This document shows positions 1 through 64,000 of a stretch of 64,000 bases of DNA, piece by piece. A program made the position numbers and the translations under genes. The stretch covers positions 124,001-188,000 of the forward strand of contig JAVEYW010000009.1 in assembly GCA_034003325.1 (NCBI GenBank), read 5' to 3'. Positions within the stretch are counted from its first letter, which is position 1; every line of letters begins with the position of its first letter. The notes beneath the pieces are model-generated. The model did no database searches and was not told where the DNA came from. It saw only the letters and a list, made by a program, of their open reading frames with translations. This stretch comes from Desulfobacterales bacterium (lineage in GTDB: Bacteria; Desulfobacterota; Desulfobacteria; Desulfobacterales; JAFDDL01).

Positions 1-2714
1 TGCTCGTGGTTGAGCATCATATGGATGTGATTAAAACCGCTGACTGGGTGATCGATCTTGGACCCGAGGGCGGCGATCTTGGCGGGGAAGTGGTGGTGGC
101 TGGTCCTCCCGAAACGGTTGCAGCGCATGAGGGCTCCCACACGGGCCGGTTTTTGAAACCCTGTTTAAAAAAGACACGGTCCTGGAAGATTCAACCCGAA
201 AACTTGCCGGCTCTCGCCGAACCGCATCAGGAGATGCCGACGGCCATTTGCGTTCAAGGCGCAAGAGAACATAACCTGAAAAATATTCACCTGTCCATTC
301 CGCATAACCAGTTGGTGGCGGTGACGGGCGTGTCGGGCTCCGGAAAATCGACCCTGGCCTTTGATATTCTGTTTGCGGAGGGTCAGCGGCGCTATTTGGA
401 AAGTCTTGCGCCGTATGTGCGTCAATACATGAAAATTCTGGAGCGGCCTGAAGTGGATGTGGTCTCGGGTATTCCTCCCTCCGTGGCCATCGAGCAGCGT
501 ATCAGCCACACCAGTCGCCGCTCGACCGTGGCCACCTTAACGGAGGTATATCATTTTCTGCGCCTCTTGTTCGCCAAGGTCGGCACACCGCATTGCACGG
601 GCTGCGGCCGGGCCTTGTCTTCGCAAACTCCAGCCGCCATATTGAAGGCTATTCGAAAGCGGTATTTCCGGAAAAAGGCTGTTTTATTGGCACCAAAGCT
701 GTATGGACGAAAAGGCTTTCACAAAGACCTGCTGGCGCGATTGATAAAGGACGGTTTCTTGGAAGCCAGAATCGACGGCGCCATTGTCCCCCTCGTCGAA
801 AAAATGTCACTGGACCGATACCGTGAGCACACCATTGAGGTCGTGGTGGACCGGTTGCCGATCAAGGATTTGGAAAAAGCCGTGAACCGGGCGTTGGATG
901 AGGGCAACGGCAGCCTCGTTCTTGCCGATTTGCGCGGACGCGACGAGGTCTTTAACACCCGCGGCGTATGCCCGGCCTGCGGTATCGGCGTGGAGCCGCC
1001 GGACCCCAAGCTCTTTTCCTTTAACAGCCCCAGGGGCGCCTGCCCTCAATGTGATGGATTGGGCGTGATTGCCATATCAGAAGGGGCGCCTGCGGAAACA
1101 TGCCCCTCCTGCAACGGCAGCCGACTGAAAAAAGAGGCGTTGGCCATCCGGATCGATGACCGAACCATTTGGGATCTGGTTCATCTGCCCGCAACCGATC
1201 TGCTTGAAACGCTCAAGCAGCTTTCCGTTCCCGAAGAGGCCCGGCCCATTGCCGATCCCATCCTATCGGAGATATTGACCCGAATATCCTTTTTAAACCG
1301 GTTGGGTCTCGGGTACTTGTCCCTCGATCGCTCCGGCGACACGCTCTCCGGCGGCGAGGCCCAGCGGGTTCGGCTGGCGGCTCAGCTTGGTTCGAACCTG
1401 ACCGGCGTGCTCTATGTGCTGGATGAGCCCACCATCGGGTTGCATCCCCGGGACACCCATGTGTTGTTGACCGCATTGACGGAGTTGCGCGACAGGGGAA
1501 ACACCATTCTCGTGGTGGAACACGATGAGGAAACCATTCGGTCCGCGGATACGGTGATCGATCTGGGACCCGGCGGCGGCAAAAACGGGGGCGAGGTGGT
1601 GGCCATGGGCAGCCCGGCGATCGTAAAATCCGCAACCCGGTCCGCCACCGGTGCGTCCATGCGAAAGCGGGCCCACACAAAGACGTCTCATTCCAGAGAC
1701 TATCGAATTCAACCGGCGATTACGATTCAGGGGGCAACGGCCAATAACCTGAAACACATCGACGCGGCATTTCCCCTTCACACCTTGACGGTCGTCACGG
1801 GCGTATCCGGTTCGGGCAAATCGACACTGGTGAAGCACACGCTGTATCAAGGGCTTTATGATCGCTTGTCTAAAAAGGAAACGCCCTCCGCTGTCTGCAA
1901 CCATATCTCCGGGTGGGAAAAGGTCACCCGGGTTCTGGAAGTCGATCACAGCCCCATCGGCCGAACCCCCAGATCCGTGCCAGCCTCCTATGTCGGGTTT
2001 CTGACGGATATTCGCAACCTGTTTTCCCAAACCCCGGATGCCCGGGCCAGGGGATTCGGATCGGGCCGCTTTTCCTTCAATGTGGCCGGCGGTCGCTGCG
2101 AAGACTGCAAAGGGCAGGGCACTCCCAGGGTGCAGATGAGTTTTCTGCCGGATGTCTATGTTCCCTGTGAGCGCTGCAACGGCAAGCGGTTTAACCGGGA
2201 AACCCTGGCCATTCGTTATAAGGAGCACAGTATCGCCGATGTGCTGGAGATGACCTTTGATGAAGCGGCCCAGTTTTTCAGCGCGGTTCCCGCGATTCGC
2301 CGCGCCGTGCAACTGGTCTGTGATGTCGGCTTGGGCTATCTTTGCCTGGGCCAACCCAGCCCGACCCTTTCCGGAGGCGAGGCCCAGCGCATCAAATTGG
2401 CCGAACAACTTGCGAAAGCCGGCAACGGCCATACCGTATACGTGCTGGATGAACCGACCACCGGGCTTCATTTCTCCGATGTGAAGCGGCTGCTCCATGT
2501 TCTGCAGGCCCTGGTGGACAAGGGAAACACCGTCATTGCCATTGAACATAACCTCGAATTCATTCACGCCGCTGATTATGTCATTGACCTGGGGCCGGAA
2601 GGCGGGGCAGGGGGCGGAAGGGTGGTGGCGACCGGATCACCCGAAGAATTGATCGTCAAGAAAAACGGTTCGCATACGGCGGAGTATCTGCGGCGGTACG
2701 TTTCTGAAAATTAA
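1..2714 (+). CDS. uvrA: UvrA excinuclease ABC ATPase, C-terminal part of a double-length form (5' end outside window)
   Basis: The reading frame is open to the window edge, so this is the 3' part of a longer gene. The first ~50 residues read like the very C-terminus of one UvrA unit (VVEHHMDVIKTADW, then DLGPEGGD). After a ~30-residue linker a complete second UvrA unit follows: Walker A GVSGSGKS near residue 108, a zinc motif (CPAC...CPQC), the signature LSGGEAQR, a second Walker A near residue 598, a second zinc finger (CEDC...CERC) and a second LSGGEAQR. UvrA is the damage-recognition ATPase of nucleotide excision repair. A tail plus a full unit in one frame means four ABC modules in the intact protein, as in the long UvrA paralogues of some proteobacteria. 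The family assignment is certain; the repair role of this long form is inferred. Confidence 0.93.
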   Translation, partial: LVVEHHMDVIKTADWVIDLGPEGGDLGGEVVVAGPPETVAAHEGSHTGRFLKPCLKKTRSWKIQPENLPALAEPHQEMPTAICVQGAREHNLKNIHLSIPHNQLVAVTGVSGSGKSTLAFDILFAEGQRRYLESLAPYVRQYMKILERPEVDVVSGIPPSVAIEQRISHTSRRSTVATLTEVYHFLRLLFAKVGTPHCTGCGRALSSQTPAAILKAIRKRYFRKKAVLLAPKLYGRKGFHKDLLARLIKDGFLEARIDGAIVPLVEKMSLDRYREHTIEVVVDRLPIKDLEKAVNRALDEGNGSLVLADLRGRDEVFNTRGVCPACGIGVEPPDPKLFSFNSPRGACPQCDGLGVIAISEGAPAETCPSCNGSRLKKEALAIRIDDRTIWDLVHLPATDLLETLKQLSVPEEARPIADPILSEILTRISFLNRLGLGYLSLDRSGDTLSGGEAQRVRLAAQLGSNLTGVLYVLDEPTIGLHPRDTHVLLTALTELRDRGNTILVVEHDEETIRSADTVIDLGPGGGKNGGEVVAMGSPAIVKSATRSATGASMRKRAHTKTSHSRDYRIQPAITIQGATANNLKHIDAAFPLHTLTVVTGVSGSGKSTLVKHTLYQGLYDRLSKKETPSAVCNHISGWEKVTRVLEVDHSPIGRTPRSVPASYVGFLTDIRNLFSQTPDARARGFGSGRFSFNVAGGRCEDCKGQGTPRVQMSFLPDVYVPCERCNGKRFNRETLAIRYKEHSIADVLEMTFDEAAQFFSAVPAIRRAVQLVCDVGLGYLCLGQPSPTLSGGEAQRIKLAEQLAKAGNGHTVYVLDEPTTGLHFSDVKRLLHVLQALVDKGNTVIAIEHNLEFIHAADYVIDLGPEGGAGGGRVVATGSPEELIVKKNGSHTAEYLRRYVSEN

Positions 2715-2732
2715 ACCGAATTGACTTCGGTT
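2714..2732 (+). terminator. short hairpin just after uvrA
   Basis: A perfect 7-bp stem (aaccgaa / ttcggtt) with a 5-base loop begins at the uvrA stop codon. No T-run follows, so it may be only a weak or Rho-assisted 3' end. The uvrA gene and the next gene (minus strand) converge here. Confidence 0.3.
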
Positions 2733-2850
2733 CCGCTTCAACTTAACTTCAACCATCCTTAACTATTTTGAATATCATATCTTTTTCGGTTTAAGAAAAG
2801 CGGATGCGCGGGTGTTAGCGATATTATTGCGGGCGTAGCCCAATGGTTCC

Positions 2851-4311
2851 TTATTGGTCCGCGGTTGTTGTGCTTTCTTCCAATTGGGCCAAAAAGGAGG
2901 GCAGGTTTACTTTGGTGTGGGTAATGCCAAGTTTTTTTCGTATAAAATTCCGATAGGTTTCGACGCTGCGGTGTGAAATGTTCAGCAATAAGGCAATTTC
3001 CTTGGACGTCATGCCGCTACGGATCATGTTGCAGATTTCGTTTTCTCTGGGCGTTAGTCTCGGTACGATTCGAGAGATTTTGCTGCCGAATTGAGAGGTC
3101 AGCGTCGCCAGATTTTCTTCCAATAAATGGATGTATTGCTTTTCGATTCGCGTGTCCTTGTTTTTCAGTTTATTCAGCAGGGGCAGGATGAGCCTGTCGA
3201 CGTTGGCCAGAACCCGTTTTTCCAAGTTCTTTTTTTCCGTCAGCACCTGCTCCATGATTTCCCTTAAGGCAATATTTTTTTCCTGAAGCAACAGATTTTG
3301 GTTTTCCAGCTGCATTCGGCTTTCATAAAGCGCTTTTTCCGCTTGCTTTTGCTCGGTAATCCGCCCCAATCTCTCGGCGACCGCATAAAGCAATGCGCAT
3401 TCTTCCTTTAAAAACGGCCCTTCATGGCATGGCGGTTTTGCTTCATGGTAGCAGACCATCAGTACGCCGACTTTCCGGCCGTATACACTGAGCGGTGCGG
3501 ATAGTTTCCATTGCGTCTCCTTGTGGTTTGCCGTTTCATATTTCCTGCCGTTGACAGTGAGCTGAGCACTGGTGATTTTTGGGTACTGCCATGAAAAAGG
3601 GATCAGCTCGACGACCCCCTGGCAGATTTCTTCCAGCGTGCTGTCCGGCTTTTCCACAAGTTTGGAAATGCCGTAAAGGCAATTGATTTCCTTAATTCTT
3701 TCTCGTAGGTCATGCGCCTGTTCGCGAAGGGTTTCTTCAATCTGCTTTTGTTCGGTAATTCGCCCAAGTCTCTCACCGACGGCATTGAGCAGGGATCGCT
3801 CCTCTTGCAGAAAGGGGCCTTCATGGCAAGCGGGTTTTTCCTCCCGGTAACAGACGGTTAATTTGCCGGATGGCTTGCCGTAAATGATAATGTCCACCGA
3901 CTGCTGCCATGGGCTGACCGAATAATTATCGGTTTTGTATTCATGCCCGTTAATGGTGAGCTGCGCACTTGCGATTTCGGGATACTGCCATGAGTCCGGA
4001 ATTAAATTGACGATTCCCTGATAGATTTCATTGAGGGACGTTTGGGATTTTTCGACAAGTCTGGAGATGCTGTAGAGGCAGTTTATCTCCTTTATTCTTT
4101 CCTGAAGCTTATGTGTTTGATCTCTAAGTTCCGCCTCCATAGCGCGGTGCTTGACTTCAAATGCTTCCAATTGCGCGTTCCTTTGGCGCAACGCCATAAG
4201 CTCTTGATGCAGTGTTTCGGTGGGGGCATCGTCCGCCTGAATTGCCGGTCGGCCCGCTACCTGTTGATGTGGGCGGGAGCTTGTCTTTTTTGGGGGGTCT
4301 GTTCGAATCAT
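2851..4311 (-). CDS. LuxR-type regulator with two tandem GAF-like sensor repeats
   Basis: This 486-residue protein has a polar N-terminus, two copies of a ~125-residue domain (about residues 62-188 and 198-323), a coiled coil (325-370) and a C-terminal LuxR/FixJ helix-turn-helix (418-475, LTPRENEICNMIRSGMTSKE). Each repeat starts with LQERIKEINCLYSIS-like text, has a conserved W-Q-Y-P and ends in GERLGRITEQKQ, consistent with a GAF-like ligand or redox sensor; each carries the pair VCYREEKPACHEGPF-like, with conserved Cys and His. There is no receiver or kinase domain, so it is probably a one-component cytoplasmic sensor-regulator. The linker LEKRVLANV..L..PLLNKLK recurs in the PAS/LuxR gene at 48.2 kb. 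Ligand and target genes are unknown. Confidence 0.75.
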   Translation of the reverse strand: MIRTDPPKKTSSRPHQQVAGRPAIQADDAPTETLHQELMALRQRNAQLEAFEVKHRAMEAELRDQTHKLQERIKEINCLYSISRLVEKSQTSLNEIYQGIVNLIPDSWQYPEIASAQLTINGHEYKTDNYSVSPWQQSVDIIIYGKPSGKLTVCYREEKPACHEGPFLQEERSLLNAVGERLGRITEQKQIEETLREQAHDLRERIKEINCLYGISKLVEKPDSTLEEICQGVVELIPFSWQYPKITSAQLTVNGRKYETANHKETQWKLSAPLSVYGRKVGVLMVCYHEAKPPCHEGPFLKEECALLYAVAERLGRITEQKQAEKALYESRMQLENQNLLLQEKNIALREIMEQVLTEKKNLEKRVLANVDRLILPLLNKLKNKDTRIEKQYIHLLEENLATLTSQFGSKISRIVPRLTPRENEICNMIRSGMTSKEIALLLNISHRSVETYRNFIRKKLGITHTKVNLPSFLAQLEESTTTADQ

Positions 4312-4540
4312 TCATTATCCCTAACGCCGTTTTTTCGGTAAAAACCTGTAACCGCCTTCAGCGGCCAATGTGTCGAAAAATGCATCTTGTAAATGCCCGT
4401 TAGTTACAATTTTCCGGAAATAATATCAAGTGAATGAAAGGGTGCTTCCCCTGATGGCGCCGGCCAGCCGAATGGTATCGGCGCAAAGAGGGAAGAATCG
4501 GCGCCCCCGAATGGAACCGCCGATTTTAGATTCAATATTT

Positions 4541-4585
4541 CGTTCTTTGAATCTTTACCGACAGGCGGATAAGATTCAAAGAACG
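4541..4585 (-). terminator. hairpin downstream of gdhA
   Basis: A perfect 15-bp inverted repeat (4541-4555 with 4571-4585, arm cgttctttgaatctt) sits 23 bp past the gdhA stop. The stem is long but AT-rich and no T-run follows on the minus strand. It is probably the 3' end structure of the gdhA mRNA. The rest of the 4312-4607 gap holds no convincing gene. Confidence 0.5.
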
Positions 4586-4607
4586 GTGCCTTTATGCGGG
4601 GCTGCGG

Positions 4608-5957
4608 TTACACGACGCCCTGATCAATCATGGCATTGACGACCTTGACAAAACCGGCGATATTGGCGCCGGCGACATAGTTGCCGGGTGTGCCATAGGC
4701 CGCAGCGGCATCGGTACAGGACTTGTGGATGCTTTTCATTATTATTTTCAAACGATTATCCACCTCTTCTCTCGGCCAGTTCAAGCGCATGCCGTTCTGA
4801 CTCATTTCCAGCCCGGAAACGGCTACCCCGCCCGCATTGGACGCTTTCCCCGGAGCAAACAGAATCTTGTGATCCTGAAAAATATCCACTGCATCCGGCA
4901 TGGAAGGCATGTTGGCGCCCTCGGCGACCAGTTGAATCCCGTTGCTCATCAAATGCGAGGCATCTTTTGCATTGATTTCGTTTTGCGTCGCACTTGGAAA
5001 AGCACAATCCGCCCGATGATTCCACAAGGGGTTAAAATCCATGCCCGGGGATAGCTCCGTGTAAACGGCACTGGTATATTTTTCCGCGTATTCCTTGATT
5101 CTGCCGCGTCTAATATTTTTTAGCCGCTTAACAAACTCAAGTTTTTCTTGCGTGATCCCCTCCTCGTCGTAGATATATCCGGATGAATCGGAAAGGGTGA
5201 CGGTCTTGGCGTCCAATTCGATAAGCTTTTCGACCGTGTATTGGGCAACGTTTCCCGAACCTGATACCAGGCAGACTTTCCCTGCCAATGTGTCCTGGCG
5301 GGTGGCCAGCATTTCCGAGGCAAAATAGACACAACCGTATCCGGTAGCTTCCGGGCGAATCAGACTTCCCCCCCAGGATATCCCCTTGCCGGTCAATACG
5401 CCCGTGAATTCATTTCGAAGTTTTTTATACATACCAAAAAGAAAACCAATTTCACGCGCCCCAACACCAATGTCACCGGCGGGCACATCCGTATTGGGTC
5501 CGATATGCCGGAAAAGCTCCGCCATGAAGCTCTGGCAGAATCGCATCACTTCATTATCGGACTTGCCTTTGGGATCGAAGTCGGCGCCGCCTTTTCCTCC
5601 CCCCATGGGAAGCGTGGTGAGGGAGTTTTTAAAAACCTGCTCAAAGGCGAGAAACTTCAATATGCTCAGATTCACGGACGGGTGGAATCGAAGACCGCCT
5701 TTGTACGGTCCGATCGCACTATTCATTTCAATGCGAAAGCCTCTGTTTACTTGAACCCCGCCTGCATCATCAACCCAAGGAACGCGAAACATAATGACAC
5801 GTTCAGGCTCCGTAATTCTTTCCAGAATGCGTGCCTGGCGGTATTCCGGATTTTGATCCAAAACCGGCTTTACTGTTTCCACGATCTCTTGAACGGCCTG
5901 ATGGAACTCTTTTTCACCAGGATCTTTTTCCTTAATCGCTGCCAAAATATCCGACAT
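4608..5957 (-). CDS. gdhA: NADP-type glutamate dehydrogenase
   Basis: The protein of about 449 residues catalyses reductive amination of 2-oxoglutarate with ammonia, linking nitrogen assimilation to the TCA-type carbon pool in the cytoplasm. It carries the family core K-G-G-L-R-F-H-P-S, the active-site region LPMGGGKGGAD, PAGDIGVGAREIGFLFG, and a Rossmann segment VSGSGNVAQYTVEKL, and has the usual length of hexameric bacterial GdhA. I chose the start at 5957 (MSDILAAI) because a strong aaaggggg ribosome site lies 5 bases upstream; an in-frame ATG 8 codons earlier lacks this. The gene stands alone, with a hairpin behind it. Confidence 0.95.
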   Translation of the reverse strand: MSDILAAIKEKDPGEKEFHQAVQEIVETVKPVLDQNPEYRQARILERITEPERVIMFRVPWVDDAGGVQVNRGFRIEMNSAIGPYKGGLRFHPSVNLSILKFLAFEQVFKNSLTTLPMGGGKGGADFDPKGKSDNEVMRFCQSFMAELFRHIGPNTDVPAGDIGVGAREIGFLFGMYKKLRNEFTGVLTGKGISWGGSLIRPEATGYGCVYFASEMLATRQDTLAGKVCLVSGSGNVAQYTVEKLIELDAKTVTLSDSSGYIYDEEGITQEKLEFVKRLKNIRRGRIKEYAEKYTSAVYTELSPGMDFNPLWNHRADCAFPSATQNEINAKDASHLMSNGIQLVAEGANMPSMPDAVDIFQDHKILFAPGKASNAGGVAVSGLEMSQNGMRLNWPREEVDNRLKIIMKSIHKSCTDAAAAYGTPGNYVAGANIAGFVKVVNAMIDQGVV

Positions 5958-6132
5958 GCAACCCCCTTTTGATGCTATCATTCAGTTGATAAGGTTTTGG
6001 TATTAATTCGCCCCGAGCATGGCGTGCGTGACTATCGAAGGGGCTTATCCATCGGTAGACCCGCCGTAGCTGAAAAGAAAGGAGAATGTAACCCCTTAGT
6101 ATTTTAAGTAATTGAATATAATATTTGCGTGA

Positions 6133-9100
6133 TCAGCCTCTATTGATGACACATTGAGAATTTTTCCCGTCGATTTTCAGCTTCAGGGCTTGTTCAAAAC
6201 GAACGTGACGAACATAGGCCGTCTCTGAAATTGTAGGCAGTTGATGAATCTGTGTCCAGTCAAAATAATCATCACGACCGTTTGGTGGCTTTTCAGAGAC
6301 CTGATCAATGGTAATATAAGGTATGCCTTTGGAGGTGATATGATTGAAAAAATGAGATCCCCTGGAAGGATCGACCTTCAGTTGTTCGTTCCGAAGTTCG
6401 ATAATCGCGCCGGCGCCTGATATATCTCGCCAAGAGACCGGTATGCCCAACCACCTATCCGAGGTTCCCCATCTTCCGGGGCCCATGAGCAGATAGGCGC
6501 AATGTGACTTAACAAGCCCGTCATTCAGCTTTTTTAAATCTTCCGCAATTGCGGGTGTTTGGTCCGGGCGAAAAGTTTCGGGCTTCACATAAACGACATC
6601 CTTTAATTGATGATGAACGCCGTTGCCGAGCGCTTGGTTGGAAAAGCACAGGGCTTCTTGGCGTTCCGACTCATTGATTCGGCAATTTCGCTGAACGGCA
6701 TTCGACGACATGGGACGAATCTGAACGATGGAAAAATCGCAACAGCCCGGCTTTTGCGGATCTAATTGCAGGGAAAAATCAATTTCAACCGGACATCCCA
6801 ATCCTTTTTGGCCGATTTCCAGAAGGTCGCACAAAAAACCGGATAGACCCATTCCGTCATATTTTAGAAGCGGAGCCAACGTCATGATACTTGTTCCGTT
6901 TGATTGAAACGTATCTCGAATACGGTTTTCTTCGATAAGGTACGTGCTGGCCAATGCCTGAACTGGAAACTCGTTTACGGATTCATCGACCTCGCGCTTC
7001 ACCAGCTCATAAAAAGCACCTGAACAATCCGAATCATTGAGCCCATTTATTTTTAATGCATAAAAATAACGCTGCGAATGGTTGAGCGTTTCTTGAACGG
7101 ATGAAAACTGGGGGAAAATGGTCGGATATTTGGGTGAAAACCGCAATGTCCTGCTATCGTTCAATACGGCACCGCCAAAGCCCAATGCCATTCGCACAAT
7201 GCCGTCTTCGGGTTTCATGTGCGAAAAAGGATAGTAATTATAAGAGGCTGCTGAACCGGATACGGCCGGATAAAAGTAATCCCCGTAATGTCCGCCGGCC
7301 AATTGTTGAATCATGATGGCCATGGATTCATTGAAAGGCTGATTTCCCGAGTTCTTGCGCAATGTGCTGAATGTCGCGAAATAAGTGGTGGCGCATACCC
7401 GTTTTATCGCGCGCGCCAACGCAGCCAGTCTGGCCGATAACACGCTTTGATTATTGGGAATCATACATGTATGACCACACTGTCGGTCGGTATCGAAAAA
7501 CGTGTCTTCCTGCTGTCTGGATGCGCGAATCGCCAGGGGGAAGGTGACCTGGCTCAGATAAACTTTTAGTTTTTTTAGCAATTCATCCGGCAAATCGGCC
7601 TTTTCGAACGCCGCCGCGATTTGGGCATCCGAAGCGCTAGAGTCTGCTATGTCCGCCAGATTGTTTTCGCGAACAAAAGCGTCTACCACATCGGTGCAGA
7701 TAACAAGGGTTTTAAGCATGTTAATGTTAATTTTGGGATACTTTGAGGCAATCGCTGCATGTTGCCGCAACAACGCGCCCATAAACGCTATCCCTCGGGC
7801 TTTGCCGCCCAATGATCCGTGGCCGATCTTAGAAAATTCACTGATTGTGGCATCGAAATGGGTGTGATTGAATTTGGAAATAATACCTTGTTGGCAGCTG
7901 GTCCGAAAATGGTTAATACTCGAAATAAGGTATTGTCTGATTTCATCCGCGTTCTTGAAATCGGCAAGCTTAACGGATCGAAACTTAAGGGCCAGGTCAC
8001 TTTCCGCGCGGGCCATCAGCCAAGCGGAAAAATGGTTGCCTGCGGCGTGATACAAAATCGATTCATCCGGTACGTTGGCAAGCATGGCTTCAAGTTTGCA
8101 TAGATTCTCCGCTCGGCAGATCTCCCGGCCGTCAGGTGTTCGGAAAACAAAATCGCCGAATCCGAGGTATGGCAGGAAAAAATTATGAATCTCCCGGCTG
8201 AGATTGGAGGCGTTTTTATCCATAAAAACGGCGGGAATGTCCACAGCCGCCTTCTGATTGTCGGATTCGGCGCTCATGAGCAGCAGGGGTAATTCGGGGA
8301 TATCTTTTCTAATTCGGGAAAGCAATGTGACGCCGGCCGCCGGGTCTGTTTTCCCTTCACGCGGCAGCCGCGTATCGGAGATAACCCCGAGCAAAAACGA
8401 TCGGTACCGATGGTAAAAATGCACGGCCTCTTCAAAGTTTCTTGCAAGAAGTATTTTGGGCCGGGTTCTCATGGTAAGCAGTTTTATTTTTTCGTTCAGC
8501 CCGACATTCAGTAACGCCTGTGTCTGACTTACAATTTCTTTATAGATAACGGGCAGGAAATACGAATAATATTCCGGAGAATCCTCAACCAGAAGCAATA
8601 CGCGAACGCCGGCTTTTTGGGTATCGTTGTCCACATTCAAGTGATCTTCCGTTATTTTTATCATCGACAACAGCAAATCCGGACTGCCCGACCAGATGAA
8701 TTCATTGTCAAAAGCCGTAGTTTCGCTGCTTTCAGAATAGGTTAACAACCCCTTCGTACCGTGAGCCAACAGAATCACGGGAATGTCATGCCGGAATTTT
8801 TTGATCTCACGCCCCAAGGCGGCGGCGCCTGAATCATTGGCATGCGGCGCGAGAATCACCATATCGAACGACTTGTTTTTTAACAGCCAGAAAGCCTCTT
8901 CCGCCGAGGCGGCACCCGTGATTCTGGGTGGGTAACCGAGGTGCAATCCATTATATTCATTTATTAATTTATCCTCGAGATTGCCGTCCTCTTCAAAGTT
9001 GAAAATGCTGTAAGGGCTTGAAATCAGCAAAATATCACGAATTTGCCGGGTCATCAACTCGTGGACGATATGAGAAAAGCCGATAGAGGGTTTGGATGTG

Positions 9101-9195
9101 GCTGGACTTGAACTTAGACTTAAGCTGAGTGACGGGGAGGGAACGAAAATCGAATCTGAAAGGGGGGTCTCTTTTTCTCTATACGCAACACTCAT
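6133..9195 (-). CDS. PPDK-type ATP-grasp (PEP/pyruvate-binding) protein with receiver-like N-terminus
   Basis: This 1020-residue protein has three parts. Residues ~50-170 look like a degenerate receiver domain (alpha/beta, no clear phospho-Asp). Residues ~195-345 look like a second receiver with VEDSPEYY, a candidate phosphoacceptor in ISDTRLP, MSAES and a lysine in FMDKNAS, interrupted by an insertion of ~50 residues. From ~440 onward is a PEP-synthase/PPDK N-terminal ATP-grasp domain: GSLGGKARG, IRASRQQEDT and GFGGAVLN are recognisable. The phospho-histidine and PEP-binding domains of true PEP synthase or PPDK are absent. It may therefore be an ATP-dependent phosphotransferase or signalling enzyme rather than a gluconeogenic one. 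Proteins of this layout occur in Bacteroidetes and deltaproteobacteria; their reaction is not known to me. Confidence 0.75.
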   Translation of the reverse strand: MSVAYREKETPLSDSIFVPSPSLSLSLSSSPATSKPSIGFSHIVHELMTRQIRDILLISSPYSIFNFEEDGNLEDKLINEYNGLHLGYPPRITGAASAEEAFWLLKNKSFDMVILAPHANDSGAAALGREIKKFRHDIPVILLAHGTKGLLTYSESSETTAFDNEFIWSGSPDLLLSMIKITEDHLNVDNDTQKAGVRVLLLVEDSPEYYSYFLPVIYKEIVSQTQALLNVGLNEKIKLLTMRTRPKILLARNFEEAVHFYHRYRSFLLGVISDTRLPREGKTDPAAGVTLLSRIRKDIPELPLLLMSAESDNQKAAVDIPAVFMDKNASNLSREIHNFFLPYLGFGDFVFRTPDGREICRAENLCKLEAMLANVPDESILYHAAGNHFSAWLMARAESDLALKFRSVKLADFKNADEIRQYLISSINHFRTSCQQGIISKFNHTHFDATISEFSKIGHGSLGGKARGIAFMGALLRQHAAIASKYPKININMLKTLVICTDVVDAFVRENNLADIADSSASDAQIAAAFEKADLPDELLKKLKVYLSQVTFPLAIRASRQQEDTFFDTDRQCGHTCMIPNNQSVLSARLAALARAIKRVCATTYFATFSTLRKNSGNQPFNESMAIMIQQLAGGHYGDYFYPAVSGSAASYNYYPFSHMKPEDGIVRMALGFGGAVLNDSRTLRFSPKYPTIFPQFSSVQETLNHSQRYFYALKINGLNDSDCSGAFYELVKREVDESVNEFPVQALASTYLIEENRIRDTFQSNGTSIMTLAPLLKYDGMGLSGFLCDLLEIGQKGLGCPVEIDFSLQLDPQKPGCCDFSIVQIRPMSSNAVQRNCRINESERQEALCFSNQALGNGVHHQLKDVVYVKPETFRPDQTPAIAEDLKKLNDGLVKSHCAYLLMGPGRWGTSDRWLGIPVSWRDISGAGAIIELRNEQLKVDPSRGSHFFNHITSKGIPYITIDQVSEKPPNGRDDYFDWTQIHQLPTISETAYVRHVRFEQALKLKIDGKNSQCVINRG

Positions 9196-9835
9196 TTTCA
9201 GGATCTCTTTCTGTATTGGCCCCGTACTATCGATCGAGTGCGATCCGCCATTAAAGGGTGAATGCCGTTACCGCTTTTCGCTATCATGGTACTACTACCC
9301 GGCAATACGCATTGGGCAACCAGGGTTATATTCGCCTTATTTTTCAGTAACTAGCTGTTTTTCAGCGCATTAGAACTAATTAATAAGATAAATGTCTCCA
9401 TAATACAACGCGATAAAAACATAATAATACTACGTTAAAAATCTACGTAGTTCGTTCTGTGGTAATCATCGGGCTTTTCACGCTGTGAATTTCATCGACT
9501 TCGTAAAACAGGGTGGCATTTTTCAAGCGGGCAAAACTCATCGAATACAGGCGATGCGGGTGGGGCAACTGTTAACTGCCTGGCACAGTATTCAAAACGT
9601 TTTGCAATGATAATCAAGTAGATGGGGGGCAAGGGGGGATCTCATGCATCAGCGCGGATCGGACGTGGCATCTGTTGACAAAAGAGTCGATATAAAATAA
9701 TAGCGCTATAAAAACCTAAGCGGTTAAACCCCGCTGATTTTCCTAAGTTTTTATTGATAGTCAACGCTAAAGGAAACGCGATGTTCAAATGCGGCGACAA
9801 ACCGTTCCTAACCAATTAACGCAGAGGGGAATTAA
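9196..9835. promoter_or_regulatory. 640-bp divergent intergenic region with palindrome and candidate promoter
   Basis: The gap separates two divergent genes and holds no convincing coding sequence. A perfect 7-9-7 palindrome (actacgt...acgtagt, 9429-9451) is operator-like. On the plus strand a consensus -35 box ttgaca lies at 9675-9680, with a weak -10 candidate (taatag) 17 bases downstream, about 130 bp before the PpiD-like gene. These are pattern matches only. Confidence 0.35.
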
Positions 9836-11731
9836 ATGCTTGGATTTATGCGGAAAAAGGCTGGTTCATGGCTGATTAAAGTCATTTTTATTGCCATTGT
9901 CATCGTGTTTGTTTTCTGGGGTGTCGGGAGCTTTCAGGAAGATAAAGCCAACCGGGTGGCTTCCGTTAATGGGGAGTCTATTGGCCGGGATGCCTATCGG
10001 CGGGCTTACAATAATCACCTCGATAATTTAAAACGGCGGTTTGGTGATCAATTGACCCCTGAAATGATCGAAAAGCTTCAGATCGGACAACAGGTCCTCC
10101 AGATGTTGATAAATCAGAAACTGATGTTACAAGAAGCCAAAAAATTAAACCTTCGGGTGTCCGATCAGGAGTTGGTGGAGACGATTCAAAGCATCGAGGC
10201 TTTTCGCTCGGCCGGCATTTTTGACAATAGGCGGTACTCGGCGATGATGCAGCAGATCAGAATGACTCCCGAGGCCTTTGAGGAAGAGCAACGAAAAGAT
10301 ATTTTGGTTGATAAACTAAGAGCGATGGTGCTGGGTGGAATTCAGGTTTCCGAGGGAGAGGCTAGAGCGTGGTATGATTTTAAAAACGTGATGGTTAACA
10401 TGGATGTTGCGCCGTTCATTCCGGAAAATTACAAGGGGATAGAGCCGACGGAGGCGCAATTAAAAGCCTTTTATGATGAAAATAAGGCGGCCTATAAAAC
10501 CGAAGCCGAAGTGAAAGTACGTTATTTCCATTTTAAGCCGGAGGAATACGAAACAAAAGGGTTGGTTCAGGACTCCGATATTTTGGCCTATTATGAGGAG
10601 TTTCAACATGAGTTCGCATCCGAAAAAACCGTCGAAGCCCGCCATATTTTAGTTAAGGTTGCAGAAGATGCTCCGGAGGAGAGGGTCGCCGAAGCTTTGA
10701 ATAAAATATCGAATATTTTGGTGGAGGCCAGAAAAGGGGTCGACTTTGCCGAGCTGGCGAAAAAATATTCCGAGGGGCCCAGCAAGGAGCAAGGGGGATT
10801 TTTAGGTGCTTTTAAAAAAGATGCCATGGTTAAGCCATTTGCAGACAAGGCATTTTCAATGGCTGCAAATGAGATCAGCGACCCGGTGCGGACCCAATTC
10901 GGTTGGCATATTATTAAAGTGGAAAAAGTGAATGAAGCCTCTGTCCGCTCTTTAGCGGATGCAACTGCGGAGATCCGTGAGAAACTGACCCGAAAAGCCG
11001 CGCGGGAAATGGCTCTGGAGCAGGCCGAGTCGGCATACGATGCGGCATTTGTGGAGGGCGATCTGGGAAAAACAGCTGTTGCCTTAAAACTAACGGTCAA
11101 AGAAACGGATTTTTTTAACCGGAAAGGTGACGCGCTCTCTCTGGCTGAGGCCGGAAAATTTGCCGGCGCCGCTTTTGAATTGGAAGATGGTGATATCAGT
11201 AACGTTCTCGATTTCGATGCCGGCTTTTTTATTCTTCAGCGGCTGGAGACCAAACCCGAAGTGATTCAGGAACTTAATACGATAAAGGCCGATGTAAGGC
11301 TTGATGTGATTAAACAGCTTCAGGGAGAAAAGGCCAAAGCCGATGCCGAGGCGATGCTCACAGCGCTTAAGTCGGGGGCGGATATGGCCACGGAAGCTGA
11401 AAAGTACGGGATTAAAATGTTTGCAACCGGATTTTTCAAGCGAGACGAGATGATACCCCAGATCGGCTTCGAACGTGAAATCGCTAATGCGGCGTTTAAG
11501 CTTTCGGCAGAAAATAAGCTGGCCCAGTCTGTGCTGCAGGGAAACAAGGGGATGTATCTCATTCAATTAAAAGAGCGCAAGCATTCGGGTGCAGACGGCT
11601 TTGCCGTGGAAATGGAAAAAATTAAAGCGGCCTTGCAGGAACAAAAGGAACGAGAGTTTTTTAGCCGATGGATGGATCAAGTAAGAGCAAAAAGTGAAAT
11701 CAGTATTGATGAAGCATTCCGAAATATTTAG
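9836..11731 (+). CDS. ppiD: PpiD-like membrane-anchored peptidyl-prolyl isomerase/foldase
   Basis: The 631-residue protein starts with a short basic cytoplasmic segment and one transmembrane helix (residues ~13-32, VIFIAIVIVFVFWGVG), followed by a SurA-N-like chaperone region and one parvulin (PpiC) domain at ~260-365 (ARHILVK, FAELAKKYSEGPS, GFLGAF, FGWHIIKVEKV). The remaining C-terminal part is a second chaperone lobe. This is the PpiD layout: inner-membrane-anchored, facing the periplasm, helping newly exported outer-membrane proteins fold. The ribosome site gagggga lies before the start. The small zinc-ribbon membrane protein and AMMECR1 gene follow closely on the same strand and may be co-transcribed. 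Confidence 0.88.
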   Translation: MLGFMRKKAGSWLIKVIFIAIVIVFVFWGVGSFQEDKANRVASVNGESIGRDAYRRAYNNHLDNLKRRFGDQLTPEMIEKLQIGQQVLQMLINQKLMLQEAKKLNLRVSDQELVETIQSIEAFRSAGIFDNRRYSAMMQQIRMTPEAFEEEQRKDILVDKLRAMVLGGIQVSEGEARAWYDFKNVMVNMDVAPFIPENYKGIEPTEAQLKAFYDENKAAYKTEAEVKVRYFHFKPEEYETKGLVQDSDILAYYEEFQHEFASEKTVEARHILVKVAEDAPEERVAEALNKISNILVEARKGVDFAELAKKYSEGPSKEQGGFLGAFKKDAMVKPFADKAFSMAANEISDPVRTQFGWHIIKVEKVNEASVRSLADATAEIREKLTRKAAREMALEQAESAYDAAFVEGDLGKTAVALKLTVKETDFFNRKGDALSLAEAGKFAGAAFELEDGDISNVLDFDAGFFILQRLETKPEVIQELNTIKADVRLDVIKQLQGEKAKADAEAMLTALKSGADMATEAEKYGIKMFATGFFKRDEMIPQIGFEREIANAAFKLSAENKLAQSVLQGNKGMYLIQLKERKHSGADGFAVEMEKIKAALQEQKEREFFSRWMDQVRAKSEISIDEAFRNI

Positions 11732-11785
11732 GCACGGGGTCTTCCCACCGGTGATGATGCTTTGACGAAAAGGGGAATTAGCGCA

Positions 11786-12013
11786 ATGCCTCTAAGAACT
11801 ACCAACAAATTCGGGTTTAGCACTAAACGATGCCCCTTTTGTTCCGCAGATCTGCCGCTGAATGCCTACCGTTGTGGCGTTTGCGGCAAACGTGTGGGGG
11901 CTATTGACCGTCAGGGGAGGGCCAAAAGGCCGATTGACTGGTACGGCTATACAGCCTGTATTTTCTCCTTCTTGCTGTTGGGATGGTTCGTGTGGTGGGC
12001 GTTTTTTAAATAA
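11786..12013 (+). CDS. small zinc-ribbon membrane protein
   Basis: This 75-residue protein has a CPFC-x10-CGVC zinc ribbon (RCPFCSADLP, then YRCGVCGKR) and one C-terminal transmembrane helix rich in aromatic residues (FSFLLLGWFVWWAFF). I chose ATG 11786 because aggggaa lies about 8 bases upstream; an in-frame TTG 8 codons earlier has no such site. The zinc ribbon would be cytoplasmic and the tail membrane-embedded. Function unknown. Confidence 0.65.
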   Translation: MPLRTTNKFGFSTKRCPFCSADLPLNAYRCGVCGKRVGAIDRQGRAKRPIDWYGYTACIFSFLLLGWFVWWAFFK

Positions 12014-12036
12014 TATTAAAAAGAACGGCAAACAAG

Positions 12037-12612
12037 ATGGTGGCTATGGACAAGTATTCGCACGAGGAAAAAACCTTCCTTTTACGGACCGCGCGCGCCA
12101 TGATTGCCTCCTCGCTTTTAACGGATGTTTCATTGCCGGAAACTTCGGGGAAGGCCTTTCCTTTGCTGTTGGAAAAACGAGGTTGTTTTGTGACCCTTCA
12201 TAAAAAGGGGGTGTTGCGAGGGTGCATCGGTACAATAGAAGCGGTAAAACCCCTTCTGAGCTGTGTTAAGGATAACGCATTGAATGCCGCATTTGGCGAT
12301 CCGCGATTTCCTGCCTTGACTGCGGCTGAATTACCGGAAATAGAAGTTGAAATCAGTGTATTAACACCCCCTGAACCGCTACCTTTCTCCGATGAACAGG
12401 ATCTTAAGAAAAAATTGATTCCCGGCGTTCATGGAGTGATTCTTACGCATGGCCGGCGCTCAGCCACATTCTTGCCCCAGGTATGGGAGCAACTCCCCGA
12501 AGTGGAGTCATTTTTAACGCATCTTTGTCTGAAAGCGGGCCTGCCCGGCAAGGCTTGGTTAGACAAGGAAACCCAAATAAAAATCTATCAAGTTGAATAC
12601 TTTTCCGAATAA
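12037..12612 (+). CDS. AMMECR1-domain protein (AmmeMemoRadiSam protein A type)
   Basis: The protein of 191 residues is a single AMMECR1 domain with the hallmark LRGCIGT near residue 65, then ALNAAFGDPRFPALT and EIEVEISVLTPPEPL, and LPQVWEQLP near the C-terminus. The family is conserved from bacteria to humans. Bacterial members often sit with Memo-like and radical-SAM genes (AmmeMemoRadiSam); neither partner is present here. The exact reaction is unknown to me. An internal ATG at 12046 is an equally possible start. The gene probably belongs to the short ppiD transcription unit. Confidence 0.85.
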   Translation: MVAMDKYSHEEKTFLLRTARAMIASSLLTDVSLPETSGKAFPLLLEKRGCFVTLHKKGVLRGCIGTIEAVKPLLSCVKDNALNAAFGDPRFPALTAAELPEIEVEISVLTPPEPLPFSDEQDLKKKLIPGVHGVILTHGRRSATFLPQVWEQLPEVESFLTHLCLKAGLPGKAWLDKETQIKIYQVEYFSE

Positions 12613-12630
12613 CGCGCTTTAGACACATTG

Positions 12631-12828
12631 ATGAACACATACCGCTTGCAGTTCCGTTTTTAGCCCGAATCTAAGTGGCGGCGTGGAAAAAAGGCAGAAA
12701 AGATTCCGCCCAACTTATTTGAATCGGACAAGAAAACAGCGGGTGACACAAGCGGTCAGCAGAAAACCGATTCATTGAAAGATACTTTAAAAAGCGTATT
12801 TAAAGGAATGTCCGGCGAGGGGAAATAG
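12631..12828 (+). pseudogene. small ORF interrupted by an in-frame amber codon
   Basis: An ATG at 12631 opens a frame of ten codons (MNTYRLQFRF), a TAG at 12661-12663, then 54 more sense codons to a TAG at 12826. The downstream part has a normal protein-like composition (KWRRGKKAEKIPPNLF, then a Gly/Lys/Asp-rich stretch and a helical tail DSLKDTLKSVFKGM). No alternative ATG, GTG or TTG precedes it in frame after the amber. It is most likely a nonsense-mutated small gene. Amber readthrough as pyrrolysine is a remote option. There is no strong ribosome site. Confidence 0.35.
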
Positions 12829-12840
12829 ACGAGCCAAACC

Positions 12841-13128
12841 ATGCTGACCATTCGACAGCAAATTATCGCGCAGTTGGAAGAAGGCGAGATGGATGTCAGG
12901 GCCGTATCCAAGTCCTTGGGCATACGGGAAAAAGATGTTTATGATCATTTGCTTCATATCTCCCGAAGCCTTGCCAATCAGGAAAGGAAAATTCGAATAA
13001 CCCCGCACCGGTGCCTTTCCTGCGGATTTGAATTTAAGGAGCGAAAGCGTTTTCAGCGGCCCGGACGTTGTCCGAAGTGTAAAAAAGGGCATCTGGAACC
13101 GGCCTTGTATCGAATTGAAACACCCTGA
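12841..13128 (+). CDS. winged-helix / zinc-ribbon transcriptional regulator
   Basis: This 95-residue protein has an N-terminal helix-turn-helix of ArsR/winged-helix type (residues 1-45, RQQIIAQLEEGEMDVRAVSK...SLGIREKDVYDHLLH) and a C-terminal zinc ribbon (CLSCGFEF...CPKCKKGHLE). Such small HTH-plus-ribbon proteins are common in Desulfobacterota and archaea as predicted DNA-binding regulators. The target is unknown. It closes the run of plus-strand genes that begins with ppiD. Confidence 0.72.
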   Translation: MLTIRQQIIAQLEEGEMDVRAVSKSLGIREKDVYDHLLHISRSLANQERKIRITPHRCLSCGFEFKERKRFQRPGRCPKCKKGHLEPALYRIETP

Positions 13129-13299
13129 CAACTGCCGCATTTTGTCGATAACGCTGACAATTTTTGGTTGCACTTTAGCGGCGCCCGAGCCGGTTGTGTG
13201 CCAACCTCTTGAATATTTAATTATAGATGCAGGTTCTGGTGTTGGCATGCATTTTGTTATGGATATGATTACAGCAAAATAAGAGCAAATTCCGGAATC

Positions 13300-13470
13300 C
13301 CGCAGGGCAATTGTATGTAGAAATGAACAGCTGGGAGCGAAAGCCTTGAGGGGGGATCGGATGGAAGCTGCGGCACTGTTTGAACGCGTTCCGCGTGAGT
13401 TTGCCGCAGCTGGAATCCGATTGTCCTCAAGGCTGAAGCGGGCTATGGGTTTCATGCGATTGCTCTGCGG
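13300..13470. repeat. long-palindrome (MITE-like) element, copy A
   Basis: This 171-bp segment is ~90% identical to the reverse complement of 41292-41461. Its ends are inverted repeats (ccgcagggcaattgtatg at the left, catgcgattgctctgcgg at the right) and complementarity continues inward (ccttgagg/cctcaagg, agctgcggc/gccgcagct), so the single strand can fold end to end into one imperfect hairpin around gaacgcgttc. No transposase is present. It fits a miniature inverted-repeat element or other non-autonomous mobile repeat. Short ORFs inside it are by-products of the conserved DNA. The rest of the 13129-13668 gap has no supported gene. Confidence 0.7.
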
Positions 13471-13668
13471 AACCCCGGCTTCGTCATTGATATTTATCAG
13501 CGGAAACGGTAACATTCGCCATAGGTCCAACACAAAAAAAGTATGAAAAAAATGGCTTCTCGGGTGTGCGTGCATCTTTTCGGCGGCCTCTATTATCCCA
13601 AACAATTTGAGTTCGTTGAAAATAACGGCACTTAGGGAAGCCAAATCAGAATATAGGGGAAACACAGC

Positions 13669-13893
13669 ATGGTCGGGTCAATCAGCGCAAACGCGGTCGC
13701 CCTCGCAACGTACGGGAAGGAAATGGCAACGGTATCGGATCAGATTTCCAAGGCATTTCGAGAGAATTCCGATGTCAATGGGGGGTCGGCATTCGCCAAG
13801 ACCAGCTTGATCGAAAACGGGCATCGCGCCAATCTCAAAACCATTCAAGCACAGGGAGAGATGTTGGCTTGCCTATTGAATATCATTGCCTAA
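13669..13893 (+). CDS. small protein resembling flagellar rod/hook end segments
   Basis: The 74-residue protein starts after agggga and reads SISANAVALATYGKEMATV at the N-terminus and ANLKTIQAQGEMLACLLNII at the C-terminus. These resemble the heptad-rich N- and C-terminal helices of flagellar rod and hook proteins (pattern N..ANAKVI.TADEML..LL.I), but the whole central domain is missing. It could be a free-standing mini-protein of this coiled-coil type or a remnant. No flagellar genes are nearby. The dispersed repeat begins at its stop codon. Confidence 0.45.
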   Translation: MVGSISANAVALATYGKEMATVSDQISKAFRENSDVNGGSAFAKTSLIENGHRANLKTIQAQGEMLACLLNIIA

Positions 13894-14020
13894 TCCGGCA
13901 AAGCCGGATGCTGGGATGCTGGGATGCTGGGATGCTGGGATGCTGGGATGCATAGAAGCTATCTTTCACCTTCGGCGAATATACACGCAAAGGTGTGCAT
14001 CTTTCTGGTAAAGGGCCTCA
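13893..14020 (+). repeat. dispersed double-hairpin repeat, copy 1
   Basis: The element begins with a hairpin (atccggc aaa gccggat, 13893-13909), continues with five tandem copies of an 8-bp unit atgctggg (13908-13947), then a conserved part containing cggcgaatatacacgc, a second hairpin around the acacgcaaag region, and ends with tttctggtaaaggg. Three more copies lie at 50133-50248, 60096-60215 and 61078-61193. Copy 1 has the cleanest 8-bp array. No ORF is conserved in it. Confidence 0.8.
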
Positions 14021-14108
14021 CCCGGCAAAGCCGGAAGTCGGCCTGCTTGGCGGCCAACAACCTCCTCCAATGATACACGCTTTTTTGTACGCGTCTCTGA
14101 CAAAGGGT

Positions 14109-14711
14109 CTAAATGTTCATCAGAAGTGCTTTTCGAAGCGCATCCGTTGCATATCCATAAAAATGATCCGTGCTGTTTAAGATTTCCAGACGGGCGTCGG
14201 GGTGCCAATGGGGTAATCGTTGTTTGATCAGATTCGGAGGCGCGATATCATCTCTATTCCCGGTGACGACAAGGTGAAGGTTGGGAATCTTAAGGGAAAC
14301 GGGCATGTCCATGAAGGCTACCGGCGGGGAGATGAATATCACCCGCCCTGTTCGAGAGGCATCGGGCGGCACTTTGGTAATCACCCAGGCGCCGAAGGAG
14401 TAACCGACCAGATCGACGTGCGATACCCCTTTTGAGCGGATAAAGGCGGCTGCGGATTCAATGTCGATTGCTTCTCCGACGCCGTCATCATAACAACCTT
14501 GGCTAGCGCCGACGCCCCTGAAATTGAATCGCAGGGTGCTGAACCCTTTCTCCTCATAAGCTTCTGAAATCGTCTGCACCACGGGGTTAAACATGTCGCC
14601 GCCATAGAGCGGGTGAGGATGGGCAATGACCGCGCCCTTAGCCGTTCGGTTGAGCGTTAAAAGCCCTTCCATCTCAAGTTCGCCGGAAAAAAACGAAACC
14701 TTTGTCGCCAT
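14109..14711 (-). CDS. alpha/beta hydrolase (dienelactone-hydrolase / peptidase-like)
   Basis: This 200-residue cytoplasmic protein has the alpha/beta-hydrolase signature: AHPHPLYGGDMFN near residue 30, LRFNFRGVGASQG near 60, a nucleophile elbow GYSFGAW (Ser) near 105, a late acid in GNRDDIAPP and a catalytic His in STDHFYG. This is the short YcjY/DLH-like class without a lid domain, annotated elsewhere as serine esterase or peptidase; its substrate is unknown. I start it at 14711 (MATKVSFF); the frame extends 51 codons further upstream, but that part is AT-rich and lacks homology. It stands alone on the minus strand. Confidence 0.8.
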   Translation of the reverse strand: MATKVSFFSGELEMEGLLTLNRTAKGAVIAHPHPLYGGDMFNPVVQTISEAYEEKGFSTLRFNFRGVGASQGCYDDGVGEAIDIESAAAFIRSKGVSHVDLVGYSFGAWVITKVPPDASRTGRVIFISPPVAFMDMPVSLKIPNLHLVVTGNRDDIAPPNLIKQRLPHWHPDARLEILNSTDHFYGYATDALRKALLMNI

Positions 14712-15037
14712 GCATGCAAGTTCCCATAATATCTGTTTAATAATAACAATTACCTGATTATAACGCAAGCGGCAACCTAACAAAATTTGATCGTAACATA
14801 AATACAAAAATCCACGAACCGGTGATTTCCCGCCCGCCCTCAAGGTGCAGATAAATCCCGACAAATGATGTGCTACAAGTCTGGATAATTCATTTGGTTA
14901 CAGCAACCTTAAAAAATTTTTCTTGTCTTAGCAGTCTTTTTAGCGATAGACTTTCAACAAGCGATTAAGCGAAATCCTGCAAGGGTTTTCTGTGCGGGGT
15001 TTAATTTTGAATGTTTAATTTCAAAGGAGGACTGCTG

Positions 15038-15460
15038 ATGAAACGTGGTTTGATGATGTTGGGGGCGATTTGTTTTTTGTTATTTTCTATAACAGGTTGT
15101 GACAGCGGTAGTAAAGCACCTGATAACAAAGCCGCTGAAGATGCCGCAAAAACTTTGGATTCAGCGATCGAAAAAACCAAGGAAGCCGCAGAGGCAACGA
15201 AAGAAGCGGCTGTCGACGCCGTTGATGCGAGTAAGGAAATGACGTCGGAAGCTGCTCAAGCAGTTGAAGAAAAAACAGCGGACATGGTGGAGGCAACGAA
15301 AGAAGCGGCTGCCGACGCCGTTGATGCGAGTAAGGAAATGGCATCGGAAGCCGCTCAAGCAGTTGAGGAAAAAACAGCGGACGTCGTAGAGGCAACGAAA
15401 GAAGGGGCTTCTGATGCGATTGATGCGGCCAAAGAGGCGGGGCTTCCGAAAAATCCATAG
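15038..15460 (+). CDS. alanine-rich repeat lipoprotein
   Basis: The 140-residue protein starts after an ideal aaaggagg site and has a lipoprotein signal peptide (MKRGLMMLGAICFLLFS) with lipobox SITGC. The mature part is almost entirely Ala/Glu/Lys helix built on 11-residue periods, including two near-identical ~33-residue repeats (EATKEAA.DAVDASKEM) visible also in the DNA. It is predicted to be anchored in a membrane with a long helical coiled coil in the periplasm, like Lpp or LEA-type stress proteins. Its neighbours mscL and aqpZ suggest a link to osmotic or envelope stress; that is inference. A terminator lies downstream. Confidence 0.75.
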   Translation: MKRGLMMLGAICFLLFSITGCDSGSKAPDNKAAEDAAKTLDSAIEKTKEAAEATKEAAVDAVDASKEMTSEAAQAVEEKTADMVEATKEAAADAVDASKEMASEAAQAVEEKTADVVEATKEGASDAIDAAKEAGLPKNP

Positions 15461-15666
15461 AAAATTTGGCGTTCATTGAATCAGATTTATCCGGTTTATT
15501 GCGGCGGGTAATATTATAATCAAGAAGAGAAAGAGCCGTGAATTCGGAATTAACTACGATTTCTTGCTGTGGTGAAGTCCGAACTGATGAGGTTCTGAGA
15601 AGCCTGCGGCAAGATCCCCGGTAGTTATCGGTTTCGAGGTTTGTGGAAAACGGCCAGAGCACCCGG

Positions 15667-15710
15667 ACAGGACTCCGCATGGGTTGTGCGGAGTCCTGTG
15701 TGTTTTCAAA
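15667..15710 (+). terminator. intrinsic terminator-like hairpin upstream of mscL
   Basis: A perfect 13-bp GC-rich stem (acaggactccgca / tgcggagtcctgt, 15667-15679 and 15687-15699) with a 7-base loop is followed by gtgtgttttc. It probably ends the lipoprotein transcript. Nothing else is supported in 15461-15857. Confidence 0.7.
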
Positions 15711-15857
15711 AATGGGTCAGAGCCGCGGGGACTATTCGGCAGGAAGGGAATAATGGCGACAGTGAGCTTTTCGGCTCAACTTTTGGGTTCTTATGACTAT
15801 ATTGATTGATTCCAGCCTTCCGGGATGAATTTAAAACAAAGAAAGGAGAGTTGCGCA

Positions 15858-16307
15858 ATGTTAAAAGAATTCAAAGAATTTGCAATGCGGGGAAATGTTG
15901 TGGACATGGCCGTGGGTATTATTATCGGCGCGGCTTTCGGAACCATTGTCAAATCCCTTGTGGATGAAGTGATCATGCCGCCTATCGGTCTGCTCCTGGG
16001 TAGTGTCGATTTCTCGGACCTTTTTATCACCCTCAAGGAAGGCGCGGCAGTCGCCGGTCCTTACCTCACCCTCGCAGCCGCCAAAGAGGCGGGTGCCGTC
16101 ACATTGGGCTACGGCGCTTTTTTCAACACCATCATCAGCTTCTTGATTGTCGCCTTTTCCGTGTTTCTGCTGATCAAAGGCATGAACAAGCTGCAACGCC
16201 AGCAGGCGGAGGCGGTTCCGGAACCGACGACCAAAGAGTGTCCCCACTGCCTTTCCACCATCCCGATCAAGGCGACAAAATGTGCGCACTGCACTTCCAG
16301 CTTGTAA
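15858..16307 (+). CDS. mscL: large-conductance mechanosensitive channel MscL with zinc-ribbon tail
   Basis: MscL opens under membrane tension and releases solutes during hypo-osmotic shock. The start follows aaaggag. The N-terminal amphipathic helix and TM1 ([20 protein letters not shown], then [10 protein letters not shown]) are typical, as are the periplasmic loop and TM2 ([18 protein letters not shown]). The C-terminal cytoplasmic helix is followed by an unusual CPHC-x11-CAHC zinc ribbon in the last 25 residues, seen in some but not all MscL proteins. Length 149 residues. It is followed by aqpZ on the same strand, forming an osmotic-response pair. Confidence 0.95.
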
Positions 16308-16403
16308 GTCCAATCTAAACAACGATTTGAATTAACGGCTTTTTCAGCTGGCGGTGATCATTATCGGCTTTGTTAATTACTATCTCTATAGAAGGAGAAA
16401 ATA

Positions 16404-17093
16404 ATGAAAAAGTATTGCGCAGAATTTATCGGGACGTTTTGGCTGGTGTTGGGTGGGTGTGGCAGCGCTGTATTGGCCGCTGCATTTCCCAACGTCGGCA
16501 TCGGTCTTCTGGGTGTTTCACTCGCCTTTGGATTAACTGTTTTGACCATGGCCTTCGCTATCGGGCACATATCCGGTTGTCACCTGAATCCGGCAGTTTC
16601 AGTCGGCCTTTGGGTTGGCGGACGTTTCCCGGCCAAAGACTTGGTGCCCTATATCATTGCACAGGTTTTCGGCGCCGTTGTCGCGGGGGGTGTCTTGTAT
16701 CTTATCGCCAGCGGCAAAGCGGGCTTTGATGTATCCGCAGGGTTTGCTTCAAACGGCTATGGCAGCCATTCCCCTGGCGAGTATAGTTTTTCGGCAGCCT
16801 TAATAACTGAAATCGTGATGACCATGATATTTATCATTGTCATTCTCGGAGCGACGGACAAGCGCGCACCACAAGGCTTCGCGCCGATTGCAATCGGTTT
16901 GTGCCTGACGCTCATCCATTTGATCAGCATTCCGGTCACAAACACCTCCGTGAATCCGGCACGCAGTACGGGGGTTGCCGTGTTTGTGGGGGGCTGGGCC
17001 GTTGCACAGCTTTGGCTTTTCTGGGTGGCCCCTATCATCGGCGGAACCTTGGGCGCTGCGATTTATCGCTTCATCGGTAGCGAAGAAAACTAG
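16404..17093 (+). CDS. aqpZ: aquaporin Z
   Basis: The 229-residue protein is a six-helix MIP-family channel. Both NPA half-helix motifs are present: HLNPAVSVG near residue 60 and SVNPARSTG near 180. The Arg after the second NPA belongs to the selectivity filter, together with a His in the second half and Phe in the first, as expected for a water-selective channel rather than GlpF. It starts 6 bases after aaggaga. It conducts water across the inner membrane and lies 96 bp after mscL, likely in the same osmoregulatory unit. Confidence 0.95.
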
Positions 17094-17283
17094 CTGAAAA
17101 TCCCAAATCCCAGCGTTAGGTGACAATTTAAAAAGATCGAATAAACTTAACAGCTTACGCTTTTTTAATTCCGGGTGACGCGTGAGAACGGGGAAATCGA
17201 TCGACGGTGAGGTTTGCCGTCAAAACTAGGAAGGTCGCGCCCAAAAAATAAAGCGGCCAAAACATTTTACAGGAGGGGAAGGT

Positions 17284-18318
17284 ATGAGGGAATATATAAA
17301 AGGAAAAAGCGTCTCAGTTCTTTTATTGGCAGTGATTTTTGTTTTGTTGATCTGCGGAACGGTTTCTGCTGACGAGGTGTGGCTCAAAAACGGAGATCGT
17401 CTCACAGGCAAAGTGCTATCACTGGAGGCGGGAATTATTGTTATCAGCACGGCCTACGCCGGTGATGTTTCCATTAATTGGGCCGAGGTCTTGAATCTTA
17501 AGACGGAAGAACCTATCCGGGTTGTTTTAAGCGATGAAACAAATGTGCAGGGCCGCGTTCAGCCCGGTGAAGGGGGGAAGATCAGTGTAACGGCGGACAA
17601 GCTCGACGCGCCAGTATCCATGGATCTTGCAAATGTGACCGTCATTAACCCGAAACCGCTTTTAAGAACGACGTTGAGAAGTAATTTAGGCGCCAGCATT
17701 ACGTCCGGAAACACGGACAGAGAAGACTTTTATGCCGATGTCGAGTTTGTTTCCCGCACAACCCAAAACCGTTATACGATCGGAGGGTTGTACCGGCGGG
17801 CTGAGAGCGAGAATGTTAAAACAGAGGACAAGACCATGGGGTATATGCAATATGATCACTTTTTCTGGGAAAAGTGGTATGCTTATGCCAATACGTCCGC
17901 TGAACAGGATGATTTCAAGGATCTTGACCTTAGATATAACTTGGGCGCCGGCCTCGGCTATCAGTTCATTGAGTCCGAACGCACCAATCTTTCTTTGGAA
18001 GGCGGCGTGAGCTACGTGAACGAAAATTATAATATCGGTGAGGATGATAGTTTCACGGCAGGAAGGTGGGGACTGCGGTTCGACCATTTCCTCTTGGCCG
18101 ATTCTCTTCAATTTTTTCTGTACCACACGGGTCTTCAGAGCCTTGAAAGTGCGGACGACCTTGTTCTTTTAAATCAAACCGGCTTTCGTGTTCCATTTTA
18201 TAAAAACCTGAACCTTACCGCCCAAATGAACTGGGACTATGACAAGAGCCCCTCTCCCGATAAAAAGGAGAGTGATTACGCCTATATTTTCTCTGTTGGT
18301 TATCTGTGGGGAAACTGA
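17284..18318 (+). CDS. DUF481 (YdiY-type) outer-membrane beta-barrel protein
   Basis: The 344-residue protein starts after aggagggg with a signal peptide (residues 1-28, ending TVSADE). Residues ~30-110 form a small beta domain with a repeated DEVWLKNGDRLTGKV-type motif. The rest has alternating strands ending in an aromatic residue (FSVGYLWGN), typical of an outer-membrane barrel of the DUF481 / salt-induced YdiY family. Function of the family is not established. Its place after mscL and aqpZ fits an envelope role. Confidence 0.82.
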   Translation: MREYIKGKSVSVLLLAVIFVLLICGTVSADEVWLKNGDRLTGKVLSLEAGIIVISTAYAGDVSINWAEVLNLKTEEPIRVVLSDETNVQGRVQPGEGGKISVTADKLDAPVSMDLANVTVINPKPLLRTTLRSNLGASITSGNTDREDFYADVEFVSRTTQNRYTIGGLYRRAESENVKTEDKTMGYMQYDHFFWEKWYAYANTSAEQDDFKDLDLRYNLGAGLGYQFIESERTNLSLEGGVSYVNENYNIGEDDSFTAGRWGLRFDHFLLADSLQFFLYHTGLQSLESADDLVLLNQTGFRVPFYKNLNLTAQMNWDYDKSPSPDKKESDYAYIFSVGYLWGN

Positions 18319-18377
18319 TTTTGGATGCGTTCAGTGTCATGTTGTTTGTTTGGCACGAAACCCTGTGCTGAGGGGTG

Positions 18378-18408
18378 GCAAGCTGAGGGTGAAAACCCCT
18401 CAGCTTGC
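18378..18408. terminator. hairpin between convergent genes
   Basis: A perfect 12-bp stem (gcaagctgaggg / ccctcagcttgc) with a 7-base loop lies between the convergent DUF481 and HerA-like genes. No long T-run is present on either side. It probably serves as a shared 3' end structure. Confidence 0.5.
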
Positions 18409-18427
18409 ACCGGCTAATGCTCGCGGA

Positions 18428-19918
18428 CTAACGACGGCGAGATCCGCCTAATATGCCGCCTAAAACGCCGCGTAGAATCTGCCGGCCGATTTGACTTCCC
18501 ACAGTGCGGGCAGCCTGCTTGGCCAAGGTTTCCACCATGCCCTGCCGGCGGTTGGTGCCCCATAGCCAATCACCAAACTTCCCCTTGCCGTCATGCGGTT
18601 TTTCGGCTTCAACCTGATTGCCGCCCGATACGGCCAGTTCTTTTTCCAAAGTACGCCGACTCAGAATTTCATGGGCCGACTCGCGATTTACCGGCGAGTC
18701 GTACTTGCCGCTGACAGGGCTGCGCAACCGGACCACCGTGCGTTCTTCCGGCGTGATGGACCCTATTCGGCAGCGTGGCGGACAAATAAGCGTTCGCTCC
18801 ACCGGCATCGGTACGCCCTTTTCTTGAAGCGTGGAGACCAGGGCTTCACCAACCCCGAGCTGTGATATGACTTCGGCGACATTTAGTTTTGGATTCTCAA
18901 CAAAGGTTTCCGCAGCGGTTTTCACAGCCTTTTGGTCTCGCGGCGTATAAGCCCGCAGTGCATGCTGAATACGGTTTCCGAGTTGACCCAGAATCTCGTT
19001 CGGCACATCATCTGGAAATTGCGAGCAGAAATACACCCCAACGCCCTTGGAGCGGATGATTCGCACAACCTGATCCACCCGCTGGCGCAGTATTGGGGGG
19101 GCGTCGTTAAATAGCAGATGGGCCTCATCGAAAAAGAAAACCAGTTTAGGCTTTTCGAGGTCGCCCACTTCGGGCAGGTTCTCAAACAACTCCGAGAGCA
19201 ACCATAGAAGAAAACTTGAGTACAGCCGTGGTTTCAAGACGAGTTGATCCGAGACAAGGATGTTAATAATGCCGCGACCGCTGAGGTCGGTGCGAAGCAA
19301 ATCGTTAAGTTCCAACGCGGGCTCGCCGAATAAGGCGTCCCCGCCTTCCATTTGCAGCGACAAGAGAGCCCGTTGTATGGCCGCCACGGATTGAGTGCTT
19401 ACCATACCATATTGTTTGGAAATCTCCTTTCGATTGTCCGCCACCAACCCGAGCAGCGCGCGCAGGTCGTCAAGGTCCAGCAATAGCAGCCCCTGGTCAT
19501 CCGCCAATTTGAAGACGATATCGAGCACGCCGAGCTGGGTATCGTTTATCTCCAAAATCCGTCCCAGTAGCCTCGGGCCTATTTCGCTGATAGTGGTGCG
19601 CACTTGATGACCGTTCGTGCCGAACACATCCCAGAATATCACCGGATTTGCCTCATTGGCGTAGCCTGCCATACCGATTTGGGTCACCCGCTGCTGAATT
19701 TTCTCGTTGGGGATACCTGCCATCGCCAAACCGGCGACATCGCCTTTTACGTCCGCCATGAATACCGGCACGCCCATTCGTGAAAAGCCTTCCGCCAATA
19801 CCATGAGAGAAATCGTTTTGCCGGTACCGGTGGCACCCGCGATCAGGCCATGGCGGTTTCCGTACTTGACGAGCAATTGAACCGGCTGTTCGCCCTTACC
19901 GATCAGGATCTGGTTCAT
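18428..19918 (-). CDS. HerA-like ATPase, DUF853 (YjgR) family
   Basis: The 496-residue protein is an FtsK/HerA-superfamily ATPase. Walker A is GATGTGKT near residue 29, Walker B is KLVFFFDEAHLLF near 260, followed by QRVDQVVRIIRSKGVGV and an arginine-finger-like region. DUF853 proteins are predicted DNA translocases or helicases with no known partner in bacteria. I start at 19918 (MNQILIGKG), because agaggagg lies 6 bases upstream; 20 further in-frame codons before it are unlike the family. The C-terminal ~70 residues are Gly/Arg-rich and end in GGILGGSRRR. It precedes nothing on its strand; the RNase D gene lies 66 bp upstream and may be co-transcribed. Confidence 0.9.
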   Translation of the reverse strand: MNQILIGKGEQPVQLLVKYGNRHGLIAGATGTGKTISLMVLAEGFSRMGVPVFMADVKGDVAGLAMAGIPNEKIQQRVTQIGMAGYANEANPVIFWDVFGTNGHQVRTTISEIGPRLLGRILEINDTQLGVLDIVFKLADDQGLLLLDLDDLRALLGLVADNRKEISKQYGMVSTQSVAAIQRALLSLQMEGGDALFGEPALELNDLLRTDLSGRGIINILVSDQLVLKPRLYSSFLLWLLSELFENLPEVGDLEKPKLVFFFDEAHLLFNDAPPILRQRVDQVVRIIRSKGVGVYFCSQFPDDVPNEILGQLGNRIQHALRAYTPRDQKAVKTAAETFVENPKLNVAEVISQLGVGEALVSTLQEKGVPMPVERTLICPPRCRIGSITPEERTVVRLRSPVSGKYDSPVNRESAHEILSRRTLEKELAVSGGNQVEAEKPHDGKGKFGDWLWGTNRRQGMVETLAKQAARTVGSQIGRQILRGVLGGILGGSRRR

Positions 19919-19984
19919 GCACAACCTCCTCTTTGACGATACCATTACGGGTGTTCTGTTATCACAATGCGGAGTCAACGGGCC

Positions 19985-21202
19985 CTATGGTGCTTTCGGT
20001 AAAAGGCCCGGTTGCACCGAATTTTCATGACCGGTCGGCTGTTTTTTCTTTTTCCCCCGGAGTGTCTTCAAGCATTGGATTATATCCTTGCCGAATGCCT
20101 CTTTCTGCCATTCTTTGATTCCTTCAACGGTTGCCAAGGCGGACTCATCAATGGGATTTATGGTGGTGATGGCGTACATCAGCGCCTTGTTGCAAATAAT
20201 CGACGGGTCAATGTTTAAGGCTTCCGCCTTTTTATCCCGCCATTCTTTCAGGGCTTTCAATCGGCGGGGAAGCGCCGCCGGCAAGCTCTCAATAGGTTGG
20301 CGGGGATAATGTGGCAAGTCGGTTTCCGGGAGTGCCAGTGCTTCGTGAATCAGTTCGATAATGGTCTTGCCGTACATCCCCAGTTGCGTGCCGCTTAGTC
20401 CATCCACTTTTTCTAATTGTTTTGGTGTGTTTGGTTTTGAAACGGCAATGGCTTGAAGTGTTTTGTTGCCGAGGACTTTGAACACGGGCCGGTCCTTTTT
20501 CTCGGCGATTTGTTTTCGAAATTGCAGAAGGTTCTCCAGGACTGCAAGGCTTCTTGAATCCATGCGGCCAGCACCCTTGAATTTCATAAACAGCGGCGCG
20601 CCGTCATTATTTGCGGGGCGCACACGGCTTAACAACTCGCACTCCTCCGCCACCCAGGACAGTCTGTTTTTTTGCGCCAACTCCTGCTCAAGCCGGTGCG
20701 CTAAGGGTACCAGGTACAGAACATCATGGGCTGCGTATTCGAGCATTTCGAGCGGCAAAGGCCTTTGGGACCAATCTTTTTTCTGATATTTTTTATCCAA
20801 CCGAACGTGAAAGCGATTCATCAGTACGGCTTCGAGGCCCGTTTCCGTAATCCCCAGAAACCGGGACGCCAACTCCGTATCCAGCAGATTGTGAATCTCC
20901 ATGCCGAAGTCTCTGTAAAGGCTTCGAATATCGTAATCCGCACCGTGAAAAACCTTTTGAATGTCCGGCCGGGCCAATAGCGGTTTGAGAGGGGAAAAGT
21001 CAGTGATTCTGAGCGGATCGATAACAAAACTTTCGGATGCGGAGGCCATCTGTATCAGGCATACCTTTTCCCTGAAATGATACATGGAGTCGGCTTCCAG
21101 GTCCACGGCAACGGTGGGTTCCGCGGTAAGGCGGTCCGCCATTGTTTCAAGTCCTTCATTCGAATCGATATATTGATAAGCTAGTGATAGGGTTGCTTCC
21201 AT
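19985..21202 (-). CDS. rnd: ribonuclease D
   Basis: RNase D is a 3'-5' exoribonuclease that trims tRNA precursors. The 405-residue protein has the DEDDy exonuclease domain in its first ~200 residues: AVDLEADS (motif I), FHGADYDIRSLYRDF (motif II) and YAAHDVLYLVPL (motif III). It is followed by an HRDC domain (~215-290, AVLENLLQFRKQIAEKKDRP). A lysine-rich stretch KKKKQP ends it. I start at 21202 (MEATLSLAY), which follows aagga; 27 extra in-frame codons upstream are not family-like. It is divergent from thrS. Confidence 0.92.
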   Translation of the reverse strand: MEATLSLAYQYIDSNEGLETMADRLTAEPTVAVDLEADSMYHFREKVCLIQMASASESFVIDPLRITDFSPLKPLLARPDIQKVFHGADYDIRSLYRDFGMEIHNLLDTELASRFLGITETGLEAVLMNRFHVRLDKKYQKKDWSQRPLPLEMLEYAAHDVLYLVPLAHRLEQELAQKNRLSWVAEECELLSRVRPANNDGAPLFMKFKGAGRMDSRSLAVLENLLQFRKQIAEKKDRPVFKVLGNKTLQAIAVSKPNTPKQLEKVDGLSGTQLGMYGKTIIELIHEALALPETDLPHYPRQPIESLPAALPRRLKALKEWRDKKAEALNIDPSIICNKALMYAITTINPIDESALATVEGIKEWQKEAFGKDIIQCLKTLRGKKKKQPTGHENSVQPGLLPKAP

Positions 21203-21320
21203 TTTTTTCCTTGACCGGCAAGGGGATTTCCCATAAGTTTCTGTTTCTTGGTTAAATGCTGAAACCTCGGCAAGCCTGCGCATGAGCGCATAATTTATAA
21301 AATAAGCGAGCGAGTATTAA

Positions 21321-23264
21321 ATGATTTCTATAACACTTCCCGACGGCAACATAAAGGAGTTTGATCAGGCACCCAGCGGCATGGATGTCGCCATGTCCAT
21401 TTCAGAAGGCTTGGCGCGTAATTGTGTGGCAATGCAGATAAATGGCGAGCTTGTTGATTTGAATTCAAAAATACCCGGCGATGCCTCGGTGCGCCTCATC
21501 ACCACCAAGGACCCGGAAGCGCTCGCTATTCTCAGGCACAGTGCGGCTCATGTCATGGCGCAAGCCATTCTTCGGTTGTATAAGGATGCCAAGCTGACCA
21601 TCGGCCCGGTCGTGGAAGACGGCTTTTATTATGACATTGATATGGCAACGGTTTCGGAGGAGGATTTCCCGAAGATCGAGGCCGAGATGAAAAAGATCAT
21701 TCAGGCCAAGCTTCCAGTCACGCGGCGCGTGGTGCCAAAGGCCGAAGCGATCCAATTTTATCAGAATGAGCCCTACAAGCTTGAACTGATAAATGACCTA
21801 ATAGACGGAAATATTTCATTCTATGAGCAGGGGGAATTTACGGATCTGTGCCGCGGGCCGCATGTACCGCACACCGGGTTTATCAAGGCCGTAAAGCTGA
21901 TGAAGGTGTCCGGTGCCTATTGGCGGGCCGATGCATCCAAGGCCCAATTACAGCGAATTTACGGAACCGCCTTTTTTGATAAAAAGGAGCTTGCCGTCTA
22001 TGTTCATCTGATTGAGGAAGCCAAAAAGCGCAACCACCGCAAGCTCGGACAAGCGCTGGACCTTTTCAGTTTTCATGACGAAGCGCCGGGCATGCCCTTT
22101 TTTCATCCCAAGGGAATGATCATATGGAATGCGCTGCTTGACTACTGGCGTGAAGAGCACCGCAAGGCCGGGTATGTGGAGACCAAAACCCCCATTATGC
22201 TTAACCGCGCCCTGTGGGAGCAAAGCGGGCATTGGGATAATTACCGGGAAAATATGTACCTGTCTCAAATCGATGAGGTGGACTACGCGATCAAGCCGAT
22301 GAATTGTCCCGGCGGCATGCTGCTATACAGCACCAAACCCCATTCTTATAAAGACCTGCCGATTCGGGCTGCCGAGGTAGGGCTTGTGCATCGGCACGAA
22401 CTCAGCGGTGTGCTCAGCGGGCTTTTCCGGGTTCGGGCCTTTCACCAGGATGATGCCCATATTTTTATGACACCGGAGCAGATCGAGGAAGAGATTCTCG
22501 GTGTGTTGCGTCTCGTGGACCGGGTGTACAGCACCTTCGGGCTCGGGTTTCATCTGGAATTATCCACGCGGCCCGAAAAATCCATCGGAACGGACGAAGC
22601 GTGGCAGATGGCGACTGAAGGGCTTAAATCCGCTTTGAACCGATATGGCAAAGAGTATAAGATCAATCCGGGAGACGGTGCTTTCTATGGCCCCAAAATC
22701 GATATTCATATCAAAGATGCGCTGGGGCGAACCTGGCAATGCGGAACGGTGCAATTGGATATGTCGCTTCCCGAGCGCTTCGATCTTTACTATATCGGGA
22801 AAGATAATGAAAAACACCGGCCCATCATGATTCATCGTGTGATTTACGGCTCCATCGAACGGTTTTTCGGCATTCTCGTGGAGCATTTTGCCGGCCAGTT
22901 TCCCTTGTGGATGGCGCCGGTGCAGGTCATTGTCCTGCCCATTAACGATGATCTGGCGCCCTATGCCAAAAGCATTTGCGAGGCGATGGAAACCGAAGGC
23001 CTTCGAGTGACGGTGGATGATCGGACCGAAAGCCTGAATAAAAAGATTCGGGAAGCTCAACTTGAAAAGATTCCACTGATTTTAACCATCGGTGGAAAGG
23101 AGAAAGATACCGGCACGTTGGCCGTTCGGACCTTGGACGGCAAGGTGCGCTACGGCATGGATAGGGAAACATTTATAACAAATGTTTTGGCGCATATTCG
23201 ACAACGCAGCTTCGGCGATGACATATTCCCTGAAGAATCCGCAACGGCATCGGCAGTGTCATAG
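21321..23264 (+). CDS. thrS: threonyl-tRNA synthetase
   Basis: ThrRS charges tRNA-Thr with threonine and edits mischarged serine. The 647-residue protein has the complete bacterial layout: TGS domain (1-62), editing domain with HSAAHVMAQAI (HxxxH) and CRGPH, a class II catalytic core with the zinc ligands in MNCPGGM, HQDDAH and MIHR, and the C-terminal anticodon-binding domain (PVQVIVLPINDDL onward). No T-box leader is apparent in the 118 bp upstream. A full-length housekeeping enzyme. Confidence 0.97.
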   Translation: MISITLPDGNIKEFDQAPSGMDVAMSISEGLARNCVAMQINGELVDLNSKIPGDASVRLITTKDPEALAILRHSAAHVMAQAILRLYKDAKLTIGPVVEDGFYYDIDMATVSEEDFPKIEAEMKKIIQAKLPVTRRVVPKAEAIQFYQNEPYKLELINDLIDGNISFYEQGEFTDLCRGPHVPHTGFIKAVKLMKVSGAYWRADASKAQLQRIYGTAFFDKKELAVYVHLIEEAKKRNHRKLGQALDLFSFHDEAPGMPFFHPKGMIIWNALLDYWREEHRKAGYVETKTPIMLNRALWEQSGHWDNYRENMYLSQIDEVDYAIKPMNCPGGMLLYSTKPHSYKDLPIRAAEVGLVHRHELSGVLSGLFRVRAFHQDDAHIFMTPEQIEEEILGVLRLVDRVYSTFGLGFHLELSTRPEKSIGTDEAWQMATEGLKSALNRYGKEYKINPGDGAFYGPKIDIHIKDALGRTWQCGTVQLDMSLPERFDLYYIGKDNEKHRPIMIHRVIYGSIERFFGILVEHFAGQFPLWMAPVQVIVLPINDDLAPYAKSICEAMETEGLRVTVDDRTESLNKKIREAQLEKIPLILTIGGKEKDTGTLAVRTLDGKVRYGMDRETFITNVLAHIRQRSFGDDIFPEESATASAVS

Positions 23265-23299
23265 ATGAGAATTTTGATCGGACAACACAGGGGAACGGG

Positions 23300-23431
23300 A
23301 TGACTTCCGGCACCAAACAGAGAATGAATGCCTGGATACCGGTCATTGTTTACTGTGCCTTGTCATTTATTCAGTCATCCTACCCGTCCCCGTCCGGGAT
23401 TTCGCTGTACCCGGAGCGGATAGGCTCTTGA
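23300..23431 (+). pseudogene. VanZ-like N-terminal fragment
   Basis: An ATG with aggggaac before it opens a 43-codon frame whose first helix (AWIPVIVYCALSFIQSS, then YPSPSG) resembles the N-terminus of VanZ-family membrane proteins (pattern WLPVLLY.ALIF..SS.P.P). The frame then stops at TGA; the following helices (DKLLHF-type) are not found in any frame of the next 110 bp. I read it as a truncated remnant. The similarity is from memory of the family pattern only. Confidence 0.35.
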
Positions 23432-23542
23432 ACTTCGGCGTCTGCCTGTATTTTTCGTTTTACCGTGAGCGTGTTGCCGGCATCGGCAAGCCCCGGTAAA
23501 GGAGAAAAACGATCTTTGGAGCCGGCTGTTAACCCCTCATAA

Positions 23543-26500
23543 ATGTTGATAATGAAAAAAGAGTCCTTGACCAGTAACCACAACAGGAAACCGGATCGAT
23601 TGCCTGAAAGCGTTCGGGATCGGATCGAATTTCATCGGCATGGCGTCGCCTTGCTTCCCGCAGCTGATGACACGGACCCGGGGGTAGCGTTTTTGATTGC
23701 GCCGCAGGGGACGGCGCATTCGGTTCGACACTGCACCTGCGCGCTGTCAAGGAAGAAAACGTGCTCGCATATGCTGGTGCTCTCCAAGCAGGAAAAGGTG
23801 TTATGCGGCGGTGATACCTCGATAGTTGAGGACTTTCAGGCTGGTTTGTGGCACGGGCTTGCCGCACTGCTTTTGGAGGGCGATCGTGCCACGCTGGAAG
23901 GCGTTATGCTAAAACGGGTGACGCAGCAAACGGATGAGCGCATTGTGGTGCGAAATTCCTCCGGTGATCCGCTTTTTTCCTATAGCGCACAGGGCGCTGT
24001 TCTTGAACGGTTTTTATCTCGTTTCGGTAAGCAGGCCGGTGTGGGGCCGGACCGGCAGCGTGCCGCCGTACTTAAACGGTTGGCCCGCTATACCCTATCG
24101 GATAATGAGCGCATCATGCTGGAACGGGGTTTTCGCACGCGGCGGCAGAGCCTTGAGGAAAGCGCCTGGTTCAGGATGGCCTATCATGCTTATCTCGAAT
24201 ACGGAAATAATGGTTGCCGATTCAAAAGCCTTGTAAAACCAAGTTCCGGAGAGTTTGTGCTATCGGTTGCGGATGCCGGCGGCAACCGATTGATCGAATT
24301 CAACATACCGCGCAACAGAGTACGGGCGCTGCTGGAGTGGCTTCCCAAGCACCTGCCGGGTCAATCCGCGGTAGCCCTTCATTCGACACCATTGGAAATC
24401 ATTTATCGTATTCGGCTCAATGAGGAAAAGGATTTGGAGTTGACCACCCATTACCGTTTTTCGCCGGAAAAAGGAAAGCCGATTTACTACCGAAAGGATC
24501 ATTTGGAAGCGTTTCGGTATGGCGACCTGATTTATCTGAAAGATCAACGCCTTTTTGTCATGGTGGCTTCGCCGGATTCGCGTGCGCCGAGAATTACCGG
24601 CGAGGATAAACTGGTGGTGAAACGCGCCAGGGTGCCGGCGTTTTTAGATCAATTTAGACCCATGTTGACCCAGGCGCCTTATGAGTTGGATCATAAAGTC
24701 CAGCGTCTTCGAATATTTAAATCCTTTGAAAGCGTTACGATTAATCCCGAGGTTCTGCGGCGGGACTGGTGCTGGCTGTCCGTCACCTACCGGTTTGGAA
24801 AATCGAGTCTCGGGTTGCGCGATATTTTACGCGCCAAACAGGAAGGGAAACGGTTTCTGGAAACCCCTGAGGGGTGGGTGGATACGAAGGCCAAATCCCT
24901 GGAAGGCCTTGAGGGGGTTAGGGAACTGCCGTTGGATGAGCGCCTGTCGGATTCGGAGGCCATTCGCTTGCGGCGCATGGACCTTTTCCGTGTGCAAGCG
25001 GCCACCGAAGCACCGTTACAAATAACCGGCCATAAAGATCGGGCGACCCTGTTAAAACAGATATTCAGCATGAAACCCGCCGGCAAAATGCCCCCCATGC
25101 GGGGATTGAAATCCAAGTTGCGAAAATACCAGAAAATCGGCGTCAAATGGCTATGGTATTTATACGATAATGGGTTTGGCGGATTGCTGTGCGACGATAT
25201 GGGGCTTGGGAAAACCCATCAGGCCATGGCCCTGATGACTTGTTTGAAAGCAGGCCTTTCCGGCAAGAGCCGGTTCCTAGTGGTTTGCCCCACGACGGTA
25301 CTGAGCCACTGGGAGCAGAAAATCGGTTTGCATGCCCCCTGCTTATCCGCTGGCATTTACCATGGCGGGAAAAGGAATTTGACGGCTGCTTTAGAAGAAA
25401 ATGACGTTCTTTTAACATCCTACGGCATATTGCGTCGTGATATTGACGCCCTTTCAAATACGGTCTTTACGTTGGTCGTTTTTGATGAAATTCAAAATGT
25501 CAAAAATTCAGCGACACTTTCCTATGCGGCTGCCGAAAAGATTCAGGCGCAGATGCGGCTCGGTATGACCGGAACCCCCATTGAAAACACCTTGATTGAT
25601 CTGAAGGCCGTGATGGATTTGACGTTGCCGGGGTATTTGGCCCGGGACCAGGCCTTCCGGGAGCGCTATATCAACGCGCTCAAGGATGAGGAGCTGGAGA
25701 AGCGCCGAAAGAAGGAACTCAGCCGTCTGATTTCGCCGTTTACGCTGCGGCGGAAAAAGGAGACCGTGCTGGACGATCTACCTGAGAAAATAGAGGATGT
25801 TCGAACCTGCCGACTGAGCGAGATTCAGGCCAGGCTCTATCAGGAGGCCATCGAGTTGCGTGCCGAAGGAATCATATCTGCACTTAAGGATCCCGGCGCC
25901 GCTGTTCCGTATATTCACATATTCGCCCTGCTGACCTTGCTAAAACAGATCTGTGATCATCCCGCGCTGGTTCAGGGGGTGGAGAATGATTTTCACACAC
26001 AATCCTCCGGCAAGTGGGAGCTGTTTAAAGAGCTTCTTTCGGAGAGTCTGGACAGCGGCCAGAAGGTGGTTGTTTACACCCAGTTTCTGGGCATGGTTCG
26101 AATCATGGAAAAATATCTGGCCGCGCAGAAGGTGGGGTTTGTCACCCTGACCGGCGCCAGTAGAAAACGCGGTGAGATTATTCGGCGGTTTAACGAGGAT
26201 TCGGCATGCCGAGTTTATGTGGGTAGCCTGAAAGCGGGCGGCACCGGGGTCGACTTGATCGGCGGCTCCGTGGTGATTCATTATGATCGGTGGTGGAATG
26301 CCGCCAAGGAGGATCAGGCTACGGACCGGGTGCATCGTATCGGTCAAACCCGGGGGGTTCAGGTGTTTAAACTGGTCACCGAAGGAACCCTGGAAGAAAA
26401 AATCTCCGCTATCATCATGGCCAAACGCAATCTGATGGACAGCATTGTCAAGGAAGATGATCCGGGCCTTTTAAAAAGCTTTTCCCGGGAGGATTTGATG

Positions 26501-26554
26501 GAAATGCTCGCTTTGCCGAAAGGCGAGTTGATGATGGCTGAAAATGGGGAATAG
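23543..26554 (+). CDS. SNF2-family helicase with SWIM-like zinc finger
   Basis: The 1003-residue protein has an N-terminal SWIM-like motif (HCTCALSRKKTCSHM, CxC...CxH, near residue 65), a variable middle, and a complete SNF2/Rad54-type motor: DDMGLGKT (Walker A) near residue 553, a DEIQN Walker B near 650, TGTPIENT, and the second RecA lobe with GGTGVDLIGG and DRVHRIGQTRGV. Bacterial SNF2 proteins of this kind are predicted dsDNA translocases that remodel RNA polymerase or other DNA-bound proteins. ATG 23543 has no strong ribosome site; ATG 23552 is an alternative. A bidirectional hairpin terminator follows. Confidence 0.9.
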   Translation: MLIMKKESLTSNHNRKPDRLPESVRDRIEFHRHGVALLPAADDTDPGVAFLIAPQGTAHSVRHCTCALSRKKTCSHMLVLSKQEKVLCGGDTSIVEDFQAGLWHGLAALLLEGDRATLEGVMLKRVTQQTDERIVVRNSSGDPLFSYSAQGAVLERFLSRFGKQAGVGPDRQRAAVLKRLARYTLSDNERIMLERGFRTRRQSLEESAWFRMAYHAYLEYGNNGCRFKSLVKPSSGEFVLSVADAGGNRLIEFNIPRNRVRALLEWLPKHLPGQSAVALHSTPLEIIYRIRLNEEKDLELTTHYRFSPEKGKPIYYRKDHLEAFRYGDLIYLKDQRLFVMVASPDSRAPRITGEDKLVVKRARVPAFLDQFRPMLTQAPYELDHKVQRLRIFKSFESVTINPEVLRRDWCWLSVTYRFGKSSLGLRDILRAKQEGKRFLETPEGWVDTKAKSLEGLEGVRELPLDERLSDSEAIRLRRMDLFRVQAATEAPLQITGHKDRATLLKQIFSMKPAGKMPPMRGLKSKLRKYQKIGVKWLWYLYDNGFGGLLCDDMGLGKTHQAMALMTCLKAGLSGKSRFLVVCPTTVLSHWEQKIGLHAPCLSAGIYHGGKRNLTAALEENDVLLTSYGILRRDIDALSNTVFTLVVFDEIQNVKNSATLSYAAAEKIQAQMRLGMTGTPIENTLIDLKAVMDLTLPGYLARDQAFRERYINALKDEELEKRRKKELSRLISPFTLRRKKETVLDDLPEKIEDVRTCRLSEIQARLYQEAIELRAEGIISALKDPGAAVPYIHIFALLTLLKQICDHPALVQGVENDFHTQSSGKWELFKELLSESLDSGQKVVVYTQFLGMVRIMEKYLAAQKVGFVTLTGASRKRGEIIRRFNEDSACRVYVGSLKAGGTGVDLIGGSVVIHYDRWWNAAKEDQATDRVHRIGQTRGVQVFKLVTEGTLEEKISAIIMAKRNLMDSIVKEDDPGLLKSFSREDLMEMLALPKGELMMAENGE

Positions 26555-26599
26555 CCCGCGCAAGGCTTCGATGGTATTCAGCCGGGCGGCTTTTCCGGA

Positions 26600-26627
26600 G
26601 CGCCCAAGACAAATTGGTCTTGGGCGC
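26600..26627. terminator. intrinsic terminator between convergent genes
   Basis: A perfect 11-bp GC-rich stem (gcgcccaagac / gtcttgggcgc) with a 6-base loop is followed on the plus strand by a T-rich run (ttgttctttt). It lies between the convergent SNF2 and parvulin genes and probably ends the SNF2 transcript. Confidence 0.75.
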
Positions 26628-26685
26628 CATGGTTGTTCTTTTCGCATCAAATGGGCAAAAACCGGATTGCCGTGTTGTGAGTCGG

Positions 26686-27675
26686 TTACATGAATTTTTC
26701 TATCTTGGCTTTCCCCATCAGCATATTGATGTGTTGGTCCACTTTTTCACGGGTCTTGTTCGTTGTCAAATGTTCTTTAATTCGCTCCTTGGCTGTTTCA
26801 AAAGGTACTTTCTCGGCCTTCTTTTTTTCCGTTACCTTAATCAGATGATATCCGAATTGGGTTTCGACGATATCACTGACCTGACCCGGCGCCAATGCAA
26901 AGGCTGTATCTTCAAAGGGTTTCACCATCTGCCCTTTGCCGAAAAAATCAAGATTGCCGCCGTTTTGGGCGCTGGGGCATTCTGAATTTTTCTTGGCAAG
27001 TTCGGCAAAATCTTCGCCCTTTTTAACTTTTTTCTGAATTTCTTTAATTTTTTTCAGCGCTGCGTCCTTTTCGGGCTGAGCTGCATCCGGTGCCGACTTG
27101 ATTAGAATGTGGCTTGCTTTAACGGTTTCCGGCGATTGGAACAACTCGGCTCGCTCATTATAAAACTTCTTGGCCTCATCGTCGGTTGTGACCAAGTCCT
27201 TTGAGATATATTGCGTGATAAGTTCTTGCAGCGCCATTGATTTTTTAATTTTGACCTTCATTTCAGTCTCGGTCATTCCCATATCGGCGATACCTTTATT
27301 AAATTCCGCCTCCGAAGGAAATTTCTTTTTTATGTCGGCCAGATGCTGGGTTAATTTTTCTTCGGAGATGTTGATTCCCTTTTCTTTGCTCTCCTGGTAC
27401 AGTAATTCGGTACCGATAATCTGGTCCAAAACCTTGCCTTTGAACGATTCAAGCTGGTTGTCCTCGATCTTTTGCCCACGTTGCGTCATTTGTGTCATGA
27501 TCATCTGGCACTCCTGATCATAAGCTTTTTTGGTAATGGGTGCTCCGTTTACCATTGCAACATTTTCCGGGGCCTTGGCTGACGGCGGTTGTTGCCCTAT
27601 GGCCGGCATGGTGAAAAAGACAATGAACATAAAGGCGAATAAAACGATTAGGGTACGACTGATGGTTTTTGACAT
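26686..27675 (-). CDS. periplasmic parvulin-type peptidyl-prolyl isomerase (SurA/PrsA-like)
   Basis: The 329-residue protein has a signal peptide (MSKTISRTLIVLFAFMFIVF, cleaved near AIGQQ), a SurA-N-type chaperone region with VAMVNGAPITKKAYDQE, and one PpiC domain at ~200-295 (ASHILIKSAPD, FAELAKKNSECPSAQNGG, FGYHLIKV). It is predicted to be a periplasmic folding catalyst for exported proteins. I prefer the start at 27675, which has aggag 8 bases upstream; ATG 27729 with aaggaatt is an alternative that would put 18 residues before the signal helix. It stands alone. Confidence 0.88.
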   Translation of the reverse strand: MSKTISRTLIVLFAFMFIVFFTMPAIGQQPPSAKAPENVAMVNGAPITKKAYDQECQMIMTQMTQRGQKIEDNQLESFKGKVLDQIIGTELLYQESKEKGINISEEKLTQHLADIKKKFPSEAEFNKGIADMGMTETEMKVKIKKSMALQELITQYISKDLVTTDDEAKKFYNERAELFQSPETVKASHILIKSAPDAAQPEKDAALKKIKEIQKKVKKGEDFAELAKKNSECPSAQNGGNLDFFGKGQMVKPFEDTAFALAPGQVSDIVETQFGYHLIKVTEKKKAEKVPFETAKERIKEHLTTNKTREKVDQHINMLMGKAKIEKFM

Positions 27676-27845
27676 CCCGGATCTCCTGATTTTAAGTTGG
27701 CCGTTTTGTTGATGGTCGAGTGTTTTCATATTTAATTCCTTATTCAGTGCGCTGGCTGACAGGGTGGAACTGAGGAGCCCTATCATAATACTTTTTGTTC
27801 GTCAAAGGTTAGCTAAAACCTTATCGTTAAGCTATCAGCCAATAG

Positions 27846-28610
27846 CTAACGGCTAATAGCTCCTTTAAGATAGGCTTGCCGCAACGGTTCCGGGAACTTT
27901 TCAATCGCGTATCTGAGCATGGTGCGCGGCATGTCGGCATAATGAGCCGCTAAAAATGCCTCTTCAGCCCCCTGATTCCGTTTGCCGATTTCTCGAAGCA
28001 TCCAGCCCACGGCTTTGTGAATCAATTCATGGGGATCATGAAGCAAGCGCTTTGATATGCGAAGGGTATCATCAAACAGGTTTTGTTTGATAAGACAAAA
28101 GGTCGAGATGATCGAGATGCGCCTTTCCCACAGGTTTTCGGAGGCGCAGAGCTGATAGAGGGGGCCCTTGTCCTTGTCCAGAAGATAGTGGCCCACAATG
28201 TGTTCTGCTGTCACGTCTACCAAATCCCAGCTGTTAATGAACTCGGTACGATTCAGGTATAAGTTGTAAATTCGTTTCTTAATGACGTCATCGCCTGTTT
28301 TATATTGTTGAATCAGGATCAGAAGCGCCAGCAATCGCTCCTCGTGAATCGGTGAGGCTAACAGGATATCGATTTCATTATGATACAAGTTGACGTATTG
28401 CTTAGATAGAATGCGAAGAAGGGACACCCTGACGCCGATGAATTGATCGCCTTCCCCGTATTCACCCGGTCCGGTTTTAAAAAAGCGTTTGGAGATGCCG
28501 GCCCGTTCCGGGTTCGAAATGGATGTTAACCGATTTCTAATTTTTATTAAGTTCAATAGCGGTGTCCTCGATAAACGGAATTGGGCGCAATATCCCTCTT
28601 TAACTGTCAA
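27846..28610 (-). CDS. AlkD-like DNA alkylation repair protein
   Basis: The 254-residue protein is all-helical with HEAT-like repeats. The motif IGVRVSLLRILSKQY and the catalytic-groove motif FINSWDLVDVTAEHIVG (Trp and Asp of AlkD) are present, followed by WERRISIISTFCLIKQ and HKAVGWMLREIGKR. AlkD glycosylases excise N3- and N7-alkylated bases without flipping the base. All the key segments are intact. The start is not certain, since the first ~25 residues (MTVKEGYCAQFRL) are not family-like and an internal start is possible. Single gene. Confidence 0.85.
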   Translation of the reverse strand: MTVKEGYCAQFRLSRTPLLNLIKIRNRLTSISNPERAGISKRFFKTGPGEYGEGDQFIGVRVSLLRILSKQYVNLYHNEIDILLASPIHEERLLALLILIQQYKTGDDVIKKRIYNLYLNRTEFINSWDLVDVTAEHIVGHYLLDKDKGPLYQLCASENLWERRISIISTFCLIKQNLFDDTLRISKRLLHDPHELIHKAVGWMLREIGKRNQGAEEAFLAAHYADMPRTMLRYAIEKFPEPLRQAYLKGAISR

Positions 28611-28940
28611 AAATCAAGGTTGATTATTAAAAACAAAGGTAACTACTTAGGAACACAGAATCTAGAAGCCAGAATTCAGAATGAAGCACTACGCACCGAT
28701 ATCTTCATGCAATGGGATTAATCCGGCTGCCTTCAGTTGTTTTTATTCTGAATTCTGAATGCTGTCTCCTGGATACTGAGCAGTTACATGAACTCTATGA
28801 ATCCTTGAGCCGCGGGGAAGACCGGGAATCTCTGGGATCGATTTTGGAGGAATTGATCAATTATACGAAATGCATTTTCTTGAAACAGATAAAAAATACG
28901 GGCCCTTTCTGAACAGGAAAGGCGTCCAATAGATAGGCCA
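28611..28940. other. intergenic region with inverted repeat and doubtful ORF
   Basis: The region holds an inverted pair of related sequences (agaattcagaat at ~28670 and attctgaattctgaat at ~28742, the latter followed by gctgtctcctggatac), a pattern that looks like a degenerate dispersed repeat. A 66-codon plus-strand frame at 28712-28912 begins inside this repeat; its last ~45 residues (LHELYESLSRGEDRESLG...) look protein-like but without family. It is not called as a gene. Confidence 0.3.
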
Positions 28941-29294
28941 CTATGCCAACCTTGATAAAATCTCTTTTACTAACGCCGCTTTTTTTGGAAAACCGATGGC
29001 TTCCATTTCCTCGAGAATGATGGCGTGAATTTCGATCCCAATCTCATAATAAGGCTTACCCCTTCGTGTTTTTTCTATGGCCCAAAGCACGTTTCCCGAA
29101 AGCAGCGTTTCCTCATTGAGCGCAAGCGCAACCGCAACGACCGTTTCAGGGAGAATGGGATCGGAAGATTCCACACGAAGCCCATTGACGCTGATATCAA
29201 CGGCATAAACCGGAATGGTGGCATCGGTTGTGATAATGGTGGCATGAACGCCTATTTTATGGCGGTCTTGACGCCGGTTTTCTTTAATTCCCAT
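28941..29294 (-). CDS. PilZ-domain protein (predicted c-di-GMP receptor)
   Basis: The 117-residue protein is a single PilZ domain. It has the RxxxR-type motif (RRQDRHKIG, residues ~6-14) and the D-x-S-x-x-G motif (VDISVNGLRVES, ~33-44), both used to bind cyclic di-GMP. A beta-barrel core and a C-terminal helix follow. Stand-alone PilZ proteins pass c-di-GMP levels to motility, exopolysaccharide or transcription partners; the partner here is unknown. Confidence 0.82.
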   Translation of the reverse strand: MGIKENRRQDRHKIGVHATIITTDATIPVYAVDISVNGLRVESSDPILPETVVAVALALNEETLLSGNVLWAIEKTRRGKPYYEIGIEIHAIILEEMEAIGFPKKAALVKEILSRLA

Positions 29295-29654
29295 AGGTTG
29301 CTTTTAGTCTGTAGCGGAAGGTTATTTGTTCTTCGCCTTGTCTGCTATCAAAGTTATCCTGATAATTCAAGGGGGATTCTCGTCCGAGCGGTTGAATTCA
29401 ACAGTCATGCTGCAATCAGTGGGGATTATGATCTTCATGGACTGGAAATAAGTTAACGTCACGGCTGATGTAACGATCGACAAATAGCTTGAAATATTCT
29501 ATTGAGCGCTTATATTTGGCGCTGATAATAAAAAAAGGCCGCTTAACGGGCGGGTTTGTATTGTAAGTAATTCAGCACCGCGGCAAGGAAAAAGGTGATG
29601 TCATAAAAAACGGGACGGGTCTTATGTGCCCATTATCAAGAAAAGGGTCTTATT
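29295..29654. other. intergenic region upstream of the Mrp gene, no gene seen
   Basis: About 360 bp between divergent PilZ and Mrp genes. I see no coding sequence supported by a ribosome site or composition. It presumably carries both promoters; a ribosome site (aaaaggg) lies just before the Mrp start. Confidence 0.4.
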
Positions 29655-30566
29655 ATGGAAAAATGTTCATCGGATTGCAATTGTTCCTCGGATAGCAAAT
29701 CGGCCTGTGATTGTGGCGGCGATGCTCATTCAGCCTCGGCTTGTAATTGTGGAAGTGAAAAGAAAGTATCACCGGAGGATGAATTAAAGTCCGCCATTGC
29801 GAACTCGCTAAATAACATAAAAAATAAAATTATTATCATGAGCGGTAAGGGGGGGGTCGGTAAAACCAGTGTTTCAGTCAACCTGGCCTTAGCGCTTGCC
29901 AAAAAGGGGTATCAGGTTGGCATCATGGATGTGGACCTGCATGGCCCCGATGTGCCTAGAATGCTGGGCCTTACGGGAATGCTCGAACTTGATAGCAATC
30001 GTAAACTTGAACCCATGAAATATTCCGATAATTTGAAAGTTGTTTCCATTGAATCCCTGATGCAGGGAAGAGATGACGCGGTGATCTGGCGGGGTCCGAT
30101 GAAATATTCCGCGATTCAGCAGTTTATCGGCGAGGTCGCTTGGGGGCCGCTTGACTTTTTGGTGATTGATTGCCCCCCCGGCACTGGCGATGAGCCATTG
30201 ACCATCGCGCAGACCGTTTCGGATGCCAAGGCGGTTATCGTAACCACGCCGCAGGAGGTTTCCCTGGCGGATGTGCGCAAATCCATAAATTTTTGCAAAA
30301 CCGTCAACATGAAAATATTCGGACTTATCGAAAATATGAGCGGATTTGCGTGTCCCCATTGCAGCGAGGTGATCGATATGTTCGGCTCCGGTGGCGGAGA
30401 GCGCACCGCAGCAGCCATGGGAATCCCTTTTCTGGGCAAAATCCCGTTTGACAACAACATGGTTCGTTGCGGCGATGCGGGTTGCGCATTTCATGAACAA
30501 TTCGAAAACGCACCGGCAACGCGGGTCTTTGCCGACATCGCCGACAAGCTGGGGGCCGCTTTATAG
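29655..30566 (+). CDS. Mrp/NBP35-family Fe-S cluster carrier ATPase
   Basis: The 303-residue P-loop protein has the deviant Walker A SGKGGVGKTS near residue 63, DVDLHGPDVPRMLG, the Walker B DFLVIDCPPGTGDEPLT and a C-terminal CPHC (near 235) that would bridge a [4Fe-4S] cluster in the dimer. The first 35 residues form an unusual Cys-rich tail (CSSDCNC, CDCGG, CNCGS) that resembles the N-terminal ferredoxin-like cluster site of eukaryotic Nbp35, common in anaerobes. It acts in the cytoplasm in assembly or transfer of Fe-S clusters. Single gene, full length. Confidence 0.93.
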   Translation: MEKCSSDCNCSSDSKSACDCGGDAHSASACNCGSEKKVSPEDELKSAIANSLNNIKNKIIIMSGKGGVGKTSVSVNLALALAKKGYQVGIMDVDLHGPDVPRMLGLTGMLELDSNRKLEPMKYSDNLKVVSIESLMQGRDDAVIWRGPMKYSAIQQFIGEVAWGPLDFLVIDCPPGTGDEPLTIAQTVSDAKAVIVTTPQEVSLADVRKSINFCKTVNMKIFGLIENMSGFACPHCSEVIDMFGSGGGERTAAAMGIPFLGKIPFDNNMVRCGDAGCAFHEQFENAPATRVFADIADKLGAAL

Positions 30567-30608
30567 CCACGTATCCCTGGGTGAAATTTTTTTCCGCTCT
30601 TGAGAATC

Positions 30609-30673
30609 GCTCGCTTTCCGTCGTCACTGGTGGACGGAATGTCATTCATATTTCGTATTTGCGGAAAGCGAGC
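30609..30673. terminator. long-loop hairpin between convergent genes
   Basis: A perfect 12-bp inverted repeat (gctcgctttccg / cggaaagcgagc) separated by 41 bases lies between the convergent Mrp and cold-shock genes. No T-run is present. Probably a 3' mRNA structure. Confidence 0.4.
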
Positions 30674-30679
30674 ATGACA

Positions 30680-30880
30680 TTATAGCTTCAATACATTTTT
30701 GGCTGCCGGGCCCTTGCCTCCGTCTTCAATTTCGAAACTTACGCGGTCCCCTTCGGCCAAGGATTTATATCCTTTGCCTTGGATTCCAGAATAATGGACA
30801 AACACATCATTGCCGTCTTCTTTTTTGATAAACCCGAAGCCTTTTTGATCATTGAACCATTTTACGGTACCGCTTTCCAT
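30680..30880 (-). CDS. cold-shock domain protein
   Basis: The 66-residue protein is a canonical CspA-family OB fold with RNP1 (KGFGFIK) and RNP2 (VFVHYSGI). It binds single-stranded RNA and DNA as an RNA chaperone. Start at 30880 (MESGTVKWF) is supported by an aggaga site about 9 bases upstream; an in-frame GTG two codons earlier lies too close to it. The long 488-bp upstream gap could hold a structured leader. Confidence 0.95.
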
Positions 30881-31229
30881 TGTCACTTCTCTCCTCTTTG
30901 TTGCGGTTAATAAAAGCGACTGATGCCCCGGGCGGGCAAACCGAAAACTCTTATGGTGTTAGCACAGCCGCGAAAAAACGATAAGCGGATTACTTGCAAC
31001 AACAACTCGTATTGTTCTTCCTCCTTTTGGATTGAATGGTTGAACTTTGCGAATGTAATGGTAAATAAGGCAACAACCGTGTCCATGAGTAATGATTGCA
31101 GAAAGATGATGGTGCCCCGGTTTTCACTTCTGCCGCGCGGAGACGCCGATATTCAAAACGTTGTGTGTCGCTGAGAAATAAGATTGATTCGATGCTTGGG
31201 AATAGCAGACACTGCGGGTTTCGGCAATT

Positions 31230-31265
31230 GGCACTCATGCCTATTTTGTTATAGGTATAAGTGCC
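31230..31265. other. 15-bp hairpin in the long gap upstream of the cold-shock gene
   Basis: An imperfect 15-bp inverted repeat (ggcactcatgcctat / ataggtataagtgcc, 13 of 15 positions paired) with a 6-base loop. It lies in the 30881-31374 gap, in which no gene is supported. It could be an operator, a transcript 3' end or a leader element. Confidence 0.35.
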
Positions 31266-31364
31266 TAGTATGAAAGGCCGCCAGCCGTATTGAATGCAAA
31301 CACGGCGCTTGATTATACTGAACGGGAGAGAACAAAAGGCTTGTAGGCAGCAGAATAAAACGCG

Positions 31365-31403
31365 AACAAAAAGCAACACCCGGGCTCATTGAACCCGGGT
31401 GTT
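31365..31403 (-). terminator. rho-independent terminator of the metF-metV operon
   Basis: Read on the minus strand, a perfect 10-bp GC-rich stem (aacacccggg / cccgggtgtt, loop 9) is followed by gctttttgtt. It lies 29 bp after the metV stop and is a classic intrinsic terminator for the five-gene operon. Confidence 0.88.
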
Positions 31404-31431
31404 CAAAAAAGGGCAGGAGGGCACTTTGAAA

Positions 31432-32115
31432 TTAGGCTTGCTCCGCCTTGGTGTAGCGATTTTCGTATAGCGGCTGAACAATGGTTCTCTGAGTCTGGTT
31501 TTGCCACAGCATTGCCGGACGGATTTTTTTGATGTGATGCAGTCGGTTTTGCGCCTTGAGTCGCTCATAAATTTCCACCCATGCGCAAGGAATCTCACTG
31601 CTTACTTCGCACTTACCCTTGTTGGTTCCGCCGCACGGCCCGTTGAACAGCCCCTTGGCGCATCGTGTGACCGGACAAACCCCCCCGGTGTAACCGAGAA
31701 CACATTCACCACAGGCGCGGCATCTTTCTTCATACATGCCGATCTCTCTGTCGATTCCGATGGAAACCGTATTGACCGCCGGAAAAACCGGAACATTGGG
31801 AAACCGTTCTGCCATCAATTGAACGCCTGCACCACAAGCCATTGAAATAATAGCTTGATATTTCGGTGCAATTTTATCAAGTTCGGTATAATAGGTCAGA
31901 TTGCATTGCCTTTCAATGGTATAGGAATCCACCCGGTTGGGTGCGTTTTCCAATTTAAATTGCATATTCAGATCGGCGTTTAAGGCAAGCACCTCCCTTT
32001 GGCCGCCGGCAAGGCAGACCGATACGCAACCACCGCAACCGACATTGAGAATGCGATTGTATTCCCTGATCGAATCGACGATTTCTTCAATCGGTTTTCT
32101 TTTCGCTTTAATCAC
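31432..32115 (-). CDS. metV: MetV-like methylenetetrahydrofolate reductase C-terminal-domain protein
   Basis: The 227-residue protein is the Cys-rich MTHFR_C domain partner of MetF found in acetogens and sulfate reducers. It has an N-terminal NVGCGGCVSVCLAGG motif, CGAGVQLMAE, and a C-terminal Cys cluster (CRACGECVLGYTGGVCPVT, then GPCGGTNKGKCE). These cysteines suggest a [4Fe-4S] or zinc site for moving electrons to or from the flavin of MetF. It is the last gene of the operon, 82 bp after the cytochrome c3 gene, and lies just before the terminator. Confidence 0.9.
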   Translation of the reverse strand: MIKAKRKPIEEIVDSIREYNRILNVGCGGCVSVCLAGGQREVLALNADLNMQFKLENAPNRVDSYTIERQCNLTYYTELDKIAPKYQAIISMACGAGVQLMAERFPNVPVFPAVNTVSIGIDREIGMYEERCRACGECVLGYTGGVCPVTRCAKGLFNGPCGGTNKGKCEVSSEIPCAWVEIYERLKAQNRLHHIKKIRPAMLWQNQTQRTIVQPLYENRYTKAEQA

Positions 32116-32196
32116 AGTTCAAACCTCCATGAATGATAAACGGCCGATCGCTCGTTTGCATCTTATGGGCAAAGAGCCGTCAGCCTTAATCGGCTT

Positions 32197-32607
32197 TTAT
32201 TTTTTCGGATGACACTCGCCGCATAGCTCGGGGCCGGTGCTATGGCTTTGCTTGCGCAGCTTCATGTGGCATCCCATGCACTGACGATGAAACGCTTTTC
32301 TGAGGTCAATATCCGATTCCGCGTTATGGCAGGAAACGCAGGTAACATTTTCAGCGCCTTCCTCCAATTCCGCCTCGTCCAATACATTCTCGCCATTTTC
32401 GTACCGGTGGTGGCAGCTCAGGCACTCGAGCCCTTCCATATGCTTTTCGTGCTGGAACAACACGGCGCTTCGTTGTTTCTGTTGAAACGAATCGGCGTTG
32501 TCCAGCACAATTTCTTCAGGTTGACCGAAACCGATCGAAGCCCAACCCATCAGTGCGGCCAGCACCGGAAGGGCGATTTTCCAAAACCAATTTCTCTTGT
32601 AACCCAT
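32197..32607 (-). CDS. tetraheme cytochrome c3-family protein
   Basis: The 136-residue protein has an N-terminal signal/anchor (WFWKIALPVLAALMGWASI) and four CxxCH heme sites (CLSCH, CVSCH, CMGCH, CGECH), with extra His residues (FQHEKHMEG, FHRQ) as distal ligands. This is a class III cytochrome c with low-potential bis-His hemes, exported to the periplasm. In this operon it would exchange electrons with the neighbouring cytochrome b subunit, linking the periplasmic cytochrome pool to the methyl-branch enzyme. The signal segment has no clear cleavage site, so it may remain membrane-anchored. Confidence 0.9.
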   Translation of the reverse strand: MGYKRNWFWKIALPVLAALMGWASIGFGQPEEIVLDNADSFQQKQRSAVLFQHEKHMEGLECLSCHHRYENGENVLDEAELEEGAENVTCVSCHNAESDIDLRKAFHRQCMGCHMKLRKQSHSTGPELCGECHPKK

Positions 32608-32669
32608 CTGCTTTTATACCTTTCAAACCGTTGCCCGGCGCATTTATGCCGCCGGCAGCCTCAAACGGC

Positions 32670-33068
32670 TTATTCCACGTCGTATTGCCGAAAAATGCCC
32701 TGTGACCGGCAGATCTGCCTGCCCAGTGCGATCATGTTGGGGATATCGATACCAAAGGGGCAGTAGCACCGGGTGCAAAGGACGCATCGGTTAAAAACGA
32801 TATCCCCGATTTCTTCCAAGCCGGCCCGGTCAATATTTCCCTTTTTTTTATACAACTTGCCGATAGAGTTAATGAATTTATGACTCGGCATGTATTTGGG
32901 ATCGTTGGTGTTGGTGTATAAAAAACAACTTTCCGCGCACAGGCTGCAGTGAGCGCAGACTTTTAGGGAAAGCTTCATTTTAGCCCGGTGGGCGTCCAGG
33001 ACCGCTTTTATTTCGTTAACGTCAACGTCTTGTTCGCTATTCAATGTTGCAATATTCGGCTCCGCCAT
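32670..33068 (-). CDS. HdrC-like two-[4Fe-4S] electron-transfer protein
   Basis: The 132-residue cytoplasmic protein has two cluster motifs: CAHCSLCAESC near residue 38 and CVLCTRCYCP near 95. The second is unusual, with only one residue between its third and fourth cysteine instead of three; the codons are unambiguous. The layout matches HdrC and the N-terminal half of TmcB/DsrK, lacking their CCG domains. It sits between the cytochrome b and cytochrome c3 genes (33 and 62 bp gaps) and probably carries electrons between MetF/MetV in the cytoplasm and the membrane subunit. Confidence 0.85.
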   Translation of the reverse strand: MAEPNIATLNSEQDVDVNEIKAVLDAHRAKMKLSLKVCAHCSLCAESCFLYTNTNDPKYMPSHKFINSIGKLYKKKGNIDRAGLEEIGDIVFNRCVLCTRCYCPFGIDIPNMIALGRQICRSQGIFRQYDVE

Positions 33069-33101
33069 TTGTGTCTCCGGAACTTGCTTTTTTAAATTTA
33101 G

Positions 33102-33767
33102 TTACGCGTACACTCTGCTGCCTTTGCCCAGGGTATGCTCATTCACGATAACAAACCGGTTGAGAAAGAAAAATATCATATGAACCAGCTTTGTGAATGG
33201 AATGGCCATCAACATCAATTCGCCGAACAGCATGTGAAGAATCATGACGGTCCGGTAGTCGAACAGGTGATGATAGGCCAGAAAACCCGTGAGAAACGGC
33301 ATTATCGCCAGAAAAAGGACCACATAATCATAAAATGAGGAAATTGCCCGTAGCCGCGCCAGAAAGATACGCCGCAACAGGAAAAACGCGGCACAGACCA
33401 GAAAAATAAGGGTCATCGTATCCGTAATGGCTTCTGAAAATGAGAAAAGACTGAACCCCCACGATAAATCGAGCAGTTCATTGTGGCCCAGCACAAAAAT
33501 CGGCGTGATCAAGAGGCAAACATGAAAAATCGTGCTTACGGTGATGGTGCCCGGACTGATGCCGAGAATGCTCAGCTTAATCCGCTTGGACCAGTTTTGG
33601 GCAGTAATCTTGTCCGCACCCGCCTCCTTTTTAACCGGCGGCAAACTGAATCCGGGCTTGTCAAGTTCTTTAGTCATTTTATAGAACCGTATGACCTGGT
33701 AAACGGTTCCTATTATAAAAACGATAAATGAAACCCAAACCAGGGGGCCTCTGACAAGGTCGTACAT
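33102..33767 (-). CDS. cytochrome b-type membrane subunit (TmcC/DsrM/NarI-like)
   Basis: The 221-residue protein has about five transmembrane helices: near 8-25, 75-95 (TVSTIFHVCLLITPIFVLG), 110-130, 145-165 and 175-205. Candidate heme b ligands are the His residues in FHVCLL, FLAYHHLF, ILHMLFGE and KLVHMIFF. This is the NarI/DsrM/TmcC family, which moves electrons between cytoplasmic Fe-S subunits, menaquinone and periplasmic cytochrome c. The gene follows metF by 50 bp and precedes the HdrC-like gene by 33 bp, indicating one complex. Confidence 0.85.
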   Translation of the reverse strand: MYDLVRGPLVWVSFIVFIIGTVYQVIRFYKMTKELDKPGFSLPPVKKEAGADKITAQNWSKRIKLSILGISPGTITVSTIFHVCLLITPIFVLGHNELLDLSWGFSLFSFSEAITDTMTLIFLVCAAFFLLRRIFLARLRAISSFYDYVVLFLAIMPFLTGFLAYHHLFDYRTVMILHMLFGELMLMAIPFTKLVHMIFFFLNRFVIVNEHTLGKGSRVYA

Positions 33768-33817
33768 TCAATGCTCCTGAGTTTAAGGTTGAAGTCTGCT
33801 AAATTGAAACGTTCCCA

Positions 33818-34741
33818 TCAAACCGTCGGTCTTGGAAGCATGCCGGCGCGCTCGGCTATTTCCGGCACCTTATGTTCCCATTCGATGGCCATGAGATGAA
33901 CGCCCGCAATGCCCTTCATTTCCTTGAATTCTGCGATTTGTTCACAGGCTATTTTGATGCCTTCGTCGGCCTGCTTCTTTTTGTCAACGCCTTTGATGCG
34001 GTCAATAACCTCTTCAGGTACATCCATGCCGGGTACCGATTTTTGCATGTATCGCGCCATACCAAGACTTTTCATGGGCGTGACGCCGGCCAGCAGGTAG
34101 ACATTCTCGAGAATGCCCATGTCATTGGCCTGTTTGACGAATTCACGGAAGCGTTTCATGTTGTAAATGCACTGGGTTTGAATGAAATCGGCCCCGGCCT
34201 CCACCTTCTTGGCCAGCCGGTGAACGCGCCATTCATAGGGCTCGCCGAACGGGTTGGACGCTGCTCCGATGAACATCTGGGGTGGCCCGTCGATATCGGC
34301 GCCGCTTAAAAACTTTCCTTCATCGCGCATTCGTTTAATCATGCTGATCAGCTGCATGGAGTCGATATCGAACACGCCCTTGGCGTTTGGATGGTCGCCG
34401 AACATTTGATGGTCACCGGAAAGGCAAAGAATATTTCGAAGGCCGAGTGCGTAGGCGCCGAGAATGTCGGCTTGCATGGCCAACCGGTTCCGGTCGCGGC
34501 AGACCATTTGATAGTTTGGCTCCAGACCGATTTCTTTGGCGATCAGAGCGGCGGCCCAACTGGACATGCGGACCATGGCGGTCTGATTATCCGTAATGTT
34601 GACCATGTCCACATGGCCGACAAGGGGTTGGCCTTTCTTTTTAATCGCTTCTACGTTCGAGCCGCGGGGAGGGCCTAGTTCCCCCGTAAAGGCAAAATGT
34701 CCGGCTTTTAAGATTTTTTCAAGTTTACTGCCAGTTTCCAT
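33818..34741 (-). CDS. metF: 5,10-methylenetetrahydrofolate reductase
   Basis: The 307-residue TIM-barrel flavoprotein interconverts methylene-THF and methyl-THF. Recognisable parts are FTGELGPPRGSNVE (catalytic Glu), DMVNITDNQTA, LRNILCLSGDHQMFGDHPNA and ADFIQTQCIYN. In a sulfate reducer that oxidises acetyl-CoA it would run as methyl-THF oxidation in the reverse Wood-Ljungdahl pathway. I start at 34741 (METGSKLEK), with agagg about 8 bases upstream. It heads a five-gene operon with membrane cytochrome b, HdrC-like, cytochrome c3 and metV genes; its promoter must lie in 34742-34952. Confidence 0.92.
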   Translation of the reverse strand: METGSKLEKILKAGHFAFTGELGPPRGSNVEAIKKKGQPLVGHVDMVNITDNQTAMVRMSSWAAALIAKEIGLEPNYQMVCRDRNRLAMQADILGAYALGLRNILCLSGDHQMFGDHPNAKGVFDIDSMQLISMIKRMRDEGKFLSGADIDGPPQMFIGAASNPFGEPYEWRVHRLAKKVEAGADFIQTQCIYNMKRFREFVKQANDMGILENVYLLAGVTPMKSLGMARYMQKSVPGMDVPEEVIDRIKGVDKKKQADEGIKIACEQIAEFKEMKGIAGVHLMAIEWEHKVPEIAERAGMLPRPTV

Positions 34742-34952
34742 ACAATTTTCCTCTTTTACCATGCAATTGAAGGGGTGCTTTGCAAAAGTCCGGTTAGCTG
34801 TATGCTCTGCCCGGCTTTCGGTCAGTTACTTCCCTCAAATTTGTTGGACGTTCAGAGGGTTAGCGGACAGCGTCCCAATGGATTTTTTTGGCCGCCAAAC
34901 CTGCGGAAAACATTTATATTAACAATGAAAAAAGCTAAAGAGAAGTCTTAAA

Positions 34953-35352
34953 TCACAGTATGGGGGTGGAGTCAAGAAAAATAAAAAATGACGCCAAAAT
35001 CATGCTGAATCTGCTTTGCTTTCCGATGGTTTTTGCCAGCACGCGCTTTTTCCGCTGCCCATCGAATTCACCGTAAAAAATCTGCTCCCACATTATGCCG
35101 ATACCGAGTGATCAGTTCATGGGGAGCCGGTTTTTCAAGCCATTTCTCATAATGGAGATGAAGCCCTGACTCATCGTCATCATTGATGAAAACCGATGCC
35201 ATAATGCGAATGGCGTTGCAGAGCAAAAGTCCTTCGTTAATCCCGCTTTCCAGAAGGCATTCCTGTACATAAGGCGTGATGTTGATAAAGGCCCGGCGAG
35301 TGGGAACCTCAAACCAAAGTTCTTTGCGATAGCTTTTTAGGATGTTGTTCAT
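34953..35352 (-). pseudogene. yjbQ: decayed yjbQ (UPF0047) gene
   Basis: The first ~85 codons match the YjbQ/UPF0047 family closely ([20 protein letters not shown], then ASVFIND and DYEKWLEK-like text, ending YRHN). After YRHN the sequence jumps, in a shifted frame, to the family C-terminus [11 protein letters not shown], then [12 protein letters not shown]. About 35 residues, including the N-A-D-A-H-L-K active-site block, are missing, and the usual His of AMHIT is Arg (AIRIM). The intact family has thiamine-phosphate-synthase side activity. This copy has an internal deletion with frameshift and is a pseudogene. A 94-codon ORF ends at 35068 in the first frame. Confidence 0.8.
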
Positions 35353-35440
35353 CCATTGGGCTTGTTGGTCCGTTAGTCGGGGCGACCGGCCGGTCGCCCG
35401 TCCTTACCGGGTTGCGGCAAGGCAGCACGATTTTTGTTGG

Positions 35441-36781
35441 TTAGATTTGTTTCATCAATTGAACAGCCGCGGTCAGCATCGGATCCCACACCGGCCCGAA
35501 CGGCGGGGCATAGGCCAGATCTGTTTGACTAAACTGGGCGACCGTCATTTTATTGTGAAGGGCGACGGCGATGGCATTTATCCGGTGGGCAGTGCCTTCA
35601 TGCCCCACCATCTGAGTTCCCAGAAGGCGGCCGGAACCCTTGTCGCCGACCATATGAACCCATATGGGGGTGGCCCCGGGATGCCCATGCGCTCGGGATC
35701 GGGATTGGATGGTCACGGATTCGGGTGTAAATCCGGCGGCCAGCGCTTCTTTCTCCGTGAGACCGCTACGGGCCACCTCAAGATCAAATACCCTGAAAAC
35801 GGCTGTACCGGCGATGCCTTCAAGCGCTGTGGCCTTGCCGGCAATACTATCCGCCACTGCCCATCCGGACCGGTTCGCCCTGAGCGCCAGGGGTATCCAG
35901 GCGCTTTTTCCCGTAACCACATGCAGGGCATCGGCACAGTCGCCGGCAGCATAAATATCCTCTACACTGGTTCTCATGAATGAATCCACGGCAATGGCAC
36001 TGCCGGCGCCGAGGGAAATGCCGGCGGCTGCAGCGATGGCGCTGTTGGGCTGAACGCCGGTAGCCACCAATACCATGTCGGCGGAAAGGGTTAACTCTTT
36101 GCAGACAACCCGAAGGGAAGAGGCTTCTTTTTCAATTTTTTTGATGTGATGACCATCATGAACGCCCACATGATGCGCGGATAGCGTGTCGATTACAACA
36201 GTTGACAGTTCCGGCGCCATCCATGGCAACAGGCCGGGCCGGGGTTTGACCATGTCGACCTGAATGCCTCTGGCGCTCAGCGCCTCGCACATTTCAAGTG
36301 CGATATATCCCATGCCGATGATGACTGTTTTTTGGACCGGTTGATCCGCGAGAAAAGATTTTATTTTTCTGCCGTCTTCGAGGTTTTTAAGGGGCAATAC
36401 ACCGGGCAAGTCGACACCGGGTATAGGGGGAATGGTCGGAGAGGCCCCGGTGGCGATCAGCAATTTGTCATACCCATGCGAAAAGGAGGCGCCGTCCAAT
36501 GTGATGCCGGAGACTTGTTTTCTGTGAATATCAATTTTTGTTACTTCATGGCCCGTGAGCAGGTGAATATCTTGTTTGTCGCGGAACACCTGCGCGTGCC
36601 GAACCACCAACGCTTCGATATCGCTGCTCGCATCGGCGATGTTGTAAGGCATGCCGCAAGCACTGTAGGAAACATCCTGTGTCTTTTCAAACACGGTTAT
36701 GGTTAGGCCGGGGAGGTGGCGCCTGGCCCGGCTGGCCGCGCTCATCCCGGCGGCATCCCCGCCAATAATGACAAAATCCAT
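35441..36781 (-). CDS. FAD-dependent NADH oxidase / CoA-disulfide reductase-like protein
   Basis: The 446-residue protein has two nucleotide-binding folds: FAD at the N-terminus (IIGGDAAGMSAASRARR) and NAD(P)H in the middle (VIIGMGYIALEMCEAL). The single redox cysteine of the CoADR/NOX class is in SYSACGMPYN near residue 42. The second FAD motif is IYAAGDCAD. A C-terminal dimerisation domain follows. Family members reduce CoA disulfide, polysulfide or oxygen with NAD(P)H. In an anaerobe, oxygen defence or sulfur-compound reduction is likely. It stands apart from the metF operon by the decayed yjbQ gene. Confidence 0.88.
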   Translation of the reverse strand: MDFVIIGGDAAGMSAASRARRHLPGLTITVFEKTQDVSYSACGMPYNIADASSDIEALVVRHAQVFRDKQDIHLLTGHEVTKIDIHRKQVSGITLDGASFSHGYDKLLIATGASPTIPPIPGVDLPGVLPLKNLEDGRKIKSFLADQPVQKTVIIGMGYIALEMCEALSARGIQVDMVKPRPGLLPWMAPELSTVVIDTLSAHHVGVHDGHHIKKIEKEASSLRVVCKELTLSADMVLVATGVQPNSAIAAAAGISLGAGSAIAVDSFMRTSVEDIYAAGDCADALHVVTGKSAWIPLALRANRSGWAVADSIAGKATALEGIAGTAVFRVFDLEVARSGLTEKEALAAGFTPESVTIQSRSRAHGHPGATPIWVHMVGDKGSGRLLGTQMVGHEGTAHRINAIAVALHNKMTVAQFSQTDLAYAPPFGPVWDPMLTAAVQLMKQI

Positions 36782-36843
36782 ATATGACCTCCTTTGTTAG
36801 TGCTCACCCATTATGAAAAAAAATATGGATGAAAGCCGGTAGG

Positions 36844-36927
36844 CTATCAGCTATCAGCTATCAGCTATGAGCTATCAGCTATGAGCTATCAGCTATGAGC
36901 TATCAGCTATGAGCTATCAGCTATTAG
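36844..36927. repeat. tandem array of 12 copies of a 7-bp unit
   Basis: Twelve consecutive 7-bp units, mostly alternating ctatcag and ctatgag and ending ctattag, lie between the CoADR-like gene and the epmA stop codon. A second array of the same unit is at 56225-56280, and a degenerate relative is near 27825-27860. Such an array may vary in length by slippage. Confidence 0.9.
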
Positions 36928-36928
36928 T

Positions 36929-37849
36929 TTAACTTTCTTCCGGTGTGAAAGCCACCACATCGTCGATACAGCGAGTGTCAGCGAAGATCATCACGAGCCG
37001 ATCGATGCCCATCGCATTACCGGCGGCCTCCGGCATGTCCCCGAGCGCGGAAAGAAAGGCTTCCGGCAAGGCGTGACATGTTTTTCCGGCGCGGGCCATA
37101 GCGCTGCGTTCGTCTTCAAAACGGACGCGTTGTTCCACCGGGTCAGTCAATTCCACAAACGCATTGCACAATTCAAGCCCGCAGATGTAAAGTTCGAAGC
37201 GTTGGGCAACATCGGAACGCAAAGGGTCCAGCCTGGCTAGCGACCCGCAGGCGGCCGGGTAATCATATAAAAAAGTCGGTTTATCGAATCCCAGCATCGG
37301 CTCGATGTCGTTGACCATGATTTCCTCGAATCGATCTTGCGCCAGGGCCGCCTCGGGTGTCAGCTTTGCCCAGCGGGAAAAGGCATCCGCCACTGACATG
37401 CGCGACCACGGGGCGCTGATATCGACGGTATGGTTCTGATAATGAAGGGTATCCGGCGTACCGAGGCCGTGAGCAACGGTCCGAACCAACCCTTCACACT
37501 GGTCCATGAAATCAAAATAGTCAATCCCGGCGCAATACCATTCCAGCATCGTAAATTCGCTCAGATGGTTGCGCCCTCGTTCCCGGTGTCGAAAACATTT
37601 GCAGATTTGAAAAATACGCGCATATCCGGCGGAAAGCAGGCGCTTCATAAAAAGCTCGGGGGACGGCTGCAACCACCATGATCCGCAAGGGATGGGTTCG
37701 ATGTGCCGTTCGGGCGCCGGGGTAGATAAACGGATTGGGGTTTCGACTTCGAGAAAGTGGTTGTTGTTAAAAAACCGCCGAACCAGTTGTAATATTCCAG
37801 CGCGAAGCCGAAGATTTTCCCGAATATGGGTTTGCCTGTATGGGGTCAC
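36929..37849 (-). CDS. epmA: EF-P lysine ligase, EpmA/PoxA/GenX family
   Basis: The 306-residue protein is a class II lysyl-tRNA-synthetase-like catalytic domain without an anticodon-binding domain. Motif 2 is FRHRERGRNHLSEFTMLEWY, preceded by LQPSPELFMKRLL, and motif 3 is GNAMGIDRLVMIFA. EpmA attaches (R)-beta-lysine to elongation factor P, helping translation of polyproline stretches. No efp or epmB is in the window. Full length. The 7-bp array begins right after its stop codon. Confidence 0.92.
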   Translation of the reverse strand: MTPYRQTHIRENLRLRAGILQLVRRFFNNNHFLEVETPIRLSTPAPERHIEPIPCGSWWLQPSPELFMKRLLSAGYARIFQICKCFRHRERGRNHLSEFTMLEWYCAGIDYFDFMDQCEGLVRTVAHGLGTPDTLHYQNHTVDISAPWSRMSVADAFSRWAKLTPEAALAQDRFEEIMVNDIEPMLGFDKPTFLYDYPAACGSLARLDPLRSDVAQRFELYICGLELCNAFVELTDPVEQRVRFEDERSAMARAGKTCHALPEAFLSALGDMPEAAGNAMGIDRLVMIFADTRCIDDVVAFTPEES

Positions 37850-37970
37850 GAGCGTAACGAGTTATTCCCTTAGCCGGCAGATGGGCGGCTGGGCTGCTTG
37901 GCGGCCAACGGCCTACCTTAATTGAGTGCGCAGGCCCACCCGGCTTTGACATGGCGTTGGTGCCGTATCA

Positions 37971-39293
37971 TTATTTGCCCAGGGCGCGGACGAGATAGAT
38001 ATCTTTTTTCCGGTCCTGCAGGTAAATGTGGCTATAATCGGCTCCATTAGCGGATTCATACCACTGATACCCGAGATGGGTGCATTCCCCGCAAGCATCA
38101 ATGGGAATATGAACCGCGAGAATCTGAACACCACGATCACTGGACGAAGCGATTTTCAAGGCGCCAGGGCAATCCGGGCAGGCGCGAATGGTTTCTATCT
38201 GCCGTTCACCAATATTGTCCGTGTCATAATAGATATTGCGCGTTCGTTCGTCGAGCTTCTTTTTTGACAGTAAATCGGCTTTCGTTTTTTCACGTTGCGC
38301 CCAATTGCCCAAAACGGTTTCACCGGTTCGTTTGATCCAGTCCATGATGCCGGGCGTTTGTCTTGTTTTTTCTGCATCGTAATCCGGCTCCACGACCTTG
38401 CTGTAATCGAGGCCGGCCATGGCCAGAATGATGCCGACATTGACATAGGGCAAGGCGCCCTCGATGGCATAGCCGCCTTCTAAAACCGCGATGTCCGGTT
38501 TTAACAGGCGGGTCAGGTCCGCATAGCCTTGCGCGGAAAAATTCATATTGGTGATGGGATCGGTAAAATGATTGTCCTGGCCGGCTGAATTGACGATAAG
38601 ATCCGGCTTGAAATCCTTTAGGATGGGTAACACGATATCGGTGAGGGCATAAAGAAACCCTTCTTCCGAGGTGTGCGGCGGCAGCGGAATATTGACGGTC
38701 GTTCCCACGGCTGTAGGCCCTCCCATCTCATTGGCAAACCCAGAGCCGGGATAGAGGGTTCGGCCGTCCTGGTGCATCGAAACAAAGAGGGTGTTCGGAT
38801 CATGCCAGTAAATGTCTTGGGTGCCGTCACCATGATGGCAATCCGTATCCACGATGGCCACTTTTTTAACATTGTAGGCGGTGCGCAGGTATTCGATCAT
38901 GACTGCTTCGATATTAATGTTGCAAAATCCCCTGGCGCCGTGAACAACCCGCATGGCGTGGTGTCCCGGGGGGCGGACCAGCGCAAAACCGTGCTCGATT
39001 TTTTTGTCGAGAACCGCTTTTCCAATGGTTTTCGCGCCGCCCGCGCTGATGAAATGGGATTCGGTCGTCACTGCGGAAACATCGGGAACACAAAAATGGA
39101 CACGTTGAATGTCTTCGACGGTGCACAGGCCCGGCTTGAATTCATGAATTCCTTCGATATCGAAAATGCCCTCTTCAATCACCTGATCCTGAGTGTAAAG
39201 AAGCCGCTCTTCCCGTTCCGGATGGGTGGGGCTGATAGCCCAGTCAAAAGCAGGGAAAAACACAAGGCCGGTTTTATGTTTAGCGTGCAACAT
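37971..39293 (-). CDS. histone-deacetylase-family (AcuC-like) protein with C-terminal zinc ribbon
   Basis: The 440-residue protein has the arginase-deacetylase fold with RPPGHHA, IVDTDCHHGDGTQ (zinc ligands), GQDNHFTDP and LEGGY. Bacterial members deacetylate acetyl-lysine proteins such as acetyl-CoA synthetase, or small acetylpolyamines. Beyond the usual ~320-residue domain it has ~110 residues containing CPDC and CGEC pairs, a likely zinc ribbon, which is unusual. It follows the HyuA-like gene by 102 bp on the same strand and they may be co-transcribed. Substrate unknown. Confidence 0.88.
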   Translation of the reverse strand: MLHAKHKTGLVFFPAFDWAISPTHPEREERLLYTQDQVIEEGIFDIEGIHEFKPGLCTVEDIQRVHFCVPDVSAVTTESHFISAGGAKTIGKAVLDKKIEHGFALVRPPGHHAMRVVHGARGFCNINIEAVMIEYLRTAYNVKKVAIVDTDCHHGDGTQDIYWHDPNTLFVSMHQDGRTLYPGSGFANEMGGPTAVGTTVNIPLPPHTSEEGFLYALTDIVLPILKDFKPDLIVNSAGQDNHFTDPITNMNFSAQGYADLTRLLKPDIAVLEGGYAIEGALPYVNVGIILAMAGLDYSKVVEPDYDAEKTRQTPGIMDWIKRTGETVLGNWAQREKTKADLLSKKKLDERTRNIYYDTDNIGERQIETIRACPDCPGALKIASSSDRGVQILAVHIPIDACGECTHLGYQWYESANGADYSHIYLQDRKKDIYLVRALGK

Positions 39294-39395
39294 AGTTACT
39301 CCGATTGTTAATATCGATGTCCATCCATGATGGTATTTGTCCTCAAAGCCTTCCGGCTTCCCGGCTTCAAGCGTTTAGCTTCCGGCGCCGCCGCC

Positions 39396-41090
39396 TTAAG
39401 AGGGGGATGCCGGTGTTTCCAGGCCCGCAAATAATTCGTAGCCGTGAATAAGCCCCGGCTTGATTTGAACTTTTGTGCGGATATTTCGACCCGTGGTATA
39501 AAATCCACGGACCATGTTGAACTGAATGTTTTCGACCACTTCCATTTCAAGGTGATCCGGGTCGGCGCCCATTTGCAGCCCCTTGTGCCTGAGCAGCTCA
39601 AAGGCTTCCCGAACGGCATCTTGGTTGCTGAATTCTTTTCCTATTTTTTTCAGATAGTTTTCTTCCGGTGCCGTGCAGATTCCCTGCTCGGTATCGGCAA
39701 AAAAGGTCAGCTCACAGGTGGTTCTAGCCAGCGCAGCACCGATGGCATTGGCTACCTTGCTGTTAGGTAAGGCCCGGACTGTTAGCGCGCTTATTTCCTC
39801 AAGCTTTTTGGACAAAATGGCCGCAGGTCCGCCAAGCACTAATATTTCAGTTGGGTTAACCTTGTAATTTTCGAGGAGTTCGTGAACCGTATAAACCGGT
39901 TTGGAATTAATGCGAACGATCATCTGCGTCGCCGCATCCAATATATCCTGGCAGGTTTTCTCATGGATCAGGGCCGCTGCATTTTCGACCGTTGTTCCCA
40001 AGGCTTCGGCAACCGGCGTAAGGCCGTCAATGGATTTTTGGCGATTTCCATCAGAGATGAGTCCCAAGACGAAAAGCGCATCCGTGGGGGTGGGCGACAA
40101 ACCGCCAAAGGCCATGGCAGGGCCCTTGCGGTCCGGCCCGATCTCCAGGCGACCATCTATCACGCGGACAAAGCTGTCTCCGCCGACACCGATCGAGTGA
40201 GTGTTCATGGCATGGATCAGTGTTTTATACCCGCCCAATTCAGCGCCCAACGGGTCCAGCAGGGGAACGCCGTCAACCAAAACCGCCATATCGGTTGTAG
40301 TGCCGCCGATATCGAGTACCAGACTTCCCACATTTTTGGATGCGTACGGTAGGGCGCCCATCACGCTGGCCGCCGGTCCGGAAAGGATCGTGTGGCCCGG
40401 ATAATCGATGGAAGAATCAAATCTCATGGTACCGCCGTCAGGCTTCAGAATCTTGATCGATCTAAGGATCCCTTTTTCCACCAGGGATTTTTGGACGGCC
40501 TCGAAAAATGTTTTATGAATCGGGTAAACGGCGGCATTGAGATAAACCGTAGCGATTCTTCTGGGGAAATTCAGATTGCCGGACATTTGATGCCCTAAAA
40601 AAACTTTTTCAAATTGCCCCTCCAGGAGGGAGGCTATTTTAAGTTCGTGAGAAGGATTGCGCGTGGAGAATTTTCCGACCACTCCGACATAATGCACACC
40701 AGCGGTTACGAGTTTTCGGGAGATCGCGATAATTTCATCCGTGTTGACCGGTTGAATTTCGCGCCCACGATGGTCAATCGCCCCGGTTACCGAATGATAA
40801 TGATCGGAAACTTGAAGCAAAGCAGCATCAATCCCCGGTCCGGCTGTGACGATTATTCCGACAGGCGGTGTTTCTTTCTGGACGATTGCATTGGTGGTTA
40901 GCGTGGTGCTGAAAACCACCCGCCCGATAGTGTTCGGATCAATCCCGTCGGTAACTTGATGCAAGCCGGTCAATACCGTCTCAAACAGGTCGGATTGATT
41001 GGTGGGAATCTTAAATTCACGAATCAGTCCGTTCTTTCCCAAAAGCACGACATCCGTATGCGTACCGCCGACATCCAGGCCGATTATCAT
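39396..41090 (-). CDS. hydantoinase/oxoprolinase-family protein (HyuA-like)
   Basis: The 564-residue protein is an ASKHA-type ATPase of the hydantoinase A / oxoprolinase class: IIGLDVGGTHTDVVL at the N-terminus (phosphate loop), STTLTTNAI, LSGPAASVMGAL, LDIGGTTTDMAV and a SIGVGGDSFVRV motif. Family members hydrolyse cyclic amides with ATP or carboxylate ketones (acetone, acetophenone carboxylase subunits). It lacks the HyuB partner, so the reaction cannot be told from sequence. A good aggga site precedes the start. It shares an operon direction with the histone-deacetylase-like gene. Confidence 0.85.
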   Translation of the reverse strand: MIIGLDVGGTHTDVVLLGKNGLIREFKIPTNQSDLFETVLTGLHQVTDGIDPNTIGRVVFSTTLTTNAIVQKETPPVGIIVTAGPGIDAALLQVSDHYHSVTGAIDHRGREIQPVNTDEIIAISRKLVTAGVHYVGVVGKFSTRNPSHELKIASLLEGQFEKVFLGHQMSGNLNFPRRIATVYLNAAVYPIHKTFFEAVQKSLVEKGILRSIKILKPDGGTMRFDSSIDYPGHTILSGPAASVMGALPYASKNVGSLVLDIGGTTTDMAVLVDGVPLLDPLGAELGGYKTLIHAMNTHSIGVGGDSFVRVIDGRLEIGPDRKGPAMAFGGLSPTPTDALFVLGLISDGNRQKSIDGLTPVAEALGTTVENAAALIHEKTCQDILDAATQMIVRINSKPVYTVHELLENYKVNPTEILVLGGPAAILSKKLEEISALTVRALPNSKVANAIGAALARTTCELTFFADTEQGICTAPEENYLKKIGKEFSNQDAVREAFELLRHKGLQMGADPDHLEMEVVENIQFNMVRGFYTTGRNIRTKVQIKPGLIHGYELFAGLETPASPS

Positions 41091-41291
41091 AGTAATTCCC
41101 TGATTCCATGGTTAATGAAAAACACGTCCCGCATTCAGAAATTTTATTCGGCACTTCAGAATGCTCGGGGCTGTTATTCATGTCGGGAAAAATATTGCTT
41201 TGTTGTTTTTCATATCGTTTTGTTAGGAAACATTATTGAATTAAATTTTCTATCTAATATCAATAAGGTTGTCAATACGACACGTGGGCGC

Positions 41292-41461
41292 CGACAGGGC
41301 AATCGCATGTACCCCATAGCCCGCTTCAGCCTTGAGAAAAATCGGATTCCAGCTGCGGCAAACTCACGCGGAACGCGTTCAAACAGTGCCGCAGCTTCCA
41401 TTCGATTCCCCGCAAGGCTTTTGTTCCCAGCTGTTCATTTCTACATGCGATTGCCATGCGG
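41292..41461. repeat. long-palindrome (MITE-like) element, copy B
   Basis: This copy is in inverted orientation relative to copy A at 13300-13470 and ~90% identical over its full length. It has the same terminal inverted repeats (gacagggcaatcgcatg and catgcgattgccatgcgg) and the gaacgcgttc centre. It lies 200 bp upstream of the HyuA-like gene. No target-site duplication is obvious. The rest of the 41091-41819 gap has no supported gene. Confidence 0.7.
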
Positions 41462-41819
41462 GTGCCGAGATGTTCTTTTTCATTGCATGGTTGTTTCCCT
41501 CCATTGCCTGCCTCCTTTTCGGATAGAGCCGAAGCATTGCCACATCGTGCCCGCTGAATTCTTACAAAATATGACATGGGGTTTAAGCCGAGTCAATTTA
41601 TATCGTCAACCCCTGTATTAATTCATTTTATACGTCATAATCAAGGCGGATGCCCGCAATTCTTTCATTGTGATGCGTCGAGTTTTATGGTTTACATTAT
41701 AAAAAAGGGCATAAAGACAGGCTCAAAGGCCCCGGATCGGGCGACGCGAAAGCGGGAACGCCGACGCGCAAAAAGGGAGGATCTTTTGCCGAATAATTCC
41801 CGATTAAGGAGGTATAACC

Positions 41820-41978
41820 ATGTATAATCTGATTGTGATACTGATTGTCATTGGTGTATGGCTGCTGTTTCAATTGGTCATTTTGCCTAAAATGGGCATT
41901 TCATCCTGACTGAAAGGTGCTTGTCAGTTGCCAAGCAAAGAAAAACAGCCCGAAAAACCAACCCACAAGGAAAAATAA
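41820..41978 (+). CDS. small single-TM protein, possible selenoprotein (in-frame TGA)
   Basis: After an ideal site (aaggaggtataacc) an ATG opens 29 codons: one transmembrane helix (NLIVILIVIGVWLLFQLVI) and LPKMGISS. The next codon is TGA (41907-41909), then 22 more in-frame sense codons with a charged Lys/Glu-rich tail (LKGACQLPSKEKQPEK...) and a TAA. The tail is what one expects for a cytoplasmic end of a small membrane protein, so the TGA may encode selenocysteine, giving a U-x4-C pair. A hairpin follows the TGA. If TGA is a real stop, the product is 29 residues (41820-41909). Confidence 0.5.
41918..41937 (+). promoter_or_regulatory. candidate SECIS-type hairpin after the in-frame TGA
   Basis: A 6-bp stem (tgcttg / caagca) with an 8-base loop tcagttgc, containing the GT that bacterial SECIS loops often carry, lies 8 bases after the TGA. 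The apical loop starts 14 bases after the TGA, at or slightly below the usual range, and the stem is short. Weak support only. Confidence 0.3.
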
Positions 41979-42042
41979 ATCGGGAAACAACGCCTGCATA
42001 TTCCCTTTATAAATGCCGATGGCTGAAGCAGCGACCATCTTT

Positions 42043-42993
42043 TTACGCATGATTTCTAAGGTTTAGCTCAATAGGGTGGGGGGATAAAAAAAATTGCGAC
42101 TTCAAATAGGGTTGATTGTATTTTTGCACATAATGATTGATTAAGGTCACCGGCACAATGAGCGGGACATGGCGTTTTTGGTAAAGACTGATGATATCGA
42201 GAAGCTCTTGTTTTTCATCCCCGGTGAGTTGCTTTTTAAAATATCCTAGGACGTGTTGAAGGACATTGGTGTTTTTGGCGGGCGTGGCTTTTAATTGCAG
42301 GGCCGCCATCAACAGGGATTGATAGGTATCATAAAGTGTTTCGGCAGGTATGACCTTGATTTTGGCGATGAGTTTTCCCATTTCCTTGTAATGCGCGGGG
42401 CTGTGGGCGAGTATCATTAGCTTGTGATGGGTATGAAAGGCGACCAGCTCGCCTCTTTTTTTCTGCCCGGATAAAAGTTCCCGCCATCGCTTGAACACGA
42501 ACACCCTTTCAATAAAATTTTCTCGAAGCGCGGGATCATGAAGGCGCCCTTCTTCTTCCGCCGGCAAAAACGGAAAATGCGCCATAAAAATTCGAGCAAA
42601 CACGCCCACGCCCTTTTTGACTGGCATGCCGCTTTTTCCATATACCTTGACCCGCTCCATGCCGCTGCTGGGAGAATCGCTTTTAAAAATAAATCCGCAC
42701 AGGTTTTCTGATTCAAGCGCTTGCGCGCGTTGCCTCGCCCATGTGACCATTTGCGCCGTATGGTCGATACCGCTTTGGGTGGTTACCAGCCGCGGCGCTT
42801 CGATGTCGCCGACGAGCCGCATGGTTTCCCGAGGCACACCGAGCCCGCATTCGACTTCCGGGCAGACGGGAACATAGGTTACATATTGCCCCAAGGTATC
42901 GGTGAGAAACCGGTCTTTCTTGTGGCCGCCGTCATATCGAACCTTTTCGCCCAGAAGGCAAGCGCTGATGCCTATTCGAATTGCCTGATCCAT
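42043..42993 (-). CDS. DUF523 / DUF1722 (YbgA) fusion protein
   Basis: The 316-residue protein has an N-terminal DUF523 domain (IGISACLLGEKVRYDGGHK, VPVCPEVECGLGVPRE, SDSPSSGMERVKVY) and a C-terminal DUF1722 (YbgA-like) domain with FHTHHKLMILAHS and QHVLGYFKKQLT. In other bacteria the pair is often linked to photolyase genes; here the neighbour is a pyrimidine-dimer-glycosylase-like gene, also fitting a UV or DNA-damage setting. The reaction is unknown. It is the last of three closely spaced minus-strand genes. Confidence 0.88.
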   Translation of the reverse strand: MDQAIRIGISACLLGEKVRYDGGHKKDRFLTDTLGQYVTYVPVCPEVECGLGVPRETMRLVGDIEAPRLVTTQSGIDHTAQMVTWARQRAQALESENLCGFIFKSDSPSSGMERVKVYGKSGMPVKKGVGVFARIFMAHFPFLPAEEEGRLHDPALRENFIERVFVFKRWRELLSGQKKRGELVAFHTHHKLMILAHSPAHYKEMGKLIAKIKVIPAETLYDTYQSLLMAALQLKATPAKNTNVLQHVLGYFKKQLTGDEKQELLDIISLYQKRHVPLIVPVTLINHYVQKYNQPYLKSQFFLSPHPIELNLRNHA

Positions 42994-43011
42994 TGTTTTT
43001 TCCTCTCGACC

Positions 43012-43488
43012 TTAAAAGGGTAACGCCCGTGTCCAAGGAGGACGCCTGCGTCTTCGCCATTTTGCGAATTTGAGTTTTTCGCCGATATAATACGCTCGGT
43101 ACGCGCGCACCGCATCGCCGGGCACCTGATATTTTTCCGGCATGGCTTGAACAAATGGGGTAAGCCCCCTGGCCTCATAGGCCATCCCGTTAATTTTTCC
43201 GAGAATGTCGATGGATCGGTGATCCATGCTTTTTCTGAAACGATATCGATATTCTTTGTTAAGGTAAACCATCAATTTTTTCAGCCAATTGAAATTATCA
43301 TAAGAGGCGGCTGCCCACAGCACGCAGGGATGCTTTAAATGGGTTGGTTTATAGGGGGTGTTAAACCCATGAATGTGAAGTGCCGAACAAAGAATTTGCG
43401 CGCTTTCAAGTATCATTTTGACGACATGCTGATCGCAATGGTACCGGGCGCAGCGCTCAAAATCGGTATCCAGCACGAAAATATTCAT
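43012..43488 (-). CDS. phage-like protein, pyrimidine-dimer-glycosylase-annotated type
   Basis: The 158-residue protein starts MNIFVLDTDFERCARYHCDQHVVKMILESAQIL-style, a pattern common in phages and scattered bacteria and sometimes annotated as pyrimidine dimer DNA glycosylase or hypothetical. Also visible are KPTHLKHPCVLWAAASYDNF and PGDAVRAYRAYYIGEKLKFA. It is basic at the C-terminus. Its gene lies 12 bp after the SLC13 permease gene and 18 bp before the DUF523 gene, so all three are probably one operon. Enzymatic function is uncertain. Confidence 0.6.
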   Translation of the reverse strand: MNIFVLDTDFERCARYHCDQHVVKMILESAQILCSALHIHGFNTPYKPTHLKHPCVLWAAASYDNFNWLKKLMVYLNKEYRYRFRKSMDHRSIDILGKINGMAYEARGLTPFVQAMPEKYQVPGDAVRAYRAYYIGEKLKFAKWRRRRRPPWTRALPF

Positions 43489-43500
43489 TTCTCTCCGACG

Positions 43501-45276
43501 TTAAAACGGCCACAGGCGCGGAATAAAAAGGGCGCCGGCGATCAATACCATCAGATTCAATGGCATGCCCAGTTTCAGGTAATCGCTGAACCGGTATCCG
43601 CCCGGGCCGTAAACCAGCAGGTTCGTCTGGTAACCGATGGGCGTGGCAAAGCACGCGCTGGCGCCGAAGCAAACTCCGACAATAAACGGTTTCGGATCCA
43701 CCCCCAGTGAAGTTGCCGCTGAGATGGCGATGGGCAAGATGAGAACGGCCGTGGCGTTGTTACTTAATATTTGCGTACTGATGCTGGTCATCAAGATGAT
43801 GCCGCCCAAAATGACAGGGGGGGAATAGCCCGAGAGTAGCCGTAAAAAAGCATGCGCATAGAGCTGGCTGGTACCGGTTTGCGCCATGGCCGTGCCTAGA
43901 GCGATGGTTCCGGCAATGAGCAACAACACTTCTCCCTGAAGCGCCCTGTACGCATCGCGCATCTGCAAGCAGCCCGTTAGAATCATCAAAAATGCCGCCA
44001 GAAGCGCGCACACCATAATATCGGCCAATCCGGAAGTGGCTGCCGTGATCATGCCGGCAAATATGATCGAAGATATCCATGTTTTTCGTTTATGAATAAT
44101 CTCCTCATACACATCTTCTATCATGATATAGTCTTTGCCCGCCCGAATGGCGCCAAGTTTATTGGCGAAGCACCATACCAGCATGATATCGCCGATCTTA
44201 AGGCGCACATCATGAAGTTGCCTTTCCGTGAAATGCAAATTGCTTCTCTTGATGGCGATGATGTTGATATCCGGGTTTCGCATCAACTCCGTTTCAATAA
44301 GCCGCTGGCCCAACATTTGGGATTGGGGCGAAATGATCAATTCCACGACAATCGGCTCGTCTTTGCCGGCATTAAAGGATAGACCTTCCTCGGACCGGGG
44401 TAGTGTCACATCTTCCTGATGCAGAATGGCAACCAGATCATTCAAGGAGCCTTTCACCAGAAGCAGATCGTCCGGCGCAATTTCGACGGTGTCTCGTGTG
44501 GGGTGGTATATATGCGAATACCTGATCAGTTCAAGAACTTCCAAATCTGGATAGTTTTTGGAAAATGCCTGTGCGGGCGCTTGGCCGATCAGGGCGCTTT
44601 TTCGTGGAATTTTAAGCTCTGCCAGGTACCGGCGATGGGTGTTGTCCTGAATTCGGCAGATCGGATTTGATAGCGAGGGCAATAAACGCGGCGCCCCAAA
44701 AGACAAGAAGATCAGGCCGAAAATCGCGATAGGAACGCCAAGACGAGAGAGTTCAAACATGCCCAGTGGGCCATAACCGTATTGGGCGCTTAAATCACTG
44801 ATAATGATATTGGTTGATGTGCCGATGAGCGTGCAGGTGCCGGCAAGAATGGACGCATAGGAAATGGGTATCAGGAATTTGGAAGGGCTCAGGCCGAATT
44901 CGCAGCACATGGTCATGACCACGGGAATAAAGAGAATCACCACCGGGGTGTTGTTGATAAAGGCGGAGGCAAGGGCGATTGTGAGCAAAATCACGACCAG
45001 GGCGAGGGTCGAATTGCCCTTGGCCAGCTTTATCACGCGTCGACCGATAAATTCAACGGCTCCGGTTCGCATCATTCCCTTGCTGATAATGAACATGGCG
45101 CCAACCGTGATCACCGCGGGATTGGCAATGCCCGCTACCGCCTCCTTGGGGGTAAGGATTTTAAAGAGAACCAGCAGGGACATGATGCCGAGGCCGGTCA
45201 GTCCGGCTGATATCTGTTCGGAAATGAGCAGATAAAGGGTCAGCAGCAATATCGCGGATACGACCCAGACGCTCAT
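43501..45276 (-). CDS. SLC13-family ion/sulfate permease with TrkA-C domains
   Basis: The 591-residue protein has about ten to twelve transmembrane helices in two halves separated by two RCK/TrkA-C domains (residues ~205-370). The half-signature motifs are present: FINNTPVVILF in the first half and LSNNATAVLILPI in the second, plus GTCTLIGTSTNII. This is the SLC13/DASS layout of bacterial divalent anion:Na+ symporters, some of which move sulfate or dicarboxylates. For a sulfate reducer sulfate uptake is a reasonable guess, not shown here. It is the first gene of a three-gene minus-strand operon. Confidence 0.85.
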   Translation of the reverse strand: MSVWVVSAILLLTLYLLISEQISAGLTGLGIMSLLVLFKILTPKEAVAGIANPAVITVGAMFIISKGMMRTGAVEFIGRRVIKLAKGNSTLALVVILLTIALASAFINNTPVVILFIPVVMTMCCEFGLSPSKFLIPISYASILAGTCTLIGTSTNIIISDLSAQYGYGPLGMFELSRLGVPIAIFGLIFLSFGAPRLLPSLSNPICRIQDNTHRRYLAELKIPRKSALIGQAPAQAFSKNYPDLEVLELIRYSHIYHPTRDTVEIAPDDLLLVKGSLNDLVAILHQEDVTLPRSEEGLSFNAGKDEPIVVELIISPQSQMLGQRLIETELMRNPDINIIAIKRSNLHFTERQLHDVRLKIGDIMLVWCFANKLGAIRAGKDYIMIEDVYEEIIHKRKTWISSIIFAGMITAATSGLADIMVCALLAAFLMILTGCLQMRDAYRALQGEVLLLIAGTIALGTAMAQTGTSQLYAHAFLRLLSGYSPPVILGGIILMTSISTQILSNNATAVLILPIAISAATSLGVDPKPFIVGVCFGASACFATPIGYQTNLLVYGPGGYRFSDYLKLGMPLNLMVLIAGALFIPRLWPF

Positions 45277-45551
45277 GGGAGGGCCTCATCAGGAGGGTGC
45301 GGTTAATGAATGCATTATAAACAAAGAACGCCGAGATGTCTAATTTATCGAATTATCCGCTATATGGAAAGAGGAAAATTTTGTCGTCCGTTGGCGAATG
45401 TGCGGAGGAGCCTGCTTGACATTTCACTGAAATCCCCTACCATAATTAAAAATTGTGATAGTTGAAAGTTGAGATGATTCACAACCGCTGACGGAAAAAT
45501 AAGTCGCACAAAAGTATGGTTCTGACAAAGGTGGATAATGGAGAAATCGTC

Positions 45552-47078
45552 ATGAACACGCTGCCGGTTTTGGTAACGGGCGCCACCGGGTATATCGGCG
45601 GTCGCCTGGTGCCGCTGCTGCTCGAAAAAGGCGTTCATGTGCGGGCGTTTGGCCGTTCCATGGCGAAGTTGGCGTGCAGACCCTGGGCGCGGCATCCGAA
45701 TGTGAGTCTGGTGGCCGGGGATGTGTTGGACGCCGACTCATTGGTCGGCGCGGCCAAAGGGTGCCGGGCGGTTTATTATCTGGTGCACTCCATGATTGCC
45801 GGAAAGGCCGGATATGTCGAGGCTGACCGAAAAGCTGCTGAGAACATGGCTTGGGCGGCGGAACGGGCCGGCGTTCAGCGGATCATTTATCTGGGCGGAT
45901 TGGGCGAAACCACGCATCAAAACCTCAGTAAACACCTGCGCTCCCGGCATGAGGTGGCGACCATATTGCGATCCGGGCCGGTGCCGGTCACGGTGCTTCG
46001 GGCTGCCATGATTCTTGGGTCCGGCAGTGCTTCTTTTGAAATTTTGCGGTATTTGGTGGAGCGGCTTCCCGTTATGATTACGCCCAAATGGGTTACCATG
46101 CCCACACAGCCCATTGCCGTGACGAATGTGCTTGCGTATTTGGCGGGGTGTCTTGAAAAGGATGCGGTGCTGGGGAAAACCTTTGATATCGGCGGACCGG
46201 ATGTCGTATCATACACAGATCTGATACAGATTTTTTCACAAGAAGCGGGGCTGCCGCCGCGAAAAATCTTTCCGGTGCCGGTGCTTACCCCCGGGTTGAG
46301 CGCAAGATGGATTCATTTAATCACCCCGGTACCGGCGGCCATCGCCCGGCCGCTGACGGAAGGGCTGAGTTTGCCGACGGTGTGCACCGAAAACCGAATT
46401 AAGGAAATTATTCCCCAGACGCTATTGTCTTGCCGGGAAGCGATTCGCCTTGCGCTGGAGCGCCTTGCTCAGTCCCAAATAGATACCTGTTGGAGTGACG
46501 CCGGCCGAATGATTCCGCCGGAATGGGCCTATTGCGGGGATGCCCGATGGGCCGGCGGCGCCATCATGGAATGCGGGTACCGGAGTCAAATGAAAGCGTC
46601 GCCTGAGGCGGTATGGGAACCTATCCGCCGCATTGGCGGCGAAACCGGATGGTATGCTCAGAACTTTCTCTGGCGGCTTCGCGGATGGGTGGATCGGCTG
46701 GCCGGCGGGTTTGGCCTTCGCCGGGGGCGTCGTCACCCGTCAGAACTGAATGTGGGTGACGCGCTTGATTTCTGGCGAATTTTGGAAGTTGACCCGCCGA
46801 GCCGGTTGCGCCTATTGGCGGAGATGAAACTGCCGGGAGAAGCGTTGCTTGATATTCAGGTGATTCCCAAAGCCGATGGGCGAACCGAATTGCAACTTTT
46901 GTCCCGGTTTTTGCCGAGGGGCGTGGCGGGGCTGCTTTACTGGTATGCGTTGTATCCCTTTCATCAGTGGGTATTTACCGGTATGTTGAAAGGGATCGCC
47001 GAAGCCGCGGGAAAGCCTTTAATTACCCGGCCTGAGCGTTTTACCCCCAAAATACCGGATAGTTGTAAATTGTTCTAG
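45552..47078 (+). CDS. NAD(P)-binding SDR (atypical) fused to DUF2867
   Basis: The 508-residue protein has an N-terminal atypical short-chain dehydrogenase fold (VTGATGYIGGRLVPLLLEKG) with YLVHSM and IIYLGGLGE, similar to NDUFA9-like / NmrA-type proteins, and a C-terminal DUF2867 domain (~345-500, ECGYRSQMKASPEAVWE, GETGWYAQNFLWRLRG). I chose ATG 45552 (MNTLPVLV) with ggag 9 bases upstream; an upstream in-frame start has no such site. A role in cofactor-dependent redox or complex assembly is inferred only from fold. Divergent from the SLC13 operon. Confidence 0.85.
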   Translation: MNTLPVLVTGATGYIGGRLVPLLLEKGVHVRAFGRSMAKLACRPWARHPNVSLVAGDVLDADSLVGAAKGCRAVYYLVHSMIAGKAGYVEADRKAAENMAWAAERAGVQRIIYLGGLGETTHQNLSKHLRSRHEVATILRSGPVPVTVLRAAMILGSGSASFEILRYLVERLPVMITPKWVTMPTQPIAVTNVLAYLAGCLEKDAVLGKTFDIGGPDVVSYTDLIQIFSQEAGLPPRKIFPVPVLTPGLSARWIHLITPVPAAIARPLTEGLSLPTVCTENRIKEIIPQTLLSCREAIRLALERLAQSQIDTCWSDAGRMIPPEWAYCGDARWAGGAIMECGYRSQMKASPEAVWEPIRRIGGETGWYAQNFLWRLRGWVDRLAGGFGLRRGRRHPSELNVGDALDFWRILEVDPPSRLRLLAEMKLPGEALLDIQVIPKADGRTELQLLSRFLPRGVAGLLYWYALYPFHQWVFTGMLKGIAEAAGKPLITRPERFTPKIPDSCKLF

Positions 47079-47165
47079 CGCAAAACGGCCTATGGGGTCA
47101 TGGCTATTCTCAACTTCAATCGACTTTTTCAACTGCGTGGTAAATGGTGATGATATGGAGGCTAT

Positions 47166-47540
47166 ATGGATTTAAAATCTTATTTCGAGAGTACAAAAGG
47201 CATTGGGGTTCTTTCCACCGCCGATGCTCAGGGACAGGTCGATTCAGCGATCTATGCGCGACCGCATGTGATGGAAGAGGGCACCTTTGCCTTTATCATG
47301 CTTGATCGGCTGACGCATGCCAATCTTCAAACCAATCCCCGGGCGGCTTACCTTTTTATCGAGGAAGGCGTCGGCTATAGGGGGAAACGATTTTTCCTGA
47401 CAAAAATTCGAGAGGAAGAAAACAGCGAATTAATGGAACGTCTGCGTAGAAGAAGTACGCCCGGCAGAAGCGAAGAAACCAAATTTGTGGGCGTGTTTCG
47501 CATCGACAAGGAGCTTCCCTTAATCGGAGCGGGTGAATAA
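47166..47540 (+). CDS. pyridoxamine-5'-phosphate-oxidase-like split-barrel protein
   Basis: The 124-residue protein is a small FMN-binding split barrel (GIGVLSTADAQGQVDSAIYARP, FIMLDRLTHANLQTNPRAAYLF). The C-terminal third is polar. Family members bind FMN, heme or F420 and act as reductases or flavin stores; this one cannot be assigned. The ribosome site ggagg lies 6 bases upstream. A second, different split-barrel gene follows after a long hairpin. Confidence 0.8.
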   Translation: MDLKSYFESTKGIGVLSTADAQGQVDSAIYARPHVMEEGTFAFIMLDRLTHANLQTNPRAAYLFIEEGVGYRGKRFFLTKIREEENSELMERLRRRSTPGRSEETKFVGVFRIDKELPLIGAGE

Positions 47541-47553
47541 CATAAACCGGCTA

Positions 47554-47690
47554 TGATCATGATTTCGGCCACGCCAGGGTATTTTTTCCAGACCGGCAGG
47601 AACTCGCTGTCGCTCAAACAGCCTGCCGCTCTTCCAAAAACACCCTGGCGCCGCCTCCCTGCCGTGGGAAAGTGGCCGAAACGATGATCA
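47554..47690. repeat. 137-bp nested palindrome between split-barrel genes
   Basis: Two nested inverted pairs: outer tgatcat...tttcggccac (47554-47572) with gtggccgaaa...atgatca (47672-47690), and inner gccagggtattttt...ccggcagg (47573-47600) with cctgccg...aaaaacaccctggc (47622-47649). A 22-base bulge separates inner and outer right arms. The whole segment can fold into one long hairpin. It resembles a non-autonomous palindromic mobile repeat and is unlike the other repeats here. Only one copy is in the window. Confidence 0.7.
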
Positions 47691-47725
47691 AGGCCCATAA
47701 ACAGATGACCGGAGGTTGATGCATA

Positions 47726-48178
47726 GTGACGGATACAGAATTCATTCGGCAGCAGGTTCTCGAATTGATAACTCGCCAGAAATTGGGCGTGCTTTCGACC
47801 TATGGCGATGGGCAGCCGTTTGCGAGTTTGGTAGCGATTGCAGGAACTGAGGATCTAAAGCACCTTATATTTGCAACGCCCAAAAGCACCAGAAAGTTCA
47901 ATAATATTCTGATGCATCCAAAGGTGGCCGTGCTCGTCAACAGCAGCACGAATCGGGTGGCTGATATTCAGGAGGCTGCAGCCGTCACGGTAACGGGAAA
48001 GGCCGTCGAGGTTATGGATAGCAGCAGCCGTAAGGCATTTGCGGACATCTTTGTTGACAAGCACCCCCATCTAAAAGCGTTTATCGCTGAGCCCGCCACT
48101 GCCCTGGTCTGTGTTATCGCGGATACCTATTATCTTGTAAAACAGTTTCAGAATGTGATGACATTGCAGATAACTTAA
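47726..48178 (+). CDS. pyridoxamine-5'-phosphate-oxidase-like FMN-binding protein
   Basis: The 150-residue protein is a second split-barrel of the PNPOx-like clan: KLGVLSTYGDGQPFASLVAI, HLIFATPKSTRKFNNILMHP and AAVTVTGKAVEVM. Proteins of this type detoxify or reduce small compounds with FMN or heme; no substrate is evident. The start codon is GTG 47726, with ggagg 10 bases upstream; the nearby ATG is out of frame. It follows the long palindrome by 35 bp. Confidence 0.8.
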   Translation: MTDTEFIRQQVLELITRQKLGVLSTYGDGQPFASLVAIAGTEDLKHLIFATPKSTRKFNNILMHPKVAVLVNSSTNRVADIQEAAAVTVTGKAVEVMDSSSRKAFADIFVDKHPHLKAFIAEPATALVCVIADTYYLVKQFQNVMTLQIT

Positions 48179-48217
48179 CATCAAAACCCCCTTCCGTTTT
48201 TTTGACGAAAGGACGAC

Positions 48218-49096
48218 ATGGGAAAGAATACCAGTGACAGCGGCTCGAATGAGTCAGCGGTTTGCAAACTCGACGCCCGCTCGGTGTTTGATTCATTGTC
48301 CGCCCACATTGCTATTTTGGATGAAAATGGCGTCATTGTGGATACCAATCAGGCGTGGCGGGATTTTGCCGTGCAAAACGGAAAGTCCAGCGGATATGAT
48401 TCAATCGGTGAGAATTACCTGAGAATCTGCGAGCTCGCCGAGGGAGAAGATGCGGCTGTAGCGAAAAAAATTGCAGCGGGTATCGGTCAAGTTACCAAGG
48501 GCCTGCGTAAAGAGTTTGTGCATGATTATCCCTGTCATTCGCCTAGTGCCAGGTACTGGTATTATATCCGCGTGATTCGAATGTCCGGCCGGCGGCCGGT
48601 GTATGTGGTGGTCAGTCACGAGGACATCACGAATTTGAAACTTACGGAAGAGGCGTTGCGAAACAGCCGTGAAGCGCTGGAGGAGACGAATATTGCGTTG
48701 AAAGTGCTGCTAAAACAGCGTGAGGCGGATAAACTGGAGCTGGAAAAGAAAGTGCTGGCGAATGTGAAGGAGTTGGTTTTCCCCTACCTTAACAAATTAA
48801 AAACCGCGCCGCTTAAAGCCAGGGAAAAAACGATCGTGGATATCATCGTTGACCATTTGAATGATATCATTTCCCCGTTGATGCAAAGCCTGTCCCACCT
48901 TAATATTTTCCTGACCCCCCAGGAAATGCAGATTGCAACGCTGGTGAAAGACGGAAAAAGCACCCAGGAAATATCCGATCTGCTCCATATCTCAGAGGCA
49001 ACTGTTAGTTTTCATAGAAAAAACATTCGAAAAAAGCTTGGCATCAGTAATCAGAACCGCAACCTGAGGTCTTATCTGATGACCCTTGAAAAATAG
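48218..49096 (+). CDS. PAS-domain LuxR-type transcriptional regulator
   Basis: The 292-residue cytoplasmic protein has a PAS sensor domain (~25-140, LDENGVIVDTNQAWRDFA), a coiled coil (~140-190) and a LuxR HTH (~225-285, LTPQEMQIATLVKDGKSTQE). It lacks receiver and kinase domains, so it is a one-component regulator. The linker LEKKVLANVKELVFPYLNKLK is nearly the same as in the GAF-like/LuxR gene at 2.9-4.3 kb, showing common descent. Ribosome site aaagga. Ligand and targets unknown. Confidence 0.82.
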   Translation: MGKNTSDSGSNESAVCKLDARSVFDSLSAHIAILDENGVIVDTNQAWRDFAVQNGKSSGYDSIGENYLRICELAEGEDAAVAKKIAAGIGQVTKGLRKEFVHDYPCHSPSARYWYYIRVIRMSGRRPVYVVVSHEDITNLKLTEEALRNSREALEETNIALKVLLKQREADKLELEKKVLANVKELVFPYLNKLKTAPLKAREKTIVDIIVDHLNDIISPLMQSLSHLNIFLTPQEMQIATLVKDGKSTQEISDLLHISEATVSFHRKNIRKKLGISNQNRNLRSYLMTLEK

Positions 49097-49301
49097 CTGG
49101 GTTTCTTATCAAGTTCCTTTGCTTTGGTGGCCGAAAGCGTTTTCCCGCCGGCCTCAAAAAACTACCAGCGGATTTTTGACGGATTCCCCATAAAGACGGT
49201 CTGTTTGATTGGCCGGTCTGCATGGTTTTGGGTGGAATACCTGGTAATTTCCATTTGCGTTTTCAGAGGCGGCTGGTGGCCGTTATAACCGGTGCGGAGA
49301 T

Positions 49302-50066
49302 TCATCTCAGATAGGTTCGTGCGCCGGCATATCGCGTCGCGAAGCATGGATCGGAAATGGCGTCTTTACGAATGGTTTTTCCCTTTCCCGGCGCATGGAT
49401 AAAGCCATCATTGCCGGTATAGACCCCGACATGAGAGATTTGGTCGGGGTGGATAAAAGAGAAGAAGACGAGATCTCCCTTTTTCAAGTCGTGCCGATCT
49501 ATCGGTTCGCCGGATGCATACTGGTCTTGAGAGCAGCGCGGAAGGTTGAAGCCGTTAACCTGGTAGACGGCCATGACAAGCCCGCTGCAGTCAAATCCTT
49601 CATCCGGTGAAGTTCCGCCCCATTGATAGGGGAGTCCGATGAAGTTTTCGGCCGTTTCCACAAGACTTTCCCGCAGGGCAGGGGCGTTATATGCTAACGA
49701 TTTTGCTGCCGGATACCCCGCAAGGGATACGATGTAATGTTCCCGGATAATGCCCGCGTTCACAAGAGATTTGGCTTTCACCATGGCCTCTTCTTGAGAT
49801 GCGAAATCGCCGAAACGTACTTTGAAAAGCCCGGACTTGTCATGATAGTAGTAGGCGCTGAGGCGTTTAAGCTCCAGGGCTTGGGTCAGGCGTATTGCAT
49901 TTTCAACGGTGGAAAAAGCGCCGGCCTGAATGGTAAATCGCACGGGAATGATTTCCGTCATTGATTGTGATGATGGCGGAAGCGTTTTCCAGGCGCAACC
50001 CGACACCGCCAGCAGGGCACATACGAAAGCGCAAATCCCGGCAAGCGAGCGCGAACGATATCTGAA
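49302..50066 (-). CDS. SPOR-NlpC/P60 lipoprotein peptidase with no canonical start codon
   Basis: The coding region has a SPOR-like repeat (VRFTIQAGAFSTVENAIRLT, then FKVRFGDFASQEEA) and an NlpC/P60 cysteine peptidase domain (FIGLPYQWGGTSPDEGFDCSG with the catalytic Cys, then DQISHVGVYTG with the His). It would cleave peptidoglycan stem peptides in the periplasm. Reading upstream of the only standard start (GTG 50006) continues a clear lipoprotein signal peptide (RSLAGICAFVCALLAVSGC), but no ATG, GTG or TTG precedes it before a stop at 50109. The 5' boundary given is approximate. The dispersed repeat copy 2 begins 20 bp further, so start and promoter may have been lost. Confidence 0.7.
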   Translation of the reverse strand, partial: FRYRSRSLAGICAFVCALLAVSGCAWKTLPPSSQSMTEIIPVRFTIQAGAFSTVENAIRLTQALELKRLSAYYYHDKSGLFKVRFGDFASQEEAMVKAKSLVNAGIIREHYIVSLAGYPAAKSLAYNAPALRESLVETAENFIGLPYQWGGTSPDEGFDCSGLVMAVYQVNGFNLPRCSQDQYASGEPIDRHDLKKGDLVFFSFIHPDQISHVGVYTGNDGFIHAPGKGKTIRKDAISDPCFATRYAGARTYLR

Positions 50067-50132
50067 AGTTTCAGTTAAGGGAATGAAGTTGAATATGATC
50101 CTAATATTTTAGGCCCTTTCGATCACCATATA

Positions 50133-50248
50133 CCCTTTACCAGAAACATGCACGCTTTTGCATGTATATTCGCCGAAGGTGAAAGAAGGCTTTTATGCAT
50201 CCCAGCATTCCAGCATTCCAGCATCCCAGCATCCGGCTTTGCCGGATT
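50133..50248 (-). repeat. dispersed double-hairpin repeat, copy 2
   Basis: Minus-strand copy of the repeat at 13893. It has the conserved ccctttaccagaaacatg end, the cgccgaaggtgaaag block, a degenerate 8-bp array (ccagcatt units) and the ggctttgccggatt hairpin. It lies just upstream of the start-less NlpC/P60 gene and about 30 bp after the double TetR gene. Confidence 0.8.
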
Positions 50249-50275
50249 AGGTTAATCCGGAGCCGAGGCGCCAAG

Positions 50276-51430
50276 TTAAGTGCTAATCGAGGAGATGAGT
50301 AACTCGGTCATCATATTCACTTGCTTTATCTTGTCGGCCGGTTGTTCCAGAATAAACCATGAGATGGCAAAGCGCGTGCATATTCCCATGAACATGTTCC
50401 GGAAAAGCCGCGCATTGGCATTCGGGCGAAAATCACCGGTCTTTACTCCCTCGGTCACAATATCTTCGATAACCCCGAAGTGGTGCTGAAAAGATTTATA
50501 ACCATCCGAGGCATAAAATTGCTGGCTCAGCAGAATTTGATAAAATACCTTTGATATTTCATAGTCCTTTAAAAAGAATGAAAAAATAAACTGAATGTAT
50601 CTTTCTAATTTGGTTGCAGGGCGAGTAGCGTGAAACAGCTCTTCAACTTTGGTATAATACCGTTCTATTCGTTTTTTGGGAATGGATATCATCAGTTGGT
50701 CTTTGTTTGCGAAATAATCATAAACCGTTCCTTCGGCGACGCCGGCGGCGGAGGCAATTTCAGACATGGTTGCCTTTAGAAATCCTTTTGCGTCGAATAC
50801 TTTTTCAGCGGCAATCAAAATCTTGTCTTCAGTGGAAATTTGTTGCACGCTAACAGTTGATTTTGAAATCATGGCATGGATCATCGCGATCATGTCATCT
50901 ATATTTGCCATGGGGTCTGCCGTTTCACCGGTTACCGCTATTCCCAATGTTTCAAAATCAAGCATGCCGATGATGGCATCCTGTACAAAGGACATCGGTA
51001 TATCCTCACGAAAAATCCCTTCACGAACCCCATTTTGCAAGATACCCGCTATAATCGATTCATATTTTTGCAATACCTCGTAAGCCGGGGTTGTGTAGAA
51101 ATGATCGCTCGGTCGGCATTGCAAAATAAGAATTTTCGCGAGTTCTTTATGTTGTGCGAAAAAGCTGAGATGGCACCAGAAAAGTTTTCTAAGGCAGCTT
51201 TCGATGTGATTTATTCCCTGGAGTGCTTCCTCAGCCCGGTTGATAAGTTCTTGCAGTCGTTCATAAGGAATGGAGTGCAGTAAATCTTCCTTTCCTTTAA
51301 AGTGCTGGTAAATGATGGCGTCGGATACGCCGGCTTTTTTAGCGATTTCTGAAATGGTTGCAGCAGTTGCCCCCTTTTTTGAGAACACCTTCTCGGCGGA
51401 TTGTATAATTTTTATTCGTTTGGGACTCAT
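50276..51430 (-). CDS. double TetR-family transcriptional regulator
   Basis: The 384-residue protein consists of two complete TetR units in tandem: the first HTH is at residues 8-55 (ATISEIAKKAGVSDAIIYQHF) and the second at ~205-250 (ATMSEIASAAGVAEGTVYDYF), each followed by a helical ligand-binding domain. The fused units could act as an intramolecular dimer. It is divergent from the accessory SCP2/dehydratase cluster and separated from it by 911 bp, so it is the likely repressor of that cluster, responding perhaps to an acyl-CoA. No effector can be read from sequence. Confidence 0.85.
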   Translation of the reverse strand: MSPKRIKIIQSAEKVFSKKGATAATISEIAKKAGVSDAIIYQHFKGKEDLLHSIPYERLQELINRAEEALQGINHIESCLRKLFWCHLSFFAQHKELAKILILQCRPSDHFYTTPAYEVLQKYESIIAGILQNGVREGIFREDIPMSFVQDAIIGMLDFETLGIAVTGETADPMANIDDMIAMIHAMISKSTVSVQQISTEDKILIAAEKVFDAKGFLKATMSEIASAAGVAEGTVYDYFANKDQLMISIPKKRIERYYTKVEELFHATRPATKLERYIQFIFSFFLKDYEISKVFYQILLSQQFYASDGYKSFQHHFGVIEDIVTEGVKTGDFRPNANARLFRNMFMGICTRFAISWFILEQPADKIKQVNMMTELLISSIST

Positions 51431-52341
51431 TTATTTTAAAGTGCTTTCTTTAAGATGCGGTTTTTTGTAAAAAGTTGAGAAAAGCTCGGAATGACTTTTA
51501 TCTCCCGGTGTAAATTATCGAATTGTTTCCTTTCCCCCTTGTTCGTGTCGATTAAGTATAGCGATGCGCATTCACAGTTGTCAATCCTAATTCGGTTTCA
51601 CCTGAAGTTAACAGCTTGTATCTTGCCGCTAAAACCTGAGAGGATAAAAAAATTTTTATAAAAATTAAGATATTAAAATATGAATGAGGATTATTCATAA
51701 CGTTTAACCAATTCGGCTTCATGCCTAATGACTCCGTATTTCAGCGGTAAAATATAATAACACCTTAAAAATAAAGTTAAATAAAACCTTGAAGCGTACT
51801 CGGTGTCATTCATGGATTGCAGTTTCAATTCCCTGTTCCAAGAAAATGAAATGAACGAGACAGAATAGCATGTGAAAAAGGCGAAATAAGGGGCGATCCC
51901 ATCACGCAGTTTGTTAAAAATAATAAATATCAAATAAATACAAGCTAAATAGAAAATAGATGGCTTGCAATGATGGTATGCGGTTTCTATTGCAATGTTT
52001 ACATTAAAATTTTACGTCAATACGAAAAAAATATAAAACCTCGGCATGACAACTAATTGTTAAACTTGTAAATTAAAAATATTTTATATAAATTAAAAAT
52101 AAATATTGACAGATCCTCAGTTTAATCGTATTCAATGATTAAATTCAGACAAGGCGCCTAAGCCACTTACTCTTCTCTTCCATTACGTCAGGCGCCATAA
52201 AGATTCGGCGGTTCTGTAAAAAGCCCGCCAAAACCAAGCAATTCAAAATCGATGTAATACTAAAGTTAGCACCTTAACATACGAGTAACCATTTTTTGCA
52301 CGCATCAATATGACTGCCACATCATCACATTAGGGGGGAGT
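51431..52341. promoter_or_regulatory. 911-bp AT-rich regulatory region between TetR gene and SCP2 cluster
   Basis: AT-rich gap. On the plus strand a -35 box ttgaca lies at 52106-52111 with a weak -10 candidate (tattca) 17 bases later. A 7-9-7 inverted repeat (tttaatc...gattaaa, 52121-52143) overlaps that candidate -10 and is a possible TetR operator. A minus-strand 80-codon frame at 51691-51933 is not supported by a ribosome site or homology. No gene is called. Confidence 0.4.
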
Positions 52342-52791
52342 ATGCCTGAAATTTTTACTAAGGATTGGTACGACGCGATCATGGAACAAGCCAACAGCAC
52401 TGGAGCGCTTAAAAAGACGGCACCGCCGGGCGAGTGGCGAATGGCCATGGAAGTCGTGGGGGATGGCAAATCACCGTATGTTCCCGAAGGCGTCACCAAA
52501 AATTTGTTTATTTGTCTACAGGATGGCGCACTGGTGGACTACAAAGAGTTTCCTGAAAAAATTCCCGGAAAAAACCTTCAATATCGATTTACCGGCCCTG
52601 CCAGCGTTTTTGAAGGTATTGCCGCTGGTGTTCTGGACCCTGTGGAAGCCGGACTCACCGGCGCCATCAGCATTCGCGGCGATATGCGGCTGTTGATGCA
52701 GCATACCAAACTCATGGATGCCATTTACAGCGTATATGTCCAAAACAACCCGACGGACTGGGCCAAGGGAAAGCCTCCGTATCAGTCGTAA
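52342..52791 (+). CDS. SCP2 sterol-binding-domain protein
   Basis: The 149-residue protein is a single SCP2 domain with a short C-terminal tail (KNLFICLQDGALVDYKEF, then DVLDPVEAGLTGAISIRGD-like text, ending TKLMDAIYSVY). SCP2 folds bind lipids or fatty acyl-CoA in a hydrophobic tunnel. As the first gene of the cluster it could present a hydrophobic substrate to the oxidoreductases and dehydratases that follow. It starts after tagggggga. A second SCP2 gene is at 60.3 kb. Confidence 0.75.
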   Translation: MPEIFTKDWYDAIMEQANSTGALKKTAPPGEWRMAMEVVGDGKSPYVPEGVTKNLFICLQDGALVDYKEFPEKIPGKNLQYRFTGPASVFEGIAAGVLDPVEAGLTGAISIRGDMRLLMQHTKLMDAIYSVYVQNNPTDWAKGKPPYQS

Positions 52792-52902
52792 GGGGGATTG
52801 GCGGCGCGATGGGCTTTCAGCCGCCGGAGCCTCTGCGGTATGCGTTTGACAATCTGAAGGTAAAGAATATCGATTCATTTCAACTTTAGCGGGGGAGGTA
52901 GA

Positions 52903-54507
52903 ATGAAAAGCACGGATTATGACGCCATTATTATTGGCGCGGGGCATAATGGCATGGCGTTATCGACCTATCTCGGAAAAAGCGGATGGCGTGTTTTGGT
53001 ACTGGAAAGAAGGCAGGAAGAAGGCGGCGGGTTGTCCACGGAGTGCTATACCCTGCCGGGACACCTTCATAACCTTCACAGCAATTATCACACCTTCGTG
53101 GGGCTGTGTCCGGTGTATGACGATTTGGGATTGATCGGCGATGATGGTGTGACCTATGCGCATCCTGCGGTTCAGATGGGCTCTATTTTTGAAGATGGCA
53201 CCGCGATCACGATCCATACAGATATGGCAAAAACCCACGCGTCGATGAGCCGTTTCTCCACCAAGGATGCGGATACCTTCATGCGTCTTTATAAAGAGGT
53301 AAAGGGGTTTCAGGATCTGATGATTCAGGCGCTCATGTATGCCCCGCCGATTCATGTCAATGATATCACCCGTGCCCTGACCAGTTTCGGTGTGGAAGAA
53401 AAGACTGAGTTTTTCAGGGCCAAACTCAGGTCCATGACGGTTCACGATTTTCTAAATAAGCATTTTGAAAACGAGAAGATCAAAGTAATGCTGGCATTCC
53501 ATGCCGCGGTGTGCGGGTATTGTACGGATACGGTGGGGCTGGCAGTTTCTTTTCCCTTTATGCTCGGGAAAATCGATAATTGGCGACTCGCTCTGGGCGG
53601 ATCGCATCGCTTGGCCCATGCCCTGTGGCGCCAGATGCGGCGTGCCGGTGTGACGCTTCTGCCCGCGGCACCGGTTCAACAAATACTGCTTGAAGATGGC
53701 CGGGCCGTAGGCGTTCGCCTTGAAGACGGCACCGAGTTTCATGCGAGCAAGCTCGTTGCCAGCAGCATTGATCTGGATCAAACGTTCAATAAAATGCTTC
53801 CGGCGGGTGCCGTGCCGGATGATATCCATAAGGTGGTGGATGGTTACAAATACCAGGACGCCTCTACCTACACGGTTCATCTAGCGATGCGCAAGATCCC
53901 CACCTATAAGGCAGCGCAATTTGATCCGGATATCAATAAGGCCTGGGTGTTGAATATTGGCTATAATACCCTGGAAGATTATAGCCGCGATTGGGCGGAT
54001 ATCCGCAATAAGCGCGTACCGGAGCCAAAATTGAATGTGGCGGTCAATTCCCTCTATGACCCCTATGATGCACCGGAGGGGGCGGCTACCGGCATGCTTC
54101 GATTGTTTGCACCTTACGAAATCGGGGATAAGGGGTCCGGCGGTTGGGATGCCAACAATTTCAAAAAGGTCTATATGCAGCGCTGCATTTCAAAATGGCA
54201 GCAATATTGCGAGGACTTCACGGATGCCGATATTCTGATGGCAAAGCCCTATACGCCTTATGACATCAGCGCCAAGTTAATCAACATGGTCAACGGCGAC
54301 TGGATGGTGGGAAAGATAGCGGACGATAACCTCCTGGCCCAACGCCCCGCAAGCATGCTGTCTCAATACAGAACACCTGTCAAGGGGCTGTATCTTTGCG
54401 GTTCATGTACGCATCCCCACGGGTTTATCACCTTCGGTCCCGGCTATAATGCCTTGAGCGTCATTGCGGATGATTTTGGTTTGGAAAAATGGTGGGCGGA
54501 AGTTTGA
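52903..54507 (+). CDS. CrtI/phytoene-desaturase-like FAD oxidoreductase
   Basis: The 534-residue protein has the FAD-binding Rossmann fold (IIIGAGHNGMALSTYLGKSG, then VLERRQEEGGGLSTE) and the C-terminal FAD-contact region (LYLCGSCTHPHGFITFGPGYNAL) of the phytoene desaturase / CrtI family. These enzymes desaturate or isomerise lipid-like substrates. Ribosome site gggggagg precedes it. It is followed by a paralogue 72 bp later. With SCP2 and dehydratases nearby, its substrate is probably a lipid-like acyl-CoA or terpenoid, which is inference only. Confidence 0.82.
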   Translation: MKSTDYDAIIIGAGHNGMALSTYLGKSGWRVLVLERRQEEGGGLSTECYTLPGHLHNLHSNYHTFVGLCPVYDDLGLIGDDGVTYAHPAVQMGSIFEDGTAITIHTDMAKTHASMSRFSTKDADTFMRLYKEVKGFQDLMIQALMYAPPIHVNDITRALTSFGVEEKTEFFRAKLRSMTVHDFLNKHFENEKIKVMLAFHAAVCGYCTDTVGLAVSFPFMLGKIDNWRLALGGSHRLAHALWRQMRRAGVTLLPAAPVQQILLEDGRAVGVRLEDGTEFHASKLVASSIDLDQTFNKMLPAGAVPDDIHKVVDGYKYQDASTYTVHLAMRKIPTYKAAQFDPDINKAWVLNIGYNTLEDYSRDWADIRNKRVPEPKLNVAVNSLYDPYDAPEGAATGMLRLFAPYEIGDKGSGGWDANNFKKVYMQRCISKWQQYCEDFTDADILMAKPYTPYDISAKLINMVNGDWMVGKIADDNLLAQRPASMLSQYRTPVKGLYLCGSCTHPHGFITFGPGYNALSVIADDFGLEKWWAEV

Positions 54508-54579
54508 TCGGTGCTTTAAACCGCTAAACGTGCCGGGCCATTCTATTTGCCCGGATACAAAAATCAGAAGGAGTGTGCC

Positions 54580-56211
54580 ATGCCACATAACGAATATGAT
54601 GCGATTATTATCGGCGGCGGAAGTCAGGGCCTTACTCTTGGGGCTTATCTTGCCCGATCCGGGGTAAAAGTAGCGATTCTTGAACGCAAACATGAAGAGG
54701 GCGGATGCTTTTGTACGCGGGAAACCACGGCGCCGGGGTTCTTGCACAACCATGCGCAGTGCATGGAATTTATGGACTGGATGCCCTTTTACTACGATTT
54801 TAATCTGGAAAGTTTAGGCGCCAGAACGGTTTATCCGGATGCGCAATTCGGCATCGCTTTTTCAGACGGGCGCCCGCCCATTGTGCTTCATAGTGTGGCC
54901 AAGGAAGAAAATTTTGCTCTTTCGCACAAATCCATCTCGGTCTATTCAAAGCAGGATGCGGATAATTGGGTGGCGTGCCGAAAAAGAGCGGTCGCCTTGG
55001 AACCCCTGTTCTGCCAGTTTTTCTATAACCCGCCGACCATGCCGAGTAAAGAGAATCCCGATCCCTTGCATACCGTCGGAATGGTCATGATGGAGCAGAT
55101 GGGACTGCCCGCGCATCTCAACTATGGGTCCGGAAGAACGTTGGTCGACTATCTTTTTGAAACGCCGGAACTAAGAACGCTATTCTACAAAGGGCTGGAA
55201 GACTGGGGAACCTCCCTGGAAATGATGGGAATGGGGCCGATTGCCTTGATCAGCCTGTTTTTCATTGAGCAAAACTCTCGCCTGGGCATCGGTGGAACCC
55301 ATACCCTGGCGCATGCCATGGTAATGGCGGCGGTCAACGCAGGTGCGGATTTCTATGAAAATGCCGGCGTATCGAAAATTATCGTGGAAGGCGGCAAAGC
55401 CGTCGGTGTGCGGCTGACGGACGGGACTGAAATGCGTGCCGGAAAACTGGTCGCCTCCAATGCGGATCTCAAGCAGACACTGCTTGGCATGGTGGGCGAG
55501 GAAAATCTGAGCCCTCTTTGGGTCAAACGGACCAAAGCATTTCGATACGGCCGCTCCTGCGTGCTCGGCTCCACGCATATGGCGCTTCATGAGGCGCCGA
55601 ATTATAAGAGCGCCAAGCATGATCCTGCGATTAACAAGTGCTTGATCGTGGTCACCGGATTTGATGAGCCCCAGCAGTTGATCGATCATGTCCGGGAAGT
55701 CGAGGCCGGCAAGATTCCAACAATTCCGGGTCTTTTTTGTGCGGTCAATTCCCTGTTTGATCCGACTTATGCTCCTCCGGGCAAGCATGCCATGTCGGCA
55801 TGGATTTTCTTTCCCAAAGCAAGCAAACTTACCCGAGCAGAGTGGGCGGAAGTCAGAGCGACCTACAACGATCGAATCATCGAGCACTTCACCCGGTGGG
55901 CGCCGAATATGACCCGCGATAACGTGATTGCCGACTTTTTTGAAACCCCGCTGGACCTTCAGGATGATAAACTGATACCGGAAGGCGACTTTTGCCTGGG
56001 CGCCATGAATCCGGATCAGATGGCGCATAACCGGCCGTTTTTGGAGGCGGCCATGTATCGCGCCGAAATTAAAAATCTCTATCTTTGCAGCTCCGGGCAG
56101 CATCCGTTGGGAGGGATTTCCTGCGGGGTCGGTTACAATGCTTATAAGGTGATTGCCGAAGATTTGGGGCTGACTTATAAGCCGTGGGAAACCAGCGGAC
56201 GGGGATATTAA
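54580..56211 (+). CDS. second CrtI-like FAD oxidoreductase
   Basis: The 543-residue protein is a paralogue of the preceding gene: IIIGGGSQGLTLGAYLARSG, ILERKHEEGGCFCTRE and a C-terminal LYLCSSGQHPLGGISCGVGYNA. I chose ATG 54580 (MPHNEYDA), since aaggag lies 7 bases upstream; the frame extends 11 codons earlier. It has more cysteines near the FAD than its neighbour. The pair could act as a heterodimer or in two successive steps. The 7-bp repeat array begins 14 bp after its stop. Confidence 0.82.
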   Translation: MPHNEYDAIIIGGGSQGLTLGAYLARSGVKVAILERKHEEGGCFCTRETTAPGFLHNHAQCMEFMDWMPFYYDFNLESLGARTVYPDAQFGIAFSDGRPPIVLHSVAKEENFALSHKSISVYSKQDADNWVACRKRAVALEPLFCQFFYNPPTMPSKENPDPLHTVGMVMMEQMGLPAHLNYGSGRTLVDYLFETPELRTLFYKGLEDWGTSLEMMGMGPIALISLFFIEQNSRLGIGGTHTLAHAMVMAAVNAGADFYENAGVSKIIVEGGKAVGVRLTDGTEMRAGKLVASNADLKQTLLGMVGEENLSPLWVKRTKAFRYGRSCVLGSTHMALHEAPNYKSAKHDPAINKCLIVVTGFDEPQQLIDHVREVEAGKIPTIPGLFCAVNSLFDPTYAPPGKHAMSAWIFFPKASKLTRAEWAEVRATYNDRIIEHFTRWAPNMTRDNVIADFFETPLDLQDDKLIPEGDFCLGAMNPDQMAHNRPFLEAAMYRAEIKNLYLCSSGQHPLGGISCGVGYNAYKVIAEDLGLTYKPWETSGRGY

Positions 56212-56224
56212 CAGCAGCTTTCGG

Positions 56225-56280
56225 CTATCAGCTATCAGCTATGAGCTATCAGCTATCAGCTATCAGCTATCAGCTATCAG
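56225..56280. repeat. tandem array of 8 copies of the 7-bp unit
   Basis: Eight consecutive units ctatcag (one ctatgag), same unit and strand as at 36844-36927. It ends 15 bp before the ribosome site of the next gene, so copy number might influence its leader length or translation. In frame it would encode a run YQLSAIS-type, an artefact that extends the next ORF upstream. Confidence 0.9.
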
Positions 56281-56300
56281 CTAAAAAAGGAGAACGCATA

Positions 56301-57470
56301 ATGGCTATGGAGGCAATGCAACCCCCGGAAAAGACCAGCTCCCTTGAGACCCTTTTAAACTTGCCGTTACGCGGTGAGAACCCGTACATCACGCAATGGA
56401 AGAATGCCGGTGGAAGAATTTTCGGGTATATCTGCAGTTATGTCCCTGAAGAGGTGCTTTACGCGCACGAGGGGCCCGGAAAGATTCTTCCCATACGAAT
56501 GGGCGCACAGGGGTGTCAGACCACGGAAGACGCCGATATTCACATGAACAAGATCATGTGCAGTTTTGCCAGGTGTCTGTTGCAGTTGGGGTTGACCGGA
56601 GAATACGATTTTCTGGATGGCCTTGTGGTGACCAATTGCTGCGAGCATATGAGAAGAATTTATGAGCAATGGCGGGATCACACAAAAACCCCCGTGCTCA
56701 GTATGATTTCCGTTCCGCATGAGGTCGGCGGTGCCAATCGGCTATCATGGTATTCAGAAGAGATTCAGAATATGACCTCTGATATCGGAAAGAAATTCGG
56801 ATACCGCGCGACGGAGGCTTCCCTTCGAAGCGCAGCCCAAATTTACGATCGGTACAGGGCACTGATGCTGGCGCTTTACGCCCTGCGCGCGGCTGAATTT
56901 CCGCTGTTGACCGGCTCGGAAGCCATGAAAATTGCCCAGGCCGGTTTTTCGATGCCCAAAGAGGTGTTTAACGACATGCTCGAAGAGGCCCTTGAGGAAC
57001 TTCGCGCACGACCGGGAATTCACGATGCCAGGGCAAGGCTGATGGTCTGTGGCAGCTATTTGGATGACACATTTCTGATGGATGTGATCGAGAGCACCGG
57101 CGCGATCGTTGTGACCGACTCGCTGTGTTCCATGCGTAAATACATTGAGGGAAGCATTGGAGAGGCGGCTGATCCCATGGCGGCGATTATCAAACGATAC
57201 TTCAGCAAGATTTCCTGCCCGCGGATGGTAAACAGTTATTCAAATCGCCTCGATTTTACCCGAAAGCTGGTCCGTGATGCAAAGGTGGATGGCGTTATAT
57301 TTGAAAGAATGTCGTTTTGCGATAACCATGCCGTCGAAAATTTAATGGAGAGCAAGGTGCTTGAGAAAGAGGGAATTCCCACCTTGCATCTTGAAAGAGA
57401 GTATATGGCTGGCGATACAGGGCGTTATAAAACCCGGGTTCAAGCATTTCTGGAGAAAATCGGGAAATAA
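56301..57470 (+). CDS. 2-hydroxyacyl-CoA dehydratase / benzoyl-CoA reductase-type subunit (HgdB/BcrC-like)
   Basis: The 389-residue protein shows the family pattern: GYICSYVPEEVLYA, QGCQTTED, LDGLVVTNCCEHMRR (first ligand block), VCGSYLDD followed by TDSLCSMRKY, and FCDNHAVENLMES ending EKEGIPTLHLEREYMAG. These enzymes use ATP-driven one-electron reduction to dehydrate 2-hydroxyacyl-CoA or reduce benzoyl-CoA. The activator ATPase is not in the window. I chose ATG 56301 (MAMEAMQ) because aaaaggaga precedes it; the frame's earlier part is the 7-bp repeat. It would be the smaller subunit of a complex with the gene that follows. Confidence 0.85.
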   Translation: MAMEAMQPPEKTSSLETLLNLPLRGENPYITQWKNAGGRIFGYICSYVPEEVLYAHEGPGKILPIRMGAQGCQTTEDADIHMNKIMCSFARCLLQLGLTGEYDFLDGLVVTNCCEHMRRIYEQWRDHTKTPVLSMISVPHEVGGANRLSWYSEEIQNMTSDIGKKFGYRATEASLRSAAQIYDRYRALMLALYALRAAEFPLLTGSEAMKIAQAGFSMPKEVFNDMLEEALEELRARPGIHDARARLMVCGSYLDDTFLMDVIESTGAIVVTDSLCSMRKYIEGSIGEAADPMAAIIKRYFSKISCPRMVNSYSNRLDFTRKLVRDAKVDGVIFERMSFCDNHAVENLMESKVLEKEGIPTLHLEREYMAGDTGRYKTRVQAFLEKIGK

Positions 57471-57540
57471 AAACGGGGGCCGTTCGTACCGCAGTCACCC
57501 GATATATGGACCACAACTCAACCAAAAGGAATGAAAAACC

Positions 57541-58950
57541 ATGGAACCGTCCGCTCTGGAAAAATTTGATTATATTCGCCGGCTGCATGCCGGGTGTGAT
57601 CTGATAATCGGCGGAATCGATACCGGCTCGAAAACCCCGATGGAACTGGCCGGCTATTTGCCGGCAATGGTGGAACAACTACCGCCATACCACGCTCAAG
57701 TGTTATCGCAAATACAGCCGGATTTGATTGAAGCGGCACTGAAAGAGAAAAACAGAAATGCCATCCGGGCGCATGTTCTTGCCGTAAAACAGTATTTGGT
57801 GAACCTGACGGATGCCATCGACCAGGAAAAACCCATTATCAGCCACTTTCCATCCATGACACCGGAAATCTTTCTCAGTATGGATCTGGCGCCGCTTTCT
57901 TCAGAATTGTTTTCGCTTTTTCTGTCAGCCCTTTTTACAGATGGGGTCGAAGCGGAGATTGATGAAAAAGAGGCGGAGGGATTTCCCGGACATGTGTGCG
58001 CATTTCAGAAGTCCTGTTTTGGCGCCATCGAGAAAGGGCTGTTGCCGGTTCCGAATATTTTCGTTAAGACGACCGCTCCCTGCGATTCGAGCAACATGCT
58101 CTACCAGTATCTTCAGGATCGCTACAAAATGCCGGTTTTGAGCGTGGATTCGCCCTATTATTACAACCCGAGAGCGTTCAAGTATTTTGTGGACGAGTAC
58201 AAGCGAATGATCGAGGAAGTTGAAAAAATCACGGGACACACCATTGATGAGGATCGTCTCAGAAGCACGGTGACCCTGGGAAATCAGCAGCTTGAATATC
58301 TGTATGGGCTTCAGGCGCTCAGGCGGCAGATTCCCAATCCGGACCCCGGCATGCACCGGGCGCTGGATACCGCATCGTTGTTTCTGGCCGGCACCAGTGA
58401 AAAGGTCGTAGACTACATGAAGATCTGTTACGATGAAGCAAAAGCCCGGCACGACCAAAAGCTCAGTTTTCTGCCTGAAGGGAAAAAAGAGATTCGCACG
58501 ATCTGGACCTATGGGTTTACGGGGCACGCGATCTATCTGGCCGATTGGCTGGAAGAAACCTTCGGCAGCTCTTATCTGGAGTGCGGGCTTTCCATTTACC
58601 CCGCTGAAATCGTGGGACTCGTGAATACTTCCTCGGTAGAGTCCATGATCGAAGGGTTGGCATGGCGATCTTTTAACAGTCCGATGCACCGAACCGTCAT
58701 GACGTATACCGATCTGCATGTCAACGATATCGTGACGACCGCCAAGGCCTACCGCGCCGATGCCGCGATTTTCGGGGGAAACCATTCCTGCAAATACGCC
58801 TGGACACTACCGAAGCTTCTCAGCGATGCCTTGCTTGAAGAGCTTGGCATTCCCAGCTTTTCCTGGGAAACCGATCTGATCGACAAACGCTTTGCGCCAC
58901 CTTCAGCGGTTAAGATTCAACTGACGGAGTTTTTTCAGACCGTCATGTAA
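57541..58950 (+). CDS. 2-hydroxyacyl-CoA dehydratase-type large subunit
   Basis: The 469-residue protein belongs to the same superfamily as the preceding gene, larger subunit class. Candidate cluster ligands conserved with its paralogue at 61.3 kb are HVCAFQK, APCDSSN and SCKYAW; YADLHVND-like and AWRSFNSPMHR motifs are also shared. The pair with the preceding gene resembles BcrB/BcrC or HgdA/HgdB. It starts 70 bp after its partner. Substrate unknown; the surrounding SCP2 and CrtI-like genes point to a bulky acyl-CoA. Confidence 0.82.
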   Translation: MEPSALEKFDYIRRLHAGCDLIIGGIDTGSKTPMELAGYLPAMVEQLPPYHAQVLSQIQPDLIEAALKEKNRNAIRAHVLAVKQYLVNLTDAIDQEKPIISHFPSMTPEIFLSMDLAPLSSELFSLFLSALFTDGVEAEIDEKEAEGFPGHVCAFQKSCFGAIEKGLLPVPNIFVKTTAPCDSSNMLYQYLQDRYKMPVLSVDSPYYYNPRAFKYFVDEYKRMIEEVEKITGHTIDEDRLRSTVTLGNQQLEYLYGLQALRRQIPNPDPGMHRALDTASLFLAGTSEKVVDYMKICYDEAKARHDQKLSFLPEGKKEIRTIWTYGFTGHAIYLADWLEETFGSSYLECGLSIYPAEIVGLVNTSSVESMIEGLAWRSFNSPMHRTVMTYTDLHVNDIVTTAKAYRADAAIFGGNHSCKYAWTLPKLLSDALLEELGIPSFSWETDLIDKRFAPPSAVKIQLTEFFQTVM

Positions 58951-59037
58951 CTCAATCGGATAAGGTTTTCGGGCAGGCCCGATATCATCGGTTTGATATT
59001 TTACTAACCATTAGGGGTGAAACAAGGGAGGAAGATT

Positions 59038-60090
59038 ATGGGTGAAGAGGGTTACATTCGCTTAAGAGAATTTTTAGACAGTCTGCCGGGGGGATATCCG
59101 GCGACCCCGAGTGGCGTGGAGATCAAAATCCTGAAAAAGCTTTTTACCCCGGATCAGGCCGAACTTGCCGTCAAATTAAAAGTGGAAGCCGAAAGTGTGC
59201 CGCACATTGCTGCAAGAACGGGGATGGACGAGAAGGCACTATCAGAGAAATTGGAAACCATGGTGAAAAATGGACTGATTTTCCGCCAGTTCGACGGAGA
59301 AACACCGAAATACCGGGCTGTTCACTTTATTGTCGGCATTCTGGAGTTTCAGGTGAACCGAATGGATAAGGAATTTGCGGAATTGTTTGAGCAATTTCTG
59401 CCGTTTCTTGTGATGAATAAACCGACGATGCTGAGTGATCAACTGCGGGTTGTTCCGGTGAACAACGCCTTCAATGCCAATTCGAAAATCGCCACTTACA
59501 ACCGAATCAGGGAACTGATCCGTGACGATGATTTGATCGGGGTTGCCCAATGCGTTTGCCGGCAAGAGCAGAAACTTCTGGGGAATGAATGCCGTCACCC
59601 GTCGGAGACTTGTTTGACCTTCGGTACCTTTGCGCGATTTTACCTGGATAATGGAAACGCACGGAAAATCACCAAGAATGAGGCGCTGCAAATTCTAGAC
59701 CGGGCGGAGGAAAACGGCTTGGTGCTGGAAGCGAGCAATACGCAGAAACTGGAATATATCTGTTGCTGCTGTTCCTGCCATTGCGGCGTGCTGAAAAATA
59801 TTGCGCAATTACCGAATCCCGCAGATTTTGTAACATCCTATTATCAGGCAGTTATTGATTCGGATGTGTGTATCGGATGTGGCGAATGCCTGGAAATATG
59901 TCCCATGAAAGCCCCTTACCAGGATGAAGCGGATCAATACCGGGTCAGTAAGGAACGGTGCATCGGGTGCGGGCTCTGCGTTCCGAAATGCGCCGTTGAA
60001 GCCATCAGCATGAAGCTGAAAAAAAGCGAAAAAGAGGAGCCGCCGCAGACGCTTGAACAGGTTTTTAACCAAATGCTTGCAAGACAATAA
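59038..60090 (+). CDS. two-[4Fe-4S] ferredoxin-domain protein with winged-helix-like N-terminus
   Basis: The 350-residue protein has an N-terminal region with helix-turn-helix-like text (ARTGMDEKALSEKLETMVKNG), a Cys-rich centre (QCVCRQEQ, CRHPSETC and CCCCSCHCG), and a C-terminal dicluster ferredoxin (CIGCGECLEICP, CIGCGLCVPKCA). This is the family of [4Fe-4S] proteins with an N-terminal wHTH-like domain common in anaerobes with acyl-CoA dehydratases and reductases. It may feed electrons to the dehydratase activator. Start at 59038 is set by agggagg 7 bases upstream. The dispersed repeat copy 3 follows. Confidence 0.82.
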   Translation: MGEEGYIRLREFLDSLPGGYPATPSGVEIKILKKLFTPDQAELAVKLKVEAESVPHIAARTGMDEKALSEKLETMVKNGLIFRQFDGETPKYRAVHFIVGILEFQVNRMDKEFAELFEQFLPFLVMNKPTMLSDQLRVVPVNNAFNANSKIATYNRIRELIRDDDLIGVAQCVCRQEQKLLGNECRHPSETCLTFGTFARFYLDNGNARKITKNEALQILDRAEENGLVLEASNTQKLEYICCCCSCHCGVLKNIAQLPNPADFVTSYYQAVIDSDVCIGCGECLEICPMKAPYQDEADQYRVSKERCIGCGLCVPKCAVEAISMKLKKSEKEEPPQTLEQVFNQMLARQ

Positions 60091-60095
60091 ACCCT

Positions 60096-60215
60096 AATCC
60101 GGCAAAGCCGGATGCTGGAATGCTGGGAGGCTGGGATGTTGGGATGCATAAAAACCATCTCTCACCTTTGGCGAATATACACGCAAAAGCGCGTGCATGT
60201 TTCTGGTATAGGGGC
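60096..60215 (+). repeat. dispersed double-hairpin repeat, copy 3
   Basis: Plus-strand copy beginning aatccggcaaagccggat, with a degenerate array (gctggaatg, gctgggagg units), the cggcgaatatacacgc-type block and the gtttctggtatagggg end. With copy 4 in opposite orientation 860 bp later it brackets the second SCP2 gene and the broken acyl-CoA dehydrogenase. Confidence 0.8.
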
Positions 60216-60319
60216 TAAATTCGTAAAAATTATAGGTCTTCAGCAAAAAACAGCATGTTGATTCGTTTTTGTTATATTGGTTATGCAACTATAAGAGTAA
60301 ATACTTCTGGAAGGAAAAT

Positions 60320-60760
60320 ATGGGGATATTGTCGGAAATAGAAGTCGGATATACGGATGGGGCGCCGATCAACGGTATGGGGATGATGATCGGCCAGTAT
60401 CTGGAACAAAACCTAAAAGAATTCGCCTATAAAGCAAAACAGGCCCAAAAACTGAATGTGTGCACGTCCGTGGAAGTCGAGAAGGGAATCTGTACCACCG
60501 TACGGTTCAATAAAACATCTATTTCCATTGAGAACGGCGTGGCACAGGATACGCACCTGCACTTGAAAAGCTCCTATATGGCATTTGCCGATGTATTGAC
60601 GGGTAAGCTCAGCCCGATAAAAGGCGTCATGACCGGAGAAATTAAGATCAAAAAATTTTCGATGAAAAAACCGTTCCAGGCCTTGAAGGTGTTAAGGTTT
60701 TTAAAAATACCCAATGAGCTGATCAGTAGACAACCCACCGATACGGGCGAAGAGATTTAA
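60320..60760 (+). CDS. second SCP2-domain-like protein
   Basis: The 146-residue protein has an SCP2-like core (LNVCTSVEVEKGICTTVRFN, LKSSYMAFADVLTGKLSPIK, GEIKIKKFSMKKPFQALKVL). It differs from the 52.3-kb SCP2 protein but has the same length and position in the cluster. I chose ATG 60320 (MGILSEIE), preceded by aaggaa; the frame extends 17 codons upstream into the repeat-flanking DNA. A lipid or acyl-CoA carrier role is inferred. Confidence 0.7.
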   Translation: MGILSEIEVGYTDGAPINGMGMMIGQYLEQNLKEFAYKAKQAQKLNVCTSVEVEKGICTTVRFNKTSISIENGVAQDTHLHLKSSYMAFADVLTGKLSPIKGVMTGEIKIKKFSMKKPFQALKVLRFLKIPNELISRQPTDTGEEI

Positions 60761-60861
60761 GTCTTGATCATGTTATTTATTGTTTAATTAACAAAGGGTT
60801 GTGCCCATGCGCACGGGGATGGCACGAGGGCCATGGAATCGGTATGCGTAAAGGCGTTTTT

Positions 60862-61056
60862 ATGGAATTTGAATTGTCACGATCCCAGAAAGAGATTCAA
60901 AAAGCTGTCACGGATTTTGCCCGAGGGGAGTTTGTCAAGGAATTTAATGAAAACGGAGTGTTTCCATTCGGCCTATTTCAACAGGCTGCTGGCTTGGGCT
61001 TTATCGGCATTTACCTGGATGCGGTCTATCGGTTGGGCTGCGAAATGATCATCTGA
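60862..61056 (+). pseudogene. acyl-CoA dehydrogenase, truncated N-terminal fragment
   Basis: The 64-codon frame (MEFELSRSQKEIQKAVTDFA, ending GFIGIYLDAVY) matches the first ~55 residues of the intact acyl-CoA dehydrogenase at 63.0 kb (MEFALTRSQLEIKKAVAEFA, ending GFVGIHFDEAY). After that it diverges and stops. The catalytic parts are missing. The repeat copy 4 starts 22 bp after its stop, so insertion or recombination at the repeat probably destroyed it. Confidence 0.75.
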
Positions 61057-61077
61057 TCATCCGTGTGTAGTTTTAGA

Positions 61078-61193
61078 CCCTTTACCAGAAACATGCACGC
61101 TTTTGCGTGTATATTCGCCGAAGGTGAAAGATGGCTTTTATGCATCCCAACATCCCAGCCTCCCAGCATTCCAGCATCCGGCTTTTCCGGATT
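61078..61193 (-). repeat. dispersed double-hairpin repeat, copy 4
   Basis: Minus-strand copy: starts ccctttaccagaaacatg, has cgccgaaggtgaaag and a degenerate array (cccagc units), and ends in gcttttccggatt. It lies directly after the truncated acyl-CoA dehydrogenase and 120 bp before the second large dehydratase gene. Confidence 0.8.
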
Positions 61194-61314
61194 AGGAAGA
61201 TTGAATGCATTTAACGGGCTGTATTGATCTAAACGAAACGATCGATCATCCAGGTAGCTGTATTGTGATAAGGGTGGGGGGCACCGAATGCCCTGCCGGG
61301 AAAGGAAAATGAAC

Positions 61315-62724
61315 ATGGAACCACAAGCCATTGAGAGGTATGAGTATTTCAAGCGATTAGACGCGGTTCTGGGTTTGTTGGTCGCAGCGATGGACACGGG
61401 TGCGTCCACCCCTGAAGAGTTATCAGTCCACATGCCGGTACTTTTAGCGCCTGCCGATCCGTATCACGCATCCCTGGTGGGTCAGGTGCAGCCGGAAGCC
61501 ATTGAAGCGATGCTGAAGCCGAAGAACAAGGCGGGAATTAGAGCCTTTGCCGTTGCTTTTAAGGACTATATCGCAAAAATAAGTCGCCTGATCGATGAGG
61601 GAAAGCCGATTATCGGCATTTTCCCGACCATACCCAGTGAAATTTTATTGAGCATGGATACGGCCGCCTATGGTATGGAAATATTTACCCTGCTGATGGC
61701 GCCCATATTCATAAATGGGGCGGAAAAAGAACTGGATGATACGGAAACGGACGGTATTCCGAGTCACGTATGTGCTTTTCAGAAGGGGGTATACAAGGCC
61801 ATCGAATGGGGAGGCCTGCCGAAACCGATCCTTTTTATCAAAGGGTCGGCACCTTGTGACTCAAGCAATATGACCATGCAGTACGCTTCCGACAAGATGG
61901 GGGTGCCATTGCACGTTGTTGACTCACCGTATTATACAGACCAGCGCGCTTTCAGCTATTATGTGGATGAAATGAAGCGCATGGTCGAAGCAGTGGAAAG
62001 GCTGACGAGGCACAGCATTGATGAGGATGCGCTTAGACAGCATGTCGAGTATTCCAATAGGCAGTTGAAGTATTATTATCAATTGCAGGAAATCCGAAAG
62101 AATAAGCCGAATCCGGATCCGGGCATGCACCGGCCGCTGGATACAGCTTCCTTATATCTCGCCGGAAGTACGGATAAGTTTGGAGATTATGTCAAAGTCC
62201 TCTACGAAGAGGCGCTGGCGCGCCATGAAAAAAAAGAAACCTTTTTACCTGAAGGAAAACAGGAGATACGGACACTTTGGACCGGATCTTTTGTGCCTTA
62301 TATGCTGTATTTGGCAGATTGGCTGGAGGATCAGTTTGGAAGCACTTTTTTGACCTGTAGCTTAACGAATCTTCCCGGCGAGGTGGTCGGCCTGGTAGAC
62401 ACGAAGAGCACCGAAACAATGATTGAAGGCTTGGCTTGGCGGTCCTTTAACCTTCCAATGCATCGAAATGTAATGAGTTTTACGGATTTGCATGTCAACG
62501 ACATGTTGACGGCCGCCCGTGTGTATGCTGCCGATGCGGCCATTTTCAGCGGCAACAGTAGCTGCAAACACGCATGGACACTTCCCAAGATCATGGGGGA
62601 TGTGTTGCTCGAAAAATACGGCGTTCCAAGCCTTCAAATGGAAGTGGACTGGCTTGACAAACGATTTACACCGCCTCAGACAGTCAAAAATGCGATTTCC
62701 GAGTTTTTAAGGCTCCTTGTGTAA
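61315..62724 (+). CDS. 2-hydroxyacyl-CoA dehydratase-type large subunit, second copy
   Basis: The 469-residue protein is a paralogue of 57541-58950 with the same length and all the shared motifs (HVCAFQKG, APCDSSN, SCKHAW, AWRSFNLPMHR, SFTDLHVND). I start it at 61315 (MEPQAIERYEYFKRLD), which matches the paralogue's start and has aagga 8 bases upstream; earlier in-frame ATGs exist. It lacks a neighbouring small subunit, so it might pair with the single HgdB/BcrC-like subunit as an alternative partner with different specificity. Confidence 0.82.
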   Translation: MEPQAIERYEYFKRLDAVLGLLVAAMDTGASTPEELSVHMPVLLAPADPYHASLVGQVQPEAIEAMLKPKNKAGIRAFAVAFKDYIAKISRLIDEGKPIIGIFPTIPSEILLSMDTAAYGMEIFTLLMAPIFINGAEKELDDTETDGIPSHVCAFQKGVYKAIEWGGLPKPILFIKGSAPCDSSNMTMQYASDKMGVPLHVVDSPYYTDQRAFSYYVDEMKRMVEAVERLTRHSIDEDALRQHVEYSNRQLKYYYQLQEIRKNKPNPDPGMHRPLDTASLYLAGSTDKFGDYVKVLYEEALARHEKKETFLPEGKQEIRTLWTGSFVPYMLYLADWLEDQFGSTFLTCSLTNLPGEVVGLVDTKSTETMIEGLAWRSFNLPMHRNVMSFTDLHVNDMLTAARVYAADAAIFSGNSSCKHAWTLPKIMGDVLLEKYGVPSLQMEVDWLDKRFTPPQTVKNAISEFLRLLV

Positions 62725-62738
62725 TCTGTTGGATCAAA

Positions 62739-62882
62739 ATGCGGCTGCAAGTTTTAAGTGAATGTTTAGGATGCGGCATTTGTGAGACCCGGTGCCCTGA
62801 AAAGGCGATTTGTATGGTTCAACCCTCTCCGGCCAAAGAAGATATCAAAGAATATTTTTCAGGATTTACACCCGAGTTGTAG
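62739..62882 (+). CDS. mini-ferredoxin or ferredoxin remnant
   Basis: A 47-residue frame with one [4Fe-4S] motif (CLGCGICETRCP) and a polar tail (EDIKEYFSGFTPEL). It lies 14 bp after the dehydratase gene. It could be a very small ferredoxin, or the C-terminal remnant of a gene like the one at 59.0 kb, mirroring the broken acyl-CoA dehydrogenase. The ribosome site is weak. The gap 62883-63028 holds nothing further. Confidence 0.45.
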   Translation: MRLQVLSECLGCGICETRCPEKAICMVQPSPAKEDIKEYFSGFTPEL

Positions 62883-63028
62883 TGAGTGTATGGCTGCCGT
62901 CGACGATATAAGCCATGGTGGAAAGCGTTTTGAGCATGCGCTTCAGGCCGAAATCGTTTAACACGGGCTAACTTTTACCAGTACCCGGCTTCTGAATTGA
63001 TGAGCCGATAGACGATAGAAGGTATTTT

Positions 63029-64000
63029 ATGGAATTTGCGTTGACAAGGTCTCAGTTGGAGATAAAAAAGGCGGTCGCGGAATTTGCCAAAGGCGAGTTT
63101 TCCAATGACATCGCCAGGGAGTTGAGTCACAAAAGAATATTCCCCAAGCAGATTTATCAGAAAGCAGCCGAGTTGGGATTTGTTGGTATTCACTTTGATG
63201 AAGCCTATGATGGCGGCGGCATGGGCATGTTAGAAAATGCCTTGATTGCCGAAGAATTATGCCGAAAAGATGCTACCCTCGGCAGCGCCTTGATGCTGGC
63301 CGCGTGCGGGTCAGAGTGTCTGTTACATTTTGGATCTCGTGAACTGAAAGACGATTTTTTACCTATGCTGACAGCGGGAACAATGTGCTCCGGTATCGCA
63401 CTCTCCGAGGGGTTGGATCTTTCCAGAGCCAATTCCGTGGAGACAACGGCAGCCAAAGAAAATGACATGTGGGTGATAAACGGAGAGAAGAAAAATGTAA
63501 TCAACGGCGGCTACGCTGGATTTTATGCTGTTTTATGCAGAACCGACCCCGATGCGCCGGATGCCAAAGCGCTCAGCATGATCCTGGTGGAAGGGGACCG
63601 GCATGGACTGGTTGTATGTGATACCGGGGAAAAAATCGGGCTGCGGGCAACGGCCATCAACGATATCGGTTTTGAGCAGGTCCGTGTGCCACTTTTAAAT
63701 GTCATTGGAAGAGAAGGGGACGGCATGCGTCAGGCGATGGCTTTCTTGAATCAAAGCAGAGTGTTAATGGCATCCATAGCCTTGGGAATCATGCAAGGTG
63801 CGCTCGATCGGGCGGTATCATACGTCAAGCAAAGAGAGCAGTTCGGAAGGAAGATTGCTCAGTTTCAAATTACGCAGCATAAGATAGCCGAGATGGCGGT
63901 TAAAATGGCAACGGCAAGGGTATTGACCTATCAGGCCGCTTGGCAGTGTGATCAGAAAAAGCAGGATGCGGGTATCATGGCGATGGCCAGACTTGTGGCC
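63029..64000 (+). CDS. acyl-CoA dehydrogenase (3' end outside window)
   Basis: The frame is open to the window end. Residues 1-120 form the helical N-terminal domain (MEFALTRSQLEIKKAVAEFA), followed by the middle FAD-contact strands (SGIALSEG, VINGEKKNVINGG) and the start of the C-terminal helices (GALDRAVSYVKQREQFGRKI). The catalytic Glu region lies beyond the window. The enzyme dehydrogenates an acyl-CoA to enoyl-CoA with FAD, or in anaerobes may work in reverse. Its start is supported by aagg and by the paralogous fragment at 60.9 kb. It is the last gene of the visible cluster. Confidence 0.88.
   Translation, partial: MEFALTRSQLEIKKAVAEFAKGEFSNDIARELSHKRIFPKQIYQKAAELGFVGIHFDEAYDGGGMGMLENALIAEELCRKDATLGSALMLAACGSECLLHFGSRELKDDFLPMLTAGTMCSGIALSEGLDLSRANSVETTAAKENDMWVINGEKKNVINGGYAGFYAVLCRTDPDAPDAKALSMILVEGDRHGLVVCDTGEKIGLRATAINDIGFEQVRVPLLNVIGREGDGMRQAMAFLNQSRVLMASIALGIMQGALDRAVSYVKQREQFGRKIAQFQITQHKIAEMAVKMATARVLTYQAAWQCDQKKQDAGIMAMARLVA

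Follow-up and report, generated by a model that had tools for sequence, protein, structure and literature searches.

The DNA analyzed here (the window; 64,000 nucleotides) carries a lone small gene on its forward strand, for which we predict a membrane selenoprotein product. The features of the gene are as follows.

41806 to 41812, + strand: Shine-Dalgarno sequence AAGGAGG, 7 nt 5' of the ATG (read from the sequence)
41820 to 41978, + strand: small selenoprotein gene with its ATG at 41820, 52 residues if UGA is Sec (homology searches)
41823 to 41891, + strand: predicted single transmembrane helix, residues 2 to 24, with the conserved ILPK motif at its end (AlphaFold2)
41907 to 41909, + strand: in-frame TGA, the predicted selenocysteine, residue 30 (TGA in 138 of 138 unique homologs)
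41918 to 41937, + strand: bSECIS-like hairpin (covariation and slid or shuffled controls in 63 sequences of the order; its own fold is weak)
41922 to 41924, + strand: conserved partner Cys35 of a U-x4-C motif (Cys in 138 of 138)
41976 to 41978, + strand: true stop codon TAA (read from the sequence)

With UGA read as Sec, the product would be MYNLIVILIVIGVWLLFQLVILPKMGISS-U-LKGACQLPSKEKQPEKPTHKEK, i.e., 29 codons ending in LPKMGISS, the TGA, and 22 further codons with a single Cys at codon 35. An earlier note made from this DNA had described the ribosome site, the 29-codon stretch, the TGA, the 22-codon tail, U-x4-C, and the TAA, as well as a 6-bp hairpin with a GT-containing loop 3' of the TGA; all of these were confirmed. 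The hairpin (UGCUUG/CAAGCA, loop UCAGUUGC) has a U-C mismatch under an AGUU tip and a folding energy of -6.4 kcal/mol, and it is no more stable than shuffled sequences (z = 0.21). Its position is homologous to that of the hairpin in relatives, and it misses the strict bSECIS geometry. Taken alone, the window copy is weak evidence, and its significance comes from comparison.

The gene is flanked by a hydantoinase-type gene (39396 to 41090, - strand) and by a DUF523/DUF1722 gene (42043 to 42993, - strand). The DUF523 (2-thiouracil desulfurase) part of the latter has the Cys motif SACLLG; DUF523 is elsewhere counted among the selenoprotein families (SxSUG). No further convincing readthrough candidates were found within the window.

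In a whole-genome search of the source organism's order (390 genomes) with the TGA-readthrough protein, 323 genomes gave matches at an E value of ≤1, and about 300 of these (all but ~20) also did so at ≤0.01. When a profile built from 21 members was run on a sample of 395 genomes from across the phylum, 164 were matched at an E value of ≤0.01. The internal TGA was present in every match listed in both searches. The earlier note had advised a search for homologs, and relatives with the TGA at the same position were found in hundreds of genomes; these TGA-bearing relatives across the phylum support its selenoprotein reading. It had also held that homologs all ending at the TGA would refute that reading; instead, the homologs run in frame through the TGA and conserve U-x4/5-C. 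It had missed the spread of the family across the whole phylum and its apparent restriction to the Sec form. Searches of plasmid and phage collections and of PDB sequences yielded no match to the family.

For codon, motif, and hairpin counts, 138 unique copies of 44 to 68 residues were extracted. They share the motif W/Y-x3-Q/N-x3-L-P-(K/R)-x-G-(I/V)-x-T-U-x3/4-(A/S)-C, in which Pro-7, Gly-4, and U are invariant and Thr-1 is found in 133 copies; the window copy has the rarer Ser at U-1. Every copy has a partner Cys, located at U+5 in 131 copies and at U+6 in 7, and it is the single Cys besides Sec in 133. An RBS-like motif precedes the start codon in 133 of the 138 relatives.

Two variant arrangements were observed within the family. 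A double-Sec variant with two in-frame TGAs (LPSUGAP...PTUDGPSCSIGGQSKK) was present at loci L196, L197, L199, and L201 (genomes G678, G581, G640, and G659, all of genus g289), and it apparently originated by an insertion between the helix motif and the Cys. At locus L206 (G426:C1, ~158969 to 159247), two neighboring small one-helix genes are tandem divergent relatives, in each of which a TGA follows a motif of the LPKFG or MPGMG type (GGGUGPKKQC and MRGUMPRPP).

The consensus bSECIS has a loop of 3 to 9 nt with a G in the first two positions, a stem of at least 4 bp, and a location 16 to 37 nt after the UGA (PMC13188914). This geometry was present in 123 of the 138 copies, compared with a mean of 44 (maximum, 54) in synonymous shuffles, and the same geometry with an MFE of ≤-7.5 was present in 103 copies, compared with 32 in shuffles. 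Across 63 sequences of the order, the hairpin takes the form GCCUGUC-AGGU-GACAGGC, with 7 to 8 bp and an AGGU loop in most. Pairing was intact in 387 of 441 cells, versus 369 ± 3 (maximum, 380) when partners were reshuffled and 28 to 63% when they were slid. Compensatory swaps were recorded at pair 15-28 (C-G in 36 sequences and U-A in 18) and at pair 18-25 (U-A in 52 and C-G in 6). In other lineages, the hairpin lies ~7 nt further downstream and has a GGA loop, and each lineage thus keeps its own SECIS.

The earlier note had proposed a check for selA, selB, and selC, which held for two of the three components. The source genome encodes SelA (616 bits) and a tRNA-Sec with anticodon TCA (UCA in RNA; 74 bits), but searches with TIGR00475 and PF09107 detected no SelB in the assembly, which is 97.6% complete. 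The matches to these models translated from the source genome were of the EF-Tu, IF-2, LepA, TypA, PrfC, and EF-G types, and none was SelB. Among the source genome and 23 relatives, full SelB was present in 20 of 24 genomes and not detected in the source and 3 of the 23 others. Genomes G000 (the source) and G005 are both ~98% complete and without SelB, and several relatives (G010, G013, G016, G017, and G023) carry two SelB genes of unequal score. The simple reading of the missing SelB is an assembly gap; loss or divergence in the source organism is the other reading. The tRNA-Sec gene of the source genome (L039; G000:C13, ~45041 to 45134) adjoins short repeat-rich and phage-like open reading frames, which suggests an integrated element beside it.

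Across the phylum, SelA was detected in 158 of 164 family-positive genomes versus 203 of 231 family-negative genomes (Fisher P = 0.003); within the order, it is near-universal (360 of 390) and therefore uninformative as a contrast. The six family-positive genomes in which SelA was not matched are probably cases of assembly gaps. Three incomplete genomes of one genus (G105, G137, and G160; genus g64) gave no SelA match and kept a TGA-bearing family member, reflecting either gaps or an unusual route of Sec synthesis.

The departure of the window hairpin from the strict model and the Ser at U-1 imply that decoding in the source organism could be weak or decaying. A real selenoprotein family that is decaying in this organism, with SelB lost or diverged, the SECIS eroded, and mostly truncated peptide produced, would accommodate the mismatch in the hairpin, the replacement of Thr before Sec, and the lack of a SelB-like match in a nearly complete assembly. 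We regard such decay as unlikely, given that SelA and tRNA-Sec are intact, that the reading frame and U-x4-C are preserved, and that the absence of SelB, which extends to 3 of the 23 other genomes, can be an assembly gap.

The Sec-position codon was TGA in 138 of 138 unique copies, while the true stops of the same genes were TAA in 55, TGA in 48, and TAG in 35. General reassignment of TGA in the genetic code is excluded by its use as the true stop in those 48 genes. Downstream of the TGA, residues are conserved (Cys at U+5/6, A/S at +4, and V/L/I at +7) while their codons vary, with the partner Cys encoded by TGT in 80 copies and TGC in 58. In related pairs, the third-position share of differences was 0.61 upstream of the TGA, 0.41 to 0.42 downstream of it, and 0.33 beyond the true stop, indicating that the part after the TGA is coding and under some additional constraint at the nucleotide level. 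An in-frame UGA flanked on either side by conserved protein sequence was found across many species (all 138 homologs). It is very improbable that the TGA is a true stop ending a 29-residue one-helix microprotein, with the conserved segment downstream acting as a hairpin with a regulatory role or as a feature of its own: a 29-codon helix is plausible as a complete microprotein, the SECIS of the window copy is weak, and SelB was not found in the source assembly, but this explanation needs a stop that is always TGA and never TAA or TAG in genes whose own stops are mixed, conserved residues past the stop with variable codons, and a hairpin that changes in sequence and position across lineages while U and C stay.

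The selenoprotein assignment is based on sequence conservation, UGA invariance, hairpin covariation, and the presence of SelA and tRNA-Sec. From these comparisons, we estimate a probability of roughly 93% that the family is a selenoprotein family, and Sec would almost certainly be inserted at the UGA.

We compared the family with catalogued proteins. Scans of Pfam and NCBIfam gave no match with the single sequence and no meaningful match with 52 diverse members (best E value, ~0.002, to unrelated models); the NCBIfam library scanned includes the models cited for Haft and Tolstoy 2025. There was no obvious match among the 119 prokaryotic selenoprotein families of a 2026 inventory (PMC13188914), as compared by the descriptions in its Table 1 and not by representative sequences. 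The inventory selenoproteins resemble the present family in their UGA-encoded Sec, a bSECIS just downstream, a nearby Cys, and their abundance in sulfate-reducer-type genomes; none is listed with an LPxxGxxTU/U-x4-C motif or such an architecture, going by the table descriptions. A literature search, which did not include Haft and Tolstoy 2025, found no description of the family. These results support the view that the family was previously uncatalogued, set apart from the 119 inventory families by their table descriptions, and they bear out the word "undescribed" in the earlier note. One member weakly matched TIGR04391 (CcmD-like; E value, 1.2, not significant). CcmD-like proteins are also one-helix membrane microproteins of similar size, but they have no Sec and no motif in common with the family.

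AlphaFold2 with a 52-member alignment predicted a helix at residues 2 to 24, with a pLDDT of ~90 over the first 20 residues and the rest unstructured. The first four residues carry a mean net charge of -0.3, and the region around the Sec motif carries one of +1.8; by the positive-inside rule, this bias places the Sec on the cytoplasmic side, and the topology is probably N-out/C-in with a cytoplasm-facing Sec. The eukaryotic proteins SelK and SelS are likewise small, with one N-terminal transmembrane helix and a Sec on a flexible cytosolic tail at the extreme C terminus. The resemblance is in how they may work: none of the 52 members matched the SelK or SelS families in Pfam, and the new family differs in having its Sec 5 to 6 residues past the helix, together with a resolving Cys, and not at the extreme C terminus.

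We propose that SelB and Sec-tRNA would read the UGA under the direction of a SECIS hairpin overlapping the ACQ-V/L-T codons. The product of ~53 residues would consist of one transmembrane helix, the juxtamembrane motif LP(K/R)xG(I/V)xTU(M/L/V)xx(A/S)C, and a short charged tail. Sec and the Cys 5 to 6 residues on could form a selenenylsulfide, and the protein may serve as a membrane-tethered redox center at the cytoplasmic face, acting on oxidants, disulfides, or thiophilic metals in anaerobes. A redox function is a tentative suggestion from the motif, which we rate at somewhat below even odds.

No conserved gene neighborhood was found among the 40 loci examined, where the neighbors differ, and the function is therefore weakly constrained. 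The variation among neighbors favors a general role in redox chemistry, tethered to the membrane, rather than a step in any single pathway. In 9 of the 40 neighborhoods, which represent eight families, an ECF-type sigma factor gene lies directly downstream on the same strand (L052, L053, L059, L062, L074, L078, L081, L083, and L088), followed in six of the nine by the gene for a small conserved protein similar to zinc-finger anti-sigma factors. It is possible that the selenoprotein gene, the sigma factor, and the anti-sigma-like protein form a conserved regulatory unit. Such loci would suit a membrane redox sensor in which the Sec-Cys pair detects oxidants and passes the signal on to the downstream-encoded sigma/anti-sigma pair; as an account of the family, we consider this doubtful, since 31 of the 40 neighborhoods, that of the window among them, have no adjacent sigma factor and the other neighbors are of different kinds. 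A MobB-like gene occurs within ~3 kb in 9 of the 40 neighborhoods, and heavy-metal (CopA-type) ATPases, HD proteins, and response regulators are also found. A membrane selenol-thiol pair that binds soft metals such as Cu or Hg is improbable as well: U-x4-C is a possible soft-metal site, and HMA-domain P-type ATPase genes adjoin a few loci (upstream in L062 and L076 and downstream in L068), but this association is rare, the tail is not rich in His or Cys, and nearly all copies have a single Cys apart from Sec.

Profile searches for the family covered genomes of the phylum, and a peptide scan covered the consensus core. The Cys version of that core, LPK[LM]G[IV]STC, occurred in five stretches in 84,980 genomes, none of which was a relative. 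A broader profile (A2) detected no Cys form, only noise, in 28 SelA-less, family-free genomes, and in other weak or negative genomes, it detected the TGA form or noise and again no Cys form. The UGA was retained even in the most divergent members. The glycine reductase selenoprotein A (GrdA), a soluble enzyme unrelated to the new family, was long held to be the sole selenoprotein without Cys homologs (PMC1794560), until Cys homologs were reported, so that every known family now has Cys forms (PMC12013277). The authors of deep-Sep state that Cys homologs now seem to exist for all known selenoproteins and that their own method may miss selenoproteins without them (PMC12013277).

It is likely, judging from these searches, that this phylum-wide one-helix membrane selenoprotein, with its double-Sec and tandem variants and no Cys homolog, represents the first widespread Sec-only family and that methods built on Cys/Sec pairs miss a class. 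Current catalogues and predictors depend on Cys homologs, and Cys/Sec-pair methods could not find such a family; genome annotation probably splits the gene or skips it as a 29-codon open reading frame. Its occurrence in ~40% of the sampled genomes of the phylum and ~80% of those of the order suggests that small Sec-only proteins form a class so far unseen and raises the question of which membrane chemistry is beyond Cys. In these lineages, the gene would rank with the more common selenoprotein genes and could partly explain why the Sec trait is retained.
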